Below the pieces are notes generated by a model. The model made no database searches and had not been told where the DNA came from. It saw only the letters and a program-made list of their open reading frames with translations. 64,000 bases of DNA, from contig NZ_JAUSUZ010000001.1 in the NCBI RefSeq assembly GCF_030813715.1, positions 3,348,001-3,412,000 of the forward strand. Reading direction: 5' to 3'. Every line of letters begins with the position of its first letter. Within the stretch, counting starts at the first letter, position 1. The stretch comes from Catenuloplanes indicus. GTDB lineage: Bacteria > Actinomycetota > Actinomycetes > Mycobacteriales > Micromonosporaceae. Made by a program: the position numbers and the translations under genes. Shown here one piece after another: positions 1 to 64,000 of the stretch.

Positions 1-175
1 CCAGGTCCATGACCTTGACGACCCAGACCCGCTCCCCCGTCTCCTTGTCCCGCGCCTGGTTGTCCGCCTCCCCACGCCGGTCAAAGTCGACCTGCGCATC
101 CACCCCCAGGCAGAGCGCCCCGCGCGGAAACACGTACTCGGACGGCACCGGCACCTTCAACGTCAGCGGAACCAC
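1..175 (-). CDS. Plasmid replication/integration/excision activator (Pra-like), N-terminal part
   Basis: The first 58 codons of a leftward gene that runs off the window edge. It starts at GTG 175 with a clear AAGGAGG ribosome binding site at 183-189. The translated start contains VFPRGALCLG, DFDRRG and RDKETGERVWVVKVMDL, the pattern seen at the N-terminus of Pra-type proteins of actinomycete integrative elements (a hydrophobic VFP-G patch, a DFD motif, then a DKxTGxxVWxVxVxD strand). Pra proteins switch on replication and excision genes of the element and are usually repressed by a GntR protein; such a regulator lies nearby at 688-1416. Family assignment rests on motif memory and only the N-terminus is available. 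Confidence 0.65.
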   Translation of the reverse strand, partial: MVPLTLKVPVPSEYVFPRGALCLGVDAQVDFDRRGEADNQARDKETGERVWVVKVMDL

Positions 176-356
176 GAACCAGCCTCCTTGCTACACAGCC
201 ATCCAAGTGATGACCGGTTATGCAAACAAGCTAGGCCGACTTGTGCACACAAGCAAGAAACGAGATTTGGTTTTCAGATCACGCACATCCGGGCGCTTCG
301 ATCCCGGCTTGACGAGCGGCTTCCGTCTGCGTGGACGCCGCACGTAGGGTGCCTTA

Positions 357-659
357 ATGATCGACGAGGAGCGGGCGCGGCAGATCGCGGAAGCGATTCT
401 GGCTCACGATGCGACCGAGCCCGGCACACCGCCCTTGGCCATCGTCAACGTCGAGGAACACCCGATCGGCTGGGTGCTCTACTACAACTCCGCGAAGTAC
501 GTCCGGACCGGCAACTTCATGGACGCCACCGTGGGAAACGCGCCAATCGTGGTCGAGCGGGCGACTGGCCGTGCACACATCACGGGCACAGCTCGAAGCA
601 CCGCCTACTACCTGGCCGAACTCGACGCGGGAACGCACTCATGCACACACTGCCCCTAG
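357..659 (+). CDS. YrhB/Imm35-type immunity domain protein
   Basis: A 100-residue protein consisting almost entirely of one YrhB/Imm35-like domain. An N-terminal helix (residues 1-20) is followed by the strand GWVLYYNSAKY (about 38-48) and the diagnostic GNAPIVVERATG segment (about 60-72), ending in a YLAEL helix. Related domains are predicted to neutralise polymorphic peptidase or glutaminase-like toxins in Actinobacteria and Bacillus. No toxin gene is adjacent: the neighbours are the Pra-like gene (divergent) and a GntR gene (convergent, 28 bp away). It therefore looks like an orphan immunity gene carried as element cargo. The ATG at 357 has no strong ribosome binding site. Function is inferred from the domain. 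Confidence 0.6.
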   Translation: MIDEERARQIAEAILAHDATEPGTPPLAIVNVEEHPIGWVLYYNSAKYVRTGNFMDATVGNAPIVVERATGRAHITGTARSTAYYLAELDAGTHSCTHCP

Positions 660-687
660 CGAGGCGGCAGGGCATGAAGCTGCTGAG

Positions 688-1416
688 CTAGGGCAGCGGA
701 TATGCGTCGTCGATCTCGTGCCGCGAACCGGGCATCACCAATTGGGACGACAGCACGGCCTCACCCGACGACTGATACACCGTGATCACGGTGCTGATCA
801 CGGACTCGTCGTACGGCACCTCAAGCCAGCCGGCCTCGCTCTCGGTGACGCGGCGAGCGGTCAGCTGCTCGATCACGTAGTCCCCGCGGATGCCGCGTAC
901 CCGGTTGATGTGGTCAAGGAGGCTGCCGGCAATCGGGTCCGGCTTGATGATGTCGGTGCCGACCGCCACATCCACCGGAACGTACGTCGACACCATGTCA
1001 ACCGGCCCGAACTCCGACACCGTGATCCGGTGCCGCACGTAGACCGGCGTCTCGTTCGGGATGTGCAGCGAAGCCGCAATCCGCGGCGGAGCTAGCACCG
1101 GCCCGACGTGCACGACGTTTGTGGAAACGGTCTCATCCAGATACAACGCTTCCCGCGCATACTGCGGCGAGACACCGGACGCGGACGGCCGGCCACGCAC
1201 GAAGTGCCCCTTGCCCTGCTGCGACTCGATCCACCCGTCCTGACGCAGGATGCCCAGCGCCTTCAACACGGTCGGCCGCGCGACCCCGAACTCCTTGGCA
1301 AGCGTGTTCTCCGACGGCAGCGAGGTCCCCGGCGGGTACGTGTCGCTCTCGATGCGCTCACGGATCGTGTTGAGCACCCGCAGGTACTTCGGCGTCGGCA
1401 CCTCGTACGCGCTCAC
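688..1416 (-). CDS. GntR-family regulator with UTRA domain (KorSA-like)
   Basis: A 242-residue HutC-subfamily regulator. The N-terminal winged helix-turn-helix covers about residues 10-74 (LPSENTLAKEFGVARPTVLK then GKGHFV), and a UTRA ligand-binding domain fills about 95-235. The GTG at 1416 gives the normal N-terminus for the family (a few residues before YLRVLNTIRERI); in-frame codons further upstream would add an unusual leader. It is the last gene of a leftward cluster of four. In pSAM2-type elements a GntR protein, KorSA, represses pra, so this is a reasonable candidate for the same job on the Pra-like gene at 1-175. That role, and any operator, are not shown by the sequence. Confidence 0.8.
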   Translation of the reverse strand: MSAYEVPTPKYLRVLNTIRERIESDTYPPGTSLPSENTLAKEFGVARPTVLKALGILRQDGWIESQQGKGHFVRGRPSASGVSPQYAREALYLDETVSTNVVHVGPVLAPPRIAASLHIPNETPVYVRHRITVSEFGPVDMVSTYVPVDVAVGTDIIKPDPIAGSLLDHINRVRGIRGDYVIEQLTARRVTESEAGWLEVPYDESVISTVITVYQSSGEAVLSSQLVMPGSRHEIDDAYPLP

Positions 1417-1493
1417 ACACACCCCGTCCGGATCAACAACCCACTTGACAACACAAGACACTAAACCTGATGCACATGAGCAGGCAAGAACCG

Positions 1494-1775
1494 TCACGCG
1501 TCGGAGGGCTCTTCAACCACTTGAACGCCGAACCACTCCGTCCGGACGCCAACTCTGCGAAGCCCGATCAGCTGCGGGCGAGTGGCGCCGGGCCGCCGCG
1601 CCGGCAACCGCAAGTAGCGACCGAACACCCGCAACGCCGCGCGCCGCAGCGGACACGGCCCTTCAAGATCGCAGACCGGGCACCGCCCGTCGCTGGCGAG
1701 ATCGGTATGCCGATCCAACTGGCGCTGCGCCTCCCGCAGTTCGGAGCGCGCCTCAGCGGTCAGGTAGACCGTCAT
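1494..1775 (-). CDS. Small hypothetical protein with CPVC...C zinc-knuckle motif
   Basis: A 93-residue protein of unknown function. The N-terminus is a charged helix (residues 4-23), followed by the cysteine cluster CPVCDLEGPC at about 32-41 that could bind zinc with a further partner, then a basic, arginine-rich C-terminal half. It overlaps the upstream gene by 4 bp (ATG at 1775 inside the preceding stop region), which suggests translational coupling within the leftward operon. Proteins of this size and pattern are common cargo in actinomycete integrative elements, but I cannot name the family. Confidence 0.6.
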   Translation of the reverse strand: MTVYLTAEARSELREAQRQLDRHTDLASDGRCPVCDLEGPCPLRRAALRVFGRYLRLPARRPGATRPQLIGLRRVGVRTEWFGVQVVEEPSDA

Positions 1776-2026
1776 CGCTCAACCTTCCTCATCGGTCGTC
1801 GCTCCGGCGCAGCACGTCGTAGACCACCGCGGAGCACGAAGACCTCTCGTCGTACGGTCGCTTCACCAGTTACGGGGTCGACGACGTAGCCGAGAACCCA
1901 GGCCCATCCGTCGTAGGTCGCCCGGTCGGACACCGAGATCACCCGCAGAATCAATGCATTGGCGCCGTTGAACTGCACCGACGCTTGCCGATCGACGATC
2001 AGAACGTCGCCGACTTTGGGTTCCAT
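1772..2026 (-). CDS. Hypothetical element protein
   Basis: An 84-residue protein of unknown function, apparently all-beta: alternating hydrophobic residues VGDVLIVDR, NALILRVISV and WVLGYVVDPVTG suggest a small barrel. The ATG at 2026 is preferred because GGAGGG lies 5-9 bases upstream; the longer reading from GTG 2038 would put that ribosome binding site inside the coding region. It sits between two small cysteine-rich genes in a leftward operon and overlaps the next gene by 4 bp. No enzyme motif is visible. Confidence 0.55.
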   Translation of the reverse strand: MEPKVGDVLIVDRQASVQFNGANALILRVISVSDRATYDGWAWVLGYVVDPVTGEATVRREVFVLRGGLRRAAPERRPMRKVER

Positions 2027-2076
2027 CGCACCCTCCACCGAAGCCGGAATGGCGAAGGGCGCCGAGGCGGGCCTTC

Positions 2077-2385
2077 CTACTCCTGTTGCGAGCCAGGAGA
2101 GAGAAGCGGCGCGAGCTTGGCCCGCCTCGACGCCACATCAGGACGCGACTGCTTCCCAGAGCCGCCACAGTCCAGGCACGGCCGACGAAACGACGCGTCG
2201 GCCCGTTCGCAGGTGTAGGCCATCACGCGCATGGCCGACCGCCTGACCACGTACTTCCAGCCGAACCCCCGACACGAGGCACAGACCAGAAACTCCACAG
2301 CAGCGGCTGGAAGCGGATGCCTGACCTGCTCGTCCCGATCCGGGCACCGCTCGGAGACACCCGTCTCGATCTCGCTCGCCGACAT
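2077..2385 (-). CDS. DnaJ-type zinc-finger-like small protein
   Basis: A 102-residue protein with two CxxCxGxG-type units, CASCRGFG at about 36-43 and CLDCGGSG at about 70-77, resembling half of the zinc-binding cysteine-rich region of DnaJ. An extra Cys precedes the second unit. There is no J domain, so it is not a DnaJ. The ATG at 2385 has a GGGAGG ribosome binding site. It is the first gene of the leftward cluster 2385-688 and lies just downstream of a strong predicted promoter. Function unknown; zinc binding is inferred from the cysteines. Confidence 0.6.
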   Translation of the reverse strand: MSASEIETGVSERCPDRDEQVRHPLPAAAVEFLVCASCRGFGWKYVVRRSAMRVMAYTCERADASFRRPCLDCGGSGKQSRPDVASRRAKLAPLLSPGSQQE

Positions 2386-2407
2386 CCGACCTCCCAGCCA
2401 CCACCAT

Positions 2408-2458
2408 TAGAGCTAGCTCTATTAGAGCCACGGCAGGTCAGCAGTGTCAATAGAGCTA
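2408..2458. promoter_or_regulatory. Probable GntR operator: TAGAGCTAGCTCTA palindrome plus half sites
   Basis: A perfect 14-bp palindrome TAGAGCTAGCTCTA (2408-2421) is followed by TAGAG at 2423 and TAGAGCTA at 2451-2458. The group overlaps the -10 and predicted start of the leftward promoter and lies 65-115 bp upstream of the rightward GntR gene. Palindromes of this size between divergent genes, one of them GntR, commonly are GntR operators. The regulator that binds is inferred. Confidence 0.5.
2421..2450 (-). promoter_or_regulatory. Promoter of the leftward operon (TTGACA - 18 bp - TCTAAT)
   Basis: On the minus strand TTGACA (2445-2450) and TCTAAT (2421-2426) are separated by 18 bp, close to the housekeeping consensus and unusually good for a high-GC genome. 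It points at the gene starting at 2385. The -10 lies inside a repeated TAGAG motif and directly beside a palindrome, so it is likely controlled by a repressor. Confidence 0.6.
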
Positions 2459-2522
2459 CCCCTAAGAAAGAAACTGGCGCTCCGAGGTGCTAGCTTCAGG
2501 GCGCTCGATCGAGGAGGAACCA

Positions 2523-3273
2523 TGACCACCGGCTATCGCGAGCTGGCAGCCATCCTGCGGACGGCGATCCTGCAAGGCGAGTACGCCGAGGGCACCACGC
2601 TGCCCAAGCAGGACGAGATCGCGACGCTGCACGGCGTCAACATCAAGACCGTCCGCCAAGCGGTACGCATCCTCGAAGCCGAAGGTCTCGTGACCCCGGT
2701 GTCGTCCGCCCGCGCCTGCCGATGAAGCGGCTCGGCGCCGACCGCTACGCGAAGAGCAAGTGGAAGGGCACCGGCCTGGTCGCGTTCGCTGCCGACCGCG
2801 AGGCCACCGGCCGGCCATGGCAACCCGGAGACCAAACTCAGACGGTACGGATGACGACCGCGGACGCCGATATCGCCGAAGCGCTCGGCCTGGAGGTCGG
2901 TGATCCGGTCTACGAGCGGGCACGCCTGGTCAAGGAAGCCAACGTCCCGACGCACACCCTGACCAGCTACTACCGCCCGGAAGACGTCGAGGGCACTCCG
3001 CTCGTCGACGCGAAGGCCGGCCCGGCCGGCCGCGGTGGCGGTTTCGCCGTCCTCACCAGCCAGGGCTTGGAGCCGGACAACATGACGGAGACGATCTGCG
3101 CCCGGATGCCGTCACCCGACGAGATCGAACAGCTCCAACTACCCGCCGGCGAACCGGTGATGATCCTGCACCGCACCACCTACACGGCCGAGGGACGCCC
3201 GATCGAGTTCGCCCGCGGCGTCCACGCAGCTTCCCGCTTCGCCTGGACCTACCACTTCCAGATCCCCGACTGA
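2523..3273 (+). pseudogene. GntR/UTRA regulator split by a frameshift
   Basis: Codons from ATG 2523 (ribosome binding site GAGGAGG) encode a complete GntR winged helix (YRELAAILRTAILQGEY through LEAEGLVTPV) but stop at 2725. A UTRA domain continues in the next frame to 3273, starting with VVRPRLPMKRLGADRYA. Intact relatives have about five further residues (an RRRGT-like turn) at the junction, which fits a small out-of-frame deletion around 2698-2706. Remarkably, the stop of the first frame and an ATG of the second overlap as ATGA (2722-2725), so the two halves could still be made as separate, translationally coupled polypeptides of 67 and 183 residues. Otherwise a pseudogene. The first half alone could still bind the operator at 2408-2458. 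Confidence 0.7.
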
Positions 3274-3294
3274 CCCACGCTCGGAGGCCCCGCC

Positions 3295-3960
3295 ATGCCG
3301 AACAGCACCGCCGTCATCCCCGCCGAGATTCGCGAGGATGTCGAGACCCTCTGGAACTACCACCAGATGGGCCACGAAGTCCGCCCGACCGACATCGGCA
3401 TCGGGCTCGGCAGCCACGACATCGGCGTGGCCATGATCGGCACTGACCTCTACCACCGCGGCATGTACCCGATCCTGCTCTTCACCGGCGCGAACGCCCC
3501 ACCTACGGTCGAGGTCTTCCCACGCGGCGAAGCCGTGCACTACCGCGAATACGCCCTTGCGCACGGCGTCCCCGACGAGGCGATCCTCATCGAGACCAAG
3601 GCCCGGCACACCGCCGAGAACATCGTGCTGTCCCGCGAACTGCTGGAAGAGCGGGGCTACAAGGACATCAAGACCATCACCCTCATGTCCCGCCCCTACC
3701 AGCAGCGACGCGGCTACTCCATTTGCAAGAAGCACTGGCCCGAGGTCGAGGTCATCTGCGCTTCACACCCCCTGCCGATCGACGACTACTTCGCCTTCAT
3801 CGGCAACGCCAAAAAGGTCATCGACACCATGGTCGGCGATACCCAGCGCATCGACACCTGGGCGGAAGCCGGGTGGGCAATCCCCCAGCCGATGCCCGAC
3901 TCAGTCCGGATGGCATACGGCCGCCTCGTGGCAGCCGGCTACACAAGCCGCCTGGTCTGA
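3295..3960 (+). CDS. YdcF/ElyC-family (DUF218) protein
   Basis: A 221-residue soluble DUF218 protein. The family's Rossmann-like pattern is visible: GIGLGSHDIGVA (about 35-46), LLFTGANAPPT (about 61-71), GEAVHYREYALAHGVPDEAILIET (79-102), then RHTAENIVLSRELL (104-117) and ITLMSRPYQQRRGY. Relatives bind nucleotides or act on envelope precursors; here no membrane segment or signal peptide is present, so a cytoplasmic role is more likely. It starts 22 bp after the broken GntR gene with a good GGAGG site and probably shares its transcript. GntR-YdcF pairs recur in actinomycete integrative elements. Substrate unknown. Confidence 0.75.
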   Translation: MPNSTAVIPAEIREDVETLWNYHQMGHEVRPTDIGIGLGSHDIGVAMIGTDLYHRGMYPILLFTGANAPPTVEVFPRGEAVHYREYALAHGVPDEAILIETKARHTAENIVLSRELLEERGYKDIKTITLMSRPYQQRRGYSICKKHWPEVEVICASHPLPIDDYFAFIGNAKKVIDTMVGDTQRIDTWAEAGWAIPQPMPDSVRMAYGRLVAAGYTSRLV

Positions 3961-4361
3961 GGGTTCAAGCTCGAAGCCGGCTTCTCCCGGCCTTTCCCTC
4001 TGCTCCCGGAATCGCAAGGAGCACGGGCCGCGCCATTTACCCTGCCCAGGGCGCGCGACATGGACCCGAGCAGCCGGGAGAACCCCTCAAGGTCTTCCTC
4101 CACAAGGATCAGCTCCATCACCGGCTCCTCAATGCCGACGGCATACGCCTCGAACTCGACCAAGGTCACGTCCGGCAACAACGTGCACCTGAGCAGGCGG
4201 ATCCCAACCCGAGTACCCAACGCATCACTCAATTGCATGAATTCCATGCGCGATCGATGCCACGTGCCCGCCGATTCCACCCAGCACTCAGCCGGATCAC
4301 ACCAGAGCGGGTGATCGTCGCTCTTTGTTTCCGTCTCGCCTTCAATAGTTTCCGCAGACAT
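3939..4361 (-). CDS. Hypothetical protein with WCDPAEC motif
   Basis: A 140-residue protein of unknown function. Near the N-terminus is HPLWCDPAECWVESAGTWHRS (split here as WCDPAEC, about 20-26, plus a following WH), a Cys-Cys-His arrangement often seen in short actinobacterial proteins encoded next to XRE/DUF397 genes. The middle contains two beta-rich stretches. The start at ATG 4361 has a GAGGAG site; the longer reading has none. It is divergent from the XRE gene at 4539 and its 3' end overlaps the YdcF gene by 22 bp on the opposite strand. Confidence 0.55.
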   Translation of the reverse strand: MSAETIEGETETKSDDHPLWCDPAECWVESAGTWHRSRMEFMQLSDALGTRVGIRLLRCTLLPDVTLVEFEAYAVGIEEPVMELILVEEDLEGFSRLLGSMSRALGRVNGAARAPCDSGSRGKGREKPASSLNPQTRRLV

Positions 4362-4538
4362 CAACTCTCCTCGGACATAGGTGCCAGTCGCGCCGGCTGC
4401 CATGGCCGCCTCGCCACAAGAACTATTTCCGATAGCACCGCTCGATGGAATCGTTCCGACTCCCCATGACCGACAGTCCGAAGCCGTTAGCCAGCAAGGG
4501 AATCCGAGATCATTCATGAGGAATGGCTGTGGTACGCC

Positions 4539-5378
4539 ATGATCGGCGACCAATCACGTACCCCACACCCGACCCTGGTCTCCCTGGGCAGAGAACTGCG
4601 GATCGCACGCGAATCTCGCGGCATAACCCAACAAGATCTGGGCGCAGAGATCCACTTCTCGGACAGCCAGATTTCCGCCGTTGAGACCGGCCGGCGCCTA
4701 CCCAGCGACGCCCTCATCCGGCGTGCCGACGAGACACTCGGCACAGCCGGCCTTCTCATCCGCCTCTTGGAAACCGCGCAGGCGACCGCAACCCGAGAGA
4801 CTCTGCCCGAGTGGTTCCGCCCCTGGGCAGACATCGAGCAGGCCGCCACCACGCTCCGCTCATACCAACCACTCGTCTTGGACGGCCTACTACAGACCCC
4901 CGCCTACGCGCACGCCATGTTCAAAACCGGCGACCCAGCAGCCGACAAGGACACGCTCCAGCGCGCAGTAACGGCCCGCATCGACCGGCAACAGATACTC
5001 AGCCGCCCGAACCCACCGCGGCTCATCACGATCCTCGAAGAGGCAGTTCTCTACCGCCCCGTCGGCGCCACCCCTGAGCTGATGCGCCATCAACTCGATC
5101 ACCTGGCCACGGTCGGCCGCACCGGCACCATCGAGATCCACATCCTCCGCACCGAGGTAGGCACACACCGAGGCCTAGCCGGCGCCTTCGCACTCGCCAC
5201 GGTCCCAGGCCATCCTGAGGTCGCGTACATCGACACTCAGCTCAGCGGCCTGGTCATCGAGGCCACGACAGACGTTGATGCCATCCGCCACATCTGGGAA
5301 GGTCTCCTAGGGGAGGCCCTTCCTCAACGCCAGTCGCTCAAGCTGATCCAGGAGGCATCAGAGTCATGGACCACTTGA
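4539..5378 (+). CDS. XRE-type regulator with DUF5753 domain
   Basis: A 279-residue transcriptional regulator. An XRE helix-turn-helix occupies about residues 14-68 (LRIARESRGITQQDLGAEIH then SQISAVETGRRLP), and a DUF5753 domain follows from about 95 to 270 (containing LDGLLQTPAYAHAM and a conserved GTHRGLAG). This architecture is widespread in Streptomyces and relatives, where it is paired with a short DUF397 protein and affects development or antibiotic synthesis. The downstream DUF397 gene overlaps it by 13 bp, so the pair is translationally coupled. Target genes are not identifiable here. Confidence 0.85.
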   Translation: MIGDQSRTPHPTLVSLGRELRIARESRGITQQDLGAEIHFSDSQISAVETGRRLPSDALIRRADETLGTAGLLIRLLETAQATATRETLPEWFRPWADIEQAATTLRSYQPLVLDGLLQTPAYAHAMFKTGDPAADKDTLQRAVTARIDRQQILSRPNPPRLITILEEAVLYRPVGATPELMRHQLDHLATVGRTGTIEIHILRTEVGTHRGLAGAFALATVPGHPEVAYIDTQLSGLVIEATTDVDAIRHIWEGLLGEALPQRQSLKLIQEASESWTT

Positions 5379-5557
5379 CTTGGAAGAAGTCCACCCGCAG
5401 CAGCCCCAACGGCGGCCATTGCGTCGAGGTTGCGACAGCATCGAGCGATCACGTCCTAATACGGGACAGCAAAGCCGTCCGCGGCCCACTCCTCCGGATA
5501 AGCAGCCCATCATGGAAAGCATTCATCCAAACACTCACGCACCAGGCCAACACTTGA
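5366..5557 (+). CDS. DUF397 protein, partner of the XRE regulator
   Basis: A 63-residue protein that is a single DUF397 domain: WKKSTRSSPNGGHCVEVA (residues 6-23), LIRDSKAVRGP and a final W-F helix. Such proteins accompany XRE/DUF5753 regulators and are thought to act as antagonists or partners. The ATG at 5366 has an AGGAGG site inside the preceding gene, with which it overlaps by 13 bp. Confidence 0.85.
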   Translation: MDHLTWKKSTRSSPNGGHCVEVATASSDHVLIRDSKAVRGPLLRISSPSWKAFIQTLTHQANT

Positions 5558-5680
5558 GATGCTGGTCAAATCGCGCCTCTACAGCAAGACCACACCACAC
5601 GCCGCCGCAATACACCTACGCCGCAGGTGAGGCCAAAGTCAACCAACGCGTCGCTTCAGCGATTGGGATATCCGGCAAGT

Positions 5681-6175
5681 TCAGAAGGAGCGCGAAGTGA
5701 AGCTCATGTTCGCATCACGAAGGTTACCCAACGTAATACGAGGAAAGCCCAATCTAGTCGACATGGAACTAATTGCCTCCCGAACGTACGGAAACGCTGT
5801 AGGCAGAGCTACCTTCTGAGCAAAAACCGCAATTTCCTCACGAGCGCAGCCCTGAACCTCAGTCCAGCTTCCCGACGGAACTTCATACTCGCAGACAATT
5901 ACGCATTGAAGCCGCGCCAACAAATGCCCGTCGCTGAATTCATCATCGTCCGCATTCTCGTCGTCCATCTCCACATCAAAAAGAGAGCACCGAGCTACAA
6001 ATCGGCAGAGTATGCCCTCTTCATCATCCTTAAGCGCCCAAGCAGTTCCCAGCGCAAACTGAAGACCTTCCACTTTTGCTAGGCGCTTCAAGGAAGCATT
6101 GAAGGACTGAACCACAACTTCCGCAAGCTCAACAGTATCCAACACACTTCGCGCGCTCACCGAAGTATCACCCAT
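5681..6175 (-). CDS. SecB-like chaperone of a toxin-antitoxin-chaperone module
   Basis: A 164-residue protein, third gene of a leftward three-gene module. The SecB-like signature is in the C-terminal part: LPTAFPYVREAISSMSTRLG (about 126-145) then FPRITLGNL, matching the SecB pattern of a FPxxR helix followed by a GxPxLxL turn. The N-terminus (SARSVLDTVELAEVVVQSFN) and a central acidic loop EMDDENADDDEF are less typical. In Mycobacterium tuberculosis the SecB-like Rv1957 protects the antitoxin HigA1 from aggregation and degradation; the same role is inferred here. The start ATG at 6175 overlaps the antitoxin stop as TGATG. The gene is clearly AT-richer than the chromosome. Confidence 0.7.
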   Translation of the reverse strand: MGDTSVSARSVLDTVELAEVVVQSFNASLKRLAKVEGLQFALGTAWALKDDEEGILCRFVARCSLFDVEMDDENADDDEFSDGHLLARLQCVIVCEYEVPSGSWTEVQGCAREEIAVFAQKVALPTAFPYVREAISSMSTRLGFPRITLGNLRDANMSFTSRSF

Positions 6176-6645
6176 CAAGAAACAGCCTCATTAAAGACGA
6201 TGAAGACGTTACCATCAAGGCGTTGCGACCTACCGCCAGAATGACTTTCCTCGCCAAGCTGATTCCAATTAACGTCGCCCAAATCGGAATTTGCCAAGGA
6301 ACGAGGCGAATCTTCCCTCACGGCCTTGTGCGTGGTCCAGGCCACCCTCATTCTCCTTACAGCATCTTCCCGGGGGCGCCCCAGAGGCACGGCCTTAATT
6401 TCCAGTTCGCATCCGAGCTCATGCAGATACTCGGCTAGAGTCGAAATTCGGACATTTCCATCCCCCCGAAAAACCTGATTAACCGCCGACTTCCGAATGC
6501 CGAGACGGCCAGCAAGTTCCGCTTGACTCACACCCGAGCGTCGAAGCGCTGAATGCAAAACCTTAAGGACCCCATACCGTAAGCGTGAGACCGAGAGCGC
6601 ACGAGCACCTTTAGGCGTTGCTACCAACTGATCATAAAGCGTCAT
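6175..6645 (-). CDS. higA: HigA-type antitoxin with C-terminal extension
   Basis: A 156-residue XRE-family protein. The helix-turn-helix spans about residues 28-72 (LRRSGVSQAELAGRLGIRKS and AVNQVFRGDGNVRISTLAEYL). Beyond it is a tail of roughly 70 residues, longer than in ordinary HigA, ending in GNVFIVFNEAVS. In chaperone-dependent modules such a tail is the chaperone addiction sequence, which makes the antitoxin unstable unless the SecB-like partner binds it; the hydrophobic end here fits that role by inference. It overlaps the toxin gene by ATGA (6642-6645) and the chaperone gene by TGATG. Probably represses its own promoter through the palindrome at 7047-7062. Confidence 0.75.
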   Translation of the reverse strand: MTLYDQLVATPKGARALSVSRLRYGVLKVLHSALRRSGVSQAELAGRLGIRKSAVNQVFRGDGNVRISTLAEYLHELGCELEIKAVPLGRPREDAVRRMRVAWTTHKAVREDSPRSLANSDLGDVNWNQLGEESHSGGRSQRLDGNVFIVFNEAVS

Positions 6646-7055
6646 AGCAGCTCATCCTCTCCCCTCACCCGCATTGCCAATCTTTTATACCTAGGAGGAC
6701 ACTCTCTACCATTTTTTAAAAAGCCATTCGTCAAACGAACGGCCCTGCATCGGGAATGGGAATTTGCATAATAGAAAGGCAATCTAACATCCACCGCTTT
6801 AATTTCCCAGATATCGTTACCCAAGCTATTCAACTGCAAAGGAACGTCTAGAGTTCCAGTTCGCGCAAACTCCTCGAACCTAATAAGAACATCCGCAATT
6901 CTTCCGAAATCTTCTTTTCTTATTAACTCTTCGAGGAAAGCATCGGCAGGAGCTGCTCCGTTCGCCATGCGCGCAGCCTCGATGACCAGCACACCACCTC
7001 GCTCGTACCGAATCCTCCCGCAGTCTTCGCAGCTTGAGCGACCGAGTACAGTCAA
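6642..7055 (-). CDS. higB: HigB/RelE-superfamily toxin (Gp49-like)
   Basis: A 137-residue protein of the RelE/HigB superfamily. The core runs PLQLNSLGNDIWEIKAVDVR (about 73-92), then LPFYYANS (beta strand) and RLTNGFLKNGRECPPRYKRLA (about 107-127), the usual arrangement of a strand pair followed by GFxK and P-helix. Members cleave mRNA on the ribosome. The TTG start at 7055 is supported by GGAGGT 6 bases upstream, although an operator overlaps it; V22 or M30 are possible alternatives. It is first in the module, as in M. tuberculosis higB1-higA1-Rv1957. Codon use is AT-rich compared with neighbours, pointing to recent acquisition. Confidence 0.7.
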   Translation of the reverse strand: MTVLGRSSCEDCGRIRYERGGVLVIEAARMANGAAPADAFLEELIRKEDFGRIADVLIRFEEFARTGTLDVPLQLNSLGNDIWEIKAVDVRLPFYYANSHSRCRAVRLTNGFLKNGRECPPRYKRLAMRVRGEDELL

Positions 7056-7082
7056 GACTGTACCTCCATGTCCGGCATTATG
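7047..7082 (-). promoter_or_regulatory. Promoter and autoregulatory operator of the TA-chaperone module
   Basis: On the minus strand an extended -10 (TGG followed by CATAAT, 7077-7082) predicts a transcript starting near 7070. Immediately downstream is a perfect inverted repeat TACAGTC-N2-GACTGTA (7047-7062), which straddles the TTG start codon of the toxin. This is the expected place and form for a HigA-type operator. No good -35 is seen, as is usual with an extended -10. Confidence 0.6.
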
Positions 7083-7512
7083 CCATGCTGATCACAGGAA
7101 TGACACTTCAAGATCGCACTAGGTGATCGACACCCGCTCCTGAGAAGTACACGCTCAAGCAGCAGTCGGCAAGCAGCACGTGGCAGGCCAGCAACGGACA
7201 AACGGTGCAGATAACGCTAAGAGGCGCGGAATCACCCGAACGGGCCACAGCGAACACCTGGATGGCTGACTTGGATGCCAAATCGGCCCATACATTCCGG
7301 AACGGCCGATCAAGGTTCTATATCGCACAAAGTCGATAAAGAATCGCTACGTATTCTACGTTACCCGCCGGGACTTGAAAGGGGCTATCTCACCTCCCGC
7401 TAGTTCAGTTTCTCCTCGTGTCGAATCTTGAGAGTCGCTGCCGCGACAATAGCAATCTGCCGAACTACTCTCTTTTGAATCAAGGCGCCGCGCCAGCGCG
7501 GCGCAGGGCGTC
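7083..7512. other. Gene-free stretch upstream of the toxin module
   Basis: About 430 bp without a convincing reading frame, ribosome binding site or RNA gene. It is AT-richer than the chromosome, like the adjacent module, and may be decayed element DNA. I see nothing else in it. Confidence 0.4.
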
Positions 7513-7965
7513 GTGTCGCCCTGCGGGCGGCCTCCGGCCGTCCTCGGTCACCACGACGCCGGCGACTACCGTGGCTTGGTGGCAGTCGATGAGGTTCTCT
7601 CGTTAGCGGGTCTGCGCTTGCTGCACCTACGGCATTCGCCCGGCTCAGGGACGCAGCAGCTCCTACTGATCAGTGGCCGGTCCAAGGCCGCATGGTTGGA
7701 CTACGACGTGTGTTCGCGTTGTCGACGGGGCCACGTATGGAATCTCACGGTCCATGCTCCACACCAGCGCCAGGGCTTGGGCCTTTACCTGCTCAGCATT
7801 TGCCCGGAGCAGAGCCCCCGGCTTTCGTTGGACTACCATCGGGCAGCGAGGAAGCGCGAAGCGGTGGGTGAAGGTGGGCGAGCGGACCGGAGCGGGATAC
7901 CAGCCCGAGAACCCTTGCCGATGCTTGAAGAACGCCACTCCGTTCTGGCGCCGACAGCTCGATAG
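7513..7965 (+). pseudogene. Decayed GNAT-like acetyltransferase
   Basis: Two overlapping frames together read like one protein. Frame one gives AAWLDYDVCSRCRRGHVWNL and TVHAPHQRQGLGLYLL (7675-7800), the acetyl-CoA-binding QRxGxG motif of GNAT enzymes. The continuation, PGFRWTTIGQRGSAKRWVKV and the tail CRCLKN, lies in the next frame (about 7815-7955). A single frameshift near 7800-7815 therefore separates motif A from the C-terminus. No start codon with a ribosome binding site is evident. Similar cysteine-containing GNAT relatives occur as cargo in actinomycete integrative elements. Family identity is by motif only. Confidence 0.5.
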
Positions 7966-8307
7966 CTGGCGATCGAAAAGAGCCACCCGTCGGTAGCGGC
8001 CCGACGATCGCTGTGGGTGGCTGGGTGCCGTAGTGGGTTCCGGCGATCGGCTGCCGCGCCGCTACGCGGCTTGCCACCGGTCTTCTTGATCGCGTGCCGC
8101 GCGGGGTGCCGGCGCCACGGCAAGCCGCCCCAGACCGCGTACGGTCCGGGGCGGGAAGCCGCCTTGCGGCGCCGGAGCGCCGCGCGGCGGAGGTTGAGCG
8201 GCCGTGCCACTAACTCAGGCCGCAAGCGGCCCTGTACGGTCATGATCGGGCAGGACGGCACCCGCGCTGACCAGGCAAAACCGGACGATCATCCCAACGC
8301 GGCGAGA
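7966..8307. other. Gene-free end of the element
   Basis: About 340 bp between the decayed GNAT gene and the att site. It is GC-rich with several short GGCAAGCCGCC-like inverted pieces but no gene, ribosome binding site or complete tRNA half. The sequence just upstream of 8308 does not pair with the tRNA 3' half, which confirms that the tRNA is incomplete. Confidence 0.4.
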
Positions 8308-8352
8308 TCTTCCAAACTGATTACGCGGGTTCGATTCCCGTCGTCCGCTCCA
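8308..8352 (+). other. attR: 3' end of a tRNA-Gly(TCC) gene
   Basis: The 45 bases match the 3' half of a glycine tRNA: anticodon loop CTTCCAA (anticodon TCC at 8311-8313), 3' side of the anticodon stem ACTGA, a short variable loop, a perfect T arm GCGGGTTCGATTCCCGT, the acceptor strand GTCCGC, discriminator T and an encoded CCA. The preceding bases cannot form the D arm or the 5' anticodon stem (GAGAT instead of the needed TCAGT). It is thus the duplicated core left by site-specific integration. The intact tRNA-Gly is predicted at the left end, outside the window. Confidence 0.85.
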
Positions 8353-8405
8353 CTTCGGGTCACTGTGTCAGCCGAAGGCGCTGACCAGGGCGTTCCGCAT
8401 CAAAC

Positions 8406-8424
8406 CTGGGGGCCGAGCCCCCAG
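8406..8424. terminator. GC-rich hairpin downstream of attR
   Basis: CTGGGGGC-CGA-GCCCCCAG forms an 8-bp stem with a 3-base loop. It lies between the att site and the 3' end of the leftward HNH gene, so it could end transcription from either side. There is no T tract, which is common in high-GC genomes. Confidence 0.45.
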
Positions 8425-8501
8425 ACCCCCACGGTGCGGGATGGTCGCGTTCCGGCCTGGTTGGCCTTGATAATCCGTCCCATGGGCTCGGCGAAGTCGC
8501 G

Positions 8502-9032
8502 TCAGCTCGGAGTGTCAATGGCTTCCTCTCCCGTAGCAAGGGTGGGGGCAATCAGCTCAGCGGGCGGTGAAGTGTGCATTCCGGCGATGTAGGGCCGCGA
8601 TGCGACCAGGCCGAACTCCACGAGAGCACGTGTCTGTTGGTCAGCCAGTTCGTAGAGCTTTGCCATGACGATCTTCAACTCGTCCACGTCGGGCTCGTAC
8701 CGGTACTCGGTGATGTAGGCGCTGATCGCCTCTCTCCGCGGCTCGTCCAGCATCGGGTGGCCGTACCACGGATCGTCCTTCTTGGCGTTGTTGCAGGGGC
8801 GGCAGGCAGGCACGATGTTGCCCCATGCATGCAGGCCGACTGATGCCCGATTCATAGGCACGACGTGTTCGTCGACCGGCGAGGCGTCGGCGTCACCGCA
8901 GTACGCACAGGCATGGTCGAAGCGGTTCAGCAGCTCCTTGTTCATGCTTCGGAAGGGCGGGAAGCCGCGGTTGATGTCGTACTCGCGTCCGGCTTCCTGG
9001 AGGGAACAGCCGCACGACCCGGTTGGGGACAT
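8502..9032 (-). CDS. HNH endonuclease-domain protein
   Basis: A protein of about 176 residues with an HNH nuclease motif. CAYCG and a following DEHVVPMNRAS (the His of the motif), then NIVPACRPCNNAKKDD give the C-x2-C ... H ... N ... C-x2-C zinc-bound betabetaalpha-metal core (about residues 42-85). The C-terminal half is helical and unassigned. The start is uncertain: ATG 9032 is one choice, ATG 8945 another, and the frame stays open to 9101, so the N-terminus may have been altered by the nearby integration. First chromosomal gene after the att site. Such stand-alone HNH proteins often are phage- or defence-related, but nothing specific can be said. Confidence 0.6.
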   Translation of the reverse strand: MSPTGSCGCSLQEAGREYDINRGFPPFRSMNKELLNRFDHACAYCGDADASPVDEHVVPMNRASVGLHAWGNIVPACRPCNNAKKDDPWYGHPMLDEPRREAISAYITEYRYEPDVDELKIVMAKLYELADQQTRALVEFGLVASRPYIAGMHTSPPAELIAPTLATGEEAIDTPS

Positions 9033-9281
9033 CTGAGTAGCTGCGGATCGCCATGACCTATGACTACCACCCACGCACCGAGCAGCAGTGCGAGGCGGCA
9101 TCGGTCCGTGACGGTCACCCGGGCAACCGGCTTTCGTGGTGGCGTCCGTTGATCATCTGCCGCGCCGCTGCTCGATTTCACGCCCTATCTCTGGTTGCGG
9201 CCCGACGAGGTGGATCGAGAGCAGGCGCCGGTGAGCGGTGGCAGTGCGAAGGAGGGCAGGCTGATCGATAGGTTGGCGGGT

Positions 9282-10631
9282 ATGACCGATCTTCTGCCTG
9301 AGACCCGCCGCGCCCTTCGTCACCGTCTCGCCGTGGGGCAGAGCAGCGGGCGGACGCCGTCGGTGGTGGCGGCCGTGGTGCGGGACGGCGGGCTGATCTG
9401 GGCCGACGGGTGGGGCACCGTGGACGGGGTGGTTCCGGATGCGGACGTCCAGTACCGGATCGGCTCGATCACCAAGACGCTGACCGCGATCCTCGTGCTC
9501 CGCCTCCGCGACGAAGGGCTGCTTGACCTCGACGACCCGCTGGACGCGCACCTGCCGGGGACCGCGGCTGGCAGCTCGACGGTCGGGGCGCTGCTGGCGC
9601 ACACGGCGGGGCTGGTGGCGGAGCCGCCGGGGCCGTGGTGGGAGCGGACGCCGGGGGCGCTGCGGCCCGAGCTGGCGGACGTGCTGCCGGAAACGCCGTA
9701 CGTGTATCCGCCGGGCCGCCGCTTCCACTACTCCAACCCTGGTTACGCCCTGCTCGGCGCGCTGATCGAGAAGGTGCGCGGCGTGTCCTGGGCGGAGGTG
9801 CTGCGCGCGGAGGTGCTGGAGCCGCTCGGCATGGACCGCACCGGGCCGGAGCCGGTGGCGCCGCACGCGAGCGGCTGGGCCGTGCATCCCTGGGCCGACG
9901 TGCTGCTGCCGGAGCCGGCGCAGGATCTCGGCCGGCTGGTGGCGGCCGGGCAGCTCTGGTCGACCGCAGCCGACCTGGCCCGGCTGGCCGGGTTCCTGCT
10001 GGACGGCGACGAGCGGGTGCTGCGCCGGGCGTCGGTCGAGGAGATGTGTGCGGCGCGGACCACCGAGTACGGGCTCGGCGTGCAGATTCTTCGTGCGCCG
10101 GACGGCCGGGTGCTCACCGGGCACACCGGGTCGCTGCCCGGGTTCGTGTCCACGGTCGCGGTCGATCCGGCGGAAGGGCTCGGTGCGGTCGTGCTCGGCA
10201 ACGTCACGGCGGGGCTGGAGGTCGGCGTCATCACGGCGGACCTGATCCGGATCGTGGCGGAGCGGGAGCCGCGCATCCCGGAGCCGTGGCGTCCGCTGCG
10301 GTCGGTGGATCCGGAGCTGCTCGCGCTGGCCGGGCCGTGGTACTGGGGTCCGAACCCGTACGTGCTGCGCCCGGCGGCGGACGGCTACCTGGAGCTGTCC
10401 GCGCTGCGGGGTGGCGGGACCCGCGCGACCCGGCTGCGGCCGGACCCGGACGGTGGCTGGACCGGGCTGAGCGGGTATTTCGACGGTGAGCGCCTGCGGA
10501 TCGAGCGGGACGCGGCCGGCGCGGTCACGCACCTGGACATCGGCACGTTCGTGTTCACCCGCCAGCCGTACGACCCGGCCTCGCCGATTCCCGGCGGCGT
10601 GGATCCGGCGGGGTGGCGCGGGAGCGACTGA
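9282..10631 (+). CDS. Serine hydrolase of the beta-lactamase/PBP4* family
   Basis: A 449-residue class C beta-lactamase-like hydrolase. The SxxK motif is SITK (about 62-65), the Tyr motif is YSN within HYSNPGY (about 152), and the third motif is HTG within GHTGSLPG (about 281-284). A C-terminal beta-rich domain (about 350-430) follows, as in esterase/D-aminopeptidase relatives. No signal peptide is evident, so a cytoplasmic esterase or peptidase role is as likely as cell-wall work. The ATG at 9282 is chosen because it immediately precedes the conserved domain; the upstream part of the frame looks non-coding. It precedes an RDD protein by 105 bp. Confidence 0.8.
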   Translation: MTDLLPETRRALRHRLAVGQSSGRTPSVVAAVVRDGGLIWADGWGTVDGVVPDADVQYRIGSITKTLTAILVLRLRDEGLLDLDDPLDAHLPGTAAGSSTVGALLAHTAGLVAEPPGPWWERTPGALRPELADVLPETPYVYPPGRRFHYSNPGYALLGALIEKVRGVSWAEVLRAEVLEPLGMDRTGPEPVAPHASGWAVHPWADVLLPEPAQDLGRLVAAGQLWSTAADLARLAGFLLDGDERVLRRASVEEMCAARTTEYGLGVQILRAPDGRVLTGHTGSLPGFVSTVAVDPAEGLGAVVLGNVTAGLEVGVITADLIRIVAEREPRIPEPWRPLRSVDPELLALAGPWYWGPNPYVLRPAADGYLELSALRGGGTRATRLRPDPDGGWTGLSGYFDGERLRIERDAAGAVTHLDIGTFVFTRQPYDPASPIPGGVDPAGWRGSD

Positions 10632-10736
10632 GTACGACTTCCGTGTACCGGCCGTCCGCACTTTCCACCGACGCGACGCGGGGGCGCCGGCCGCCACGCT
10701 GGAGCGGACACCGGATCACCGAAAAGGGAGTGGGAC

Positions 10737-11120
10737 ATGACGTTCTCCGGCTGGTTCACCCGCGTCGCCGCCTACCTGGCCGACACGGCCGTCGCCGCGC
10801 CGTTCTTCCTGGCCGCGGGGCTGCTGGACGGCAACCGCGCAGCCTATTACGGCCTGGCCGCGGCCGGGTTCGCGGTGTGGGCGTACAACCGGTGGTGGCG
10901 TGCCGGGCGCACCGGGCAGAGCTGGGGGCGGGCGCTGGTCGGGATCCGGCTGGTGGGCGCGGACACCGCACGGCCGATCGGCCCGGTCCGGGCGGCCGTG
11001 CGGGACTTCGCCCACCTGCTCGACGACGTGATCCTCTACGTGGGTTACCTGCTGCCGCTCTGGACCGCGAAGCGGCAGACCCTGGCGGACAAGGTGATGC
11101 GCACGGTCGTGGTCAGCTGA
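10737..11120 (+). CDS. RDD-family membrane protein
   Basis: A 127-residue protein with the RDD pattern: a first membrane segment beginning RVAAYLADTAVAAPFFLAAG, a second near AAYYGLAAAGFAVWAY, then RTGQSWGRALVGIRLV (about 57-72) and a third segment near the C-terminus. Family members are small integral membrane proteins of unclear function, some linked to ion or substrate transport. The ATG at 10737 has an AAGGGAG site. Its 3' end overlaps the convergent MFS gene by 8 bp. Confidence 0.8.
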   Translation: MTFSGWFTRVAAYLADTAVAAPFFLAAGLLDGNRAAYYGLAAAGFAVWAYNRWWRAGRTGQSWGRALVGIRLVGADTARPIGPVRAAVRDFAHLLDDVILYVGYLLPLWTAKRQTLADKVMRTVVVS

Positions 11121-12324
11121 CCGGCCGGCGGCTGCGGACCGCGACCACCGCGGCCAGCGCGACCACCACGGTCGCGAAGCCGGCCAGCGCGATCTCGGTG
11201 GACACCACCGCGGTCGCGACGCCGAAGCCGAGGATCGGGATGGACAGGCCGAGGTATCCGGCGAGGAACAGCCCGGCCAGCGCCTCGCCGCGGGTGGCCG
11301 GTTCGGCGATGCTGAACACCGTACCGATGGATCCCTTGAACAGCAGGCCGGCGCCGGCACCGGCGGCGGCGCCGCCGATCAGGAACATCGGCAGGCTGGG
11401 CAGCCAGACCGCGGCGGTCGCGGTGACCAGGCCGACGCTCAGCGAGGTGAGGCCGCCGAGCACCTGACGGCGCGCGGCCGCCCGGGCGAACACGAGTTGC
11501 GCGGTCACCGCGCTGCCGAACGTGAGGAACGCGACCAGCCCGGCCAGCGCCCGGGACGGATGCCCCATGGTGCCGCCGACGAATCCGGGTGCGACGGACG
11601 CGAACAGTCCCAGCACGGAGAACGCGGCGAACGCGCCGATCGCCACCGTGACGAACCGGCCGCGGGTGGCGGCGGGCACGGCGACGCGCTGCGGCCGGTA
11701 CGGCGCGCGGGTGGGTGTCACGGTCTCCGGCACCAGCGCGACGCCGATCGCGACCGCGGCCAGCAACACCAGATAGACCACATAGGGGGTACGCAGCGGC
11801 GCGCCGGCCCACTCGGCCAGCAGTCCGGAGGTGAGCGAGCCGACCGCGAAACCGCCCATGTTCGCGGCCGTGCCGACCAGTTCGGCGAGCGCGCGGCCGG
11901 CGCCGGGACGGGCGGCCGCGTGCAGCTCGACCAGGTGCGCGGTGGCGGTCGCGGTGATCATGCCGACCGCGACGCCGCTGAGCGCACGGCCGGCCAGCAC
12001 CAGCGGGAACGCGGTGGACGCGAGCAGCAGCACACCGGAGACGATCTCGACGAGCAGCGCCGGGACCAGGACGCGGCGGCGGCCGAGCCGGTCGGAGAGG
12101 TGACCGGCGAGGAACAGGCTGACCGTGACGCCGACCGCGTAGGCGGCGTACGCGACCGTGACCATCAGCGTCGAGTAACCCGCCTCGCGCTGATAGAGCG
12201 GCCAGAGCGGCGTGGGTACGACCGTGAACGCCATCGCGATCAGGAACGCGGAGGCGACGACCCAGAAGCCGGCGCCGTGACTGACGGTGCGCCGGGCCAC
12301 GACGGGCAGGGTCTGAGCGGACAT
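11113..12324 (-). CDS. MFS transporter
   Basis: A 403-residue major facilitator with 12 predicted membrane segments. The loop 2-3 signature GHLSDRLGRRRVLVPALL is at about residues 73-90. A probable drug or metabolite exporter, judging by size and by its divergent LysR-type regulator at 12423. The ATG at 12324 has a GAGGAG site; upstream in-frame codons lack one. The 98-bp divergent region holds an inverted repeat (12398-12414) likely used for control. The substrate cannot be inferred. Confidence 0.85.
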   Translation of the reverse strand: MSAQTLPVVARRTVSHGAGFWVVASAFLIAMAFTVVPTPLWPLYQREAGYSTLMVTVAYAAYAVGVTVSLFLAGHLSDRLGRRRVLVPALLVEIVSGVLLLASTAFPLVLAGRALSGVAVGMITATATAHLVELHAAARPGAGRALAELVGTAANMGGFAVGSLTSGLLAEWAGAPLRTPYVVYLVLLAAVAIGVALVPETVTPTRAPYRPQRVAVPAATRGRFVTVAIGAFAAFSVLGLFASVAPGFVGGTMGHPSRALAGLVAFLTFGSAVTAQLVFARAAARRQVLGGLTSLSVGLVTATAAVWLPSLPMFLIGGAAAGAGAGLLFKGSIGTVFSIAEPATRGEALAGLFLAGYLGLSIPILGFGVATAVVSTEIALAGFATVVVALAAVVAVRSRRPVS

Positions 12325-12397
12325 GACGAGCTCCTCACACCGAGAAGGGAACGTCGTCAGCCTTCCGCGCCCGGCCCATCTCCGCCAACGATGGTTC

Positions 12398-12414
12398 ATG
12401 CTGGGGTCTAGCAT
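12398..12414. promoter_or_regulatory. Candidate LysR-type operator
   Basis: ATGCT-N7-AGCAT lies in the divergent region between the MFS gene and the LysR gene, 9 bp from the LysR start. It fits the T-N11-A shape of LysR-type binding sites. No experiment supports it here. Confidence 0.45.
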
Positions 12415-12422
12415 CATCCGTG

Positions 12423-13307
12423 ATGGACCTACGCCACCTTGCGTACTTCGTGGCGGTCGCCGAGGAGCTCAGCTTCACCCGCGCGGCCGCACGCCTGCAC
12501 GTGGTCCAGTCCGGCGTCTCCGCCACGATCCGCGCGCTGGAGCAGCACCTGCGGGCCGACCTGTTCGAGCGCGGCCCGCAGCGGATCGCGCTGACCGACG
12601 CGGGCGCGGCGCTGCTGCCGGAGGCGCGCGCGGTGCTGGACGCGGCGCAGGGCGCCCGGGACGCGGTGGCCCGGGTGCGCGGCGGCCTGCGCGGCACCGT
12701 GCACGTCGGCGCGATGACGTCCGTCACCATCCTGGACCTGCCCGGTCTGCTGGGCCGGTTCACGGCCGACCACCCCGGCGTCACCGTGCGGCTGCGCGCG
12801 GCGCCGAGCGGCTCGGCCGGGCTGGCCCAGGCGCTGCTGGACGGCGAGTTCGACCTGGCGTTCCTGTCCGACATCGACCGGCCGCCCACCGGCCTCGACA
12901 TTCAGAACCTGGCCACGGTACGGATGGTCGCGATCGTCCCGGCCGACTGGCCCGGCTCGGCGGTCACGCTGGAGCAGCTGGCCGAGCGGCCGTTCATCGA
13001 CTCGCCGGCCGGGTTCGGCAACCGGGTCGTGGTCGACCGTGCCTACGCGGCCGCGGGCCTGCAGCGGCGTGTCGCGCTGGAGGTCGTCGAGATCGGCACC
13101 GCACCCGAGTACGTGCGGCACGGGCTCGGTGTCTCGATCATGCCGGCGTTCTCCGTACCCGCTGATGATCCTGGGTTGAGAGGCCTGCCGATCGCCGGAG
13201 CGGAGTTGTGGTGGACGCTGTCACTGGCGACCGCCACCCGGCGCCGGCCGACCGCGGCCACACGCACGTTCCTGGAGCTGGCGAAGGATTACGTCAGGCG
13301 CGGCTGA
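12423..13307 (+). CDS. LysR-family transcriptional regulator
   Basis: A 294-residue LysR-type protein. The N-terminal helix-turn-helix is at about residues 3-60 (MDLRHLAYFVAVAEELSFTR, then AAARLHVVQSGVSATIRALE), followed by the co-inducer domain (about 90-290). It is divergent from the MFS exporter and probably controls that gene and itself. A GTG at 12420 directly precedes the ATG at 12423; the latter gives the canonical MDLRHL start. Its 3' end overlaps the convergent flavoprotein gene by 14 bp. Confidence 0.9.
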   Translation: MDLRHLAYFVAVAEELSFTRAAARLHVVQSGVSATIRALEQHLRADLFERGPQRIALTDAGAALLPEARAVLDAAQGARDAVARVRGGLRGTVHVGAMTSVTILDLPGLLGRFTADHPGVTVRLRAAPSGSAGLAQALLDGEFDLAFLSDIDRPPTGLDIQNLATVRMVAIVPADWPGSAVTLEQLAERPFIDSPAGFGNRVVVDRAYAAAGLQRRVALEVVEIGTAPEYVRHGLGVSIMPAFSVPADDPGLRGLPIAGAELWWTLSLATATRRRPTAATRTFLELAKDYVRRG

Positions 13308-13842
13308 ACGGGCGCAACGCCTCGGTCACCCAGGCCGGCTCGAAGATCGCGCCCGGGTCACCGCCCAGGTCCGGCGCGACCGGGCGCGGACCGGGACGGC
13401 CGTTGTGCACGTCCAGCAGCACCGTGCCGGCCGACTCCAGCAGCGCCAGGTTGCGCCGCCAGACCGGGTGGCCCCAGAGCTTCTCGTTCACGGTCGGCAC
13501 CGCCACCACCGGCACGCCCTCGCCGAGCGCCTCGCAGAGCCGGGCCAGCGCGTACGTGTCCGCGGCACCGCTCGCCGCCTTGTTCAGCGTGTTGAACGTG
13601 GCCGGGCAGACCACCACCGCGTCCGGTGGGCCGCCCTGCTTCGGCTGGTCCGGCGTGCGGAACTCGAACTGCGGCGGCGTGCCCAGCACGTCGTGCACCG
13701 CGGCCGGGTCCAGCCATGCGCGCGCCGCGGGCGTACCGATCAGGATCGGCGTCCAGCCGTCGCCGAGCAGAGCCTTGAGCAGATCGGGGGTACGCGCGGT
13801 GAGCGGCGCCCCGCAGACGATCACTGTGACGTTCCCGGCCAT
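13294..13842 (-). CDS. Flavoprotein (PPC decarboxylase/Dfp-like family)
   Basis: A 182-residue protein of the flavoprotein family that includes phosphopantothenoylcysteine decarboxylase. The FMN-binding pattern is visible as VTVIVCGAPLTAR at the start, AVVVCPATFNTLNKAASGAAD (in two parts, PATFNT and NKAASGAAD, about 78-93) and PTVNEKLWGHPVWRRNLALL. Family members are trimeric or dodecameric FMN enzymes. Without the CoaB half it is unlikely to be the housekeeping Dfp, so the substrate is open. It is convergent with the LysR gene. Confidence 0.75.
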   Translation of the reverse strand: MAGNVTVIVCGAPLTARTPDLLKALLGDGWTPILIGTPAARAWLDPAAVHDVLGTPPQFEFRTPDQPKQGGPPDAVVVCPATFNTLNKAASGAADTYALARLCEALGEGVPVVAVPTVNEKLWGHPVWRRNLALLESAGTVLLDVHNGRPGPRPVAPDLGGDPGAIFEPAWVTEALRPFSRA

Positions 13843-13932
13843 GGCCGCACCGTACCTCTCTACCTTCCGATAGAGACCGACGCCCGTCTCACGGGCGATT
13901 CATCACACCCGATCCGCCCATAGATTCAGGTC

Positions 13933-14208
13933 ATGCTGATGAACGAGGAACGGGCGACCCGGCGGGACCGGAAACTCATCGCGGCCGGCGCGGTCACGCT
14001 GACGATCGCGGCCGTGCTGATCTGGGCCGGCTGGCAGTTCACCGGCATCACGTACGACTGGTCCGCCACCGATGACCGGATCGGCGTCGCGCTGCGCGGC
14101 GCCGGTGCGCTGCTGATCGGCAAGACCGGCCTCAAGATCGGTCTCGTGGTGGTCGGTGCCGCCATCGCGACCGTGATGTGGATGCGCGGGCGCCGCCGCC
14201 ACCACTGA
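13933..14208 (+). CDS. Small membrane protein
   Basis: A 91-residue protein with two membrane segments (about 17-37, LIAAGAVTLTIAAVLIWAGW, and about 66-83, KIGLVVVGAAIATVMWM), a short outside loop and an arginine/histidine-rich tail. ATG 13933 and ATG 13939 are both possible starts. Family and function unknown. Confidence 0.6.
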   Translation: MLMNEERATRRDRKLIAAGAVTLTIAAVLIWAGWQFTGITYDWSATDDRIGVALRGAGALLIGKTGLKIGLVVVGAAIATVMWMRGRRRHH

Positions 14209-14251
14209 GAACTACCATGCAGTCCGGCCGAGCTGACGGGACTGCACGAGG

Positions 14252-15505
14252 ATGTCGACTTCGATGGGAGCGGCCTGGGTGGATCTCAGGCCGGGCGCGG
14301 ACGTGGACGCCGCACTCGACGTGCTCCGCGCGGACGGCCCCGACGTGCTGTACGCCCGCGTCGTGCCGCTGGACGGAGGCTGGCACCGGCTGGAACTCAC
14401 CACCGGGGACGCCGGGCCGGCACTCGGCCGGTCGGTGGTGGCGCTGCTGGCGTCGGCGGAGCACGCGGTGCGGGCGTTCGTCGCGCTCGACCACGACGCC
14501 GACGGTGCCGAGCAGGTGGTGCTGGACGGGCGGTCCGGGACGGTCACGCGCGTGCACCAAGTGCGGATCCACCCGTTCGGGGCGGGCTTCGGCTTCCGGC
14601 CGGGTTCCGGCTCCGGGGAGCCGCCGGTGCTGCCCGAGGTGCCGGCCGGGGTGGCGCCGGGCCGCTTCCCGGGTCGCGGGCAGATCCTGAACGGCCCTCA
14701 GTCGATCGCCGCGCTGGCCGGCCTCTACGACGTACCCCCGGCTGATCTGAAACGCGCGCGGCGGCGCACCCGCCGCCCGGCCGGCCTGCTGGGCGCCCCC
14801 GGTGGCCCGTTCCAGCCCTGGCTCGACGCGCTGCGGATCCCGTGGACCGCCGCGACCGGCGACCGCCCGATCAAGCTGCGCCCCGGCCCGGTCTGGCGCG
14901 AGGCCGTAGTCCGCTACGCGCTCCCGTCCCTGCCCGGCCGCTGGCTCGTCTTCGACGAGGAGCTGGTCGCCGAACCGGTCGGCCTGATCGCCCGCGCCAT
15001 CGTCCAGGGCCAGGCCGTGCTGCACCCGCTCTACCTGCCGCCCGGCCACCCCGGCTGGCGCGTCCACGACGCGCTCGACCTGCGGCTCCCACGCACCACG
15101 CTGGCCACCCGGGAAACCGCCGAGCCGGCCATGCAACACCTGGCCGAGGCGATCCGTTCCCGCGCCCTGCCGCACTTCGCCGCATACGGCACGCTGTCCG
15201 GTTACGTCGAGCACTGCCGCGCGGTCTCGTCCGATCCGTACCGGTTGCATGCGCAGGCCCTCACCGAGATCGTCCTGGAACGCTTCGACGACGCCTTGAC
15301 CAGCCTCGACGCCATCACCAGCATGGTCGTCCCCCGCCTCTACGACCGGACCCGCCCGGCCGGCCTCGGCCCCGCCCGCCTCACCGACCTCGCCGCCGAG
15401 GCCGATCACTGGCGCCGCCGCCTCGCCGAGGACCCGTTCGGCGCCCAATCCGACCTTCTGGCCAACGTCCCCACCCAGCGCCGGCACCTCGGCCTCCCGG
15501 CCTGA
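14252..15505 (+). CDS. Hypothetical actinobacterial protein
   Basis: A 417-residue protein I do not recognise. It has no signal peptide or membrane segment. The N-terminal 110 residues are beta-rich, a central arginine-rich helix RARRRTRRPAG lies near 168-178, and the C-terminal 180 residues are helical with several His and Trp residues. Codon use matches the chromosome, so it is probably a real gene. It starts 43 bp after the small membrane protein and could share its transcript. Confidence 0.55.
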   Translation: MSTSMGAAWVDLRPGADVDAALDVLRADGPDVLYARVVPLDGGWHRLELTTGDAGPALGRSVVALLASAEHAVRAFVALDHDADGAEQVVLDGRSGTVTRVHQVRIHPFGAGFGFRPGSGSGEPPVLPEVPAGVAPGRFPGRGQILNGPQSIAALAGLYDVPPADLKRARRRTRRPAGLLGAPGGPFQPWLDALRIPWTAATGDRPIKLRPGPVWREAVVRYALPSLPGRWLVFDEELVAEPVGLIARAIVQGQAVLHPLYLPPGHPGWRVHDALDLRLPRTTLATRETAEPAMQHLAEAIRSRALPHFAAYGTLSGYVEHCRAVSSDPYRLHAQALTEIVLERFDDALTSLDAITSMVVPRLYDRTRPAGLGPARLTDLAAEADHWRRRLAEDPFGAQSDLLANVPTQRRHLGLPA

Positions 15506-15628
15506 CCACCATTCGATCGATGGTCCGCCCCGCCCTGGGTGGCGATGCCGAGGACCTCGCCGTGAAGGCAACCACTGCCTCGGAATTGGCTCTCTGGCCG
15601 GACCGGGAGCCGGGCGGAGGATCGGGGG

Positions 15629-16792
15629 ATGAGAGCTGAGACCCGTGCGGTGCATCCGCGGCTGCCGGAGCAAGAGGGCAGCCAGCCGATCGTGATGCCG
15701 CTGTATCAGGCGTCGACCTGGGCGTTCGAGGATCCGGACGTGTTGGCGGGAGCGTTTCAGAAACCGGATGGGCCGTTTCTGTACTCGCGGATGACGAATC
15801 CGACGGTGCGGGTGGTGGAGACGGCGGTGGCGGATCTGGAAGGTGGGGTGGCGGGGATCGCGACCGCGTCCGGGATGGGGGCGGTGAACCTCGTGCTGCA
15901 GGCGCTGCTGCGGAGCGGGGATCACATCGTGGCGCAACGGCGGCTCTACGGCGGGGCCGGCACCGCGCTGCGGGGGCTACGGGAGCGGTTCGGGGTCGAC
16001 GTCGAGTACGCGGACGACGCCGACTCGCTCATCGAGGCGCTGCGGCCGGGACGGACCAAGGTCCTCTACCTGGAGACCATTTCCAACCCGACCGGGTACG
16101 TGGCGGATCTGCCGCGGCTCGCGGCTGCGGCGCGGGCGGCGGGGGTGCTGACGGTGGTGGACAGCACGTTCGCGACGCCGGTGCTGTGCCGGCCGATCGC
16201 GCACGGGGCGGACGTGGTGCTGCACTCGGTGACGAAATATCTCGCGGGGCATCACGACGTGGTCGGCGGGATCCTGGTGTTCGCGGATCCGGCGCTGCAC
16301 GAGAAGGTGTGGCATCACAACGTGGAGTTCGGCGTGGCGGCGGATCCGTTCGCGGCGTGGCTGACGGCGCGGTCGCTGCACACGCTGGCGCTGCGGGTCG
16401 AGCGGCACTGCGCGAACGCGGCCGTGGTGGCGGAGCGGCTGGTGGCGCATCCGGCGGTGACCGCGGTGCACTACCCGGGGCTGACCACGCATCCGGCGCA
16501 CGAGGTGGCACGCCGGCTGCTGACCGGCGGGTTCGGCGGGACGTTCGCGTTCGATCTGGCCGGTGGGCGGGACGCCGGGACCGTATTCAGCAAGCGGCTG
16601 CGGCTGGCCCGGCTCGCGCCGTCGCTCGGCGGGACGGTGACCACGGTGATGCATCCGGCCAGCACCTCGCACCGGAACCTGGACGAGGGGCAGCTGGCGG
16701 CGGTCGGGATCGGTGCGGGGACGATCCGGGTCTCGGTCGGGATCGAGCACGTCGAGGATCTGTGGGCGGACGTGGAGCAGGCGCTGGCGTGA
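15629..16792 (+). CDS. Trans-sulfuration-type PLP lyase (methionine gamma-lyase/cystathionine gamma-synthase family)
   Basis: A 387-residue Cys/Met-metabolism PLP enzyme. The start PLYQASTWAFEDP, the substrate loop YSRMTNPT (about 51-58), the cofactor-binding SGMGAVNLV and the Schiff-base lysine in HSVTKYLAGHHD (Lys about 203) are all present, as is the C-terminal SLGGTVTTVMHPASTSH. Members cleave or exchange the gamma-carbon substituent of methionine, homocysteine or cystathionine. Which one cannot be decided here because no pathway partner is adjacent. The ATG at 15629 has a GGAGG site. A 15-bp stem terminator follows. Confidence 0.85.
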   Translation: MRAETRAVHPRLPEQEGSQPIVMPLYQASTWAFEDPDVLAGAFQKPDGPFLYSRMTNPTVRVVETAVADLEGGVAGIATASGMGAVNLVLQALLRSGDHIVAQRRLYGGAGTALRGLRERFGVDVEYADDADSLIEALRPGRTKVLYLETISNPTGYVADLPRLAAAARAAGVLTVVDSTFATPVLCRPIAHGADVVLHSVTKYLAGHHDVVGGILVFADPALHEKVWHHNVEFGVAADPFAAWLTARSLHTLALRVERHCANAAVVAERLVAHPAVTAVHYPGLTTHPAHEVARRLLTGGFGGTFAFDLAGGRDAGTVFSKRLRLARLAPSLGGTVTTVMHPASTSHRNLDEGQLAAVGIGAGTIRVSVGIEHVEDLWADVEQALA

Positions 16793-16798
16793 CGAATG

Positions 16799-16831
16799 AG
16801 CCGGGTGGACCACGGCGTGGTCCACCCGGCT
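16799..16831. terminator. Bidirectional terminator, 15-bp perfect stem
   Basis: Arms at 16799-16813 and 16817-16831 pair perfectly (AGCCGGGTGGACCAC and its complement) around a GGC loop, followed by CTTTC. It lies between the convergent lyase and chitinase genes and can serve both. Confidence 0.85.
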
Positions 16832-16843
16832 CTTTCGAAAGGG

Positions 16844-18355
16844 CTACGGCAGTGCCTTCAGGAACGGTGCATGCGCGTTCTTGAACTCCCATGAGTAGAA
16901 GCGGTCCCAGTTGATGGACCACGTCATCAGCCCGCGGAAGTTCGGGTTGGTCCCGCTGCGCGGCGTGTAGGAGCCGCAGGTGACGCCCTTGACCAGGCAG
17001 TTGACCGCCTCCTGGATCGCGGCCGGGGCGACGTACCCGTTGCCGGCGCTGACCGACGACGGCGTGCCGAACGCGACCTGGTCCTCGCGCAGCGGAGGGA
17101 ACACGTTCGCGGTGTTGCCGGCGACCGGGAAGCCGGCCAGCAGCATGTCGGTCATCGCGATGTGGAAGTCCGCGCCACCCATCGTGTGGTAGACGCCGTC
17201 CAGGCCGACGATCGGGCCGGAGTTGTAGTCCTGCACGTGCAGCACCGTGAGGTCGTTGCGCAGAGCGTGGATCACCGGGAGGTACGCGCCGGAGCGAGGG
17301 TCCTGGCCGCCCCACGGGCCGGAGCCGTAGTGCTGGTGGCCGAGCTGCACGAAGAACGTCTCCGGGGCCATGGTGAGCACGAAGTTCGCGCCGTACCGGG
17401 CCTTGAGCGTCTTCACCGCGGAGATCAGGTTGACGATCGCGGGCGTGGTCGGGTTCTTGAAGTCCGTGTCGCCGGCGTTCAGCGGCAGCGAGTGGCCCTC
17501 GAAGTCGATGTCCAGCCCGTCCAGACCGTACCGGTCGATGATCGCGGCGACCGAGGTGACGAACGCGTCGCGGGCCGCGGTCGTGGTCAGCTGCACCTGG
17601 CCGTTCTGTCCGCCGATCGAGATCAGCACCTTCTTGCCCTGCGCGCGCTTGGCCTGGATCGCGGCCTTGAACGCGGCCTCGGACTCCACGGTCGGGCACT
17701 CCGCGACCGGGCAGAGGCTGAACCGGATATCGCCGGAGGTGGCGGTGGTCGGCTCACCGAACGCGAGGTTGATGATGTCCCATTCCGCCGGTACGTCCGC
17801 CATGCGCAGATATCCGGACCCGTTCGCGAAGCTGGCGTGCAGGTAGCCGATCAGTGCGCGCTTGGGCAGAACGCCCGGATCGGGGTTGGACGGAGACGGG
17901 GACGGAGACGCGGACGGGGACGGGGACGCGGAGGTGGGACCGGTCGTCGGCGTGACCACCCCGCCGCAGGACGCACCGTTGAGCGTGCAGTTGACCGGCG
18001 TCCCGGACCCGTTGGCCAGGAAGCCGAACGACACCGACGCGCCCGGCGCCACGGTGCCGTTCCACGACCGGTTGGTGAACGTGAACCGCTGGCCGGAGGA
18101 GGTCAGCAGCGCGTCCCAGTAGCTGCCCATGGTGGTGCCGGCCGGCAGGTCGAACGCCACCGACCAGGACGTGATCGCCGCCCCGGTCCCGTTGGTGATC
18201 GTGTACTTGCCCTCCCAGCCGGAACCCCAGTCCGAGGTCTTGGCGAACGACGCGGTGACCGTCGCGGCCGAGGCGGGGAGCGCGAACAGCACGGCCGACG
18301 CGACGGCCGCACACAGCGAGAAGAGGGTCAGGGCGATAGATCGAGACCGTTTCAC
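16844..18355 (-). CDS. Secreted chitinase: CBM2 plus GH18
   Basis: A 503-residue exported chitinase. A signal peptide (MKRSRSIALTLFSLCAAVAS onward, cleaved after about residue 30 near ASA-AT) is followed by a cellulose/chitin-binding CBM2 module (about 31-125, with conserved W residues in SDWGSGWEGKY and SYWDALL), a Ser/Pro linker (about 130-160) and a GH18 catalytic domain. The catalytic DGLDIDFE (DxxDxDxE) is intact, with Glu as acid/base. The GTG at 18355 is chosen because AGGAGG lies just upstream; ATG 18370 is itself part of that region. It is divergent from a diguanylate cyclase with a LacI-type sensor, which may link chitin or sugar sensing with its expression. Confidence 0.93.
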   Translation of the reverse strand: MKRSRSIALTLFSLCAAVASAVLFALPASAATVTASFAKTSDWGSGWEGKYTITNGTGAAITSWSVAFDLPAGTTMGSYWDALLTSSGQRFTFTNRSWNGTVAPGASVSFGFLANGSGTPVNCTLNGASCGGVVTPTTGPTSASPSPSASPSPSPSNPDPGVLPKRALIGYLHASFANGSGYLRMADVPAEWDIINLAFGEPTTATSGDIRFSLCPVAECPTVESEAAFKAAIQAKRAQGKKVLISIGGQNGQVQLTTTAARDAFVTSVAAIIDRYGLDGLDIDFEGHSLPLNAGDTDFKNPTTPAIVNLISAVKTLKARYGANFVLTMAPETFFVQLGHQHYGSGPWGGQDPRSGAYLPVIHALRNDLTVLHVQDYNSGPIVGLDGVYHTMGGADFHIAMTDMLLAGFPVAGNTANVFPPLREDQVAFGTPSSVSAGNGYVAPAAIQEAVNCLVKGVTCGSYTPRSGTNPNFRGLMTWSINWDRFYSWEFKNAHAPFLKALP

Positions 18356-18408
18356 GGCAGCCTCCTCCATCGGCGGCGGTGCAGGTCACCGCGGCCGTTG
18401 GAGAATTA

Positions 18409-18421
18409 TTAAGATTCTTAA
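18409..18421. promoter_or_regulatory. AT-rich palindrome in the chitinase promoter region
   Basis: TTAAG-ATT-CTTAA lies 54 bp upstream of the chitinase start in an otherwise GC-rich region. A second overlapping inverted repeat AGAAT-N7-ATTCT is present. Position and shape suggest an operator or a promoter element for the chitinase, perhaps shared with the divergent gene. Confidence 0.45.
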
Positions 18422-18515
18422 CTGATGATGTCCATGCCCGCGGCCCACATTTAGGACAGCGATAACGTTTCGGAACGCCCGGCCCCGTACCCGCCGGTTC
18501 TGAGAGTCTGATCTC

Positions 18516-20516
18516 GTGAACGGGCTGACGATCGGGGTACTGGCGCCGTTCGTCGGCGGCGACTACTACGGTGGCCTGATCGCCGGCGTGACCGAGGCCG
18601 CCGCCGCACGCGGTGGCCGGGTGCTGGCCGTGCAGACGCTCGCGCCCGGTGCGCGACGGGCCGACTCGGAGGGCATCCCGGACTGGGACGCGCCGGTCGG
18701 CTGGGCGCACGCGGACGCGTTCGTCGTGGTGATCGGCGCGATCGACGACGGGCACCTGACCCGGCTGCACGCCACCGGCAAGCCGGTCGTGCTGATCAGC
18801 CACCGGTCCGCGACGCTGCCGCTGCACGCGGTGCTGCCGGACAACCGCGCAGGTGTACGCGACGCGGTCGCGCACCTGCGCGCGCACGGGCACACCCGGA
18901 TCGCGTTCGCCGGCGCGCTGGACGTGCCGGACATCCGCGAGCGGTACGCCGGCTACCGGGAGGCGCTCGGCGACCTGCCGGAGCTGCTCTTCCCCGCCTC
19001 CGACAACCACGAGGGCGGAGGCCGCGACGCGGCGGCGGCGATGCTGGCGGCCGGGCTGCCGTCCACGGCCGTGGTCTGCGGCACCGACCGGAACGCGCTC
19101 GGCGTGCTGGAGGCGCTGACCGCGACCGGGCACCGGGTGCCGGAGGCGCAGGCGGTGGTCGGCTTCGACGATATCCCGGCCGCGCTCTACACCGAGCCCA
19201 CGCTGGCCAGCGTGGCGCAGCCGCTGCGGCGGATCGGCGCGGCCGCGGTCGCGGCGCTGGACCGCGGCGACGGAGCCACGTTCGTACCGACGGTGTTCGT
19301 GCCGCGGGAGAGCTGCGGCTGTGACCGGCCGGCGCCGCGGCCGCTGGACACCGCGCTCGCGGCCCGGCTCGCCGACCCGGCCGTGCCGGAGGCCGCGCTC
19401 GCCGGTGAGCTGCGCGGATTCACACTCGCGGAGCTGGATCAGGCGCTGCACGGCCTGGTGACGGAGCGCCGGGCCCGCCGGATCCTGCTGCGGGTGGCGC
19501 AGGAGCGGGCGCGCGCGCAGTTCGGCGACATCCGCTACCTGCAGGACACGCTGAACGCGCAGTACCAGCTCGGCACCGAGCTGCTGCGCACCGACGAGCA
19601 GGACCCGCGCGCGCTCGGCTGGCTGCGCCGGCTCCCGGTCACGGCCGGCTGCCTCGGGCTCTGGCACGGCAGCCCGCGTCGCGGCCCGCGCCCGGAGCAG
19701 CACCGCGAGAAGCGCCAGGGCACGCTGGAGATCTCCGGCGCGCTGCACTGCGAGACCGCCAGCGACCGGGTGGACGTGGCGGACTTCCCGCCGGCCGCGC
19801 TGTTCGACGCGGCCCGGCCGGACGCCGGTGAGATCGTCTTCGTGGTCTCGGTGCGCAGCAGCGCGCACGACTGGGGACTGCTGGCCACGGTCGCACGCAT
19901 CCAGGACAAGACACCGCCGGGCCGCGAGCCGATGAACCAGTCCGGCGCGCTGCTCGCGGTCGCGCTGGACCAGGAGTTCATGCTGCGCTCGCTGCGCGAC
20001 CAGGAGGAGCGGTTGCGCCGGACCGCGCTCTACGACCACCTCACCGGGCTGCCCAACCGCGGGCTGTTCCTGGACCGGCTGCGGCAGGCGGTGGACCGGG
20101 CACAGCGCGAGCCGGCGTACGCGTTCGCGGTGCTCTTCCTGGACCTGGACGGCTTCAAGGCGGTGAACGACACGCTCGGGCACGCGGCCGGCGACCAGCT
20201 GCTGGTGCAGACGGCCGGCCGGATCACGGCGCTGCTGCGGGACACGGACACGGCCGCGCGGTTCGGCGGCGACGAGTTCCTGGTGCTGCTGGACGACATC
20301 GCCGGGCCGAACAGCGCGGCCGCGGTCGCGGAACGGGCCCGGACCGCGCTGGCCCGGCCGTTCGAGCTGGCCGAGGGGACGGCGCGGGTGTCGGCGAGCA
20401 TCGGCAGCGCGCTTTCCACGGACGGTCACCCGACCGCGGAGGCGCTGCTGCGCGTGGCGGACGCGGCGATGTACCACGCGAAATCCGTCCGGCGGGCCGG
20501 CTCCCGTACCCGCTGA
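18516..20516 (+). CDS. Diguanylate cyclase with a LacI-type ligand-binding domain
   Basis: A 666-residue protein. Residues 1-260 form a periplasmic-binding-protein-like sensor of the LacI/GalR class (IGVLAPFVGGDYYGG, AVVCGTDRNALGVLEAL, AVVGFDDIPAALYTEPTLAS) but there is no DNA-binding helix-turn-helix and no signal peptide, so it acts inside the cell. A helical middle follows, then a GGDEF domain (about 500-660) with YDHLTGLPNRGLFLDRL, LDLDGFKAVND and the intact active site GGDEF (about 585). An RxxD inhibition site (RDTD) lies five residues before GGDEF. It should make cyclic di-GMP in response to a small ligand, perhaps a sugar. It is divergent from the chitinase and followed after 70 bp by a glycosyltransferase. 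Confidence 0.9.
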   Translation: MNGLTIGVLAPFVGGDYYGGLIAGVTEAAAARGGRVLAVQTLAPGARRADSEGIPDWDAPVGWAHADAFVVVIGAIDDGHLTRLHATGKPVVLISHRSATLPLHAVLPDNRAGVRDAVAHLRAHGHTRIAFAGALDVPDIRERYAGYREALGDLPELLFPASDNHEGGGRDAAAAMLAAGLPSTAVVCGTDRNALGVLEALTATGHRVPEAQAVVGFDDIPAALYTEPTLASVAQPLRRIGAAAVAALDRGDGATFVPTVFVPRESCGCDRPAPRPLDTALAARLADPAVPEAALAGELRGFTLAELDQALHGLVTERRARRILLRVAQERARAQFGDIRYLQDTLNAQYQLGTELLRTDEQDPRALGWLRRLPVTAGCLGLWHGSPRRGPRPEQHREKRQGTLEISGALHCETASDRVDVADFPPAALFDAARPDAGEIVFVVSVRSSAHDWGLLATVARIQDKTPPGREPMNQSGALLAVALDQEFMLRSLRDQEERLRRTALYDHLTGLPNRGLFLDRLRQAVDRAQREPAYAFAVLFLDLDGFKAVNDTLGHAAGDQLLVQTAGRITALLRDTDTAARFGGDEFLVLLDDIAGPNSAAAVAERARTALARPFELAEGTARVSASIGSALSTDGHPTAEALLRVADAAMYHAKSVRRAGSRTR

Positions 20517-20586
20517 TGATTCTCGGGGTGCAGCTCGGTTGCCGAATGGTCTCAAGCCCGGGCGAGAACGGCCGACCGTTGAGGGC

Positions 20587-22722
20587 ATGAGCTTCGAAGC
20601 CCTCGACGTGGTGATCACCGGCGGCGGCAGCCCCGCGGAGCTGAAGGCCACGCTGGAGGCGCTGAAGCCCGCGCTCGGCGTACGCGACGAGGTGGTGTGC
20701 GCGGTGCCGGCCGGCCGGGCCGACCTGGACCGGGTGGTCGCCGCGCTGCCGTGGGTGCGCGCGGTGCCCGGCGGGCGGGCCGAGGCGGTCTCCGCAACCG
20801 AACGTGACCTGCTGCTTTTCGTCGACGGCGACATGCTCCTCCCCCGGCACTGGCTGGACGCGGTCCGCGAGGTGCTGGCCGACGAGGCCGTGGTCGCGGC
20901 CGGCCCGCGCTGCATCGGTTCGATCGGCCCGCAGCGTGCCGAGCTTCCCCTGCCCGCCGGCGTACGCGAGCTGCGTGACCTGGCCCGGGAATGGCGCGAG
21001 CGGCACCGTGGCCAGCGCTACGACGTGGACCGGCTCGGCCCCGTCTGCGTGGCGCTGCGCCGGTCCGCGCTGGTCGCGGCCGGTGGCCCGACCCCGGATC
21101 TGCCCTGGGAGCGGCTGCGCGACCTGGGCCGGATCGTGCTGGTCGACGACGCGCTGGTGGCACACGCCGGCGCGTCCGGCTGCGGGCTGCGGGTGGTCAC
21201 CGAGTCGCCGCTGCTGGTCTCCGCCAGCATGATCGTCCGGGACGAGGCGGCCTCGATCGGTGCCAGCGTCGACGCGGTCACGCCGTTCGTGGACGAGGTG
21301 GTCGTCTACGACACCGGCTCGCTGGACGACACCGTCGCGGTGGCCCGCGCGCACGGCGCCCGGGTGATCGACGGCTTCTGGGACGAGCACTTCGGCGACG
21401 CCCGCAACCGGGCGATCGCGCACTGCACCGGGCGCTGGGTGCTCTGGGTCGACGCGGACGAGACCGCGGCCGGCGACCCGGACGCGCTGCGGCGCCGGCT
21501 GTCCGCGCCCGGCGGCCCGGCCGCGTACCGGGTGCGGCAGGTCAACGAGTACGCGAACGGCACCCAGGTGGTGGTCTTCCCGCGCCTGTTCCAGCGGGAC
21601 GCGGTGCGGCTGGCCGGCCGGCTGCACGAGCAGGCCGTGGACCGGATCACCGGTGGACCGGCCGCCGGTCCGGAGATCGGCGAGGTGGAGCTACGGCACG
21701 CGGGCTACCAGTTCGCCACGTTCGTCACGAAGGACAAGGCCGAGCGCAACCGCCGACTGGCGCTGCGCGCGGTCGAGGACCGGGTGCTGGCCGCGGATGC
21801 GCTGGCGAACCTGGCCCGCGCCGAGTTCTCCTCCGGCAACCTCGAGGAGTCGATCGAGGCGGCCCGGCGTGGCCTGGCGACCGACACCCGCCGCCCGGTC
21901 CGGATCAAGCTGCTGACCACGCTGATCCGCGCGTGCACCGCGCTGTCGCGGGTGGACGAGGCGGCCCGTGCGCTGGACGAGCTGCGCACGCTCGCGTCCC
22001 GGCAGGTCACCGTGGACCACATGGAGGTGCTGGTCCGGTACGCCGCGGGCGACGACGAACGGGTGGTCGAACTGTGCGCGGCCGTACCGGAACTGGCCGA
22101 GGACGACGGCGCGGTGCTGGTCACCCGCAGCCAGCTCACCTCGTACGAGATCCACAGCCTGATGCGGCTGGGCCGCACCGCGGACGCGGCCGAGCGGCTG
22201 CGCGTGGAGCTGCGCGCCGGCCGGATCCCGATGCCGATCGTCGGCATGGCCGACACCCTGCGCCAGGCCGGTTCGGACGTCGCGGAGATCGCCGCGCACG
22301 TGCCGCGGTCCGCGTTGCGCGCGCTGATCCACGAGGTCGGTCAGGCCCCGGTGTCGCTGGCCGAGCCGCTGGCCGACGGCCTGTGGCAGCGCTTCCCCGG
22401 CGAACGCACCGTGCTGGCGCTGGCGGCCTGGCTCGGGCCGCGGATGCCGGTGCTGCGCGCGCTGGAGTGGTCGTCCCGGCTGCGCCGGGCCGGGCACGAG
22501 TCGCAGTGCCCGCTGCTCGGCGTGGCACGCGGCGCGGACCGCAGCGCGCGGGACCGGTCGCTGGCCGCGGCCGTGGCGTACGAGACGTTCCGCGACCCGG
22601 CCGCGATGCCGCTGCTCTCCGCCGCGCTGGACCAGGTGCCGGCGGACGAGGAGGCCGCGATGCTGGACGAGCTGCGCCTGATCGCGCCGGGCATCGCGGC
22701 CGCGGTGGAACCCGCGGTCTAG
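20587..22722 (+). CDS. Glycosyltransferase family 2 protein with repeat domain
   Basis: A 711-residue protein. Residues 1-200 resemble a GT2 fold (LLLFVDGDMLLPRHWLDAV). A second, more typical GT2 domain spans about 205-420: VSASMIVRDEAASIGASVDA, then FGDARNRAIAHCTGRWVL and the metal-binding WVDADE. The remaining 290 residues are helical, TPR-like (ALANLARAEFSSGNLEESIE). Relatives transfer sugars to cell-wall or lipid acceptors; tandem GT2 plus TPR proteins are frequent in Actinoplanes relatives. The ATG at 20587 has only a weak site. It may be co-transcribed with the diguanylate cyclase. Confidence 0.8.
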   Translation: MSFEALDVVITGGGSPAELKATLEALKPALGVRDEVVCAVPAGRADLDRVVAALPWVRAVPGGRAEAVSATERDLLLFVDGDMLLPRHWLDAVREVLADEAVVAAGPRCIGSIGPQRAELPLPAGVRELRDLAREWRERHRGQRYDVDRLGPVCVALRRSALVAAGGPTPDLPWERLRDLGRIVLVDDALVAHAGASGCGLRVVTESPLLVSASMIVRDEAASIGASVDAVTPFVDEVVVYDTGSLDDTVAVARAHGARVIDGFWDEHFGDARNRAIAHCTGRWVLWVDADETAAGDPDALRRRLSAPGGPAAYRVRQVNEYANGTQVVVFPRLFQRDAVRLAGRLHEQAVDRITGGPAAGPEIGEVELRHAGYQFATFVTKDKAERNRRLALRAVEDRVLAADALANLARAEFSSGNLEESIEAARRGLATDTRRPVRIKLLTTLIRACTALSRVDEAARALDELRTLASRQVTVDHMEVLVRYAAGDDERVVELCAAVPELAEDDGAVLVTRSQLTSYEIHSLMRLGRTADAAERLRVELRAGRIPMPIVGMADTLRQAGSDVAEIAAHVPRSALRALIHEVGQAPVSLAEPLADGLWQRFPGERTVLALAAWLGPRMPVLRALEWSSRLRRAGHESQCPLLGVARGADRSARDRSLAAAVAYETFRDPAAMPLLSAALDQVPADEEAAMLDELRLIAPGIAAAVEPAV

Positions 22723-22783
22723 AGCCTGCATCGCCGTGGGATGCCGGGCTACGGCGAGGCCCCCACTTCGACACAGGCTCTAG
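22719..22783. terminator. Long-loop inverted repeat between convergent genes
   Basis: The arms CTAGAGCCTG (22719-22728) and CAGGCTCTAG (22774-22783) are perfect complements separated by 45 bp. Each arm contains the stop codon (TAG) of the gene next to it. It may work as a shared terminator, though the loop is long. Confidence 0.4.
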
Positions 22784-23232
22784 CCGGCCGCCGGGTAGCG
22801 GAGGAAGTGGGCGTAGTCCGCGCTGGTGCCGCCGCGCCGCTGCCGGGGTATCCGGGGCCGCGCGGCCGGCTCGCCGATCGAGATCGCCAGGACCGCGGGA
22901 TCGTGCGTGTGTGCCGCCCGGCTGGCGGCCGGCCCGGTGAAGCCGGCGCAGGAGTAGAGGACGCCGCGGTCCGCGCCGACGTCCTCCAGCTTGGCCACGA
23001 AGTAGTCCACGCAGGAGATGCCGACCGGCCGGTGCTGCTGGCGACACTCGACCGCGACCGTGACCGGCAGGCCGGCCACCGCGCCGTAGATCATCACCTG
23101 CACGTGCCGCCGCGCGCCGCTCAGCCGCCCGTCGTGCCGCCGGTTGTAGATCACCCGGGCGTGGTCGAACGCGGCCAGCAGCCGGGTCAGCGACCGCTCG
23201 TACCGCTTCAGCTGGAGGTCGGTGGGAGACAT
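22780..23232 (-). CDS. Mrr-like restriction-endonuclease-fold protein, paralogue 1
   Basis: A 150-residue protein, last of three tandem paralogues. The core LSGARRHVQVMIYG, VTVAVECRQQHRPVG and VDYFVAKLEDVGADRGVLYS then AGFTGPAASRAA matches the Mrr-like restriction endonuclease fold, in which an Asp is followed by (D/E)xK. Here the Asp is Gln (HVQV) and the lysine is Arg (ECR), so two of three catalytic positions differ and nuclease activity is doubtful. The ATG at 23232 lies 6 bases after a TANNNT -10, so the mRNA is probably leaderless. A role in defence or in DNA binding can only be guessed. Confidence 0.6.
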   Translation of the reverse strand: MSPTDLQLKRYERSLTRLLAAFDHARVIYNRRHDGRLSGARRHVQVMIYGAVAGLPVTVAVECRQQHRPVGISCVDYFVAKLEDVGADRGVLYSCAGFTGPAASRAAHTHDPAVLAISIGEPAARPRIPRQRRGGTSADYAHFLRYPAAG

Positions 23233-23281
23233 CCGTCGACGTTACGAACGTGCTTCATACCGGTGTCGCCCCGGTTGTCCG
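23233..23281 (-). promoter_or_regulatory. Leaderless promoter of paralogue 1
   Basis: Reading leftward: a 16-bp motif CGGACAACCGGGGCGA (23281-23266), 21 bp, the -10 TAACGT (23244-23239), 6 bp, then the ATG at 23232. The motif is 12/16 identical to that of paralogue 2, and spacing is the same in all three genes. Confidence 0.55.
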
Positions 23282-23293
23282 TCCTTCGCCCGA

Positions 23294-23815
23294 TCAGGGG
23301 GTCCACAGGTCCGCGGTGCCGCCCAGGCGCAGGAAGAGCGCGAAGTCCGCCTGGTCGACGTCGGCGGAGTCGTGCGGCGGCAGGCCGTCGCGCACCATCC
23401 GGCCGTCGCCGAGCGTGATCGCCATCACCGGCGGGCTCTGCGCGTGCGCGGCGCGGGCCCGGGCGCGGTCGGTGAAGCCGGTGCAGGAGTAGATCACGCC
23501 ACGGTCCGCGCCGATGTCGAGCAGCTTGCCGACGAACCGGTCGACCGCGCCGACGTCCACCGGCCGGCGCCGCCGCTGCACGCACTCGATCGCGGCGGTC
23601 ACCCGTACACCCAGCACGGGGCCCCGCACCAGGACGTCGACGCGGCGTAACGACCGGCTGAGCCGGCCCTCCACGCGACGGTTGTATCCGACCTCGACGG
23701 GTGGCTCGAAGCCACCGAGCAGCCGGCTGATCGAGGCGTCGAAGAGCGTCAGGCGACGGAGCGAGTCGGGCTCTTCGTCGGGGTCCGGCGGCAGTTCCGC
23801 ATCCGCTGGGTACAC
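23294..23815 (-). CDS. Mrr-like restriction-endonuclease-fold protein, paralogue 2
   Basis: A 173-residue protein, middle of three paralogues. An acidic N-terminus (ELPPDPDEEPD) precedes the domain, with NRRVEGRLSRSLRRVDVLVR keeping the Asp, but AIECVQRRRRPVD has Val where the lysine of (D/E)xK should be. The conserved VDRFVGKLLDIGADRGVIYS and GFTDRARARAA follow. The start is set at GTG 23815, not at TTG 23857, because TTG 23857 lies within the shared upstream motif while GTG 23815 keeps exactly the promoter-to-start spacing of the other two paralogues. The C-terminus ADFALFL matches paralogue 3. Catalysis is doubtful. Confidence 0.6.
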   Translation of the reverse strand: MYPADAELPPDPDEEPDSLRRLTLFDASISRLLGGFEPPVEVGYNRRVEGRLSRSLRRVDVLVRGPVLGVRVTAAIECVQRRRRPVDVGAVDRFVGKLLDIGADRGVIYSCTGFTDRARARAAHAQSPPVMAITLGDGRMVRDGLPPHDSADVDQADFALFLRLGGTADLWTP

Positions 23816-23865
23816 AACTTTGAGCGTACGGGTGGAGCGGGTGGGCTCATCGCCCAAATTGTGCG
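23816..23865 (-). promoter_or_regulatory. Leaderless promoter of paralogue 2
   Basis: Reading leftward: motif CGCACAATTTGGGCGA (23865-23850), 21 bp, -10 TACGCT (23828-23823), 7 bp, then GTG 23815. The motif is 15/16 identical to that in front of paralogue 3. Confidence 0.6.
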
Positions 23866-23896
23866 TCTTTGTCGATAATTTCGGAGAATGTTGTCA

Positions 23897-24388
23897 TCAG
23901 TCGGCGCAGCGCCACAGGAACAGCGCGAAGTCCGCCTCGGTGATCTCGTCCACGCCGTGCGGCGGCAGCGGGTCCACCTCGCGCCGTGGCCGCGGGATCC
24001 GCGGCCCGCCGCCCAGCGACACCGCCATCACCGCGGGCCAGCGCGCCGCCGCGGCCCGCGCACGGGCACACCGGGTGAAGCCGGATCGCGAGTAGAGCAC
24101 GCCCCGGTCCGCGTCCACGTCCAGCAGCTTGCCGACGAACCGCTCGACCACACCCACGTCCGCAGCCCTACGGGCCTGCCGGCACTCCACGGCCACCGTC
24201 ACGCCCGCGCCGAACACCCGTCCACGCACCAGCAGATCGACCTGTCGCGGCGATCCGCTGAGCACGCCCGGCACCCGTCCGTTCACCGCCACCTCGGCGT
24301 GGCCGTCGAAGCTGGAGAGAAGCCGCGTGATGGACAATTCGTACCGCTGGAGCGGTGAAACGCACGAAAAGAGGTCGAAGACGGTCAC
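23897..24388 (-). CDS. Mrr-like restriction-endonuclease-fold protein, paralogue 3
   Basis: A 163-residue protein, first of three paralogues in transcription order. The core reads GVLSGSPRQVDLLVRG (Asp kept), VTVAVECRQARRAAD (Arg in place of the catalytic Lys) and VERFVGKLLDVDADRGVLYS, then GFTRCARARAAAA. The end EADFALFLW is shared with paralogue 2. An extra short N-terminal segment MTVFDLFSCVSPLQRYELSI precedes it. The GTG at 24388 lies 6 bases after a TANNNT -10. The three copies are diverged (roughly half identical by eye), so the duplications are old, yet each kept the same promoter layout. Confidence 0.6.
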   Translation of the reverse strand: MTVFDLFSCVSPLQRYELSITRLLSSFDGHAEVAVNGRVPGVLSGSPRQVDLLVRGRVFGAGVTVAVECRQARRAADVGVVERFVGKLLDVDADRGVLYSRSGFTRCARARAAAARWPAVMAVSLGGGPRIPRPRREVDPLPPHGVDEITEADFALFLWRCAD

Positions 24389-24437
24389 CCTGCGAAACTA
24401 TGAGCGGGCTTTGGGTGAGCGTCGCCCAGATTGTGCG
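24389..24437 (-). promoter_or_regulatory. Leaderless promoter of paralogue 3
   Basis: Reading leftward: motif CGCACAATCTGGGCGA (24437-24422), 21 bp, -10 TAGTTT (24400-24395), 6 bp, then GTG 24388. The 16-bp motif sits where an activator overlapping the -35 would bind. Confidence 0.6.
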
Positions 24438-24472
24438 ACAACGCCCACACGGCGGACCCGTAACCCGGCGGT

Positions 24473-25282
24473 CTACAGCGGCACGAAGAACGGTGAGTTC
24501 AGCGCCGGGTGCCGGGCCTGAAGGCGGTCGTACGCCCGCACCAGGTCGTCGCGGCTGAGCCAGACCGGCGGCGTGGTCTCCAGCCGCTTGAGGCGTTCGC
24601 CGACGGCGAGTGCGGCCAGGTCCTCGGCGAGGCGATCGAGCGCGATGCCGCAGTCGAAGCCGTGCGGCACGATCCGGACGCGTTCCAGCAGGTGACGGCC
24701 CTCGGGCAACTCGACCCAGGCCCAGCCCTCGGCGACGCCGCCCGGCGCGGTGACGTGCAGGCCGCGGATGATCGGGTCGGCCAGGTCGCGGCCGACGTAA
24801 GCGTCCACCGCGGCCGCGCGGGCCAGCGCGCTCAGATCGTTGACGAAGCCGTCCCGGCCGTCGGGGAGCCGGCCGACGATGTCCCGGAAACCGGAGCCGG
24901 AGGCGTCCCGGAACGCGCGCGCGTCCAGCAGGTACTCGACGACCCGTCGCGCCTGCGTGGCGCCGAGGATCGGCGAGACCACGCGCAGCCATTCCAGGCC
25001 GATCGTGCCGCACACGGTGGCCAGCATGCGGTCCAGCCGCTCGTCCGTACCGGCCGGGTCGGCGAACTCGGCCGCGAACACCGGCAGCCGGGTGCCCGGG
25101 TCGAGCGCGACGAAGTCGCACCGGGTGCGCAACGCGGTGTTCCACTGGTTCGGGCTGACGCCCTCGGGCCGGCGCGCGACCAGTTGGCTGAGCCTTCGGT
25201 CAGGCTGGACGACCCAGCGGCCGCGCGCGAAGAGCTGCTCCTCCGCGGTGGCGACCGGGCGCAGCGGTGACGGGGTGCTCAT
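24473..25282 (-). CDS. DUF2726-like PD-(D/E)xK-fold protein
   Basis: A 269-residue protein. Residues 40-75 (RTRCDFVALDPGTRLPVFAA then EFADPAG) resemble the DUF2726 nuclease-like domain, where D...D and an E on the next strand bind metal; the usual lysine is not seen. The rest is a helical domain ending in a WLSRDDLVRAYDRLQARHP segment. It lies directly upstream of the three Mrr-like paralogues on the same strand and may belong with them functionally. The ATG at 25282 is chosen because the longer frame runs into the lon promoter. A TACAGT -10 lies 8 bases before the start. Family call is tentative. Confidence 0.5.
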   Translation of the reverse strand: MSTPSPLRPVATAEEQLFARGRWVVQPDRRLSQLVARRPEGVSPNQWNTALRTRCDFVALDPGTRLPVFAAEFADPAGTDERLDRMLATVCGTIGLEWLRVVSPILGATQARRVVEYLLDARAFRDASGSGFRDIVGRLPDGRDGFVNDLSALARAAAVDAYVGRDLADPIIRGLHVTAPGGVAEGWAWVELPEGRHLLERVRIVPHGFDCGIALDRLAEDLAALAVGERLKRLETTPPVWLSRDDLVRAYDRLQARHPALNSPFFVPL

Positions 25283-25375
25283 GACCCACCACTGTAGGGA
25301 CCCGGACCGGAAACACGGGGTCCGCCGGACGTCGTGTCGCGGGTCACTCACGGGAAGACGGACACGGTGGGCGAG

Positions 25376-25396
25376 GTTGAGTCGGACAGGCTCAAG
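25376..25396. promoter_or_regulatory. HspR operator (HAIR) upstream of lon
   Basis: GTTGAGT-N7-GCTCAAG differs at one position per arm from the HAIR consensus CTTGAGT-N7-ACTCAAG and lies 14 bp before the lon start codon. In Streptomyces, lon is repressed by HspR through such a site, so heat-shock control is expected. Confidence 0.8.
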
Positions 25397-25409
25397 ATTG
25401 GGGTGTCCG

Positions 25410-27701
<2,292 letters not shown>

Positions 27702-27709
27702 CGGAACGG

Positions 27710-27743
27710 GCGGCCCGGGTGCTTTCTCACGCACCCGGGCCGC
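27710..27743 (+). terminator. Terminator after lon
   Basis: A perfect 13-bp stem (27710-27722 with 27731-27743, GCGGCCCGGGTGC and complement) encloses an 8-base loop, 8 bp after the lon stop. Confidence 0.85.
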
Positions 27744-27824
27744 ACCGTGTCCGCACCCGTTCCGCAACCGGTCACCCGCCTAATTCTCAGCGACAGACCC
27801 GCTGAGAACCCCTGGGAAAACCGC

Positions 27825-28640
27825 ATGCAGAACCTTCGCCGCCGGATGCTCACCCCCGTCCTGGCCGCCACCGTCGCCATCGCCCCCGCGCTCGGCATCG
27901 CCGCACCGGCCGCGGCCGCGCCCGCCGGCGTGGTCTTCGCGCAGGAGACCGTCGACGAGCCGTCCTGGGACTGGAACCCGGCGAGCGTCAGCGTGACGTC
28001 GGTCAAGTTCAGCAAGACCGCGTTCACGCTGAGGTCCACCGAGAAGTGCGCGAACCGCGCGCACATCACCGCCACGCTCAGTGGTCCGCTGCCGACGGAG
28101 AACGTGTTCGCGTCCGCGGTCGGCGTGGACATCCGGCGCAACGGCGCGATCTACGACGCCGTGATCCTGACCAACAGCGGCGGCACCACCTGGGAGGGCG
28201 ACCTGCCGGTCTGCGGCACGGACCCGGCCGGCACGTACCGCACGGAGCTGTACGGCGCCTACGTCACCGGCACCGGCCTGGACGACCCGGACCTCACGTT
28301 CTACCGCACCAACGTGGTGAACGGCGCGTACACGGTCAAGCGCCCGGCGTCCGTGACGCTGAACGCCACGCCGGAGCCGGCCCGGAAGGGTGCGACGCTC
28401 ACCGCGAAGGGCGTCTTCAGCACGGACGGCAAGGCCGCGGCGAACACGAAGGTGCAGATCTGGTTCAAGGCGGACGGCTCGTCAGCCTGGACCCGGAAGG
28501 CGACCGTGACCACGAACGCCAAGGGCGCCTACCGCGCCACGATCAAAGCCACCGCATCGGGTACGTGGAAGGCCGTCGTGCCCGCGACCGGCTCGCGCAA
28601 CGAGGTCGTGGCCTACGACGCCGTGACGGTCCGGAAGTAA
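27825..28640 (+). CDS. Secreted protein with C-terminal Ig-like domain
   Basis: A 271-residue exported protein. The signal peptide is MQNLRRRMLTPVLAATVAIA through the ALGIAAPAAAA region, cleaved at about residue 33. The mature part has a beta-rich domain with two cysteines (EKCANR and PVCGTD) that may form a disulfide, followed by a bacterial Ig-like domain (about 185-271: VTLNATPEPARKGATLTAKG and TTNAKGAYRATIKATASGTW). Function unknown, probably extracellular. ATG 27825 is preferred over upstream starts because it begins the signal peptide; ATG 27846 is an alternative. Confidence 0.7.
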   Translation: MQNLRRRMLTPVLAATVAIAPALGIAAPAAAAPAGVVFAQETVDEPSWDWNPASVSVTSVKFSKTAFTLRSTEKCANRAHITATLSGPLPTENVFASAVGVDIRRNGAIYDAVILTNSGGTTWEGDLPVCGTDPAGTYRTELYGAYVTGTGLDDPDLTFYRTNVVNGAYTVKRPASVTLNATPEPARKGATLTAKGVFSTDGKAAANTKVQIWFKADGSSAWTRKATVTTNAKGAYRATIKATASGTWKAVVPATGSRNEVVAYDAVTVRK

Positions 28641-28654
28641 ATACCATCGTGGCC

Positions 28655-29518
28655 ATGGGCATGGTTCACACCGTCGGGTTGGTGCTGCACCCGCAACGCG
28701 ACTCGAAAATCGCGATAGACACGATCGTCGAGTGGGCACGCGCCCGCGGTGTGACCGTGCTGGGGCTGCCGGACGAGATAGCGCGCATCGACTGCAGCGC
28801 GGTCCCGGCCGGCGAGGTGGAGCTGCTCGACCGGTCCGACCTGCTGGTCAGTCTCGGCGGCGACGGCACCATGCTGCGCAGCATGCGGCTGTCCGCCGGG
28901 CGCAGCACGCCGGTGCTCGGCGTGAACCTGGGCCGGCTCGGCTTCCTCGCCGAGATCGACGTTGACGAGCTGCCCGAGACGCTGTCCCGGATCGACGGGC
29001 ACGACTTCACGGTCGAGTCCCGGATGGCGATCCGCACGCTGCTGCCGGACGGCTCCGAGGTGACCGCGTTCAACGACATCGCGCTGGCCCGGGTGCCCGG
29101 CGAGGGCATGGCCGGCGTGGCGATCTCGGTACAGGGCGCGCCGTTCGTGCGGTACGCCGCGGACGCGGTCATCGTGGCCACGTCGACCGGTTCCACCGCG
29201 TACAGCTTCGCGGCCGGCGGCCCGATCGTCTCCCCCACCGTCGAGGGTTTCCTGGTCGTGCCGTCGTCCGCGCACTCCAGCTTCAACCGCGCGCTGGTGC
29301 TCTCCGCGGACGAGGAGGTCGTGCTCGACCTGCTGCCGAGCAGCGGCGAGCTGGCGCTCGAGGTGGACGGCATCATCTCCGGCCGTCTCAAGCCCGGCGA
29401 CCAGATCTGCGTCAGCGCCCGCCGGGCCGCCGCCAACGTGGTCCGCCTCGGCCGCACCACGTTCTACGAACGCGCCCGCCGCAAACTCCGCGTCAACGGC
29501 TCCGCCGAGGTCGACTGA
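28655..29518 (+). CDS. nadK: NAD kinase
   Basis: A 287-residue NAD kinase, phosphorylating NAD to NADP in the cytoplasm. The nucleotide motif GGDGT is in LVSLGGDGTMLRS (about 64-76), followed by GVNLGRLGFLAEI and the substrate-binding FNDIALAR and TSTGSTAYSFAAGGP (about 178-192). Length and motif order are those of the family. ATG 28655 and ATG 28661 are both possible starts. It stands 14 bp after the secreted-protein gene. Confidence 0.95.
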   Translation: MGMVHTVGLVLHPQRDSKIAIDTIVEWARARGVTVLGLPDEIARIDCSAVPAGEVELLDRSDLLVSLGGDGTMLRSMRLSAGRSTPVLGVNLGRLGFLAEIDVDELPETLSRIDGHDFTVESRMAIRTLLPDGSEVTAFNDIALARVPGEGMAGVAISVQGAPFVRYAADAVIVATSTGSTAYSFAAGGPIVSPTVEGFLVVPSSAHSSFNRALVLSADEEVVLDLLPSSGELALEVDGIISGRLKPGDQICVSARRAAANVVRLGRTTFYERARRKLRVNGSAEVD

Positions 29519-29583
29519 GAAGCCAACCCTCCAACAGCGGATCTTCCCTCTTCCGCCGTGGTCTCGAGCCGCGCCTGCCGCAC

Positions 29584-29666
29584 GCCGTTCGCGGCCCGAC
29601 GCCGTTCGCGGCCCGACGGCGTTCGCGGCCGACGGCGTTCGCGGCCGACGGCGTTCGCGGCCCGAC
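29584..29666. repeat. Tandem repeat, five 16-17 bp units
   Basis: Units GCCGTTCGCGGCCCGAC (twice), GGCGTTCGCGGCCGAC (twice) and GGCGTTCGCGGCCCGAC, head to tail. The units differ by one or two bases, and 16- and 17-bp lengths alternate, so it is not coding. Confidence 0.8.
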
Positions 29667-29857
29667 GCGTTGACCTTCACGCAGGCGCTGCGGAGCGGCC
29701 GCAAAAGCGGAAAGGCTCATTGACCGATGCGTTGTGGCAGTCAACTGGCGACTTTGACCGCCGACCCGAAGTCAGCCAGCGGACGAGTCAGACCGGCCAG
29801 CACGGGGACCCACCACCAATACTTACCGCCAGCGGAGTCTTGCCGCCCGGCGAGGTT

Positions 29858-29903
29858 TGCCCGCGGGAGCACTCGGAACGTGACCACGCCGGAAGCGGGA
29901 AGA
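29858..29903. repeat. Dispersed 46-bp repeat, copy A
   Basis: Identical at 42 of 46 positions to 40908-40953. Both copies lie just downstream of the stop of a leftward transporter gene (narK, nhaA). Key pieces are TGCCCGCGGGAGCACT and CACGCCGGAAGCGGGAAGA. Confidence 0.7.
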
Positions 29904-29922
29904 CCAAGAATGCGCATGTGGT

Positions 29923-29966
29923 CCGGCCCGGGGCCGCCTTCGCAGGGAGAGAGGCACCCGGGCCGG
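29923..29966 (-). terminator. Hairpin downstream of narK
   Basis: CCGGCCCGGG (29923-29932) pairs perfectly with CCCGGGCCGG (29957-29966) over a 24-base loop, just after the narK stop. Confidence 0.5.
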
Positions 29967-29974
29967 GTGTGTGG

Positions 29975-31348
29975 TCAGACGCCGGCGAGGCGGCTCGGGG
30001 ACGGGCGGAGGTAGACGAACCAGGTGACGGCGAGGCAGAGCGCGTAGTAGGCGATGAACGCGAGGTAGGCCGCCTCGGCCGAGCCGGTGGTCAGGAAGGA
30101 CTGGCGGAACGCGATGTTGACCAGCACGCCGCCGAACGCGCCGATCGCGCCAGCGATGCCGATCAGCGCGCCGGAGAGGCGGCGCGCGCGGGCCTCGGCG
30201 ATCTCCGGGGGCGCGTCGCTCAGCGTGCTCTTCGCCTTGAAGATCGCCGGGATCATCTTGTACGTGGAGCCGTTCCCGACGCCGGAGAAGACGAACAGCA
30301 GCACGAAGCCGACCAGGTAGAGCGGCAGCGAGCGGGCGGTCGACGCGTACAGCACGACGGCCGCACCGGCGCCCATCGCGGCGAAGTTGAGCATGGTCAC
30401 GAACGCGCCGCCGAACCGGTCCGCGAGCGCGCCGCCGATCGGCCGGATCAGCGAGCCGAGCAGCGGGCCGAGGAACGTCAGGTACGCGGCCTCGACCGGC
30501 GTGCTGAACGAGTCCTTGAACTGCACCTGGAGCACCTGGCCGAACGCGAACCCGAAGCCGATGAACGACCCGAACGTGCCGATGTAGAGCACCGACATGA
30601 TCCAGGTGTGCGGGTCGCGGCTGACCTCGCGCAGCGCGCCCTTCTCGTTCGATGCCACGGTCAGGTTGTCCATGTAGAGCGCGGACGCGACCGCGGCGAC
30701 CACGATCAGCGGGATGTAGATGCCGGCGATCAGGCCGGGCCGTCCGGCACCGGCCGTGGCCAGCACTGCGAGGCCGACCAGCTGCACCACGGCCACGCCG
30801 AGGTTGCCGCCGCCCGCGTTCAGGCCGAGCGCCCAGCCCTTGAGCCGCTGCGGGTAGAACGCGTTGATGTTCGCCATCGAGGACGCGAAGTTGCCGCCGC
30901 CGACACCGGCCACGCACGCGATGATCAACAGCGTGGTGTACGAGACGCCCGGCTGGATCAGGAACGCGGCCAGCCCGGCCGGGATCAGCAGCAGCAGCGC
31001 GCTGATGATCGTCCAGTTCCGGCCGCCGAACGTGGCGACCGCGAACGTGTAGGGCAGCCGCACCACCGAGCCGAGCGCGGCCGGTGCGGCGGTGAGCAGG
31101 AACTTCTGCGCCGGGTCGATGCCGTAGGCGGGACCGAGGAAGAGGACCAGCACGGACCAGAGCGTCCAGATGGAGAAGCCGATGTGCTCGGAGAAGATCG
31201 AGAAGATCAGGTTCCGGCGGGCGATCTTCGCGCCGCCGTTCGCCCAGAAGTCCGGGTCCTCCGGCCGCCAGTCGTCGATCCAGCGTCCGTGCCGCCGCGC
31301 CGCTGCGGCGATCGTGTCAGTGGGTGCAATCGTCGTCGCGGTGCTCAT
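29975..31348 (-). CDS. narK: Nitrate/nitrite transporter NarK
   Basis: A 457-residue major facilitator of the NarK family, importing nitrate or exporting nitrite across the membrane. Twelve membrane segments are visible. The nitrate signature FASSMANINAFYP and NAGGGNLGVAVVQ (about 172-184) is present. The N-terminal WRPEDPDFWANGGAKIARRN is typical for actinobacterial NarK. The ATG at 31348 has a GGAGT site. It is divergent from the nitrate reductase genes with a 226-bp regulatory gap. Confidence 0.93.
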   Translation of the reverse strand: MSTATTIAPTDTIAAAARRHGRWIDDWRPEDPDFWANGGAKIARRNLIFSIFSEHIGFSIWTLWSVLVLFLGPAYGIDPAQKFLLTAAPAALGSVVRLPYTFAVATFGGRNWTIISALLLLIPAGLAAFLIQPGVSYTTLLIIACVAGVGGGNFASSMANINAFYPQRLKGWALGLNAGGGNLGVAVVQLVGLAVLATAGAGRPGLIAGIYIPLIVVAAVASALYMDNLTVASNEKGALREVSRDPHTWIMSVLYIGTFGSFIGFGFAFGQVLQVQFKDSFSTPVEAAYLTFLGPLLGSLIRPIGGALADRFGGAFVTMLNFAAMGAGAAVVLYASTARSLPLYLVGFVLLFVFSGVGNGSTYKMIPAIFKAKSTLSDAPPEIAEARARRLSGALIGIAGAIGAFGGVLVNIAFRQSFLTTGSAEAAYLAFIAYYALCLAVTWFVYLRPSPSRLAGV

Positions 31349-31574
31349 GATCGACTCCGGTTTCAGCCGTGAAGGATCAGCAACACACCGAAACGTAGGT
31401 AGCCGGGATTTCTCCGGAGTTCGAGTCGTGAGTCAGGCCTGCAACGTCGGTCTAACCGGGCCTGACCTGCGGAAGTGAGTTCACCATCGGGTCGGGGCCG
31501 CGGTGAGAGCCAGTTGACACGACCGACACGGGAGAGACCCGGACGGGAAATCCCGGGTGGCGACGCTTCCGTAC

Positions 31575-33650
31575 ATGACCGATGGCGACCGCGTTGAAAC
31601 GCACTGTCCGTACTGCGCACTGCAGTGCGGCATGACGCTGCGCCGCGCCGATGATCTCATCTCGGTCGAGCCTCGCGAGTTCCCCACCAACCGGGGCGGC
31701 CTCTGCCAGAAGGGCTGGACCGCCGCCGACCTCCTGGACCACCCCGAGCGTCTGCGCACGCCGCTCGTCCGGCGAGACGGCGAACTCCAGCCGGCCACCT
31801 GGGACGAAGCGCTCACGCTGGTCGCTTCCACGATCAAGAGCATCCAGCGGCGGTACGACGAGAACGCCGTGGCCGTGTTCGGCGGAGGCGGGCTGACCAA
31901 CGAGAAGTCGTATGCGCTCGGCAAGTTCGCCCGCGTCGCGCTGCGCACCCGCAACATCGACTACAACGGCCGGTTCTGCATGTCGTCCGCGGCCGCGGCC
32001 GGCATCCGCGCGTTCGGCATCGACCGCGGCCTGCCGTTCCCGCTCGAGGACGTGGGCAGCGCGGACACGCTGCTGCTGGTCGGCGCGAACGTGGCCGAGA
32101 CGATGCCGCCGTTCGGCCGCTGGCTGGCCGACCAGAAGGCGCGCGGCGGCACGCTGATCGTGGTCGACCCGCGTGCCACGCCGACCGCGAAGCAGGCCAC
32201 GCTGCACCTGCAGCCGACCCCCGGCACCGACCTGGCGATCGCGAACGCGCTGCTGCACATCGCGCTCACCGAGGGCCTGCTGGACAAGGACTACCTGGCG
32301 GAGCGCACCACCGGCTTCGACGACGTGCGCCGGACCGTGGCGAACTACTGGCCGGCCCGGGTCGAGCGGCTGACCGGCGTACCCGTGGCTGATCTGGAAC
32401 GGACCGCGCGGGCACTGGCCGGTGGCGAGCGCGTGATCATCCTGACCGCGCGCGGCGCCGAGCAGCACGCGAAGGGCGTGGACACGGTCACCGCGTTCAT
32501 CAACCTGGCGCTCGCGCTCGGGCTGCCCGGCCGGCCCGGTTCCGGCTACGGCTGCCTGACCGGGCAGGGCAACGGGCAGGGCGGTCGCGAGCACGGGCAG
32601 AAGGCGGACCAGCTCCCCGGCTACCGCAAGATCGACGACCCGGCGGCCCGCGCGCACGTCGGCGGCGTCTGGGGCGTGGACCCGGCGTCGCTGCCCGGTC
32701 CGGGCGTCTCCGCCTACGAGCTGCTGGACGCGCTGGGCACCGAGGCCGGGCCGAAGGCGATGCTGCTGTTCGGGTCGAACCCGGTGGTCTCCGCGCCGCG
32801 CGCCGGCCGGGTCACCGAGCGGATCAGGAGCCTGGAGTTCCTGGTCGTCGCGGACTTCCTGCTGTCCGAGACGGCCGCGCTGGCGGACGTGGTGCTGCCC
32901 ACCGCGATGTGGGCCGAGGAGGACGGCACCATGACGAACCTGGAGGGCCGGGTGCTGCGCCGGCACGCGATCCGCCGCCCGCCCGGTCAGGCCCGCACCG
33001 ACCTGGAGATCCTGCACGACCTGGCGACGCGGCTGGGCACCGAGCGGGGCTTCCCGGCGGACCCGGCCGAGGTCTTCGGCGAGCTGCGCCGGGCCAGCGC
33101 GGGCGGCGTCGCGGACTACGCCGGTGTCACCTGGGAGCGGATCGACGCGCACGACGGCGTCTTCTGGCCGTGCCCGGACACCGACGGGCCGGACACACCG
33201 CGGATGTTCGCGGAGCGCTTCGGCACGCCGGACGGCCGGGCCCGGATGGTCGCGGTCGAGCACCGGGCCGCGGCCGAGGAGCCGTGCGCGGACTACCCGC
33301 TCTACCTGACCACCGGGCGGGTGCTGGCGCAGTACCAGTCCGGCACGCAGACCCGGCGGGTCGGCGCGCTGCGCAGGGCCGCGCCGCACGCGTTCGTCGA
33401 GCTGCACCCGGACCTGGCCGCACGTCTCGGCGTCGCGGACGGGGAATCGCTGACCGTCACCTCGCGACGCGGCGAGGTCACGGCACCGGCCCGGCTCAGC
33501 GACGCGATCCGGGCGGACACGGTGTTCATGCCGTTCCACTGGGCCGGTGCGGGCCGGGCGAACTCGCTCACCAACGACGCGCTCGACCCGACCTCCCGCA
33601 TGCCGGAGTTCAAGGTCTGCGCGGTCCGCGTGGAAAGGGCCTTCGGATGA
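31575..33650 (+). CDS. nasA: Assimilatory nitrate reductase, molybdopterin subunit
   Basis: A 691-residue enzyme of the molybdopterin oxidoreductase family, reducing nitrate to nitrite. The N-terminal [4Fe-4S] site is CPYCALQCGM with a fourth Cys in GGLCQKGW (about residues 11-44). The molybdopterin core and the C-terminal dinucleotide-binding domain (LYLTTGRVLAQYQSGTQTRR, about 575-594) follow. No signal peptide, so it is cytoplasmic and assimilatory. ATG 31575 gives the usual N-terminus; GTG 31557 is an in-frame alternative. It overlaps the next gene by ATGA. Together with the three following genes it forms one operon. A GlnR box was not found with confidence. Confidence 0.9.
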   Translation: MTDGDRVETHCPYCALQCGMTLRRADDLISVEPREFPTNRGGLCQKGWTAADLLDHPERLRTPLVRRDGELQPATWDEALTLVASTIKSIQRRYDENAVAVFGGGGLTNEKSYALGKFARVALRTRNIDYNGRFCMSSAAAAGIRAFGIDRGLPFPLEDVGSADTLLLVGANVAETMPPFGRWLADQKARGGTLIVVDPRATPTAKQATLHLQPTPGTDLAIANALLHIALTEGLLDKDYLAERTTGFDDVRRTVANYWPARVERLTGVPVADLERTARALAGGERVIILTARGAEQHAKGVDTVTAFINLALALGLPGRPGSGYGCLTGQGNGQGGREHGQKADQLPGYRKIDDPAARAHVGGVWGVDPASLPGPGVSAYELLDALGTEAGPKAMLLFGSNPVVSAPRAGRVTERIRSLEFLVVADFLLSETAALADVVLPTAMWAEEDGTMTNLEGRVLRRHAIRRPPGQARTDLEILHDLATRLGTERGFPADPAEVFGELRRASAGGVADYAGVTWERIDAHDGVFWPCPDTDGPDTPRMFAERFGTPDGRARMVAVEHRAAAEEPCADYPLYLTTGRVLAQYQSGTQTRRVGALRRAAPHAFVELHPDLAARLGVADGESLTVTSRRGEVTAPARLSDAIRADTVFMPFHWAGAGRANSLTNDALDPTSRMPEFKVCAVRVERAFG

Positions 33651-35080
33651 GAGTCACGATCGTCGGGTACGGCATGGCCGGTTCCCGCCTCGCCGCGGAG
33701 CTGCGGGCGCGCGAGGCGGACGTGAAGGTCACCGTGCTGGGCGCGGAACAGCACCGCGCCTACAACCGGATCATGCTGTCGAACCTGCTGGCCGGCAAGG
33801 TCGGCGAGGCGGACGTGGAGATCACCGAGGCGGCCGGGCACGGCGTGGACGTACGCCCCGGCGCCACCGTGACCGGGATCGACCGCGAGGCGCGGACCGT
33901 CACCACCGCGTGCGGCGAGGTGCATCCGTACGACCACCTGGTGCTGGCCACCGGCGGCGAGGCGATCATTCCGGACGTGCCCGGACTGGCCGGGGACGGT
34001 GTCCTGCCCGGCCGGATCGCGGTGTTCCGGACGCTGGACGACTGCCGGCGGATCCTGGCCGTGGCGGAGACCGCGCGGACCGCGATCGTGCTCGGCGGTG
34101 GGCTGCTCGGGCTGGAGGCGGCACGCGGGCTCACCGCGCGAGGGCTGTCCGTGCGCGTGGTGCACGCGGTGGACCGGCTGATGAACCGGCAGATCGACAC
34201 CGGGGCGAGCGGCGTGCTCACCCGTACCCTCGAAGGTCTTGGCATCTCCTGCGTCATGGGCGCGGAGACGACCGCGGTGCACAGCGACGCGGACGGCGTG
34301 CGGCTGGCCCTGAGCGACGGCCGGGAGCTGGCGGCCGACCTGCTGGTGCTCGCGTGCGGCGTACGCGCCGAGACCGGGCTGGCGCGCGCGGCCGGGCTCG
34401 CGGTGCGCCGCGGCGTGCTGGTCGACGACGCGATGCGCACGAGTGACCCGGCGATCAGCGCGATCGGGGACTGCGCGGAGCACGACGGCGTCACCGGCGG
34501 GCTGGTCGCACCGGCCTGGGAGCAGGCGCGCGTGGTGGCGGCACGGCTGACCGGCGAGGACCCGGACGCGATCTACCGGCCACCGGCCGTGGTGACCCGG
34601 CTCAAGGCGACCGGCATCGACCTGGCCGCGATGGGCGCGCTGGACGGGCCGGAGGAGCTCACGTTCGCGGATCCGGCGCGCGGCACGTACGCGCGGCTGG
34701 TGATCGACGGGGACCGGCTGGCCGGGGCGATCATGCTGGGCGACAACCCGGCGATCGGCACCGTCATCCAGCTGTTCGACCGCGGTACGCCGGTGCCGAG
34801 CGACCGCCGGGCGCTGCTGCTCGGCCGCGCGCTCGGTGCCGCACCGGTCACGGTGGCCGAGTCACCGGCGCTGATGCCGGACGCGGCCACGGTCTGTCAG
34901 TGCAACAACGTCAGCAAGGGCGCGCTGGTGCGCTGCTGGCGGTCCGGTGCCCGCTCGGTCGGCGACGTGGTCGCCGCGACGCGCGCCACCACCGGCTGCG
35001 GGACCTGCAGGGACGCGGTCTGCGGCATCGTCGATTGGCTGTCCGCCGTGGACAGCCCTGCCTCGGAGGTTCTGGCATGA
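33647..35080 (+). CDS. FAD-dependent oxidoreductase with BFD-type [2Fe-2S] domain
   Basis: A 477-residue electron-transfer protein related to the N-terminal half of NirB and to NasB/NasC reductase partners. An FAD-binding GYGMAGSRLAAELR, an NAD(P)-binding VLGGGLLGLEAARGL (about 147-161) and a second FAD site AISAIGDCAEHDGV are seen. A BFD-like domain closes it: CQCNNVSKGAL and TTGCGTCRDAVC (about 419-460). It most likely passes electrons from NAD(P)H to the nitrate reductase, whose gene it overlaps by ATGA. It also overlaps nirB by ATGA. Confidence 0.85.
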   Translation: MRVTIVGYGMAGSRLAAELRAREADVKVTVLGAEQHRAYNRIMLSNLLAGKVGEADVEITEAAGHGVDVRPGATVTGIDREARTVTTACGEVHPYDHLVLATGGEAIIPDVPGLAGDGVLPGRIAVFRTLDDCRRILAVAETARTAIVLGGGLLGLEAARGLTARGLSVRVVHAVDRLMNRQIDTGASGVLTRTLEGLGISCVMGAETTAVHSDADGVRLALSDGRELAADLLVLACGVRAETGLARAAGLAVRRGVLVDDAMRTSDPAISAIGDCAEHDGVTGGLVAPAWEQARVVAARLTGEDPDAIYRPPAVVTRLKATGIDLAAMGALDGPEELTFADPARGTYARLVIDGDRLAGAIMLGDNPAIGTVIQLFDRGTPVPSDRRALLLGRALGAAPVTVAESPALMPDAATVCQCNNVSKGALVRCWRSGARSVGDVVAATRATTGCGTCRDAVCGIVDWLSAVDSPASEVLA

Positions 35081-37611
35081 AGCGGCTAGTGATCATCGGC
35101 AACGGGATGGTCGGGCAGCGGCTCGTCGAGGCGGTGCGGGCCCGGGACACCGCGGCCGAGTGGTCGGTCACGGTGCTGGCCGAGGAGAGCCGGCCCGCGT
35201 ACGACCGGGTGAAGCTCTCCGCGTTCTTCGACGGCTCCTCCGCCGAGGACCTGAACCTGCACACCCCGGACTCCGGGGTGGACCTGCGGCTGGGTGAACC
35301 GGCGCTGGCGGTGGACACGGCGGCGCGGGTGGTGACCACGGCCGCCGGGACCTACGCCTACGACGCGCTGGTCTTCGCGACCGGTTCGTACCCGTTCGTG
35401 CCACCGGTGCCGGGCAAGGACCTGCCGGGCGTGTTCGTCTACCGGACGCTGGACGACCTGGAGGCGATCCGCTCCTACGCGGCCGGCCGCAGCGTCGGCG
35501 CGGTGATCGGCGGTGGCCTGCTCGGGCTGGAGGCCGCGAACGCGATGCGGCTGCTCGGGCTGTCCACCCACGTGATCGAGTTCGCGCCGCGGCTGATGCC
35601 GGTGCAGGTCGACGAGGCCGGTGGCGCGATGCTCCGCCGCTACGTCGAGGACCTGGGCGTGACCGTCCACACCGGGACCGGGACGACGGCGCTCAACGCC
35701 GGCGACGACGGCGCGGTGGCGAGCCTGAGCCTGTCCGACGGCGCGGTGGTCAAGGCGGACATGGTGATCGTGGCGGCCGGCATCCGGCCCCGCGACGACC
35801 TGGCGCGCGCGGCCGGCCTGCCCGTCGGCGCCCGGGGCGGCATCCTGGTCGACGCGACCTGCACGACCGAGGTCGCGGACGTCTACGCGGTCGGCGAGTG
35901 CGCGGCCGTCGACGGGGTCTGCTACGGCCTGGTCGCCCCCGGGTACGCGCAGGCCGAGGTGGTCGCGGACCGGCTGCTCGGCGGCGCGGCCACGTTCCCG
36001 GGCGCGGACATGTCGACCAAGCTGAAGCTGCTCGGCGTGGACGTGGCCTCGTTCGGTGACGCGCACGGCGCGACCGAGGGCTGCCTGGACGTGACGTTCA
36101 CCGACCCGGCCACCCGGGTCTATGCCAAGCTGGTGCTCTCCGACGACGCGAAGACACTGCTCGGCGGCGTGCTGGTCGGCGACGCGACGTCCTACCCGAC
36201 GCTGCGCGCCGGTGTGGGGTTGGAGCTGTCCGCTCCCCCGCTGACGCTGCTCGCACCGGCCGGTGCGGACGTCGACCCGGGTGCCGGGCTGGCCGCGCTG
36301 CCGGGCGCGGCGCAGGTCTGCTCGTGCAACGCGGTCACCAAGGACCAGATCGTCTCCGCGATCCACGAGCAGGGCTGCGCGGACGTACCGGCGATCAAGG
36401 CGTGCACGCGGGCCGGGACGAGCTGCGGGTCCTGCGTACCGATGCTCAAACAGCTCCTGACGCTCGAGGGCGTGGAGCAGTCGAAGGCGCTGTGCGAGCA
36501 CTTCGACCACTCGCGGCAGGAACTGTTCGACATCGTCCGGGTGCGCAACATCCGGTCGTTCTCCGCGCTGCTCGCCGAGTTCGGCCGGGGCCGGGGCTGC
36601 GACATCTGCAAGCCGGCCGTGGCGTCGATCCTGGCCTCGCTGAACACCGGTTACGTACTCGAGGGCGAGCAGGCCTCGCTGCAGGACACCAACGACCACT
36701 TCCTCGCCAACATCCAGCGCAACGGTACGTATTCGGTGGTGCCGCGCATCCCGGGCGGTGAGATCACGCCGGAGAAGCTGATCGTGATCGGCGAGGTGGC
36801 GCGCGACTTCAACCTGTACACCAAGATCACCGGCGGGCAGCGGATCGACATGTTCGGCGCGCGGGTGGAGCAGCTGCCGCTGATCTGGAAGCGGCTGGTC
36901 GACGCCGGGTTCGAGAGCGGGCACGCGTACGGCAAGTCGCTGCGCACCATCAAGTCGTGCGTCGGCTCGACCTGGTGCCGGTACGGCGTGCAGGACTCGG
37001 TCGGCCTCGCGGTCGCGCTGGAGCTGCGCTATCGCGGGCTGCGCTCACCGCACAAGCTGAAGTCCGCGGTGTCCGGGTGCGCCCGGGAGTGCGCGGAGGC
37101 GCGCAGCAAGGACTTCGGCATCATCGCCACGGACAACGGCTGGAACCTCTACGTCGGCGGCAACGGCGGCTTCCGGCCCCGGCACGCGGACCTGTTCGCC
37201 ACCGACCTGACCACGGAGGAACTGGTCCGCACGATCGACCGGTTCCTGATCTTCTACATCCGCAGCGCGGACCGGCTGCAGCGAACCGCGGCCTGGATCG
37301 AATCGCTGGACGGCGGGCTCGACCACCTGCGCGACGTGATCGTGCACGACTCGCTCGGTCTCTGCGCGGAGCTGGACGAGGCCATGGCACGGCATGTCAC
37401 GAATTATGCGGACGAGTGGGCGGCGACGCTCGACGACCCGGACCGGCTCGCCCGGTTCGTCTCGTTCGTCAACGCGCCGGACGCGCCCGACCCGTCGATC
37501 AGTTTCACGGTCGAGCGCGGGCAGCCGGTCCCCGTCGCCGACGACTCCGCCCATCGCCAGCCGGTGCTGCTCGGCATGCCGGCCGTCACCTCCGAGGGGA
37601 GCCTCGCATGA
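35077..37611 (+). CDS. nirB: Nitrite reductase [NAD(P)H] large subunit NirB
   Basis: An 844-residue sirohaem enzyme, reducing nitrite to ammonium with NAD(P)H in the cytoplasm. The order is an FAD/NAD-binding part (IIGNGMVGQRLVEAV, then IGGGLLGLEAANAM), a BFD-like [2Fe-2S] site (CSCNAVTKDQI with TSCGSCVPML), and the sirohaem/[4Fe-4S] domain with SCVGSTWCRYG and SGCARECAEA (four Cys, about 627-674). Length is normal. The start ATG overlaps the previous stop as ATGA and has a CGGAGG site. It overlaps nirD in the same way. Confidence 0.96.
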   Translation: MKRLVIIGNGMVGQRLVEAVRARDTAAEWSVTVLAEESRPAYDRVKLSAFFDGSSAEDLNLHTPDSGVDLRLGEPALAVDTAARVVTTAAGTYAYDALVFATGSYPFVPPVPGKDLPGVFVYRTLDDLEAIRSYAAGRSVGAVIGGGLLGLEAANAMRLLGLSTHVIEFAPRLMPVQVDEAGGAMLRRYVEDLGVTVHTGTGTTALNAGDDGAVASLSLSDGAVVKADMVIVAAGIRPRDDLARAAGLPVGARGGILVDATCTTEVADVYAVGECAAVDGVCYGLVAPGYAQAEVVADRLLGGAATFPGADMSTKLKLLGVDVASFGDAHGATEGCLDVTFTDPATRVYAKLVLSDDAKTLLGGVLVGDATSYPTLRAGVGLELSAPPLTLLAPAGADVDPGAGLAALPGAAQVCSCNAVTKDQIVSAIHEQGCADVPAIKACTRAGTSCGSCVPMLKQLLTLEGVEQSKALCEHFDHSRQELFDIVRVRNIRSFSALLAEFGRGRGCDICKPAVASILASLNTGYVLEGEQASLQDTNDHFLANIQRNGTYSVVPRIPGGEITPEKLIVIGEVARDFNLYTKITGGQRIDMFGARVEQLPLIWKRLVDAGFESGHAYGKSLRTIKSCVGSTWCRYGVQDSVGLAVALELRYRGLRSPHKLKSAVSGCARECAEARSKDFGIIATDNGWNLYVGGNGGFRPRHADLFATDLTTEELVRTIDRFLIFYIRSADRLQRTAAWIESLDGGLDHLRDVIVHDSLGLCAELDEAMARHVTNYADEWAATLDDPDRLARFVSFVNAPDAPDPSISFTVERGQPVPVADDSAHRQPVLLGMPAVTSEGSLA

Positions 37612-37949
37612 TCCTCGACGTACAGACCTTCGTCACGATCTGCCCGGTCGACCGCCTGGAACCGGACCGCGGCATCGCCGCCCTGGTCGACGGCGTGCAG
37701 ATCGCGCTGTTCCGCACGTCGGACGGCGAGATCTACGCGGTCGGCAACCAGGACCCGATCTCCGGCGCGTACGTGATGTCCCGCGGCATCGTCGGCAGCC
37801 GCGGCGACACCCCGACCGTGGCGTCGCCGCTGCACAAGCAGGTCTACGACCTGCGCACCGGCGACTGCCTGGACGTGCCGGGCGTGCACCTGCCGGCCTA
37901 CCCCGTGCGGGTGACGGACGCCTCGGTTGTCGAGGTGGCGGTGCACTGA
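37608..37949 (+). CDS. nirD: Nitrite reductase small subunit NirD
   Basis: A 113-residue Rieske-like protein, partner of NirB. The fold is recognisable (VQIALFRTSDGEIYAVGNQD, then PTVASPLHKQVYDLRTG) but the Cys/His iron-sulfur ligands of true Rieske proteins are absent, as is normal for NirD. Overlaps nirB by ATGA, so the two are made in step. Confidence 0.92.
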   Translation: MILDVQTFVTICPVDRLEPDRGIAALVDGVQIALFRTSDGEIYAVGNQDPISGAYVMSRGIVGSRGDTPTVASPLHKQVYDLRTGDCLDVPGVHLPAYPVRVTDASVVEVAVH

Positions 37950-37963
37950 CCAAGATGGGGCGC

Positions 37964-38461
37964 ATGGACCATGTGTACGGGAACGTGGACGCGCCGGTGA
38001 CGGTGCTGGAGTACGGCGACTACCAGTGCCCCTACTGCGCGGGCGCGGCTCCGGTCCTGCGCCGGCTCGTGGAGGAGTCCGACGGTCAGATCCGCCTGAT
38101 CTTCCGGAACTTCCCGCTCTTCGAGATCCACGAGTACGCGCTGACCGCCGCGCTCGCCGCCGAGTCGACCACCGCCGCCGGCGTCTTCTGGGACATGCAC
38201 CACGTGCTGTTCAAGAAGCAGGACCGGCTGGAGGACGCGTTCCTGCGCCACTACGCCGAGGCGGTCGGCGCCGACCCGGAACTGGCCACCGGCGAGGCCG
38301 CCCAGCAGTTCGCCCCGAAGGTCCAGGACGACTACACCACCGGCGTCGCCTCCGGCATCGCCGGCACCCCCAGCCTCCTGATCAACGACACCCCCTACGA
38401 GGGCCGCATCGAACTCCCCGACCTCCGCCGCGCCACCACCCTCACCCTCCGCCGCGTCTAA
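37964..38461 (+). CDS. DsbA-like thioredoxin-fold protein
   Basis: A 165-residue thioredoxin-fold protein. The redox motif CPYC follows VLEYGDYQ (about 22-25), and the cis-proline loop is GIAGTPSLLIN near the C-terminus, with the helical DsbA insertion between. There is no signal peptide or membrane anchor, so it acts in the cytoplasm, perhaps as a FrnE-like or repair thiol oxidoreductase. It starts 15 bp after nirD and is probably part of that transcript. ATG 37955 is an alternative start. Confidence 0.8.
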   Translation: MDHVYGNVDAPVTVLEYGDYQCPYCAGAAPVLRRLVEESDGQIRLIFRNFPLFEIHEYALTAALAAESTTAAGVFWDMHHVLFKKQDRLEDAFLRHYAEAVGADPELATGEAAQQFAPKVQDDYTTGVASGIAGTPSLLINDTPYEGRIELPDLRRATTLTLRRV

Positions 38462-38471
38462 ACTCGCCGGC

Positions 38472-39758
38472 TCAGGGTCTCGCAGCCGTGAGCGCCTCGG
38501 TCGGCGGGGGCGTGGCGGGTTTCCGGCCGCGGGAGCCGGCCAGCGTGAGGGCCGCGAGCACGGCCGGGGCCAGCAGGAAGGCGCCGCAGCAGGCCACCGC
38601 GAGAGCGGACAGCGCGGTGGCGAGGACGGCCGCGCGGTGTTCGTGGCCGGGCGGTAGCAGGCGCGTGGCAGCGGCGGCGCCGACGAACGTGACCGCGGCG
38701 AGGCAGGCGGCGGTGACGCGGAGCAGGAAATCAAGATCGAAATGCAGCAGCACCACCGGTACGGCGCAGGCCGCGCTCATCGTGGCGAGCAGAGCCAGGC
38801 TGCGCAACGGGACCGCGCCGGGCTCGCCGCCACGGGCGAACCAGCGCGGCAGCACGCCGTCGCGGGCCAGTGCGGCGCCGAGGCGGGCGGCACCGGCCAG
38901 GTAGGTGTTGATGCCGCCGAAGCTGAGCAGCAGCGCCGCCACGGCCAGGATCGGGCGGGCGGCCGGGCCGATGCCGGTCTCCAGCAGCGCGCCGAGCGCG
39001 CCGGCCTCGGCGGCGCGCGGGCCGAGCACGCCGACGGTCACCACGGCCAGCGCGAGGTAGAGCACGCCGACGACGGCGAGCGCGCCTTGGGTGGATCGCA
39101 TCAGGACGCGGCGGCCGTCGCGGTCGGTGGCGCCTGCGGCGAAGTCGGCGGACAGGTGGCTGGCGGCCTCCCAGCCGACGAACGCGAAGAGCAGCACGCC
39201 GATCGCGGCGGCCACGCCGCCGACACCGTGCGGCGCGAACGGCATGAAGTGCACGGCCCGCGCCTGGTCACCGGCCGTGACGATCGCGGTGCCGAGCAGG
39301 CCGACCAGCAGCGTCAGCAGCCACATCTGCACGCGGCCGGAGGTGCGCAGGCCGGCTGCGTTGACCGCGAACGCGGCGGCCATCAGCAGTACGGCGGCGA
39401 GCAGCGCGACGCCATGGCCGAGCCCGAGCGCGGCCGCAGCCGCCTCCGCGCCGACCAGCGCGCCGGCGAACGTGCCGAGCGGGATGACGCCGTAGAACCA
39501 GACACCCACCACCGCGGCGGTACGGTCGCCGAACGCGCGCCGGGCGAACGCGGCCACGCCGCCACCGTCCGGGTAGCGCACGCCGAGCACCGCGAACGTG
39601 ATCGCGACCGGCGCGCTGAGCAGCAGCAGCGCGGCCCAGGCGAGGATCGAGGCCGGGCCGGCGACCGCCGCGCCGAGCTGCGGCAGGACGAGAACGCCGG
39701 GGCCGAGTACGCCGCCGAGCAGAATGGCCGTTCCGTACCGAATGTTGAGCCGTTTCAT
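38472..39758 (-). CDS. APC-superfamily amino-acid permease
   Basis: A 428-residue transporter with about 12 membrane segments. The APC N-terminal pattern is clear: TAILLGGVLGPGVLVLPQLG (about 9-28), with GFDG-like FVGWEAASHLSADF near residue 200. Probably an amino-acid exporter or importer. The ATG at 39758 begins MKRLNIRYG, as in relatives. It is divergent from an Lrp-family regulator 80 bp away, the usual controller of such permeases. Confidence 0.85.
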   Translation of the reverse strand: MKRLNIRYGTAILLGGVLGPGVLVLPQLGAAVAGPASILAWAALLLLSAPVAITFAVLGVRYPDGGGVAAFARRAFGDRTAAVVGVWFYGVIPLGTFAGALVGAEAAAAALGLGHGVALLAAVLLMAAAFAVNAAGLRTSGRVQMWLLTLLVGLLGTAIVTAGDQARAVHFMPFAPHGVGGVAAAIGVLLFAFVGWEAASHLSADFAAGATDRDGRRVLMRSTQGALAVVGVLYLALAVVTVGVLGPRAAEAGALGALLETGIGPAARPILAVAALLLSFGGINTYLAGAARLGAALARDGVLPRWFARGGEPGAVPLRSLALLATMSAACAVPVVLLHFDLDFLLRVTAACLAAVTFVGAAAATRLLPPGHEHRAAVLATALSALAVACCGAFLLAPAVLAALTLAGSRGRKPATPPPTEALTAARP

Positions 39759-39838
39759 ACGGCCGAAGTTAGGCACTCCGAGCGTCGTAGAGCTGGCTCA
39801 CCGAACGTTCGGCCGAGATCGCCTGCCATAGTCACGGG

Positions 39839-40300
39839 ATGGACGAACTAGATTCGGCGCTGATCCGCCTCCTCCAGTCGGATGCGCGGTTGTCCAATCG
39901 GGAACTCGCGCGCCGGCTCGGTATCGCGCCGTCGACGTGCCTGGAGCGGGTCCGGTCGCTGACCCGGCGCGGCGTGATCCGCGGCTATCACGCGGACATC
40001 GACCCGATCGCGCTCGGCCGTGGCGTGCAGGCGATGGTGTCGGTGCAGGTCCGGCCGCTGAACCGCGACGTGATCAACGCTTTCAAGGCCGCGGCCAGCG
40101 AGATGACCGAGGTGCTGAGCGTGTTCGTGCTGGCCGGTGGCGACGATTTCCTGTTGCACGTGGCGGTTCCGGACCTCGACCACCTGCACGCGTTCCTGCT
40201 CGACCGCCTCAGCAAGCGCCGCGAGATCACCGGCTTCCGCACGTCGATGATCTTCCAGCAGATGCAGAACCAGACCCCCGAGCCGCTGACCGCTCCCTGA
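39839..40300 (+). CDS. Lrp/AsnC-family regulator
   Basis: A 153-residue Lrp-type protein. DNA-binding helix-turn-helix at about residues 4-60 (LSNRELARRLGIAPSTCLER), followed by the RAM ligand-binding domain (about 65-140, AMVSVQVRPLNRD). Ligands are usually amino acids. It is divergent from the APC permease, the likely target. The tail QMQNQTPEPLTAP is short and unstructured. Confidence 0.9.
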   Translation: MDELDSALIRLLQSDARLSNRELARRLGIAPSTCLERVRSLTRRGVIRGYHADIDPIALGRGVQAMVSVQVRPLNRDVINAFKAAASEMTEVLSVFVLAGGDDFLLHVAVPDLDHLHAFLLDRLSKRREITGFRTSMIFQQMQNQTPEPLTAP

Positions 40301-40364
40301 CCGGTCCGCCCCGCTGCGGTTCCTCGGTGACCACGGCCGGACCGCATCCGCCGCGCGTCCGAAG

Positions 40365-40447
40365 CCTGTGTGATCAATCAGTGGAGCGAAAAGGAGGTCA
40401 TCTAGCGAAGTTGATATCCCTTTCGCTCCACTGATTGATCACACAGG
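40365..40447. repeat. 27-bp perfect inverted repeat (long hairpin)
   Basis: Arms at 40365-40391 and 40421-40447 are perfect complements with a 29-base loop. The arms begin CCTGTGTGATCAATCAG and are much less GC-rich than their surroundings. It could be a terminator for the Lrp gene, a protein-binding site or the remnant of a small mobile element. Confidence 0.8.
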
Positions 40448-40638
40448 GCTGAGCGGCGTCGTTCGCTCGCGGTGTCGCCCCCGCATGGGTGAGATATCGC
40501 GATATTTCGGGCGCGGAGCGCCCGATTGCCGCAACGCACCCGGGCCGCCGCAAGCGAGCCGACTTGCCGCAACGGAGCGGGTTACCACAACGAAGGCGGA
40601 TTCCCCGTGGAAAGCGGGCTGCCGTGGAAGGCGCACTG

Positions 40639-40850
40639 CCACGCGAGCCGCACCGCCACGCGAGCCGCACCGCCACGCGAGCCGCACCGCGCAAGCCGCA
40701 CCGCCACGCAAGCCGCACCGCCACGCGAGCCGCACCGCCACGCGAGCCGCACCGCCACGCGAGCCGCACCGCGCAAGCCGCACCGCCACGCGAGCCGCAC
40801 CGCGCAAGCCGCACCGCCACGCGAGCCGCACCGCCACGCGAGCCGCATTA
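40639..40850. repeat. Minisatellite of 17- and 14-bp units
   Basis: Thirteen head-to-tail units: ten of 17 bp (CCACGCGAGCCGCACCG, with one CGCAAG variant and a diverged last unit) and three of 14 bp (CGCAAGCCGCACCG). The 14-bp form lacks CCA. Since 17 and 14 are not multiples of three, every frame shifts between units and no protein is conserved. Confidence 0.9.
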
Positions 40851-40907
40851 CCGCGGAAGGCACCGGTCCACGCCGCTGGGGTTTTTCGGTGACCACGGCG
40901 GGACCGG

Positions 40908-40953
40908 TGCCCGCGGGAGCACTGGGGAAGTGCCCACGCCGGAAGCGGGAAGA
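40908..40953. repeat. Dispersed 46-bp repeat, copy B
   Basis: Matches 29858-29903 at 42 of 46 positions and ends 7 bp before the nhaA stop. Confidence 0.7.
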
Positions 40954-40960
40954 TAAAGGG

Positions 40961-42496
40961 TTATTCGGTCTTCTCCCCCGGCTCGCATCGCGCCGCCGCG
41001 TCGGCGGGATCGAGCGTCGCCACGGTCGCGGTCAGGTCCGGCGAGGTCGTCGACGGCAGGCTGTCGCGGACGTCCGACGGAATACCGAAGCCGGACGGCG
41101 GGCCCGGCCGGTTCGGCGGTACCGGCGCGACCCAGGGCAGCGGCGGCAGCGCGGGCGGGCCGTCGCTGGACGGTGAGCAGAGCGGCGAGCGCTCGCCCAT
41201 CCACCGGATCACCCAGGCGCCGGCCACGGCCGCGATGAACGACCCGGCCAGGATGCCGATCTTCGCCTGGTCGCGGAGCTGTTCGTTCTCGAACGCGAGT
41301 TCCGCGATGAACAGCGAGATGGTGAAGCCCATGCCGGCCAGGACCGCGCCGCCGAGCAGGTGGCTGTAGCGGACCCGGCCGGGCAGCACGCCGAGACCGG
41401 TGCGCAGCGCGATCCACGAGGCGCCGAAGATGCCGATCGTGTTGCCGGCCACCAGCGCGATCACGATGCCGATGGTGAGCGGTGACGACACCGCGTCCCG
41501 GACCACCTCGCCGGTCAGGTGGACGCCCGCGTTGGCCAGGCCGAACGCGGGCACGACCAGGTACGCCGACCAGGGGTGCAGCCGCCGTTCCATCCGTTCG
41601 CTGGCGCTGACCGTCGCGGAGGCCTGGAGGATCGCCTGCTGCACGCGTTCCGCGCTCTGCGACTCCATCAGCGCGCGGCCGTACAGCGGGATGCGCCGGA
41701 TCTGTTCCTGAGGCGCGGGTTTCGCCGAGATGGAGAGGCCGATCAGCACGCCGGCCAGCGTGGGGTGCACGCCGGACTCGTAGACCGCTATCCACATCGC
41801 GATGGTGAGCACCACGTACGGCGCGAGCCGCCACACGCCGAGCCAGCGCAGCAACAGAACCACGCCGAGCAGCACGGCCGCGACCAGCAGCGGGCCGAGC
41901 TTCACGGTGTCGGTGTAGAAGACGGCCAGCACGCCGATCGCGCCGATGTCGTCGACCACGGCCAGCGTGAGCAGGAAGACGCGCAGCTGGTCCGGGCAGC
42001 GTGGGCCGAAGAGCGCGAGTACGCCGAGCACGAACGCGGTGTCGGTGGACATCACGACGCCCCACCCGTGCGCGGCCTCGCCGGACGGGTTGACAGCCAG
42101 GAAGATCGCGATCGGCAGGAGCATGCCGCCGATGGCGCCGAGCGTGGGGACCAGCATGGTGCGCCGGTCGCGCAGCTCGCCGGAGACCGCCTCGCGACTG
42201 ATCTCCAGGCCGAGGACGAGGAAGAAGACGGCCATCAGCGCGTCGTTGATCACATGGTGCAGGTCCATCTCCAGCGCCCAGCCGCCGACGTGCAGCGACA
42301 CGTGCGTGTGCCAGAGCGCGAAGTACGACTCCCACCACGGGGAGTTCGCCCAGACGATGGCGAGCACGGTGCCGATGAGCAGCGCGGCGCCGCTGCCGGC
42401 CTCGTTGCTCAGGAACGACCGGAGAGCGGGGTTGAGCTGGGGGGTGGGGATGCGCAGTGCGGGCCCGGGACGTGGTGGTGCGGTCACGCCGGACAC
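40961..42496 (-). CDS. nhaA: Na+/H+ antiporter NhaA
   Basis: A 511-residue membrane antiporter exchanging sodium for protons. The conserved aspartates are in STDTAFVLGVL (about 150) and LAVVDDIGAIGVLAVFYTD (about 180), the ion-binding pair of NhaA. Eleven to twelve membrane segments fill residues 25-425. The last 80 residues are a Pro-rich cytoplasmic tail not found in E. coli NhaA but common in actinobacteria. It starts at GTG 42496 (GTG 42487 is possible). Confidence 0.93.
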   Translation of the reverse strand: MSGVTAPPRPGPALRIPTPQLNPALRSFLSNEAGSGAALLIGTVLAIVWANSPWWESYFALWHTHVSLHVGGWALEMDLHHVINDALMAVFFLVLGLEISREAVSGELRDRRTMLVPTLGAIGGMLLPIAIFLAVNPSGEAAHGWGVVMSTDTAFVLGVLALFGPRCPDQLRVFLLTLAVVDDIGAIGVLAVFYTDTVKLGPLLVAAVLLGVVLLLRWLGVWRLAPYVVLTIAMWIAVYESGVHPTLAGVLIGLSISAKPAPQEQIRRIPLYGRALMESQSAERVQQAILQASATVSASERMERRLHPWSAYLVVPAFGLANAGVHLTGEVVRDAVSSPLTIGIVIALVAGNTIGIFGASWIALRTGLGVLPGRVRYSHLLGGAVLAGMGFTISLFIAELAFENEQLRDQAKIGILAGSFIAAVAGAWVIRWMGERSPLCSPSSDGPPALPPLPWVAPVPPNRPGPPSGFGIPSDVRDSLPSTTSPDLTATVATLDPADAAARCEPGEKTE

Positions 42497-42515
42497 CCTA
42501 GCCAGAAAACCGCGC

Positions 42516-42543
42516 GACCGGCCGGATGGAGATCCGGCCGGTC
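42516..42543 (-). terminator. Terminator after the lysine-rich microprotein
   Basis: GACCGGCCGGAT (42516-42527) pairs perfectly with ATCCGGCCGGTC (42532-42543) over a 4-base loop, beginning 7 bp after the microprotein stop. Confidence 0.75.
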
Positions 42544-42550
42544 CGCGAGG

Positions 42551-42613
42551 TCACTTCTTCTTCTTGTTCTTCTTGTCCTTCTTCTTCTTGTCCTTCTTCG
42601 ACTTCTTCGCCAT
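42551..42613 (-). CDS. 20-residue lysine-rich microprotein
   Basis: ATG 42613 opens a 20-codon frame reading MAKKSKKDKKKKDKKNKKKK, with 14 lysines and no hydrophobic residue after position 2. It has its own GGGAGAG ribosome binding site 5 bases upstream and a perfect hairpin terminator 7 bp after the stop, so it looks like a complete small gene. All lysine codons are AAG, in line with the genome's codon bias. The composition suggests binding to nucleic acid or the ribosome; short basic actinobacterial ribosomal proteins such as bL37 are similar in size but not clearly in sequence. Unassigned. Confidence 0.6.
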   Translation of the reverse strand: MAKKSKKDKKKKDKKNKKKK

Positions 42614-42692
42614 GTGGCTCTCCCTTCCGGCGTCGTGATCGGCGGCAGCATCGGCACCCCGGAGCGGGGCCTTAGCCTTTCCGCACGCGTAA

Positions 42693-42710
42693 CTCCAGTG
42701 TTACCTGGAG
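42693..42710. promoter_or_regulatory. Inverted repeat, possible MerR-type operator
   Basis: CTCCAG-N6-CTGGAG lies within a GTAAC...GTTAC context, 80 bp upstream of the lysine-rich microprotein and 170 bp before the 6-phosphogluconate dehydrogenase gene. Its form resembles MerR-family operators, but the -35 and -10 are not clear. Confidence 0.35.
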
Positions 42711-42882
42711 GGAAGCTTAGCTTCATGATCGCTCCGAGGACAGGCGAACTGAACCGGGAGCCGGGGCGGGACCGTACCGCCGGGTAGCCGTCTCACATGC
42801 GATGTGGGACACGGACGACGGCCCCCATTCGTGGCAGAGTCGGACCGGAAGACCGGGCACACACGAGAAGAAGCGAGATCCG

Positions 42883-44331
42883 ATGAGCGAAGAGAAGACC
42901 GGCAAGGCGCAGATCGGGGTCACCGGCCTTGCCGTGATGGGGCGCAACCTGGCGCGCAACCTCGCCCGCAACGGCTTCACGGTCGCGGTGCACAACCGCT
43001 CGCCCGAGCGCACCCGCACGCTGGTCGCGGACCACGGCGACGAGGGGACGTTCATCCCCGGCGAGACGCTGGAGGAGTTCGTCGCGTCGCTGGAGCGCCC
43101 GCGCGCCGTGATCATCATGGTCAAGGCCGGCGGCCCGACCGACGCGGTGATCGACGAGCTGGTCCCGCTGCTCGAAGAGGGCGACATCGTCATCGACTGC
43201 GGCAACGCGCACTTCGCCGACACCCGTCGCCGCGAGGAGGCGCTGCGCGCCAAGGGCCTGCACTTCGTGGGTACGGGCGTGTCCGGCGGTGAGGAGGGCG
43301 CGCTTCTCGGCCCGAGCATCATGCCCGGCGGCTCCAAGGAGTCGTACGCGAAGCTCGGCCCGATGTTCGAGGCGATCTCCGCCAAGGTGGACGGTACGGC
43401 CTGCTGCGTGCACGTCGGCCCGGACGGCGCCGGCCACTTCGTGAAGATGGTCCACAATGGCATCGAGTACGCGGACATGCAGCTCATCGCGGAGGCGTAC
43501 GACCTGCTCCGCGAGGGCCTGAACGCGACGCCGGCGGAGATCGGCGAGATCTTCGAGACGTGGAACCAGGGCGACCTGGAGTCGTTCCTGATCGAGATCA
43601 CCGCGCAGGTGCTCAAGCACACCGACGCGGAGACCGGCAAGGGCTTCGTCGACATCGTGCTGGACCAGGCGGAGCAGAAGGGCACCGGCCGCTGGACCGT
43701 GCAGTCAGCGCTCGACCTGGGCGTGCCGATCACCGGCATCGCGGAGGCCACGTTCGCCCGGTCGATCTCCGGCCACGCGGACCAGCGCGCGGCCGCGGCG
43801 CGTGCGTTCGGCTCCTCGGTCGGCTCGCTCGAGGTGACCGACCGCGAGCAGTTCATCGAGGACGTGCGCGCCGCGCTCTACGCGTCGAAGGTGGTCGCGT
43901 ACGCGCAGGGCTTCGACCAGGTGATCGCCGGCTCGGAGGAGTACAACTGGGGCATCGACCCGGGCGCGATGGCGACGATCTGGCGCGGCGGCTGCATCAT
44001 CCGGGCGCGCTTCCTGAACCGCATCCGGGAGGCCTACGACGCCGACCCGAAGCTGCCGTCGCTGCTGGTCGCGCCGTACTTCGCGGAGGCGGTGCAGAGC
44101 GGCGTGGAGTCGTGGCGGCGGGTCGTCGCGGCGTCTGCGCGCGCGGGTATCCCGGCACCGGCGTTCTCATCGTCGCTGGCCTACTACGACGCGCTGCGCC
44201 GGGACCGGCTGCCGGCCGCGCTGATCCAGGGCCTGCGCGACAACTTCGGCGCGCACACGTACCGGCGGACCGACAAGGACGGCTCGTTCCACACGCAGTG
44301 GGCGGGCGACAAGTCGGAGTCCCCGGCCTGA
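42883..44331 (+). CDS. gnd: 6-phosphogluconate dehydrogenase, decarboxylating
   Basis: A 482-residue enzyme of the oxidative pentose phosphate pathway, turning 6-phosphogluconate into ribulose 5-phosphate with NADP+. The cofactor motif is GLAVMGRNLARNLA (about 15-28), the substrate motifs GTGVSGGEEGALLGPSIMPGG and FVKMVHNGIEYADMQ (Lys and Asn catalytic, about 186-200), and the C-terminal domain includes GTGRWTVQSALD. The length is that of the standard NADP-type enzyme. It starts at ATG 42883 with a weak site. The neighbouring zinc dehydrogenase starts 59 bp after it. Confidence 0.95.
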   Translation: MSEEKTGKAQIGVTGLAVMGRNLARNLARNGFTVAVHNRSPERTRTLVADHGDEGTFIPGETLEEFVASLERPRAVIIMVKAGGPTDAVIDELVPLLEEGDIVIDCGNAHFADTRRREEALRAKGLHFVGTGVSGGEEGALLGPSIMPGGSKESYAKLGPMFEAISAKVDGTACCVHVGPDGAGHFVKMVHNGIEYADMQLIAEAYDLLREGLNATPAEIGEIFETWNQGDLESFLIEITAQVLKHTDAETGKGFVDIVLDQAEQKGTGRWTVQSALDLGVPITGIAEATFARSISGHADQRAAAARAFGSSVGSLEVTDREQFIEDVRAALYASKVVAYAQGFDQVIAGSEEYNWGIDPGAMATIWRGGCIIRARFLNRIREAYDADPKLPSLLVAPYFAEAVQSGVESWRRVVAASARAGIPAPAFSSSLAYYDALRRDRLPAALIQGLRDNFGAHTYRRTDKDGSFHTQWAGDKSESPA

Positions 44332-44352
44332 CCTATGCGTGATCTCGCATAA

Positions 44353-44390
44353 GTGACACCGCCTTCATGTCCACGGGTAAGCCTGTGGAC

Positions 44391-44404
<14 letters not shown>
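44353..44404 (+). promoter_or_regulatory. Hairpin enclosing the start codon of the zinc dehydrogenase
   Basis: A 16-bp perfect stem (44359-44374 with 44385-44400) and a 10-base loop, extended by GTGA/TCAC pairs outside a two-base bulge. The 3' arm contains the ATG at 44391 and the region just before it, so ribosome access would be blocked. It may also end the gnd transcript. Confidence 0.65.
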
Positions 44405-47364
<2,960 letters not shown>

Positions 47365-47378
47365 TATCTTCGCTTTCG

Positions 47379-47425
47379 GCCCGCCCGGGATGTCACTCAG
47401 CGTGACATTTCGGGCGGGCTTTTCT
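47379..47425 (+). terminator. Intrinsic terminator after hpd
   Basis: A long stem (GCCCGCCCGG...ATGTCAC with GTGACAT...CGGGCGGGC, 47379-47419) is followed by TTTTCTT, 14 bp after the stop codon. Confidence 0.9.
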
Positions 47426-47589
47426 TAGAAGCTGCTTAAGTTCCGCCGGTCATCCCCAAATCCGTCCGCCGGGTCGATCCACGGCGGCGTCCGTTGCGTA
47501 CTGCCGGTTGAGGTCGTGCACGACCTCGATGCGGGCCGCCCGGCACACCCTTCATCGCCGGGCCGGTCCGGTGACGGACGGAGGGCGGC

Positions 47590-50500
47590 ATGGAACGGGC
47601 CACGGCCACCGATTTCGAGGCGGGCCAGGCTCTGGCCTTCGAGGCGGGCCAGGCTTTCCCGGCGGGGCAGACCTTCACCGCGGGGGAGGCATTCCCGGCC
47701 GGGCCGGCTCGCACCGCGGGGCAGGCCCCGGCGGCGGGCGTGATGCCCGACGACGCGGTGCCGGCGCAGTCGGCGCCGATGTGGGAGGTGCCGGACCGGC
47801 CCGGCGAGCAGCGGGCCGCGATCTTCGGCGGGCCGCCCCCCACGCCGCCACCTCCGGCACCCTCCGTGACGCCACCGCCGATCGCGACGGCTGAGTTCGA
47901 CCCGGAGGCGGACCTGGAGGACCGGTTCCGCGACGCACCGCGCACGAACCGGGAGGCGTGGCGCGGGATCGAGACGCCGGGCAGCGTGTCCACCCTGAGC
48001 AAGCCCGAGGGTTCCGGCATCCCGCCGCAGGAGAGCGAACCGGCCTTCATCGACCTCGGGGAACGCCCGGGCTCCGGCGAGCCGCGCGGCTTACGCGCGA
48101 TGCTGTCCGGCCTGGTCGGCCGTGCCCGGTCCGCCAAGGCGCCGAAATCATCCAAGCCGCCGAAGCACGACCGGGAGCGCCCGACGGCGCCCGGCACCCC
48201 CTGGACCGACCACACCCTCGACGGTACGAACCGATCCTGGCCCGCCGCGGCCGCACCGCACGACACGGCACCCGTCACCCCGGCCACGGCGCCGGACAGC
48301 GCGACGGACCCGCGGGCCGCCCATTCCGACGATTCCCGCGACGCCCTCCCGGCGGACTCGCGCGCCGGCAACGGCGCCGATCAGCGCGATGGCGGCACGG
48401 CGGGCCGGTCCAACGGCGCGAAGCAGCCGTGGCCGTCGCCGATCCCGCAGGACGGCCTGTCACTGTTGCCACCGGACGACATGACGCCGCACTCCGCCGC
48501 GGGCAGCGGTGCGGCGACCGGTCTTCCGGACGGCGGTACCGCGGCCGACAATCCGGAGAGCAGCGGCGGCACGCGGAGCTGGGGCAGCCCGGCCTCCTGG
48601 CCGTCCACGCCCACACCGCACGCCGGGGCGCCGGGCGTACCGGCGCCCGCCCCGGTCACCTGGCCCGACGCCGGCGTCTCGGACCCGGCCGCGCCGGATG
48701 CGGGACTCGTCCCGCCGGCTGTGGCGACCGCGCCATCGGCCGCGCCGGCCGGCACGACGCCGCAGGCCGCCGCGCCGGCCGGTGCGACGCCGCAGGCTGA
48801 GAACGAGCCGGACGCCGGTACGACGCCCACGGCATTCACCGGTGCCGCCGGGCCGGCCGCACCGGCGGCCGGCACCGGTCCGGCCCGGCCGGTATGGAAC
48901 ACCGCCGGATCGGTGGAGGCGGCGTTCGTGCCGGTGGACGCCACCGGTCCCAAGGCCGCCTCCGAGTGGTTCACGCACGTCGAGCCGAAGCTGTCGGACC
49001 CGGCGGCGCCGGTGGTCCCGGCCTGGGCGGAAGCGCCGGGCAGCACCGGCGGACTCGCGCTCGCGGACCCGGCAGAGGCCTCCACGCGGTCCGGTCCGGC
49101 GGCCGCCGCCACGCCGCCCCGGGAGACCCCGAGTCAGAACGGCTGGGCCGAGCGCCCGCCGGTGGTCGACCTCTGGGCCGACGCCGACGGTACGTCCTGG
49201 ACCACGACTCCGACCGCTCAGCATCCGGCCACGTCACCGGCGTCGACCACGTCACCGCAGACGAGCGGGACGCCGGGATCCGGCGAGTTCCCGCAGTTCG
49301 GCGCGTCGCCGCAAGGCGGTACCTCGCCGCAGCAGACCGCGTTGCCGCAATCCGGCGAATCGACACAGACCGGTGTATCCTCGCGTCCGGACGCCGCACC
49401 ACAGCTCGGCGGTGGGCCGACGCCGTTCGAGTTCGCGCCGCCGCAGGCCACGGAGGTGCGCACCGACCCGGCCACGGAGGTGCGCACCGACCCGGCCACG
49501 CCGGAGACCGGAGCCGGGCCGGCCACGCAACCCACCACGACGCCGGCCGCCGCCCCCGGCTGGGACGAGCCGGCGCCGCGAGACGATCCCTACGCCATGT
49601 ACCGCCGCCCGGCGACGGGCGCGGACGAGCCGGTTTGGGACACCACGCCGTCCTGGGCCTCGTCCTCGCCGTCCCCGGTCGATCCGGACCGTGGTACCCG
49701 CGAACAGCCGCCGCTGCGCAGCCCGGATGCGGCCGGTCCCGGCTGGTCCGGTCGTGCCGAGCGGCTCGTGGACGAAGCCGGCCGGCCGTCCGGCGCGCAC
49801 GACGACCGCGCGGACGGCACCCTGACCACCGGTCGCGACCAGGTCCCGGGTCGCGACCGGTCCCAGCCCGCCGAGCAGGAGGCCTGGTCCGACGTGCCGG
49901 CGCCGCCGGCCCACCTGGCCACGCCGCCATCGCCCGGCCCGGACCGCGCGGCCCCGCCCGGCCGCCGGTTCACCGACCGCCGCACCGCATCCGGCGACCG
50001 CCGCACCGCCGACCGCAATCCGGCGGAGCGCGGTGGGCGGCGGCCCGGCCGGCGGGACGCGACGCCGCGGCACGGCGCGGAGAGCGACGTGCGGGTGCTC
50101 AGCACCTACACCGGGGACGAGCAGGAGAAGCCGCGCCGCCGGGGCCTCGGCATCATGGTGGCCGTCGCGGTGGCGGCGGTGGCCGTCGCGGGTGGCGGGC
50201 TGGCGGCGCTGCGTGGCGTACCCGGGCTGAATCTGGCCGCGGCCGGGAACGGCCCGCACGCGATCTCGGCGCCGCTGGACGGCCGGGAGGCGCTCACGTT
50301 CGACCTGGTCTCCGGCGTCACCTCGGTCAGCGTGACCAGCGACGACCTGGACGGCGACCTCTACCGCATCTCGACGCCGCAGGACTCCGGCATGCGGCCG
50401 GAAGCGATCGACCAGGGCGACCGGCTGATGCTGCAGATGGCCGAGACCGGTCAGCGCGGCCCGAGCCTGGTGGAGGTGCGGCTGAGTGCGGAGGTGCGCT

Positions 50501-50859
50501 GGGACGTCCGGCTGACCGGCGGCGCCACCGAACACGTGATCGACTTCAGTGACGGACGGCTGTCCGGCTTCGACGTGCTGGGCGGCGCGACGCGGCTGGA
50601 GCTGGACCTGCCGGTGCCGGAGAAGTCCGTACGGCTGAAGGTCAGCTCCGGCATCAGCCAGTTCGTGCTGCGGACGCCCGCGGACGTACCGTCGCGGCTC
50701 CGGTTCGGCGCGGGCGCGGACAGCGTCACACTTCTGGGTGACGCGCGCGGGCCGGTGGCGCCGAACTCGCGGTTCACGCCCAAGGCCTGGGAGGACGCGG
50801 ACGACCGGTACGACATCGCGATCACCGGCGGCGTCGGCACGTTCACGCTGGAGCGGTGA
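47590..50859 (+). CDS. Large Pro/Ala-rich membrane-anchored protein
   Basis: A 1089-residue protein of unknown function. Residues 1-850 are disordered and rich in Pro, Ala, Gly, Thr, with short repeats such as AGTTPQAAAPAGATPQ and the tandem ATEVRTDP. A single membrane segment follows a basic RRRGLGIMVAVAVAAVAVAG (about 850-875). The remaining 210 residues form an ordered beta-rich domain, presumably outside (VSVTSDDLDGDLYRISTP, LEVDLPVPEKSVRLK-like strands). Orientation would put the long tail in the cytoplasm. A role in cell-surface or polar scaffolding is possible but unsupported. The ATG at 47590 is preceded by GGAGGG. Confidence 0.65.
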   Translation: MERATATDFEAGQALAFEAGQAFPAGQTFTAGEAFPAGPARTAGQAPAAGVMPDDAVPAQSAPMWEVPDRPGEQRAAIFGGPPPTPPPPAPSVTPPPIATAEFDPEADLEDRFRDAPRTNREAWRGIETPGSVSTLSKPEGSGIPPQESEPAFIDLGERPGSGEPRGLRAMLSGLVGRARSAKAPKSSKPPKHDRERPTAPGTPWTDHTLDGTNRSWPAAAAPHDTAPVTPATAPDSATDPRAAHSDDSRDALPADSRAGNGADQRDGGTAGRSNGAKQPWPSPIPQDGLSLLPPDDMTPHSAAGSGAATGLPDGGTAADNPESSGGTRSWGSPASWPSTPTPHAGAPGVPAPAPVTWPDAGVSDPAAPDAGLVPPAVATAPSAAPAGTTPQAAAPAGATPQAENEPDAGTTPTAFTGAAGPAAPAAGTGPARPVWNTAGSVEAAFVPVDATGPKAASEWFTHVEPKLSDPAAPVVPAWAEAPGSTGGLALADPAEASTRSGPAAAATPPRETPSQNGWAERPPVVDLWADADGTSWTTTPTAQHPATSPASTTSPQTSGTPGSGEFPQFGASPQGGTSPQQTALPQSGESTQTGVSSRPDAAPQLGGGPTPFEFAPPQATEVRTDPATEVRTDPATPETGAGPATQPTTTPAAAPGWDEPAPRDDPYAMYRRPATGADEPVWDTTPSWASSSPSPVDPDRGTREQPPLRSPDAAGPGWSGRAERLVDEAGRPSGAHDDRADGTLTTGRDQVPGRDRSQPAEQEAWSDVPAPPAHLATPPSPGPDRAAPPGRRFTDRRTASGDRRTADRNPAERGGRRPGRRDATPRHGAESDVRVLSTYTGDEQEKPRRRGLGIMVAVAVAAVAVAGGGLAALRGVPGLNLAAAGNGPHAISAPLDGREALTFDLVSGVTSVSVTSDDLDGDLYRISTPQDSGMRPEAIDQGDRLMLQMAETGQRGPSLVEVRLSAEVRWDVRLTGGATEHVIDFSDGRLSGFDVLGGATRLELDLPVPEKSVRLKVSSGISQFVLRTPADVPSRLRFGAGADSVTLLGDARGPVAPNSRFTPKAWEDADDRYDIAITGGVGTFTLER

Positions 50860-50902
50860 CCGGGCGGACCGGGGGCGTGTGACGCCTCCGGTCCGCGGTC
50901 GA

Positions 50903-51472
50903 TCAGTAGAAGTTGGCCTTGATCCAGCCCCAGACGTCCATGACCCACCCGGTCTGGGTCAGGTAACCGATGCCGACCGCGATCAGGAACGCGCCGACGA
51001 TCAGGTACGACCCGCGGGCGCTGTGCCGCACCCGGTGCAGCTGCCGCTCCAGGACCAGCCGGCCGACCAGCCGGGCCAGCGCGAACAGGCCGACCGCGAC
51101 GACCAGCGTGACCACGTAGGTCAGGAACGAGCCGAGGAACGAACCGCCGTCCGAGAGCGCCCAGATGCCCCAACAGGCGAACGAGAAGCCGAGGCCGAGC
51201 ACGCCCCACTCGCGGCCGCGGCGCAGCTGGACGCCGAGCGGCACCGCGGGCGGCGGGGGCGGTGAGTCGGGCCACCCGGTGCCGGTCGGCTCGTGCGGCG
51301 CGATCTCGTGGTCGTCGTGGTGCCGCGACGCCCGGGGCGCCACGGACGCGCGGCCCCGCTGGAAGTTGAGCCGCGTCGGGTCGTCGTCGTAACCCGGGTC
51401 AGACGCCTGCGGATGCATGTCCGGCGGCACCGGAACCGTCCGCTCCGCCCATGACTGCGTCTGATCTGTCAT
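50903..51472 (-). CDS. Membrane protein with disordered N-terminus
   Basis: A 189-residue protein. The first 85 residues are charged and Pro-rich (a PPPPP run near 75), followed by three membrane segments (about 95-115, 118-140 and 160-180). ATG 51472 has a GGGGAGGAG site; the longer frame does not. Family unknown; the type is common in Micromonosporaceae. Convergent with the preceding gene, divergent from the acetyltransferase. Confidence 0.65.
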   Translation of the reverse strand: MTDQTQSWAERTVPVPPDMHPQASDPGYDDDPTRLNFQRGRASVAPRASRHHDDHEIAPHEPTGTGWPDSPPPPPAVPLGVQLRRGREWGVLGLGFSFACWGIWALSDGGSFLGSFLTYVVTLVVAVGLFALARLVGRLVLERQLHRVRHSARGSYLIVGAFLIAVGIGYLTQTGWVMDVWGWIKANFY

Positions 51473-51564
51473 AGCTCCTCCCCCTGTCGGGCCCTGCACC
51501 ATCGAGCGTAGCGAGCCCGCAAAAAGGCTGGCCCACACCGACGCATGTCCGTTACACACGAGAC

Positions 51565-52791
51565 ATGCCGCCCATCCTTCCCGATATCGCCGTACGCCCC
51601 GGCACCGAGGCCGATCTCGACGCGATCGTGCCGCTGCTGTTCGCGGCGTTCCATGACGCGCCGGACGCGGAACGGGAGGCCGCGGAGCGGTCCAAGACCG
51701 AGCCGGCCCGGTCGGTGGTGGCCGTGGACGGCGGGACGCTGGCCGGGCATCTGGGCTCGTTCGCCCGGGACCTCACCGTGCCGGGCGGCATCGTGCCGGC
51801 CGCGCACGTGACGCAGGTGGCGGTGGCGCCGACCCACCGGCGGCGCGGCGTGCTGACCCGGATGATGCACCGGCATCTCGCGGACGCGCCGGAGCCGATC
51901 GCGGTGCTGTGGGCCAGCGAGGGACGGATCTATCCACGGTACGGCTACGGCCTGGCCGCGCCGCATCTGACGGTACGGGCGGCCACGCGCGAGGTCCGGT
52001 TGCCGGACGGCGTGCCCGGCCGGTTGCGCGCCGGTACCCCGCTGTCGCTGCGCACGGAGATCACCGAGGTCTTCGAGGCCGTCCGCCCCGGCCGGCCCGG
52101 CTGGTCGAGCCGGCCGGGCGCGTGGTGGGACCACCGGCTCGACGATGCCGCGTGGATCCGTGGCCGGGACACCGCGCTGCGGGCCGTGGTGCGCGAGGGC
52201 GAGCACGGCGTCGACGGGTACGCGCTGTGGCGGGTGACCGACGGCGAGAACCCGGACAACCCGCGGATCTCCGCGACCCTGGTGGTGAAGGAACTGGTGG
52301 CCGCGACCGCCGCGGTCCGCCTGGACCTGTGGCGGTTCCTGTTCGGTGTCGACCTGATCGCGCACGTCGCCTACCACCGGGCGCCGGTCGACGAGCCGCT
52401 GCTCTACCTGGCCGACGACCCGGGCTGGCTGGGTACGCGCTGGGAGCACGGGCTCTGGCTGCGGGTCCTGGACGTACCGGCCGCGCTGTCCGCCCGGCGC
52501 TACCCGCTGCCGGTCGACGTGGTGCTGGAACTGACGGACGCGCTGCTGCCGCGCAACGGGGGCCGCTGGCGCCTGCGCGGCGGCCCGGACGGCGCGACCT
52601 GCGAGCGCACCGAGGCCCCGGCCGCGCTCGCGCTGGACGTCCGCGACCTCGGCGCCGCCTACCTCGGCGGTACGCCGCTGGCCGCGCTGGCCGGCGCCGG
52701 CCTGATCGAGGAACGGGTCCCGGGCACGCTCGCCCCGGCGAACGCGGCGTTCGGGTGGCACCGCGCGCCCAGCATGCTCGAGACGTTCTGA
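51565..52791 (+). CDS. Eis-like GNAT N-acetyltransferase
   Basis: A 408-residue protein with the three-part layout of Eis: an N-terminal GNAT domain with the acetyl-CoA motif VAVAPTHRRRGVLTRMM (about 90-106), a second degenerate GNAT domain (about 150-290) and a C-terminal sterol-carrier-like domain (about 300-400). The terminal carboxylate serves as catalytic base in Eis; here the end is MLETF, as expected. Members acetylate aminoglycosides, lysines or peptides. ATG 51565 is assigned by the domain start. Confidence 0.85.
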   Translation: MPPILPDIAVRPGTEADLDAIVPLLFAAFHDAPDAEREAAERSKTEPARSVVAVDGGTLAGHLGSFARDLTVPGGIVPAAHVTQVAVAPTHRRRGVLTRMMHRHLADAPEPIAVLWASEGRIYPRYGYGLAAPHLTVRAATREVRLPDGVPGRLRAGTPLSLRTEITEVFEAVRPGRPGWSSRPGAWWDHRLDDAAWIRGRDTALRAVVREGEHGVDGYALWRVTDGENPDNPRISATLVVKELVAATAAVRLDLWRFLFGVDLIAHVAYHRAPVDEPLLYLADDPGWLGTRWEHGLWLRVLDVPAALSARRYPLPVDVVLELTDALLPRNGGRWRLRGGPDGATCERTEAPAALALDVRDLGAAYLGGTPLAALAGAGLIEERVPGTLAPANAAFGWHRAPSMLETF

Positions 52792-52803
52792 CCGCGCCGC
52801 GTC

Positions 52804-52970
52804 AGCTCTGCTCACCGGTAGCCGCGCGACGCATCGCCACCCGCGGCGCGGCACCGCCAGCCGGCCGGCGCGACGACCGGTAAGCAGAGCTCTGGCCGGG
52901 ACCCAGCCAGCTGTGTAAATCCGCAAAGCCGCAGGCCAAAACATGGCTACGTGCGGTAGGTAAGCAGAGC
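52804..52970. repeat. Inverted repeat built from the GCTCTGCTTACC motif
   Basis: AGCTCTGCTCACCGGT (52804-52819) pairs with ACCGGTAAGCAGAGCT (52876-52891) with one mismatch; a further copy GGTAAGCAGAGC is at 52959-52970. The region 52792-53018 holds no gene. Confidence 0.75.
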
Positions 52971-53018
52971 AGAGGCCGGGAGGAGCTGTCCGGCGGTCCG
53001 GCGCGATACCGTCGGCTG

Positions 53019-54068
53019 ATGGGACAGCCCGAGCGTCGCCGCCGCCGACTTCGCCGTCACCGCTCCGAGGAGCCCACCACGCCGGACCCGGCCGCCGAGG
53101 TTGCGCCGGCCCCCGAGGCTGCGCCGGCTGCGGTGATTACGCCGGCCGCTGGAACCGCGCCCGCAGCCGGGGTCGCGCCCGCGGCCGTGAGTGAGCCGGG
53201 CCCGGAGATACCGGTGGAAGCGCCGAAGCCGGCACCGCCTCCGTCGGCCCGCCACACGCCGGTGCCACGACCCGGTCCACCGGCCACAGGCCCTCGGCCG
53301 ACCGCTCCGTCCCCGTCGAATCTCGCCCGGCCCACGCCCGCGGAACCGGGCAGCATCGCGGAACCGGCGAAACCCGTCGAGTCGGCCCGGGACGCAGCGG
53401 CAGCCGAACCCGAAAAGCCAGCCGAACCCGCGGAGGCCGGTGCAGCCGGAGAACCAACCGAAGCGACCGCATCCACCAAACCGGCACCGGCCGACCCGCA
53501 CCGCCCCTCCCCCGCCGACCTCGCGAAGCCGGCTTCACCGCATGGCGCGAAGCCGGGCCAGCCGAAGCCGAGGCCGGCGCCTCCCGCGAAGCCGGGCCCG
53601 GCGGACCCCGCCAAACCGGGCGGGACCGACCCGGCCAAGCCGGCCGACGCGCCGAGGCCGACGCCCGCGGACCTGCCGCGGAGCACGCCGGTGCCCACGC
53701 CGGGTCCGTCCCCGGTCCCCCCGCCGAAGCCGGTCGCGCCCAGACCGCAGCCGCCGGTTGCCGAGACGTCACCGGTGCACGATCCGGAGGAGGTCGCGCC
53801 GCCGCGGAAGCCGGACGGCGTGCGCGCCGCCGGGCCGGGCGACGGGCCGCCGCGTACCCGGGAGAAGGTCAGCGCCGAGGACCGCGAGGCCGAACGTGGT
53901 CTGCGCGGCCTGGTCGGCTCCGGCTCGTCGCAGGTGAGCGTGCGGGCCGCGATGCGGGCGCGGGACGCGTCCCGGCCGACTGACGAGGATCTGGCGGAGG
54001 CCCAGGAGCGACTGGTGATCGTGCGCCGCAACTGGGTCCCCCGCGAGGAACTGCCGGCCCGCCGCTAG
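53019..54068 (+). CDS. Disordered Pro/Ala-rich protein with conserved C-terminus
   Basis: A 349-residue protein of unknown function. A basic N-terminal patch (RRRRRLRRHR) is followed by about 250 residues rich in Pro, Ala, Lys and Glu with AKPADP-like repeats. The last 70 residues look folded: SAEDREAERGLRGLVGSGSS, then VSVRAAMRARDASRPTDED and a helix ending VIVRRNWVPREELP. That end is what I would expect to be conserved in relatives. No membrane segment. It sits convergent to rpiB, 7 bp apart. Confidence 0.6.
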   Translation: MGQPERRRRRLRRHRSEEPTTPDPAAEVAPAPEAAPAAVITPAAGTAPAAGVAPAAVSEPGPEIPVEAPKPAPPPSARHTPVPRPGPPATGPRPTAPSPSNLARPTPAEPGSIAEPAKPVESARDAAAAEPEKPAEPAEAGAAGEPTEATASTKPAPADPHRPSPADLAKPASPHGAKPGQPKPRPAPPAKPGPADPAKPGGTDPAKPADAPRPTPADLPRSTPVPTPGPSPVPPPKPVAPRPQPPVAETSPVHDPEEVAPPRKPDGVRAAGPGDGPPRTREKVSAEDREAERGLRGLVGSGSSQVSVRAAMRARDASRPTDEDLAEAQERLVIVRRNWVPREELPARR

Positions 54069-54075
54069 ATGAAGG

Positions 54076-54543
54076 TCAGGGCAGCTCGGGCAGGTCGCCG
54101 GACGTCTCGTACGCCGCGACCTGCGCGATCCGCCGGGAGTGCCGCTCGCTGTTGGAGAACGGCGTGGTCAGGAAGGCCTCGACGATCGCGGTCGCCTCGT
54201 CCAGCGTGTGCTGCCGGGCGCCGATGCCCATCAGGTTCGCGTCGTTGTGCTCGCGGGTCAGGCGGGCGGTCTCGAGGTTCCAGGCCAGGCCGACGCGGGT
54301 GCCCTTGACCTTGTTCGCGGCGATCTGCTCGCCGTTGCCGGACCCGCCGATCACGATGCCGAGGCTGCCCGGGTCGGCCACCACGCGAGCCGCCGTGTGC
54401 AGGCAGTAGGCCGGGTAGTCGTCCTCCGGATCGAAGACGTGCGGGCCCACGTCGACCACCTCGTACCCCTGCTTGGACAGGTAGTTGACGAGGTGCACCT
54501 TCAGCTCGTAGCCGGCGTGGTCGGCTCCCAGATAAACGCGCAT
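54076..54543 (-). CDS. rpiB: Ribose-5-phosphate isomerase B
   Basis: A 155-residue enzyme interconverting ribose 5-phosphate and ribulose 5-phosphate. The N-terminal GADHAGYELK (about 6-15), the catalytic GSGNGEQIAANKV (about 69-81; the actinobacterial form uses Glu where E. coli has Cys) and NDANLMGIGARQH (about 99-111) are intact. It joins gnd (42883) in the pentose phosphate pathway, though the genes are 10 kb apart. Confidence 0.95.
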   Translation of the reverse strand: MRVYLGADHAGYELKVHLVNYLSKQGYEVVDVGPHVFDPEDDYPAYCLHTAARVVADPGSLGIVIGGSGNGEQIAANKVKGTRVGLAWNLETARLTREHNDANLMGIGARQHTLDEATAIVEAFLTTPFSNSERHSRRIAQVAAYETSGDLPELP

Positions 54544-54621
54544 AACGCGCAGTCTGTCAGCCCGCCGGTACGGCCGTGGCGGCGGCCGCCAAGTTTGAGC
54601 CCGCCGCCACGGCCGGCACGC

Positions 54622-55818
54622 TCAGATCTCCGCGACCACCAGTCCGCCGCGTGCCTTCGGGGTGAACCAGGTGCTCTTCCGGGGCATCTTCTGGCGTGCC
54701 AGGTTGACCGCGACGAACTCGTCCACGGTCACCGGTGCGATCAGCACGGCCAGGTCGGCGCGGCCCGCGTCGACCTCGGCGCGCAGCCACTCGGCCGGGT
54801 AGTCGCCGCCGACGTAGACGATCCGCTTGTCGCCGGCGTCCAGCCCGAGCACCTCGTTGACCAGCACCCGTTCGACGAGCGCGTGGTCCATGGAGCCGAC
54901 CAGGTCACCGTCGCCGTTCGAGGGCAGCTTCACCGACCAGGTCTCGCCGCCCGCGTACAGCTGGATGGTGCCACCGGCCGGCGGGACCGCCGGGCCGCCG
55001 GCGACCGGCTCGGGCTGCAGACCGGCCGCGCGCAACCGGTCACCCAGCTCGGTGACCGCGATCGGCAGCTTGATCAGCCGGTTGTACGGCGCGATCACCA
55101 GCGACTGCGGCGTGGTGATCACGGCGAGGAAGCGCCGGTAGCCGCCGGTCTGCGCGGCCAGGCTGCGGTGGTTGCCGTCCGCGACGACCAACTCGCCGCC
55201 GCCGGCCAGCGCGCACAGTTCGTCGCGCACCGAGCCGGCCGGCACGGTCCAGATCGCGTGCACGCGACCGGCCGGGTCGATGTCGGTCGCGGCCGGCTCG
55301 CCCGCGTGCGCGACCGCGTACTCCAGCTCCTCGTGCAGCCGGTCGCCGGTGCCGGTCTGCAGCAGCAGCACCGGGGAGAGCAGGTTCTTCAGCGTGTTCG
55401 CCAGCTCGACCCGCTCGCGGACCTTCTCGATGAACACGTCCTCGTTGCGGATCACCAGGCCGGGCTCGTCCGGGCTGGTGGAGATCTGGTCGGTGTCGAC
55501 CATGCAGTACATGCCGTAGGCGGCGTTGCCGCCGTCCGGATCCGCGATCCGGTAGAGGACGATCACCTGCTCGGCGGGGGCGTAGCTGCCGGACGCCTTC
55601 GCCTCGGCCAGCCGCGCGGCGGCGGCCGGCAGCGAGTCGGCGAAGGAACGGCCCAGCGTCTCTGGCGCGAGGTGCGGCATCTCGACGGCGAGAGCGCTTC
55701 GCGGGTTGTCGGCGATGATTGCGGTGATCTCGGCGTCGTCCGCGAACTCGTCATAGTTCTGCGCGCCGGTGCCACCGGTCGTGATCCAGGCCCGGTCGAT
55801 CGGGTGCACGATCGTCAT
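54622..55818 (-). CDS. DUF1015-family protein
   Basis: A 398-residue cytoplasmic protein of the DUF1015 family. Typical family pieces are AQNYDEFADDAEITAIIADNP near the start, VVADGNHRSLAA (about 217-228, resembling a conserved GHHR/GNHR site) and a C-terminal MPRKSTWFTPKARGGLVV. The function is unknown; in other bacteria it lies near serine or phosphate metabolism genes. The ATG at 55818 has a weak site. Confidence 0.75.
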   Translation of the reverse strand: MTIVHPIDRAWITTGGTGAQNYDEFADDAEITAIIADNPRSALAVEMPHLAPETLGRSFADSLPAAAARLAEAKASGSYAPAEQVIVLYRIADPDGGNAAYGMYCMVDTDQISTSPDEPGLVIRNEDVFIEKVRERVELANTLKNLLSPVLLLQTGTGDRLHEELEYAVAHAGEPAATDIDPAGRVHAIWTVPAGSVRDELCALAGGGELVVADGNHRSLAAQTGGYRRFLAVITTPQSLVIAPYNRLIKLPIAVTELGDRLRAAGLQPEPVAGGPAVPPAGGTIQLYAGGETWSVKLPSNGDGDLVGSMDHALVERVLVNEVLGLDAGDKRIVYVGGDYPAEWLRAEVDAGRADLAVLIAPVTVDEFVAVNLARQKMPRKSTWFTPKARGGLVVAEI

Positions 55819-55903
55819 GTGCAACCACGGTACCGACGCTGGGCACGCCCCGTTTGCGCACCCCAGAACGGTTCCAGGCGGTGGTACGGGTAACCTCCGT
55901 AGA

Positions 55904-56068
55904 TCAGCTCGCGCCGACCGGAGCCGCGCCGACGACCACCACCGGCGCCAGCATCGCGGCGTCCTCCGCGGAGAGACCGGGGCACACCTCCGCCCAGTCG
56001 TCCGCCCGCTCGGCCCAGTACGCCCGCTCCAGGGACTCATCACCGATGGTGACGATCTGCTCTTCCAT
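55904..56068 (-). CDS. Small acidic protein
   Basis: A 54-residue protein, MEEQIVTIGDESLERAYWAE at the start, a SAEDAAML helix in the middle and a hydrophobic VVVVGAAP end. The ATG at 56068 has a GGAG site at proper distance, and it lies 85 bp upstream of the DUF1015 gene on the same strand. I cannot assign a family. Confidence 0.55.
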   Translation of the reverse strand: MEEQIVTIGDESLERAYWAERADDWAEVCPGLSAEDAAMLAPVVVVGAAPVGAS

Positions 56069-56386
56069 GATCACTCCATTTCCCGTTTGCGCGTGCCCTA
56101 ACCAGCCGTAACGCGGATGTCGCGCAGATCGCAACGACACTGTCGGTGACTTGGCACGCCGACGTCCCCATCCTCGGTCATCCCCGGGTCCGGAACGGTT
56201 GCGAAAAGAAGAGTTAACCGGTTGCTGACAAGACGAAAATTCGGGCGGCCGCCGCAAGCCGGACGTAATCCCCGCCACGGGTGGACCGGCACACGCGTGA
56301 TCGACGTCGACGTGAAACACTTGCTGCGGACTTTTCCGCCCACCGGCGCCCGGCCGTGCGGGCTGGGCACCGGATGGAGAGTGATC

Positions 56387-58921
56387 GTGGCCGGAGTGCG
56401 CAATCTCACCCAGGTCGAGGCGGCCGAGCGTGCCCGCGTGCTGGACGTGACCTCGTACGACATCAGTCTCGACCTGACGGGCGACGTCTCGTTCCGGTCG
56501 GTGACCACCGTCGAGTTCACCGCCCGCGAGCCCGGCGCCACCACGTTCATCGAGGTCGCCGCGGAGCGCCTGCACACCGCCACGCTGAACGGCACGCCGG
56601 TCGACACGTCCGGCTGGTCCGCCGAGCGCGGGCTCACACTGACCGGCCTCGCGGCGCAGAACACGCTGGTGGTCGAGGCCGAGTTCCCGTTCTCGCACAG
56701 CGGCCAGGGCCTGCACCGCAGCGTCGACCCGGTGGACGGCGAGGCGTACCTCTACAGTCAGTTCGAGACCGCGGACGCGCAGCGGGTGTACGCCGCGTTC
56801 GACCAGCCCGACCTGAAGAGCGTCTACACCTGGCACGCCACGGTGCCGGCGCACTGGCACGTGGTGTCGAACATGCCGGCCGACCGCGAGGACCCGGCCG
56901 GCGAGGGCACCAAGACGGTCCACTTCGCGCAGTCCGCGCGGATGAGCACGTACATCACCGCGCTCTGCGCCGGACCGTTCCACGAGGTGCGGTTCGAGCA
57001 CGACGGCATCGGCATGGGCTACTTCTGCCGGGCCAGCATGGCGCAGCACTTCGACGTCGACGACCTGCACAGGATCACCGTGCAGGGCTTCGACTTCTTC
57101 CACGACAAGTTCGGCATCCGCTACCCGCTGCCCAAGTACGACCAGGTGTGGGTGCCCGAGTTCAACGCCGGCGCGATGGAGAACTTCGGCTGTGTGGTGC
57201 ACGCCGAGGACCACTACATCTTCCGCTCGCAGGTCACCGACTTCGAGTACGAGCAGCGCGCCAACACGATCCTGCACGAGCTGGCCCACATGTGGTTCGG
57301 CGACCTGGTCACCATGCGCTGGTGGAACGACCTGTGGCTGAACGAGTCGTTCGCCGAGTGGGCCAGCCACTGGTGCAACGCCGAGGCCACCCGGTTCAGC
57401 GACGCGTGGACCACGTTCCTGTCCGTGCGGAAGAACTGGGGCTACCGCCAGGACCAGCTCTCCTCCACCCACCCGGTCTACTGCGAGATGCCGGACCTGG
57501 AGGCGGTCGAGGTCAACTTCGACGGCATCACGTACGCGAAGGGCGCCAGCGTCATCAAGCAGCTGGTGGCGTACGTCGGGCTGGACCCGTTCCTGGCCGG
57601 CCTGCGCTCCTACTTCGCGGCGCACGCCTGGGGCAACGCCACCTTCGACGACCTGCTCACCGAGCTGGAGTCGTCGTCCGGGCGCGAGCTGCGCAAGTTC
57701 GCCGCGCAGTGGCTGGAGACCGCGCAGGTCAACACGCTGCGCCCGGAGGTGCAGATCGCCGCGGACGGCACCTACGCCTCGGTCGCGGTGCTGCAGGAGG
57801 CCCCGGCCGACTACCCGACGCTGCGCACCCACCACATCGGCGTCGGCCTCTACGACGTCACCGACGGCAAGCTGGTCCGGCGGCAGATCATCGAGGTGGA
57901 CATCGCCGGTGAGCGCACCGAGCTGACCGAGCTGGCCGGCTTGCCCGCCGCCGACGTGCTGCTGCTCAACGACGACGACCACAGCTACGCCAAGCTGCGG
58001 CTGGACGAGCGCTCGATGGCCACGGTCGTGCAGCACATCGACGGGCTGGACTCGTCGCTGGCCCGCGCGCTGGTCTGGGCCGCCGCGTGGGACATGGTCC
58101 GCGACGCCGAGCTGCCCACCCGGGACTACATCGCGCTGGCCACCTCCGGCCTACCGAACGAGCAGGACATCAACCTGGTCACCGCGACGCTCCGGCAGGC
58201 CGCCACGGCCATCGCCAGCTACGCCGACCCGGAGTGGGCGCCGACCGGCTGGGCACGGCTCGCCGCGACCGCCCGGGATGCGCTCGCGGTGGCCGAGCCG
58301 GGCAGCGGCTTCCAGCTCGCCTGGGCCCGGGCGTACGCGTCCGCGTCCCGCTCTGCCGAGGACCTGGCCGTGCTGCGCGGCTGGCTGACCGGCCAGGGCG
58401 TGCCCGCCGGCCTGACCATCGACACCGAGTTCCGCTGGTCGCTGCTGCAGACGCTGATCGCCAAGGGGGCGGCCGCCGCCGAGGAGATCGACGCGGAGCT
58501 GGCGAACGACCGGACCGCCGGCGGCGAGCGCGAGGCCGCGCTGGCCCGCGCGCTGCTGCCGACCGCCGAGAACAAGGCCCGCGTCTGGGACGAGCTGACC
58601 GCGGCGCAGGCGCTGCCGAACTGGCGCAACCGGGCACTGCTGCAGGGCTTCCAGCACCCGGCGCAGGCCGAGCTGACCGCGCCGTACGCGGACCGCTTCT
58701 TCGCCGAGGCCACCACGGTCTGGGCGAGCCGGGACAGCGAGCCGGCGCAGGACTTCGCGCTCTTCGCGTACCCGTCCTACCAGATCACCGAGGCCACGGT
58801 CGCGGCCACCGAGTCCTGGCTGGCCGGCACCGGTCAGCCGGCCGGCCTTCGCCGCCTGGTCGCGGAGGGCCGCGACGGCGTGGTCCGCGCACTGGCCGCC
58901 CGCGCCAAGGACCGCGGCTGA
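56387..58921 (+). CDS. pepN: Aminopeptidase N (M1 metallopeptidase)
   Basis: An 844-residue zinc aminopeptidase. The exopeptidase motif GAMEN is at about 264-268, and the zinc site HELAHMWFGDLVTMRWW, with NESFAEW 18 residues later, gives HExxH-x18-E (about 300-325). A C-terminal ERAP1-like helical domain follows. No signal peptide; cytoplasmic peptide breakdown. The GTG at 56387 is chosen because GGAGA lies 6 bases upstream; GTG 56381 is an alternative. A perfect terminator follows. Confidence 0.95.
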   Translation: MAGVRNLTQVEAAERARVLDVTSYDISLDLTGDVSFRSVTTVEFTAREPGATTFIEVAAERLHTATLNGTPVDTSGWSAERGLTLTGLAAQNTLVVEAEFPFSHSGQGLHRSVDPVDGEAYLYSQFETADAQRVYAAFDQPDLKSVYTWHATVPAHWHVVSNMPADREDPAGEGTKTVHFAQSARMSTYITALCAGPFHEVRFEHDGIGMGYFCRASMAQHFDVDDLHRITVQGFDFFHDKFGIRYPLPKYDQVWVPEFNAGAMENFGCVVHAEDHYIFRSQVTDFEYEQRANTILHELAHMWFGDLVTMRWWNDLWLNESFAEWASHWCNAEATRFSDAWTTFLSVRKNWGYRQDQLSSTHPVYCEMPDLEAVEVNFDGITYAKGASVIKQLVAYVGLDPFLAGLRSYFAAHAWGNATFDDLLTELESSSGRELRKFAAQWLETAQVNTLRPEVQIAADGTYASVAVLQEAPADYPTLRTHHIGVGLYDVTDGKLVRRQIIEVDIAGERTELTELAGLPAADVLLLNDDDHSYAKLRLDERSMATVVQHIDGLDSSLARALVWAAAWDMVRDAELPTRDYIALATSGLPNEQDINLVTATLRQAATAIASYADPEWAPTGWARLAATARDALAVAEPGSGFQLAWARAYASASRSAEDLAVLRGWLTGQGVPAGLTIDTEFRWSLLQTLIAKGAAAAEEIDAELANDRTAGGEREAALARALLPTAENKARVWDELTAAQALPNWRNRALLQGFQHPAQAELTAPYADRFFAEATTVWASRDSEPAQDFALFAYPSYQITEATVAATESWLAGTGQPAGLRRLVAEGRDGVVRALAARAKDRG

Positions 58922-58932
58922 CCGTCTCCCCC

Positions 58933-58968
58933 CGCCCCACCGGCCACTCGGCCGGTGGGGCGTTTTTT
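58933..58968 (+). terminator. Intrinsic terminator after pepN
   Basis: A 13-bp perfect stem (CGCCCCACCGGCC with GGCCGGTGGGGCG) over a 4-base loop, followed by TTTTTT. Confidence 0.95.
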
Positions 58969-59432
58969 CTTGCCCAGAGCTACGTGCCAGCACGAAAAAG
59001 CACAGAGAGCGCACAACCCGCGTCTGTACGGAGTTTGCTCTGCTTACCGAGCCAGCGCGACAGTGCTTTCGTTCTAGATCAACCGCTTTGGGCTAGTACG
59101 AAAATGCCGTTGTGCCAGCAATCTCTATCGCGGCCTCCGGAGCCGAAACATCACTGACCGACGCGATCGAGGTCAACTAGCGGCGTTGACCGCCAGAACG
59201 TATCGGTCAGTGATCCTTCCGCCGTCGGCGACGCCCGTGCGTGAGCCCGCCCGACCGACCCGACCGACCTTGTCGTGATATATCGGTCACCACGCGCGGC
59301 TTCGCGCCGATGGACGCGGTCCTGTCGGCTGTTCCAGAAGCGTTTCGTCGGACCGTGCCGGAGCCGACGCGGCCGTGCCGGGCGCGCGAAAAAGGCCGGT
59401 CCCACCGGGACCGGCCTTCTCAGGGAGTGCGG
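58969..59432. other. Gene-free region with repeats
   Basis: About 460 bp. It contains the motif GCTCTGCTTACC (59037-59048), an inverted-repeat element at 59150-59214 and TATATCGGTCACCACG (59279-59294). No reading frame has a start site or motif I can support. Confidence 0.5.
59150..59214. repeat. MITE-like element with nested inverted repeats
   Basis: The ends ATCACTGACCGA (59150-59161) and TCGGTCAGTGAT (59203-59214) are perfect 12-bp complements; an inner pair GGTCAAC/GTTGACC is at 59171-59177 and 59185-59191. A partial relative lies at 29719-29763. Confidence 0.65.
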
Positions 59433-59876
59433 TCAGGCGCGACCGGCGTGCGTCGCGAGCTGGTCCAGGCCGTGGATGACGCCACCGGCCAGGTCGCCGC
59501 CGGCGAAGGCCGCGGCCATGGAGAGGCAGGCCAGCTTCGCGTCCCGGTCCGGGATCCGGCGGCGGGCCTCGGCACCGGTGACGACCTCGAGGATGCGCTG
59601 GTTCGGCGAGAAGGCGATCAGCACGGAGCGGTCCGGGTCGGCGAGCTGCCCGTGCAGCTTCTCGGCCGCGGCGCGCTGCGGGTCGGCGAGATCGCCGACG
59701 TAGACGCTGAACGTCAGGCCGGTCTCACGGTCGGCGATGCGCAGTGCCTCGTCGATGTGCAGCAGCTGCCGGGTGGAGAACGGGCCGTCGAGCACGTCCG
59801 GCTGCTGCGTCTCCGCGGCCAGCGTCTCCCCGCCCGGGTGGTCGAGGTGGGTCAGGGCCTGCTCACCAGCGGTCAC
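59433..59876 (-). CDS. DUF5130 protein (TPM-like)
   Basis: A 147-residue protein of the actinobacterial DUF5130 family, recognised by FSTRQLLHIDEALRIADRET (about 33-52), FSVYVGDL, and VLIAFSPNQRILEVVTGAEA (about 84-103). The fold resembles TPM phosphatase-like domains. No signal peptide. The GTG at 59876 overlaps the end of the upstream gene by 14 bp. Exact function unknown. Confidence 0.7.
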   Translation of the reverse strand: MTAGEQALTHLDHPGGETLAAETQQPDVLDGPFSTRQLLHIDEALRIADRETGLTFSVYVGDLADPQRAAAEKLHGQLADPDRSVLIAFSPNQRILEVVTGAEARRRIPDRDAKLACLSMAAAFAGGDLAGGVIHGLDQLATHAGRA

Positions 59877-60135
59877 TTGCGCCTCCCGTCGGGCCGTGCG
59901 GGTTCGCGGCGGCGGCGTCGTCGCCCGCGGGGTTGGAGGAGGTGATCGCGAGCCGCCCGGCCAGCTGGCCCGGCGAGGAGAGGAACCAGACCGGCGCGAA
60001 CTCGAACGGCCGGCCGGGCCGGTAGCGCTTCTCCTTGGTGCGGCGGTCTCCTCCGCGCAGCGTCAATGCTGCGAGGACACCGACGACGGCGAGCGGCGCG
60101 ACAACGAAGACGAGTGCGACTTCTAACGGTTGCAC
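59863..60135 (-). CDS. ctaJ: CtaJ-like cytochrome aa3 oxidase accessory subunit
   Basis: A 90-residue protein with one membrane segment (VALVFVVAPLAVVGVLAAL, about 6-24) and a following RYRPGRPFEFAPVWFLSSP (about 37-55), then a Gly/Ala-rich end with ...GGASDRW. This layout fits CtaJ, a small subunit of the actinobacterial aa3 oxidase, which would sit in the cytoplasmic membrane. The GTG at 60135 with GGGGGCG upstream is preferred over TTG 60150. Paired with DUF5130 as in related genomes. Medium certainty. Confidence 0.55.
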   Translation of the reverse strand: MQPLEVALVFVVAPLAVVGVLAALTLRGGDRRTKEKRYRPGRPFEFAPVWFLSSPGQLAGRLAITSSNPAGDDAAAANPHGPTGGASDRW

Positions 60136-60332
60136 GGTGAACGCCCCCAACGTGGCAAGACACTCGGTGTCTGGGCGGTCTGACAGGTACTGATGCTTCT
60201 CTCACGGTAGCGGAACGCGAGTCCCCGCAGATCATCGGGGCGTACTCCGGCGGAGTAGGCCCGACTCGCGAAATTTCCGCCGTGGCGTGCGAAAATCGAC
60301 GTCAGCACTCCCCCACGTCCGATGGGAGGACC

Positions 60333-60824
60333 ATGCGCAGCCTTCTCCGACTCGCGGTGCCGCTCGCGCTGGCCGCCGCGGTGCTGGGCACGCCGAGCGC
60401 GGCTCACGCGCGGGCGGACGTCTTCGTCGAGGTGAACCCGAGCACGGTCGCAGCCGGTGGCGAGGTCAGCATCCGCGCCAGCTGCGAGGAGAACATCGTC
60501 GACGCACTGGTCCGGTCGGACGCGTTCGGCGAGCTCCGGGTCTCCCCGCAGTACGGTTTCCTCACCGGCCGGACCGAGATCCCGGCGGGCACGGCCGCGG
60601 ACGAATACCAGGTGGAGCTGGTCTGCACCGGTGGCGGCCGCGCACTCGGGACCCTGCGCGTGGTGGCCGGCACCCGCCCGTCGCGCGGTCCGGCGACCGG
60701 CTTCGGCGGCCTGGCCGGCCAAGGACCGGACACCGGCGGGCTGGCGCTGCTCGGCGGCGGGCTGGCCGCGATGGCCGCGGGCGCCACGCTGATCGTGGTC
60801 CGGCTGCGCCGCCGCCTGGGCTGA
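60333..60824 (+). CDS. Secreted protein with sortase-type tail (GPDTG)
   Basis: A 163-residue exported protein. A signal peptide (MRSLLRLAVPLALAAAVLGT, cleaved after about AHA) is followed by a beta-rich domain with two cysteines (ASCEEN and ELVCTG) that could bridge. The C-terminus is GPDTGG, then a hydrophobic segment (LALLGGGLAAMAAGATLIVV) and RLRRRLG. That is the layout of a cell-wall sorting signal with GPDTG in place of LPxTG. A sortase gene begins 7 bp after its stop, so it is the likely substrate. The ATG at 60333 has a GGGAGG site. Confidence 0.75.
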   Translation: MRSLLRLAVPLALAAAVLGTPSAAHARADVFVEVNPSTVAAGGEVSIRASCEENIVDALVRSDAFGELRVSPQYGFLTGRTEIPAGTAADEYQVELVCTGGGRALGTLRVVAGTRPSRGPATGFGGLAGQGPDTGGLALLGGGLAAMAAGATLIVVRLRRRLG

Positions 60825-60830
60825 CGCATC

Positions 60831-61787
60831 ATGGGCGCGCACCGCTACTCGCCGCTCGCCCGGCACGCGGGCGTGCGATTCCCCCCGGCGGGACCACCGG
60901 GCCGGCACCGCACGCCGGAGCCGACCGGCGCGCAGGCGGCTGACGCGCAGGCGGCCGGCCCACAGCCAACCGGCGCGGAATCAGCCGGCCCGAAGCCAGC
61001 CCGCCCGCAGCCAAACCGCCCGCAGCCAAACCGCCCGGAATCGGTCGGCCAGCAGCCAGCCCACCCGGAGTCGGCCGGCCCGGAGTCCGCCGCGCTCACA
61101 AAGTCCGCGCCCACAGAGATCGCGCCCCCACCGGCCATCGCACGGCCGGCCGCTCCGCCGGCGTACCCCCGGAAGGGTTCAAATCTTGGGTTTGTGGCCG
61201 TTGCGCTGCTGGTGGTGGGCGTTTTCGCGGCCGGGGCCGGGCTCGGGCAGCTGACCGGCGTGCGCGCGCCGTCGTGGTTCGACCGCCCCGGCGAGCCGCC
61301 GCCGCGCGACTTCCCGGTGCTGGCCGCGAGCCGCCCGACCCGGGTGACCATCCCGGCGATCCGGGTCGAGGCGCCGATCCGGCAGGTCGGGCTGGCCGCG
61401 GACGGCTCGATAGACGTGCCGCCGCCGAGCGAGCACGACGTCACCGGCTGGTACGAGGACGGCCCGACGCCCGGTGAGTTCGGCTCCGCCGTGATCGTCG
61501 GCCACGTCGACAGCCGCACCGGCCCGTCCGTCTTCGCCGGCCTGCCCGAGCTGCGCGACGGCGACACGATCGAGGTCAGCCGCGAGGACCGGACCACCGC
61601 GGTGTTCCGGGTGCTGTCCGTCGAGCTGTTCGACAAGGCTCACCTGCCGGCCGACCGGGTCTACGCCGACTTCACCCGCCCGCACCTGCGCCTGATCACC
61701 TGCGGCGGCCGGTGGGCCGGCGGCTCCACCGGCTACCGCGACAACGTGGTCGTCTTCGCCACGCTGGTCGGCACCGCAAATCGCTAG
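60831..61787 (+). CDS. Class F-type sortase
   Basis: A 318-residue transpeptidase. A long Pro/Ala-rich N-terminal tail (about 20-115, with repeated RPQPNRP) precedes a membrane segment (GFVAVALLVVGVFAAGAG, about 118-136). The sortase domain follows with the catalytic His in AVIVGHVDS (about 225), Cys in LRLITCGG (about 289) and Arg in GYRDNVVVF (about 303). The active site faces outside. Class F is inferred from size and motif context. It probably attaches the adjacent secreted protein to the cell wall. Confidence 0.88.
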   Translation: MGAHRYSPLARHAGVRFPPAGPPGRHRTPEPTGAQAADAQAAGPQPTGAESAGPKPARPQPNRPQPNRPESVGQQPAHPESAGPESAALTKSAPTEIAPPPAIARPAAPPAYPRKGSNLGFVAVALLVVGVFAAGAGLGQLTGVRAPSWFDRPGEPPPRDFPVLAASRPTRVTIPAIRVEAPIRQVGLAADGSIDVPPPSEHDVTGWYEDGPTPGEFGSAVIVGHVDSRTGPSVFAGLPELRDGDTIEVSREDRTTAVFRVLSVELFDKAHLPADRVYADFTRPHLRLITCGGRWAGGSTGYRDNVVVFATLVGTANR

Positions 61788-62329
61788 GCCGCGGCCTCGG
61801 CCTCCGGCATCGGGATGTCGAGCCAGTCGGCCCAACGGGGGTCGGGGAGGCGGTGGCCGAGCACGCGCCAGGCCTGGCCCTTGGGTGCGGCGGGCACGCC
61901 GCCGTGCAGCCGCCAGCCGAGCTCGGCCGGCGTCTTGTCGCCCTTGGTGTGGTTGCACTTGGCACAGGCCGCGACCACGTTCTCCCAGGCGTGCATGCCG
62001 CCGCGGCTGCGCGGGAACACGTGGTCGATGGTCTGGGCCGGGCCCCGGCAGTAGGCGCAGCGCCACCCGTCCCGCGCGAAGATCGCGCGGCGGGACAGGC
62101 CGACGTGAGTGCGGTAGGGCACACGCACGTAGCGTGTGAGACGAATCACTGATGGTACCGGGATCTCGTCGCGGGCCGAGTGCAGAATGCCGTCCCCGTC
62201 CGTGACCAGGGCGGCCTTACCCGAAAGGACGAGAATCGCGGCTCGACGCACTGAGACGACGCACAGCGGCTCGTAGGTCACGTTGAGCACCAACGCTCCG
62301 GAGCCCACCGTGGGTCGTATGTCAGGCAT
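61784..62329 (-). CDS. HNH endonuclease
   Basis: A 181-residue protein with an HNH nuclease in the second half: CAYCRGPAQTIDHVFPRSRG (about 92-111), then NVVAACAKCNHTKGD, keeping the C-x2-C, DH, N and C-x2-C pattern. The N-terminal half (VLNVTYEPLCVVSVRRAAIL) is a conserved beta region of this actinobacterial HNH family. The ATG at 62329 has an AAGGGTG site. Its stop overlaps the convergent sortase gene by 4 bp. Confidence 0.85.
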   Translation of the reverse strand: MPDIRPTVGSGALVLNVTYEPLCVVSVRRAAILVLSGKAALVTDGDGILHSARDEIPVPSVIRLTRYVRVPYRTHVGLSRRAIFARDGWRCAYCRGPAQTIDHVFPRSRGGMHAWENVVAACAKCNHTKGDKTPAELGWRLHGGVPAAPKGQAWRVLGHRLPDPRWADWLDIPMPEAEAAA

Positions 62330-62626
62330 CGCGATCACCCTTCTGGTCGGTCTTTCGCACTCCCTGTCGCGTTCCGCCCGCCTCGGGCCGCGCGTCACCG
62401 CCCGGCCCCACGCTGGCGGATCACCAACGTCCGTGCGCCAATAGTCCCTGATAGGTGACCAAATTGCACGCCCTAATCGGGGCCGCCGCGTGAAGTTCAG
62501 GTGTCCCGTGCGAAGATGCCCGGTTCGATACCACCGCCGGTGACCCCCGGGACGGGCGCGCACAGGCGGATGCGATACCAACGACGTGACACCCCGTACC
62601 CGCACCCGTGAGGCCCACGTTCCACC
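62330..62626. other. Divergent intergenic region
   Basis: About 300 bp between the divergent HNH and MscS genes. It should hold both promoters; no unambiguous -10/-35 pair or operator is seen. Confidence 0.4.
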
Positions 62627-63676
62627 GTGATAGCACCCGTGACACCCAACCCGTCCCCCTCCGAACTCGTGCCGTCCGTGGACGCCAGCTGCGAGACCGA
62701 CCGGCTGTGCAAGCAGCTGCTCGACCTCGGCGTCAACGGGTGGCTGGCCGAGGGCGGCTACTGGGTGATCATCAAACCGCTGCGGATCCTGGCGATCATC
62801 GCAATCGCGATGCTGATCCGTTTCCTGATCGCCCGCGCCATCACCAAGCTGGTCACCACCACGTCCAACACGGCGGTGCCGTCGATCCTGAAGCCGCTGC
62901 ACGAGAAGGTGCCGACCGCGCTGTTGGACGCGGGCGCGGTGTTCCCGGAGCGGCGGCGGCAGCGGGCCGAGGCGATCGGCTCGGTGCTGCGCAGCTTCGT
63001 CACCGCGATCGTGCTCGGCGTCGCCACCCTGATGGTGCTGGGTGAGCTGGGCTTCAACGTGGCGCCGCTGCTGGCCAGCGCCGGCATCGTCGGCGTCGCG
63101 CTCGGCTTCGGCGCGCAGAGCCTGGTCAAGGACGTGCTGGCCGGTCTGTTCATGCTGATCGAGGACCAGTACGGCGTGGGCGACACGGTCGACCTGGGCG
63201 AGGCGATCGGCGTGGTCGAGTCCGTCGGGCTGCGCGTCACCACGGTCCGCGACGGCCGCGGCGTGCTCTGGTACATCCGCAACGGCGAGGTGATCCGGGT
63301 CGGCAACAAGTCGCAGGGCTGGGCGATGGTCGTGATCGACATGCCGATCGGCTTCGTGAACAGCGAGGAGGCCACGGCCGTGCTGCGCGAGGCGGCCGCC
63401 GCGGTCGCCGCGGACCCGGAGCTGGCCACCGGCCTGCTGGAGCCGCCGGACGTGATCGGCGTGGAGCAGGTGACCGTGGACGGCGCGGTGATCCGGACGG
63501 TAGCGAAGACCACCGCGGACGGGCAGCTGACCGTGTCGCGGGAGCTGCGGCGCAGGCTGACCGAGGCGCTGGAGACCTCCGGCATCGCGGACCGGATCGC
63601 GGCGGCCCGGCTCTTCCCCCGGCCGGCCGCACCGCCCGCCGGTGGCGCGGACGCGGGCCGCGGCGGGGCGACGTAA
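62627..63676 (+). CDS. Mechanosensitive ion channel of the MscS family
   Basis: A 349-residue channel that opens under membrane tension. Three membrane segments are visible (about 46-70, 120-140 and 145-165); the pore-lining third segment contains APLLASAGIVGVALGFGAQSL with its Gly/Ala pattern, followed by VKDVLAGLFMLIEDQYGVGDTV, the family signature. The cytoplasmic beta domain runs to about 320, with a Pro/Ala/Gly-rich end. The start is GTG 62627. Confidence 0.92.
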   Translation: MIAPVTPNPSPSELVPSVDASCETDRLCKQLLDLGVNGWLAEGGYWVIIKPLRILAIIAIAMLIRFLIARAITKLVTTTSNTAVPSILKPLHEKVPTALLDAGAVFPERRRQRAEAIGSVLRSFVTAIVLGVATLMVLGELGFNVAPLLASAGIVGVALGFGAQSLVKDVLAGLFMLIEDQYGVGDTVDLGEAIGVVESVGLRVTTVRDGRGVLWYIRNGEVIRVGNKSQGWAMVVIDMPIGFVNSEEATAVLREAAAAVAADPELATGLLEPPDVIGVEQVTVDGAVIRTVAKTTADGQLTVSRELRRRLTEALETSGIADRIAAARLFPRPAAPPAGGADAGRGGAT

Positions 63677-63748
63677 CGCCTGCGCCAAAAATTTACCTCG
63701 ACCGATCACCCTAGCCACCGGTCAGACTATCGGGCAGAATTCATTCAG

Positions 63749-63796
63749 CCGAATATTCGGTGGGAACGGCGCCGGCTCAGGGGGGTCAGAGCCGGC
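63749..63796. promoter_or_regulatory. Palindrome and hairpin upstream of the MFS gene
   Basis: CCGAATATTCGG (63749-63760) is a perfect 12-bp palindrome, and GCCGGCTC (63771-63778) pairs with GAGCCGGC (63789-63796). The first may be an operator, the second a terminator for the MscS gene. Confidence 0.4.
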
Positions 63797-63864
63797 TCCG
63801 GGGGGATGACGTCGGTCGAGTGGGGAGCAGCGATCCGTGAGGGGCCTGGCTGAGGGGTCGTCCG

Positions 63865-64000
63865 GTGACCTCCGCTGACCAGGACCGCCCCGCGACATAC
63901 CGTGAGGTCTTCGCGCACTCCGAGTTCCGCGTCGTCTACGGCGCGGTCGCGCTCTCCAATCTCGCCGATCCGATGGCCAAGGCCGCGATCACGCTGCTGG
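63865..64000 (+). CDS. MFS transporter, N-terminal part
   Basis: The first 45 codons of a gene cut by the window end. Starting at GTG 63865 with a GAGGGG site, it reads REVFAHSEFRVVYGAVALSN and LADPMAKAAITLL, the usual beginning of an actinobacterial major facilitator (a short cytoplasmic start and first membrane segment). Substrate unknown. Confidence 0.65.
   Translation, partial: MTSADQDRPATYREVFAHSEFRVVYGAVALSNLADPMAKAAITLL

Follow-up and report, generated by a model that had tools for sequence, protein, structure and literature searches.

Three tandem Mrr-like genes in the window

The stretch of DNA analysed here, 64,000 nucleotides in length and hereafter called the window, comes from a Catenuloplanes genome of 9.25 Mb (G000) and contains three tandem paralogous genes, designated A, B and C (copies 3, 2 and 1, respectively, of an earlier first-pass annotation). 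Their coordinates are given in Table 1, together with those of their promoter elements and of neighboring features. The start of gene B was placed at GTG 23815, replacing the TTG at 23857 proposed by the open reading frame tool. The encoded proteins share 54% (A and B), 56% (A and C) and 49% (B and C) identity. The first-pass annotation had described them as Mrr-like, and all three indeed exceed the 21-bit gathering cut-off of the Mrr_cat profile (PF04471), with 29.3 bits for A, 30.0 bits for B (scanned in a form one codon longer at its start than the GTG 23815 form) and 24.3 bits for C. No second domain was detected in A, B or C by the profile scan. The NA-iREase1 profile (PF22722) matched A with 11.8 bits, under its cut-off of 27, and did not match B or C. 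Comparison of A–C with the PADLOC anti-phage models yielded weak PDC-S02 matches only (E 0.0011–0.031), and a strong PADLOC match to a known anti-phage system was not found for the window genes.

Table 1. Positions in the window of the three Mrr-like genes, their promoter elements and adjacent features
Feature	Position	Strand	Description
16-bp motif of gene A	24422..24437	-	CGCACAATCTGGGCGA, centre -41.5
-10 element of gene A	24395..24400	-	TAGTTT, 6 bp upstream of GTG
Gene A	23897..24388	-	GTG start, 163 aa, Mrr_cat-like, D51 kept, lysine position R70
16-bp motif of gene B	23850..23865	-	CGCACAATTTGGGCGA, centre -42.5
-10 element of gene B	23823..23828	-	TACGCT, 7 bp upstream of GTG
Gene B	23294..23815	-	GTG start, 173 aa, Asp kept, lysine position V
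16-bp motif of gene C	23266..23281	-	CGGACAACCGGGGCGA, centre -41.5
-10 element of gene C	23239..23244	-	TAACGT, 6 bp upstream of ATG
Gene C	22780..23232	-	ATG start, 150 aa, Gln for Asp, lysine position R
DUF2726-like gene	24473..25282	-	weak match, 16.9 bits vs cut-off 24.7; between gene A and lon
16-bp pattern at lon	25359..25374	+	CGGACACGGTGGGCGA, 51 bp upstream of lon start codon (25410)

The DUF2726-like gene lies near lon in all five Catenuloplanes genomes and was not found in the 1.5 kb upstream of lon at 27 other loci of the taxonomic family. Elsewhere in the window, positions 1–8000 have a G+C content of 56–66%, compared with about 68–78% in the remainder, and show strong AT and GC skew; this part is possibly a mobile or foreign stretch.

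Distribution and evolution of the family

Genes A, B and C were present in all five Catenuloplanes genomes. A further paralogue, D, was found in four of the five and is missing from G000, the genome of the window, while paralogue E was found in G002 only; G000 also encodes F, a distant relative that bears the catalytic lysine. In 200 genomes of the taxonomic family (E<=1e-10, at most 18 candidates scored per genome), matches were restricted to the five genomes of the genus. Scans of wider scope revealed matches in 8 of 396 genomes of the phylum (E<=1e-10) and in 21 of 394 genomes of the class (E<=1e-6). Of the seven phylum matches outside the window's genome, six were read: four have the lysine and two have ECR. 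The closest relatives found outside the genus are two Nocardia proteins (L054 and L055; 47 and 45% identity by tblastn), in which D...ECK is intact. Like A and C of the window, two distant actinobacterial relatives, L128 and L130 (the latter being the same place as L213), carry ECR in place of ExK. The family is best read as specific to Catenuloplanes, with three to five copies per genome, and its ancestor was probably a canonical nuclease of the kind found in Nocardia, with the lysine in place.

In the phylogenetic tree, A, B, C and D each form their own clade; the branching order among the four is weakly supported, and the midpoint rooting and long branches call for caution. The order GT2, C, B, A, DUF2726-like gene, lon is shared by G000, G001, G003 and G004, and the G002 genes (lon, C, E, B, A and D) are scattered across about 16 kb. 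The first-pass annotation had proposed an old triplication: the presence of A, B and C in 5/5 genomes supports the age of the duplication, but the number of paralogues is four to five rather than three. The dN/dS ratios, estimated by NG86 only, ranged from 0.08 to 0.34 for A–C and from 0.17 to 0.43 for D; a ratio of no more than 0.43 in all 36 orthologue pairs argues against pseudogene decay and for purifying selection on A–D.

The surroundings of D differ among genomes. D of G001 adjoins a NACHT-like gene that falls below the cut-off (L086:5466-9392), D of G002 has a reverse transcriptase and a GmrSD-type gene nearby (L053:139-3908), and the neighbors of D in G003 do not look defence-like by eye. 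A defence island around D, considered over these three neighborhoods in G001, G002 and G003, was rejected.

Fold and catalytic residues

A nuclease fold, the absence of which had been set beforehand as a point against the first-pass reading, is seen in the predicted structure of A, which adopts a PD-(D/E)XK fold in the model; the model of C is of low confidence (pLDDT 52.5). Identity to 1dzf is 8% over the aligned residues, and a PDB sequence search found no relative, its two matches (E 0.4 and 0.62) being taken as chance.

Residues are numbered after A (Asp 51, Glu 68, Cys 69, lysine position 70 and helix lysine 87). The catalytic tetrads of A, B and C in the window are VECR, IECV and VECR, so that the (D/E)xK lysine is replaced by Arg, Val and Arg, as originally described, and C, noted at that time to have lost the catalytic Asp, has Gln in its place. 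The same positions were counted over 19 proteins, namely those encoded by A, B and C in the five genomes and by D in four, leaving out E of G002, an outlier with ERH at the catalytic position. Position 70 is occupied by R in 11 proteins, V in four, and C, L, D and K in one each; the ExK lysine is therefore missing in 18/19, the exception being D of G002, which has ECK. Glu68, Cys69 and Lys87 are invariant (19/19), and Gln71 is present in 18/19. The Asp51 column contains D in all ten A and B proteins, Q in 5/5 C proteins and E in 4/4 D proteins. The residue at position 70 thus varies while its neighbors are fixed, although this is not the most variable column of the core: among the 93 core columns, 5 exceed it in residue types and 15 in entropy. 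Given the V, L, C and D residues tolerated at position 70 and the substitution of Asp in two of the four groups, ordinary metal-dependent cleavage has probably been lost in A–D. Cleavage may nevertheless persist, because D of G002 retains ECK and because neither Lys87 nor Glu68 varies among the 19 proteins.

Because Glu68 and Lys87 are invariant, A–D might also be active nucleases with a rebuilt centre, in which the catalytic lysine would have shifted off the ExK strand onto the helix that follows (Lys87), with Glu68 still binding the metal. Lysine migration of this kind is described for the PD-(D/E)XK superfamily in the available text of PMC1185551. Lys87 is, moreover, the sole lysine of the whole protein in 14/19 A–D members, and both ECR relatives from outside the genus (L128 and L130) have Lys in this column of the alignment. 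However, Lys87 also occurs in ECK-bearing relatives (L054, L055 and L127 in the alignment; L211, L212 and L214 by eye), which indicates that it did not arise as compensation for the lost lysine and weakens that idea, and the replacements of Asp in C and D likewise speak against a functional centre. We regard a rebuilt centre as unlikely.

A promoter common to all members

Each of the three genes is preceded by the arrangement CGSACAnnnnGGGCGA, 21 bp, TANNNT, 6–7 bp and start codon. The details given in the first-pass annotation were all confirmed on recounting, including the match of the motif to that of copy 2 in 15 of 16 positions for A and 12 of 16 for C. The arrangement also proved to be conserved in relatives, being kept at all 19 A–D genes, two of them with a single small deviation (the last motif base is changed in D of G003, and the spacer is 22 bp in C of G002). 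A motif missing from relatives, which would have counted against the first-pass reading, was thus not observed. Taking the start codon as +1, the motif is centred at -41.5 in 13 genes and at -42.5 in six. No conserved -35 hexamer was found between the motif and the -10 element in the A–D promoters. A centre near -41.5 is the usual (class II) place of an activator that touches the polymerase, and the position of the motif suggests a putative activator site. In all 19 genes the TANNNT lies about 12 bp upstream of the start codon, with a gap of 6–7 bp. According to the available text of PMC3160421, a TANNNT at this distance typically marks leaderless genes in Actinobacteria, in which such genes are common (19.2% on average). 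The mRNAs of A–D would accordingly be leaderless, as judged from promoter geometry. In the Nocardia exalbida relative (L055, 5955-5970), a TANNNT (TAGATT) is seen by eye 6 bp before the ATG, but the 16-mer is lacking, so that the leaderless layout may predate it.

The window alone does not distinguish the arrangement from chance, as the layout with up to three mismatches has three matches there against 1.16 expected, a number equalled in 10 of 100 shuffles. Nor does the 16-mer alone, which with up to two mismatches has 10 matches in G000 and 11 in the reversed control. The significance stems from the recurrence of the whole arrangement in relatives, which settles the point against a chance origin. 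Without mismatch, the full pattern has 17 sites in the five genus genomes, all at A–D family genes, and the 200 genomes of the taxonomic family contain the same 17 plus one elsewhere, compared with two in the reversed control. When one mismatch was allowed, the genus genomes yielded 21 matches and the reversed control three; the 21 comprise the 17 exact sites, D of G003 and three copies of a further site (in G000, G003 and G004), of which the G000 copy lies inside a long frame.

A promoter model, R1, gave 37–53 bits for the 19 training sites, 20 bits for E of G002, which is outside the training set, and at most 16.6 bits for other genus sites (150 of 8091–9552 first-look candidates scored per genome). 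R1 had no match at six relatives outside the A–E family, of which two are Nocardia genes and one is encoded in G000. The single pattern match outside the genus (G013, L135 about 1498-1543, minus strand) scores 25.3 bits and thereby outscores the true promoter of E. By eye, its motif runs over the end of one frame, and a second frame starts 4 bp past the motif; the match is taken as chance because its -10-like part falls in a reading frame. The promoter pattern is, in any case, not strictly private to the family.

The lon site and the extent of the putative regulon

The same 16-mer is found 51–52 bp upstream of the lon start codon in 5/5 Catenuloplanes genomes, whereas the exact 16-mer is absent from the 150 bp before the lon match start at all 27 other loci of the taxonomic family (a count in which three matches begin at residue 3 and which excludes 5 further lon matches). 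The TANNNT at the family spacing, 21 bp downstream of the 16-mer, is absent at lon. A HAIR-like element directly follows the lon 16-mer, by eye; such an element was considered for the family promoters and was seen at lon only. In Streptomyces, lon belongs to the HspR/HAIR regulon (PMC13033682, available text, citing Sobczyk 2002). On the basis of the shared motif, lon is a possible co-target of the putative activator of the family, but its 16-mer may also be coincidental.

Exact 16-mers number 70 in the five genus genomes, compared with 34 in the reversed control; 18 belong to the family and five to lon. Among the remaining 47, 43 lie inside frames with coding-type third-position GC (GC3-GC2 above 0.3), and the other four (L182, L189, L198 and L201) have no coding start 33–36 bp downstream. 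In three of the 43 (L175, L176 and L191), a possible start occurs inside the frame 34 bp downstream; these were taken as coding because, even with one mismatch allowed, no TANNNT stands at the family spacing. A wider regulon was rejected, these other 16-mers being mostly coding; the targets seem limited to the family, perhaps with lon in addition. The common regulator postulated in the first-pass annotation accords with the promoter shared by all members across relatives, from which such a regulator is presumed.

The motif has also been preserved selectively. When paralogues within a genome are compared, the 12 fixed bases of the motif agree in 307 of 324 positions (95%), although these bases were picked for being conserved, which makes the pattern scan a fairer test than this comparison. 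The spacer is identical in 172/504 positions (34%), the inner four bases in 28/108 and the eight upstream bases in 92/216. The decay of these parts to 26–43%, while the motif did not decay, indicates that the motif is under selection. This bears on an ordinary lineage-specific duplication, in which the promoters would be alike by copying, the regulator would be a general one, and the proteins would be minor variants without a new role. The duplication itself is clear, and leaderless TANNNT genes are common in Actinobacteria, both of which speak for this account. Copying, however, does not account for a motif kept between diverged sequences, and a general regulator should have other targets, of which none but lon was seen. 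We consider this account quite unlikely.

As the motif is nearly private, the A–D proteins might bind it themselves and regulate their own promoters, so that the family would be the regulator. Consistent with this, family genes are almost the only places where the full promoter is found, no separate regulator gene carrying the site was seen among the 16-mer matches (4/47 without assignment), and the A and C proteins are basic (pI 9.0–10.5). This argument is indirect, however, as a regulator may well lack a copy of its own site, and the pI values of B and D (5.0–7.0) are in the acidic to neutral range; moreover, we know of no PD-(D/E)XK domain that acts as a sequence-specific promoter activator. 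Self-regulation is, in our estimate, very unlikely. The same low probability is assigned to its extended form, in which Mrr-fold proteins that have lost cleavage would activate their own promoters and lon, promoter and family having co-evolved as a self-duplicating regulon.

Discussion

The explanation to which we incline, with slightly more confidence than doubt, is a Catenuloplanes-specific family of Mrr-type proteins, probably non-cutting, under one dedicated activator, with descent, pocket and stress role taken together as one reading. A lysine-bearing Mrr-type protein would have entered, or arisen in, the Catenuloplanes ancestor and then lost its lysine, after which the genes would have been duplicated together with one promoter. 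We infer a single dedicated activator that would bind CGSACAnnnnGGGCGA, centred at about -41.5, beside RNA polymerase on the TANNNT -10 element, and transcription from the A–D promoters would start leaderless mRNAs. In each A–D copy, selection would have retained the operator, the fold and residues Glu68, Cys69 and Lys87. The pocket around these three residues might serve in binding nucleic acid or another protein as a partner, and A–D might share with Lon protease a role in the response to stress or invaders; both the binding and the stress link are our guesses.

Taken together, the data suggest an old nuclease turned to a new use under one dedicated switch. Here is a small stand-alone family in which the lysine has been lost, the remainder is under purifying selection, and each member, but hardly anything else, has the same promoter. 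The role of a nuclease fold that no longer cuts thereby becomes directly testable, and the family offers a clean regulon of one regulator and one family, with a possible link to Lon.

Comparison with known systems

A, B and C share with Mrr_cat (PF04471) a profile score over the cut-off, and the model of A shares the PD-(D/E)XK fold. They differ from it by the near-universal lack of the ExK lysine in A–D, by an Asp that C lacks and D has exchanged for Glu, by the single-domain architecture seen in A–C and by the dedicated promoter shared by A–D. The single Mrr_cat proteins of Nocardia, the closest found outside the genus, are similar in length to A–C, but have D...ECK intact and no R1 promoter match. 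NA-iREase1 (PF22722), the NACHT-associated inactive restriction endonuclease, resembles the family, by its name, as an inactive domain of restriction endonuclease fold, whereas A–C are single-domain proteins that score below its cut-off (A) or do not match it (B and C). To our knowledge, few inactive members of the PD-(D/E)XK superfamily have been described, mostly within big complexes. The N-terminal domain of RPB5 and the nuclease-like domain of RecC, precedents for inactive domains of this fold in the available text of PMC1185551, belong to subunits of large complexes, unlike the stand-alone A–D.

With regard to regulation, the PafBC site, TTGTCRGTG-N8-TANNNT, has another sequence than the A–D motif and lies nearer to the -10 element. 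The likeness of PafBC promoters, in the portion of that literature available, lies in an activator that works with the housekeeping polymerase; in A–D the activator is putative. No paper on this family was found in the open literature by title or opening of the abstract. The PD-(D/E)XK fold and the leaderless promoter are of already known kinds; what is apparently new, within the scope of that literature, is an Mrr family that lacks the lysine, is specific to one genus, occurs in several copies and has a promoter of its own.
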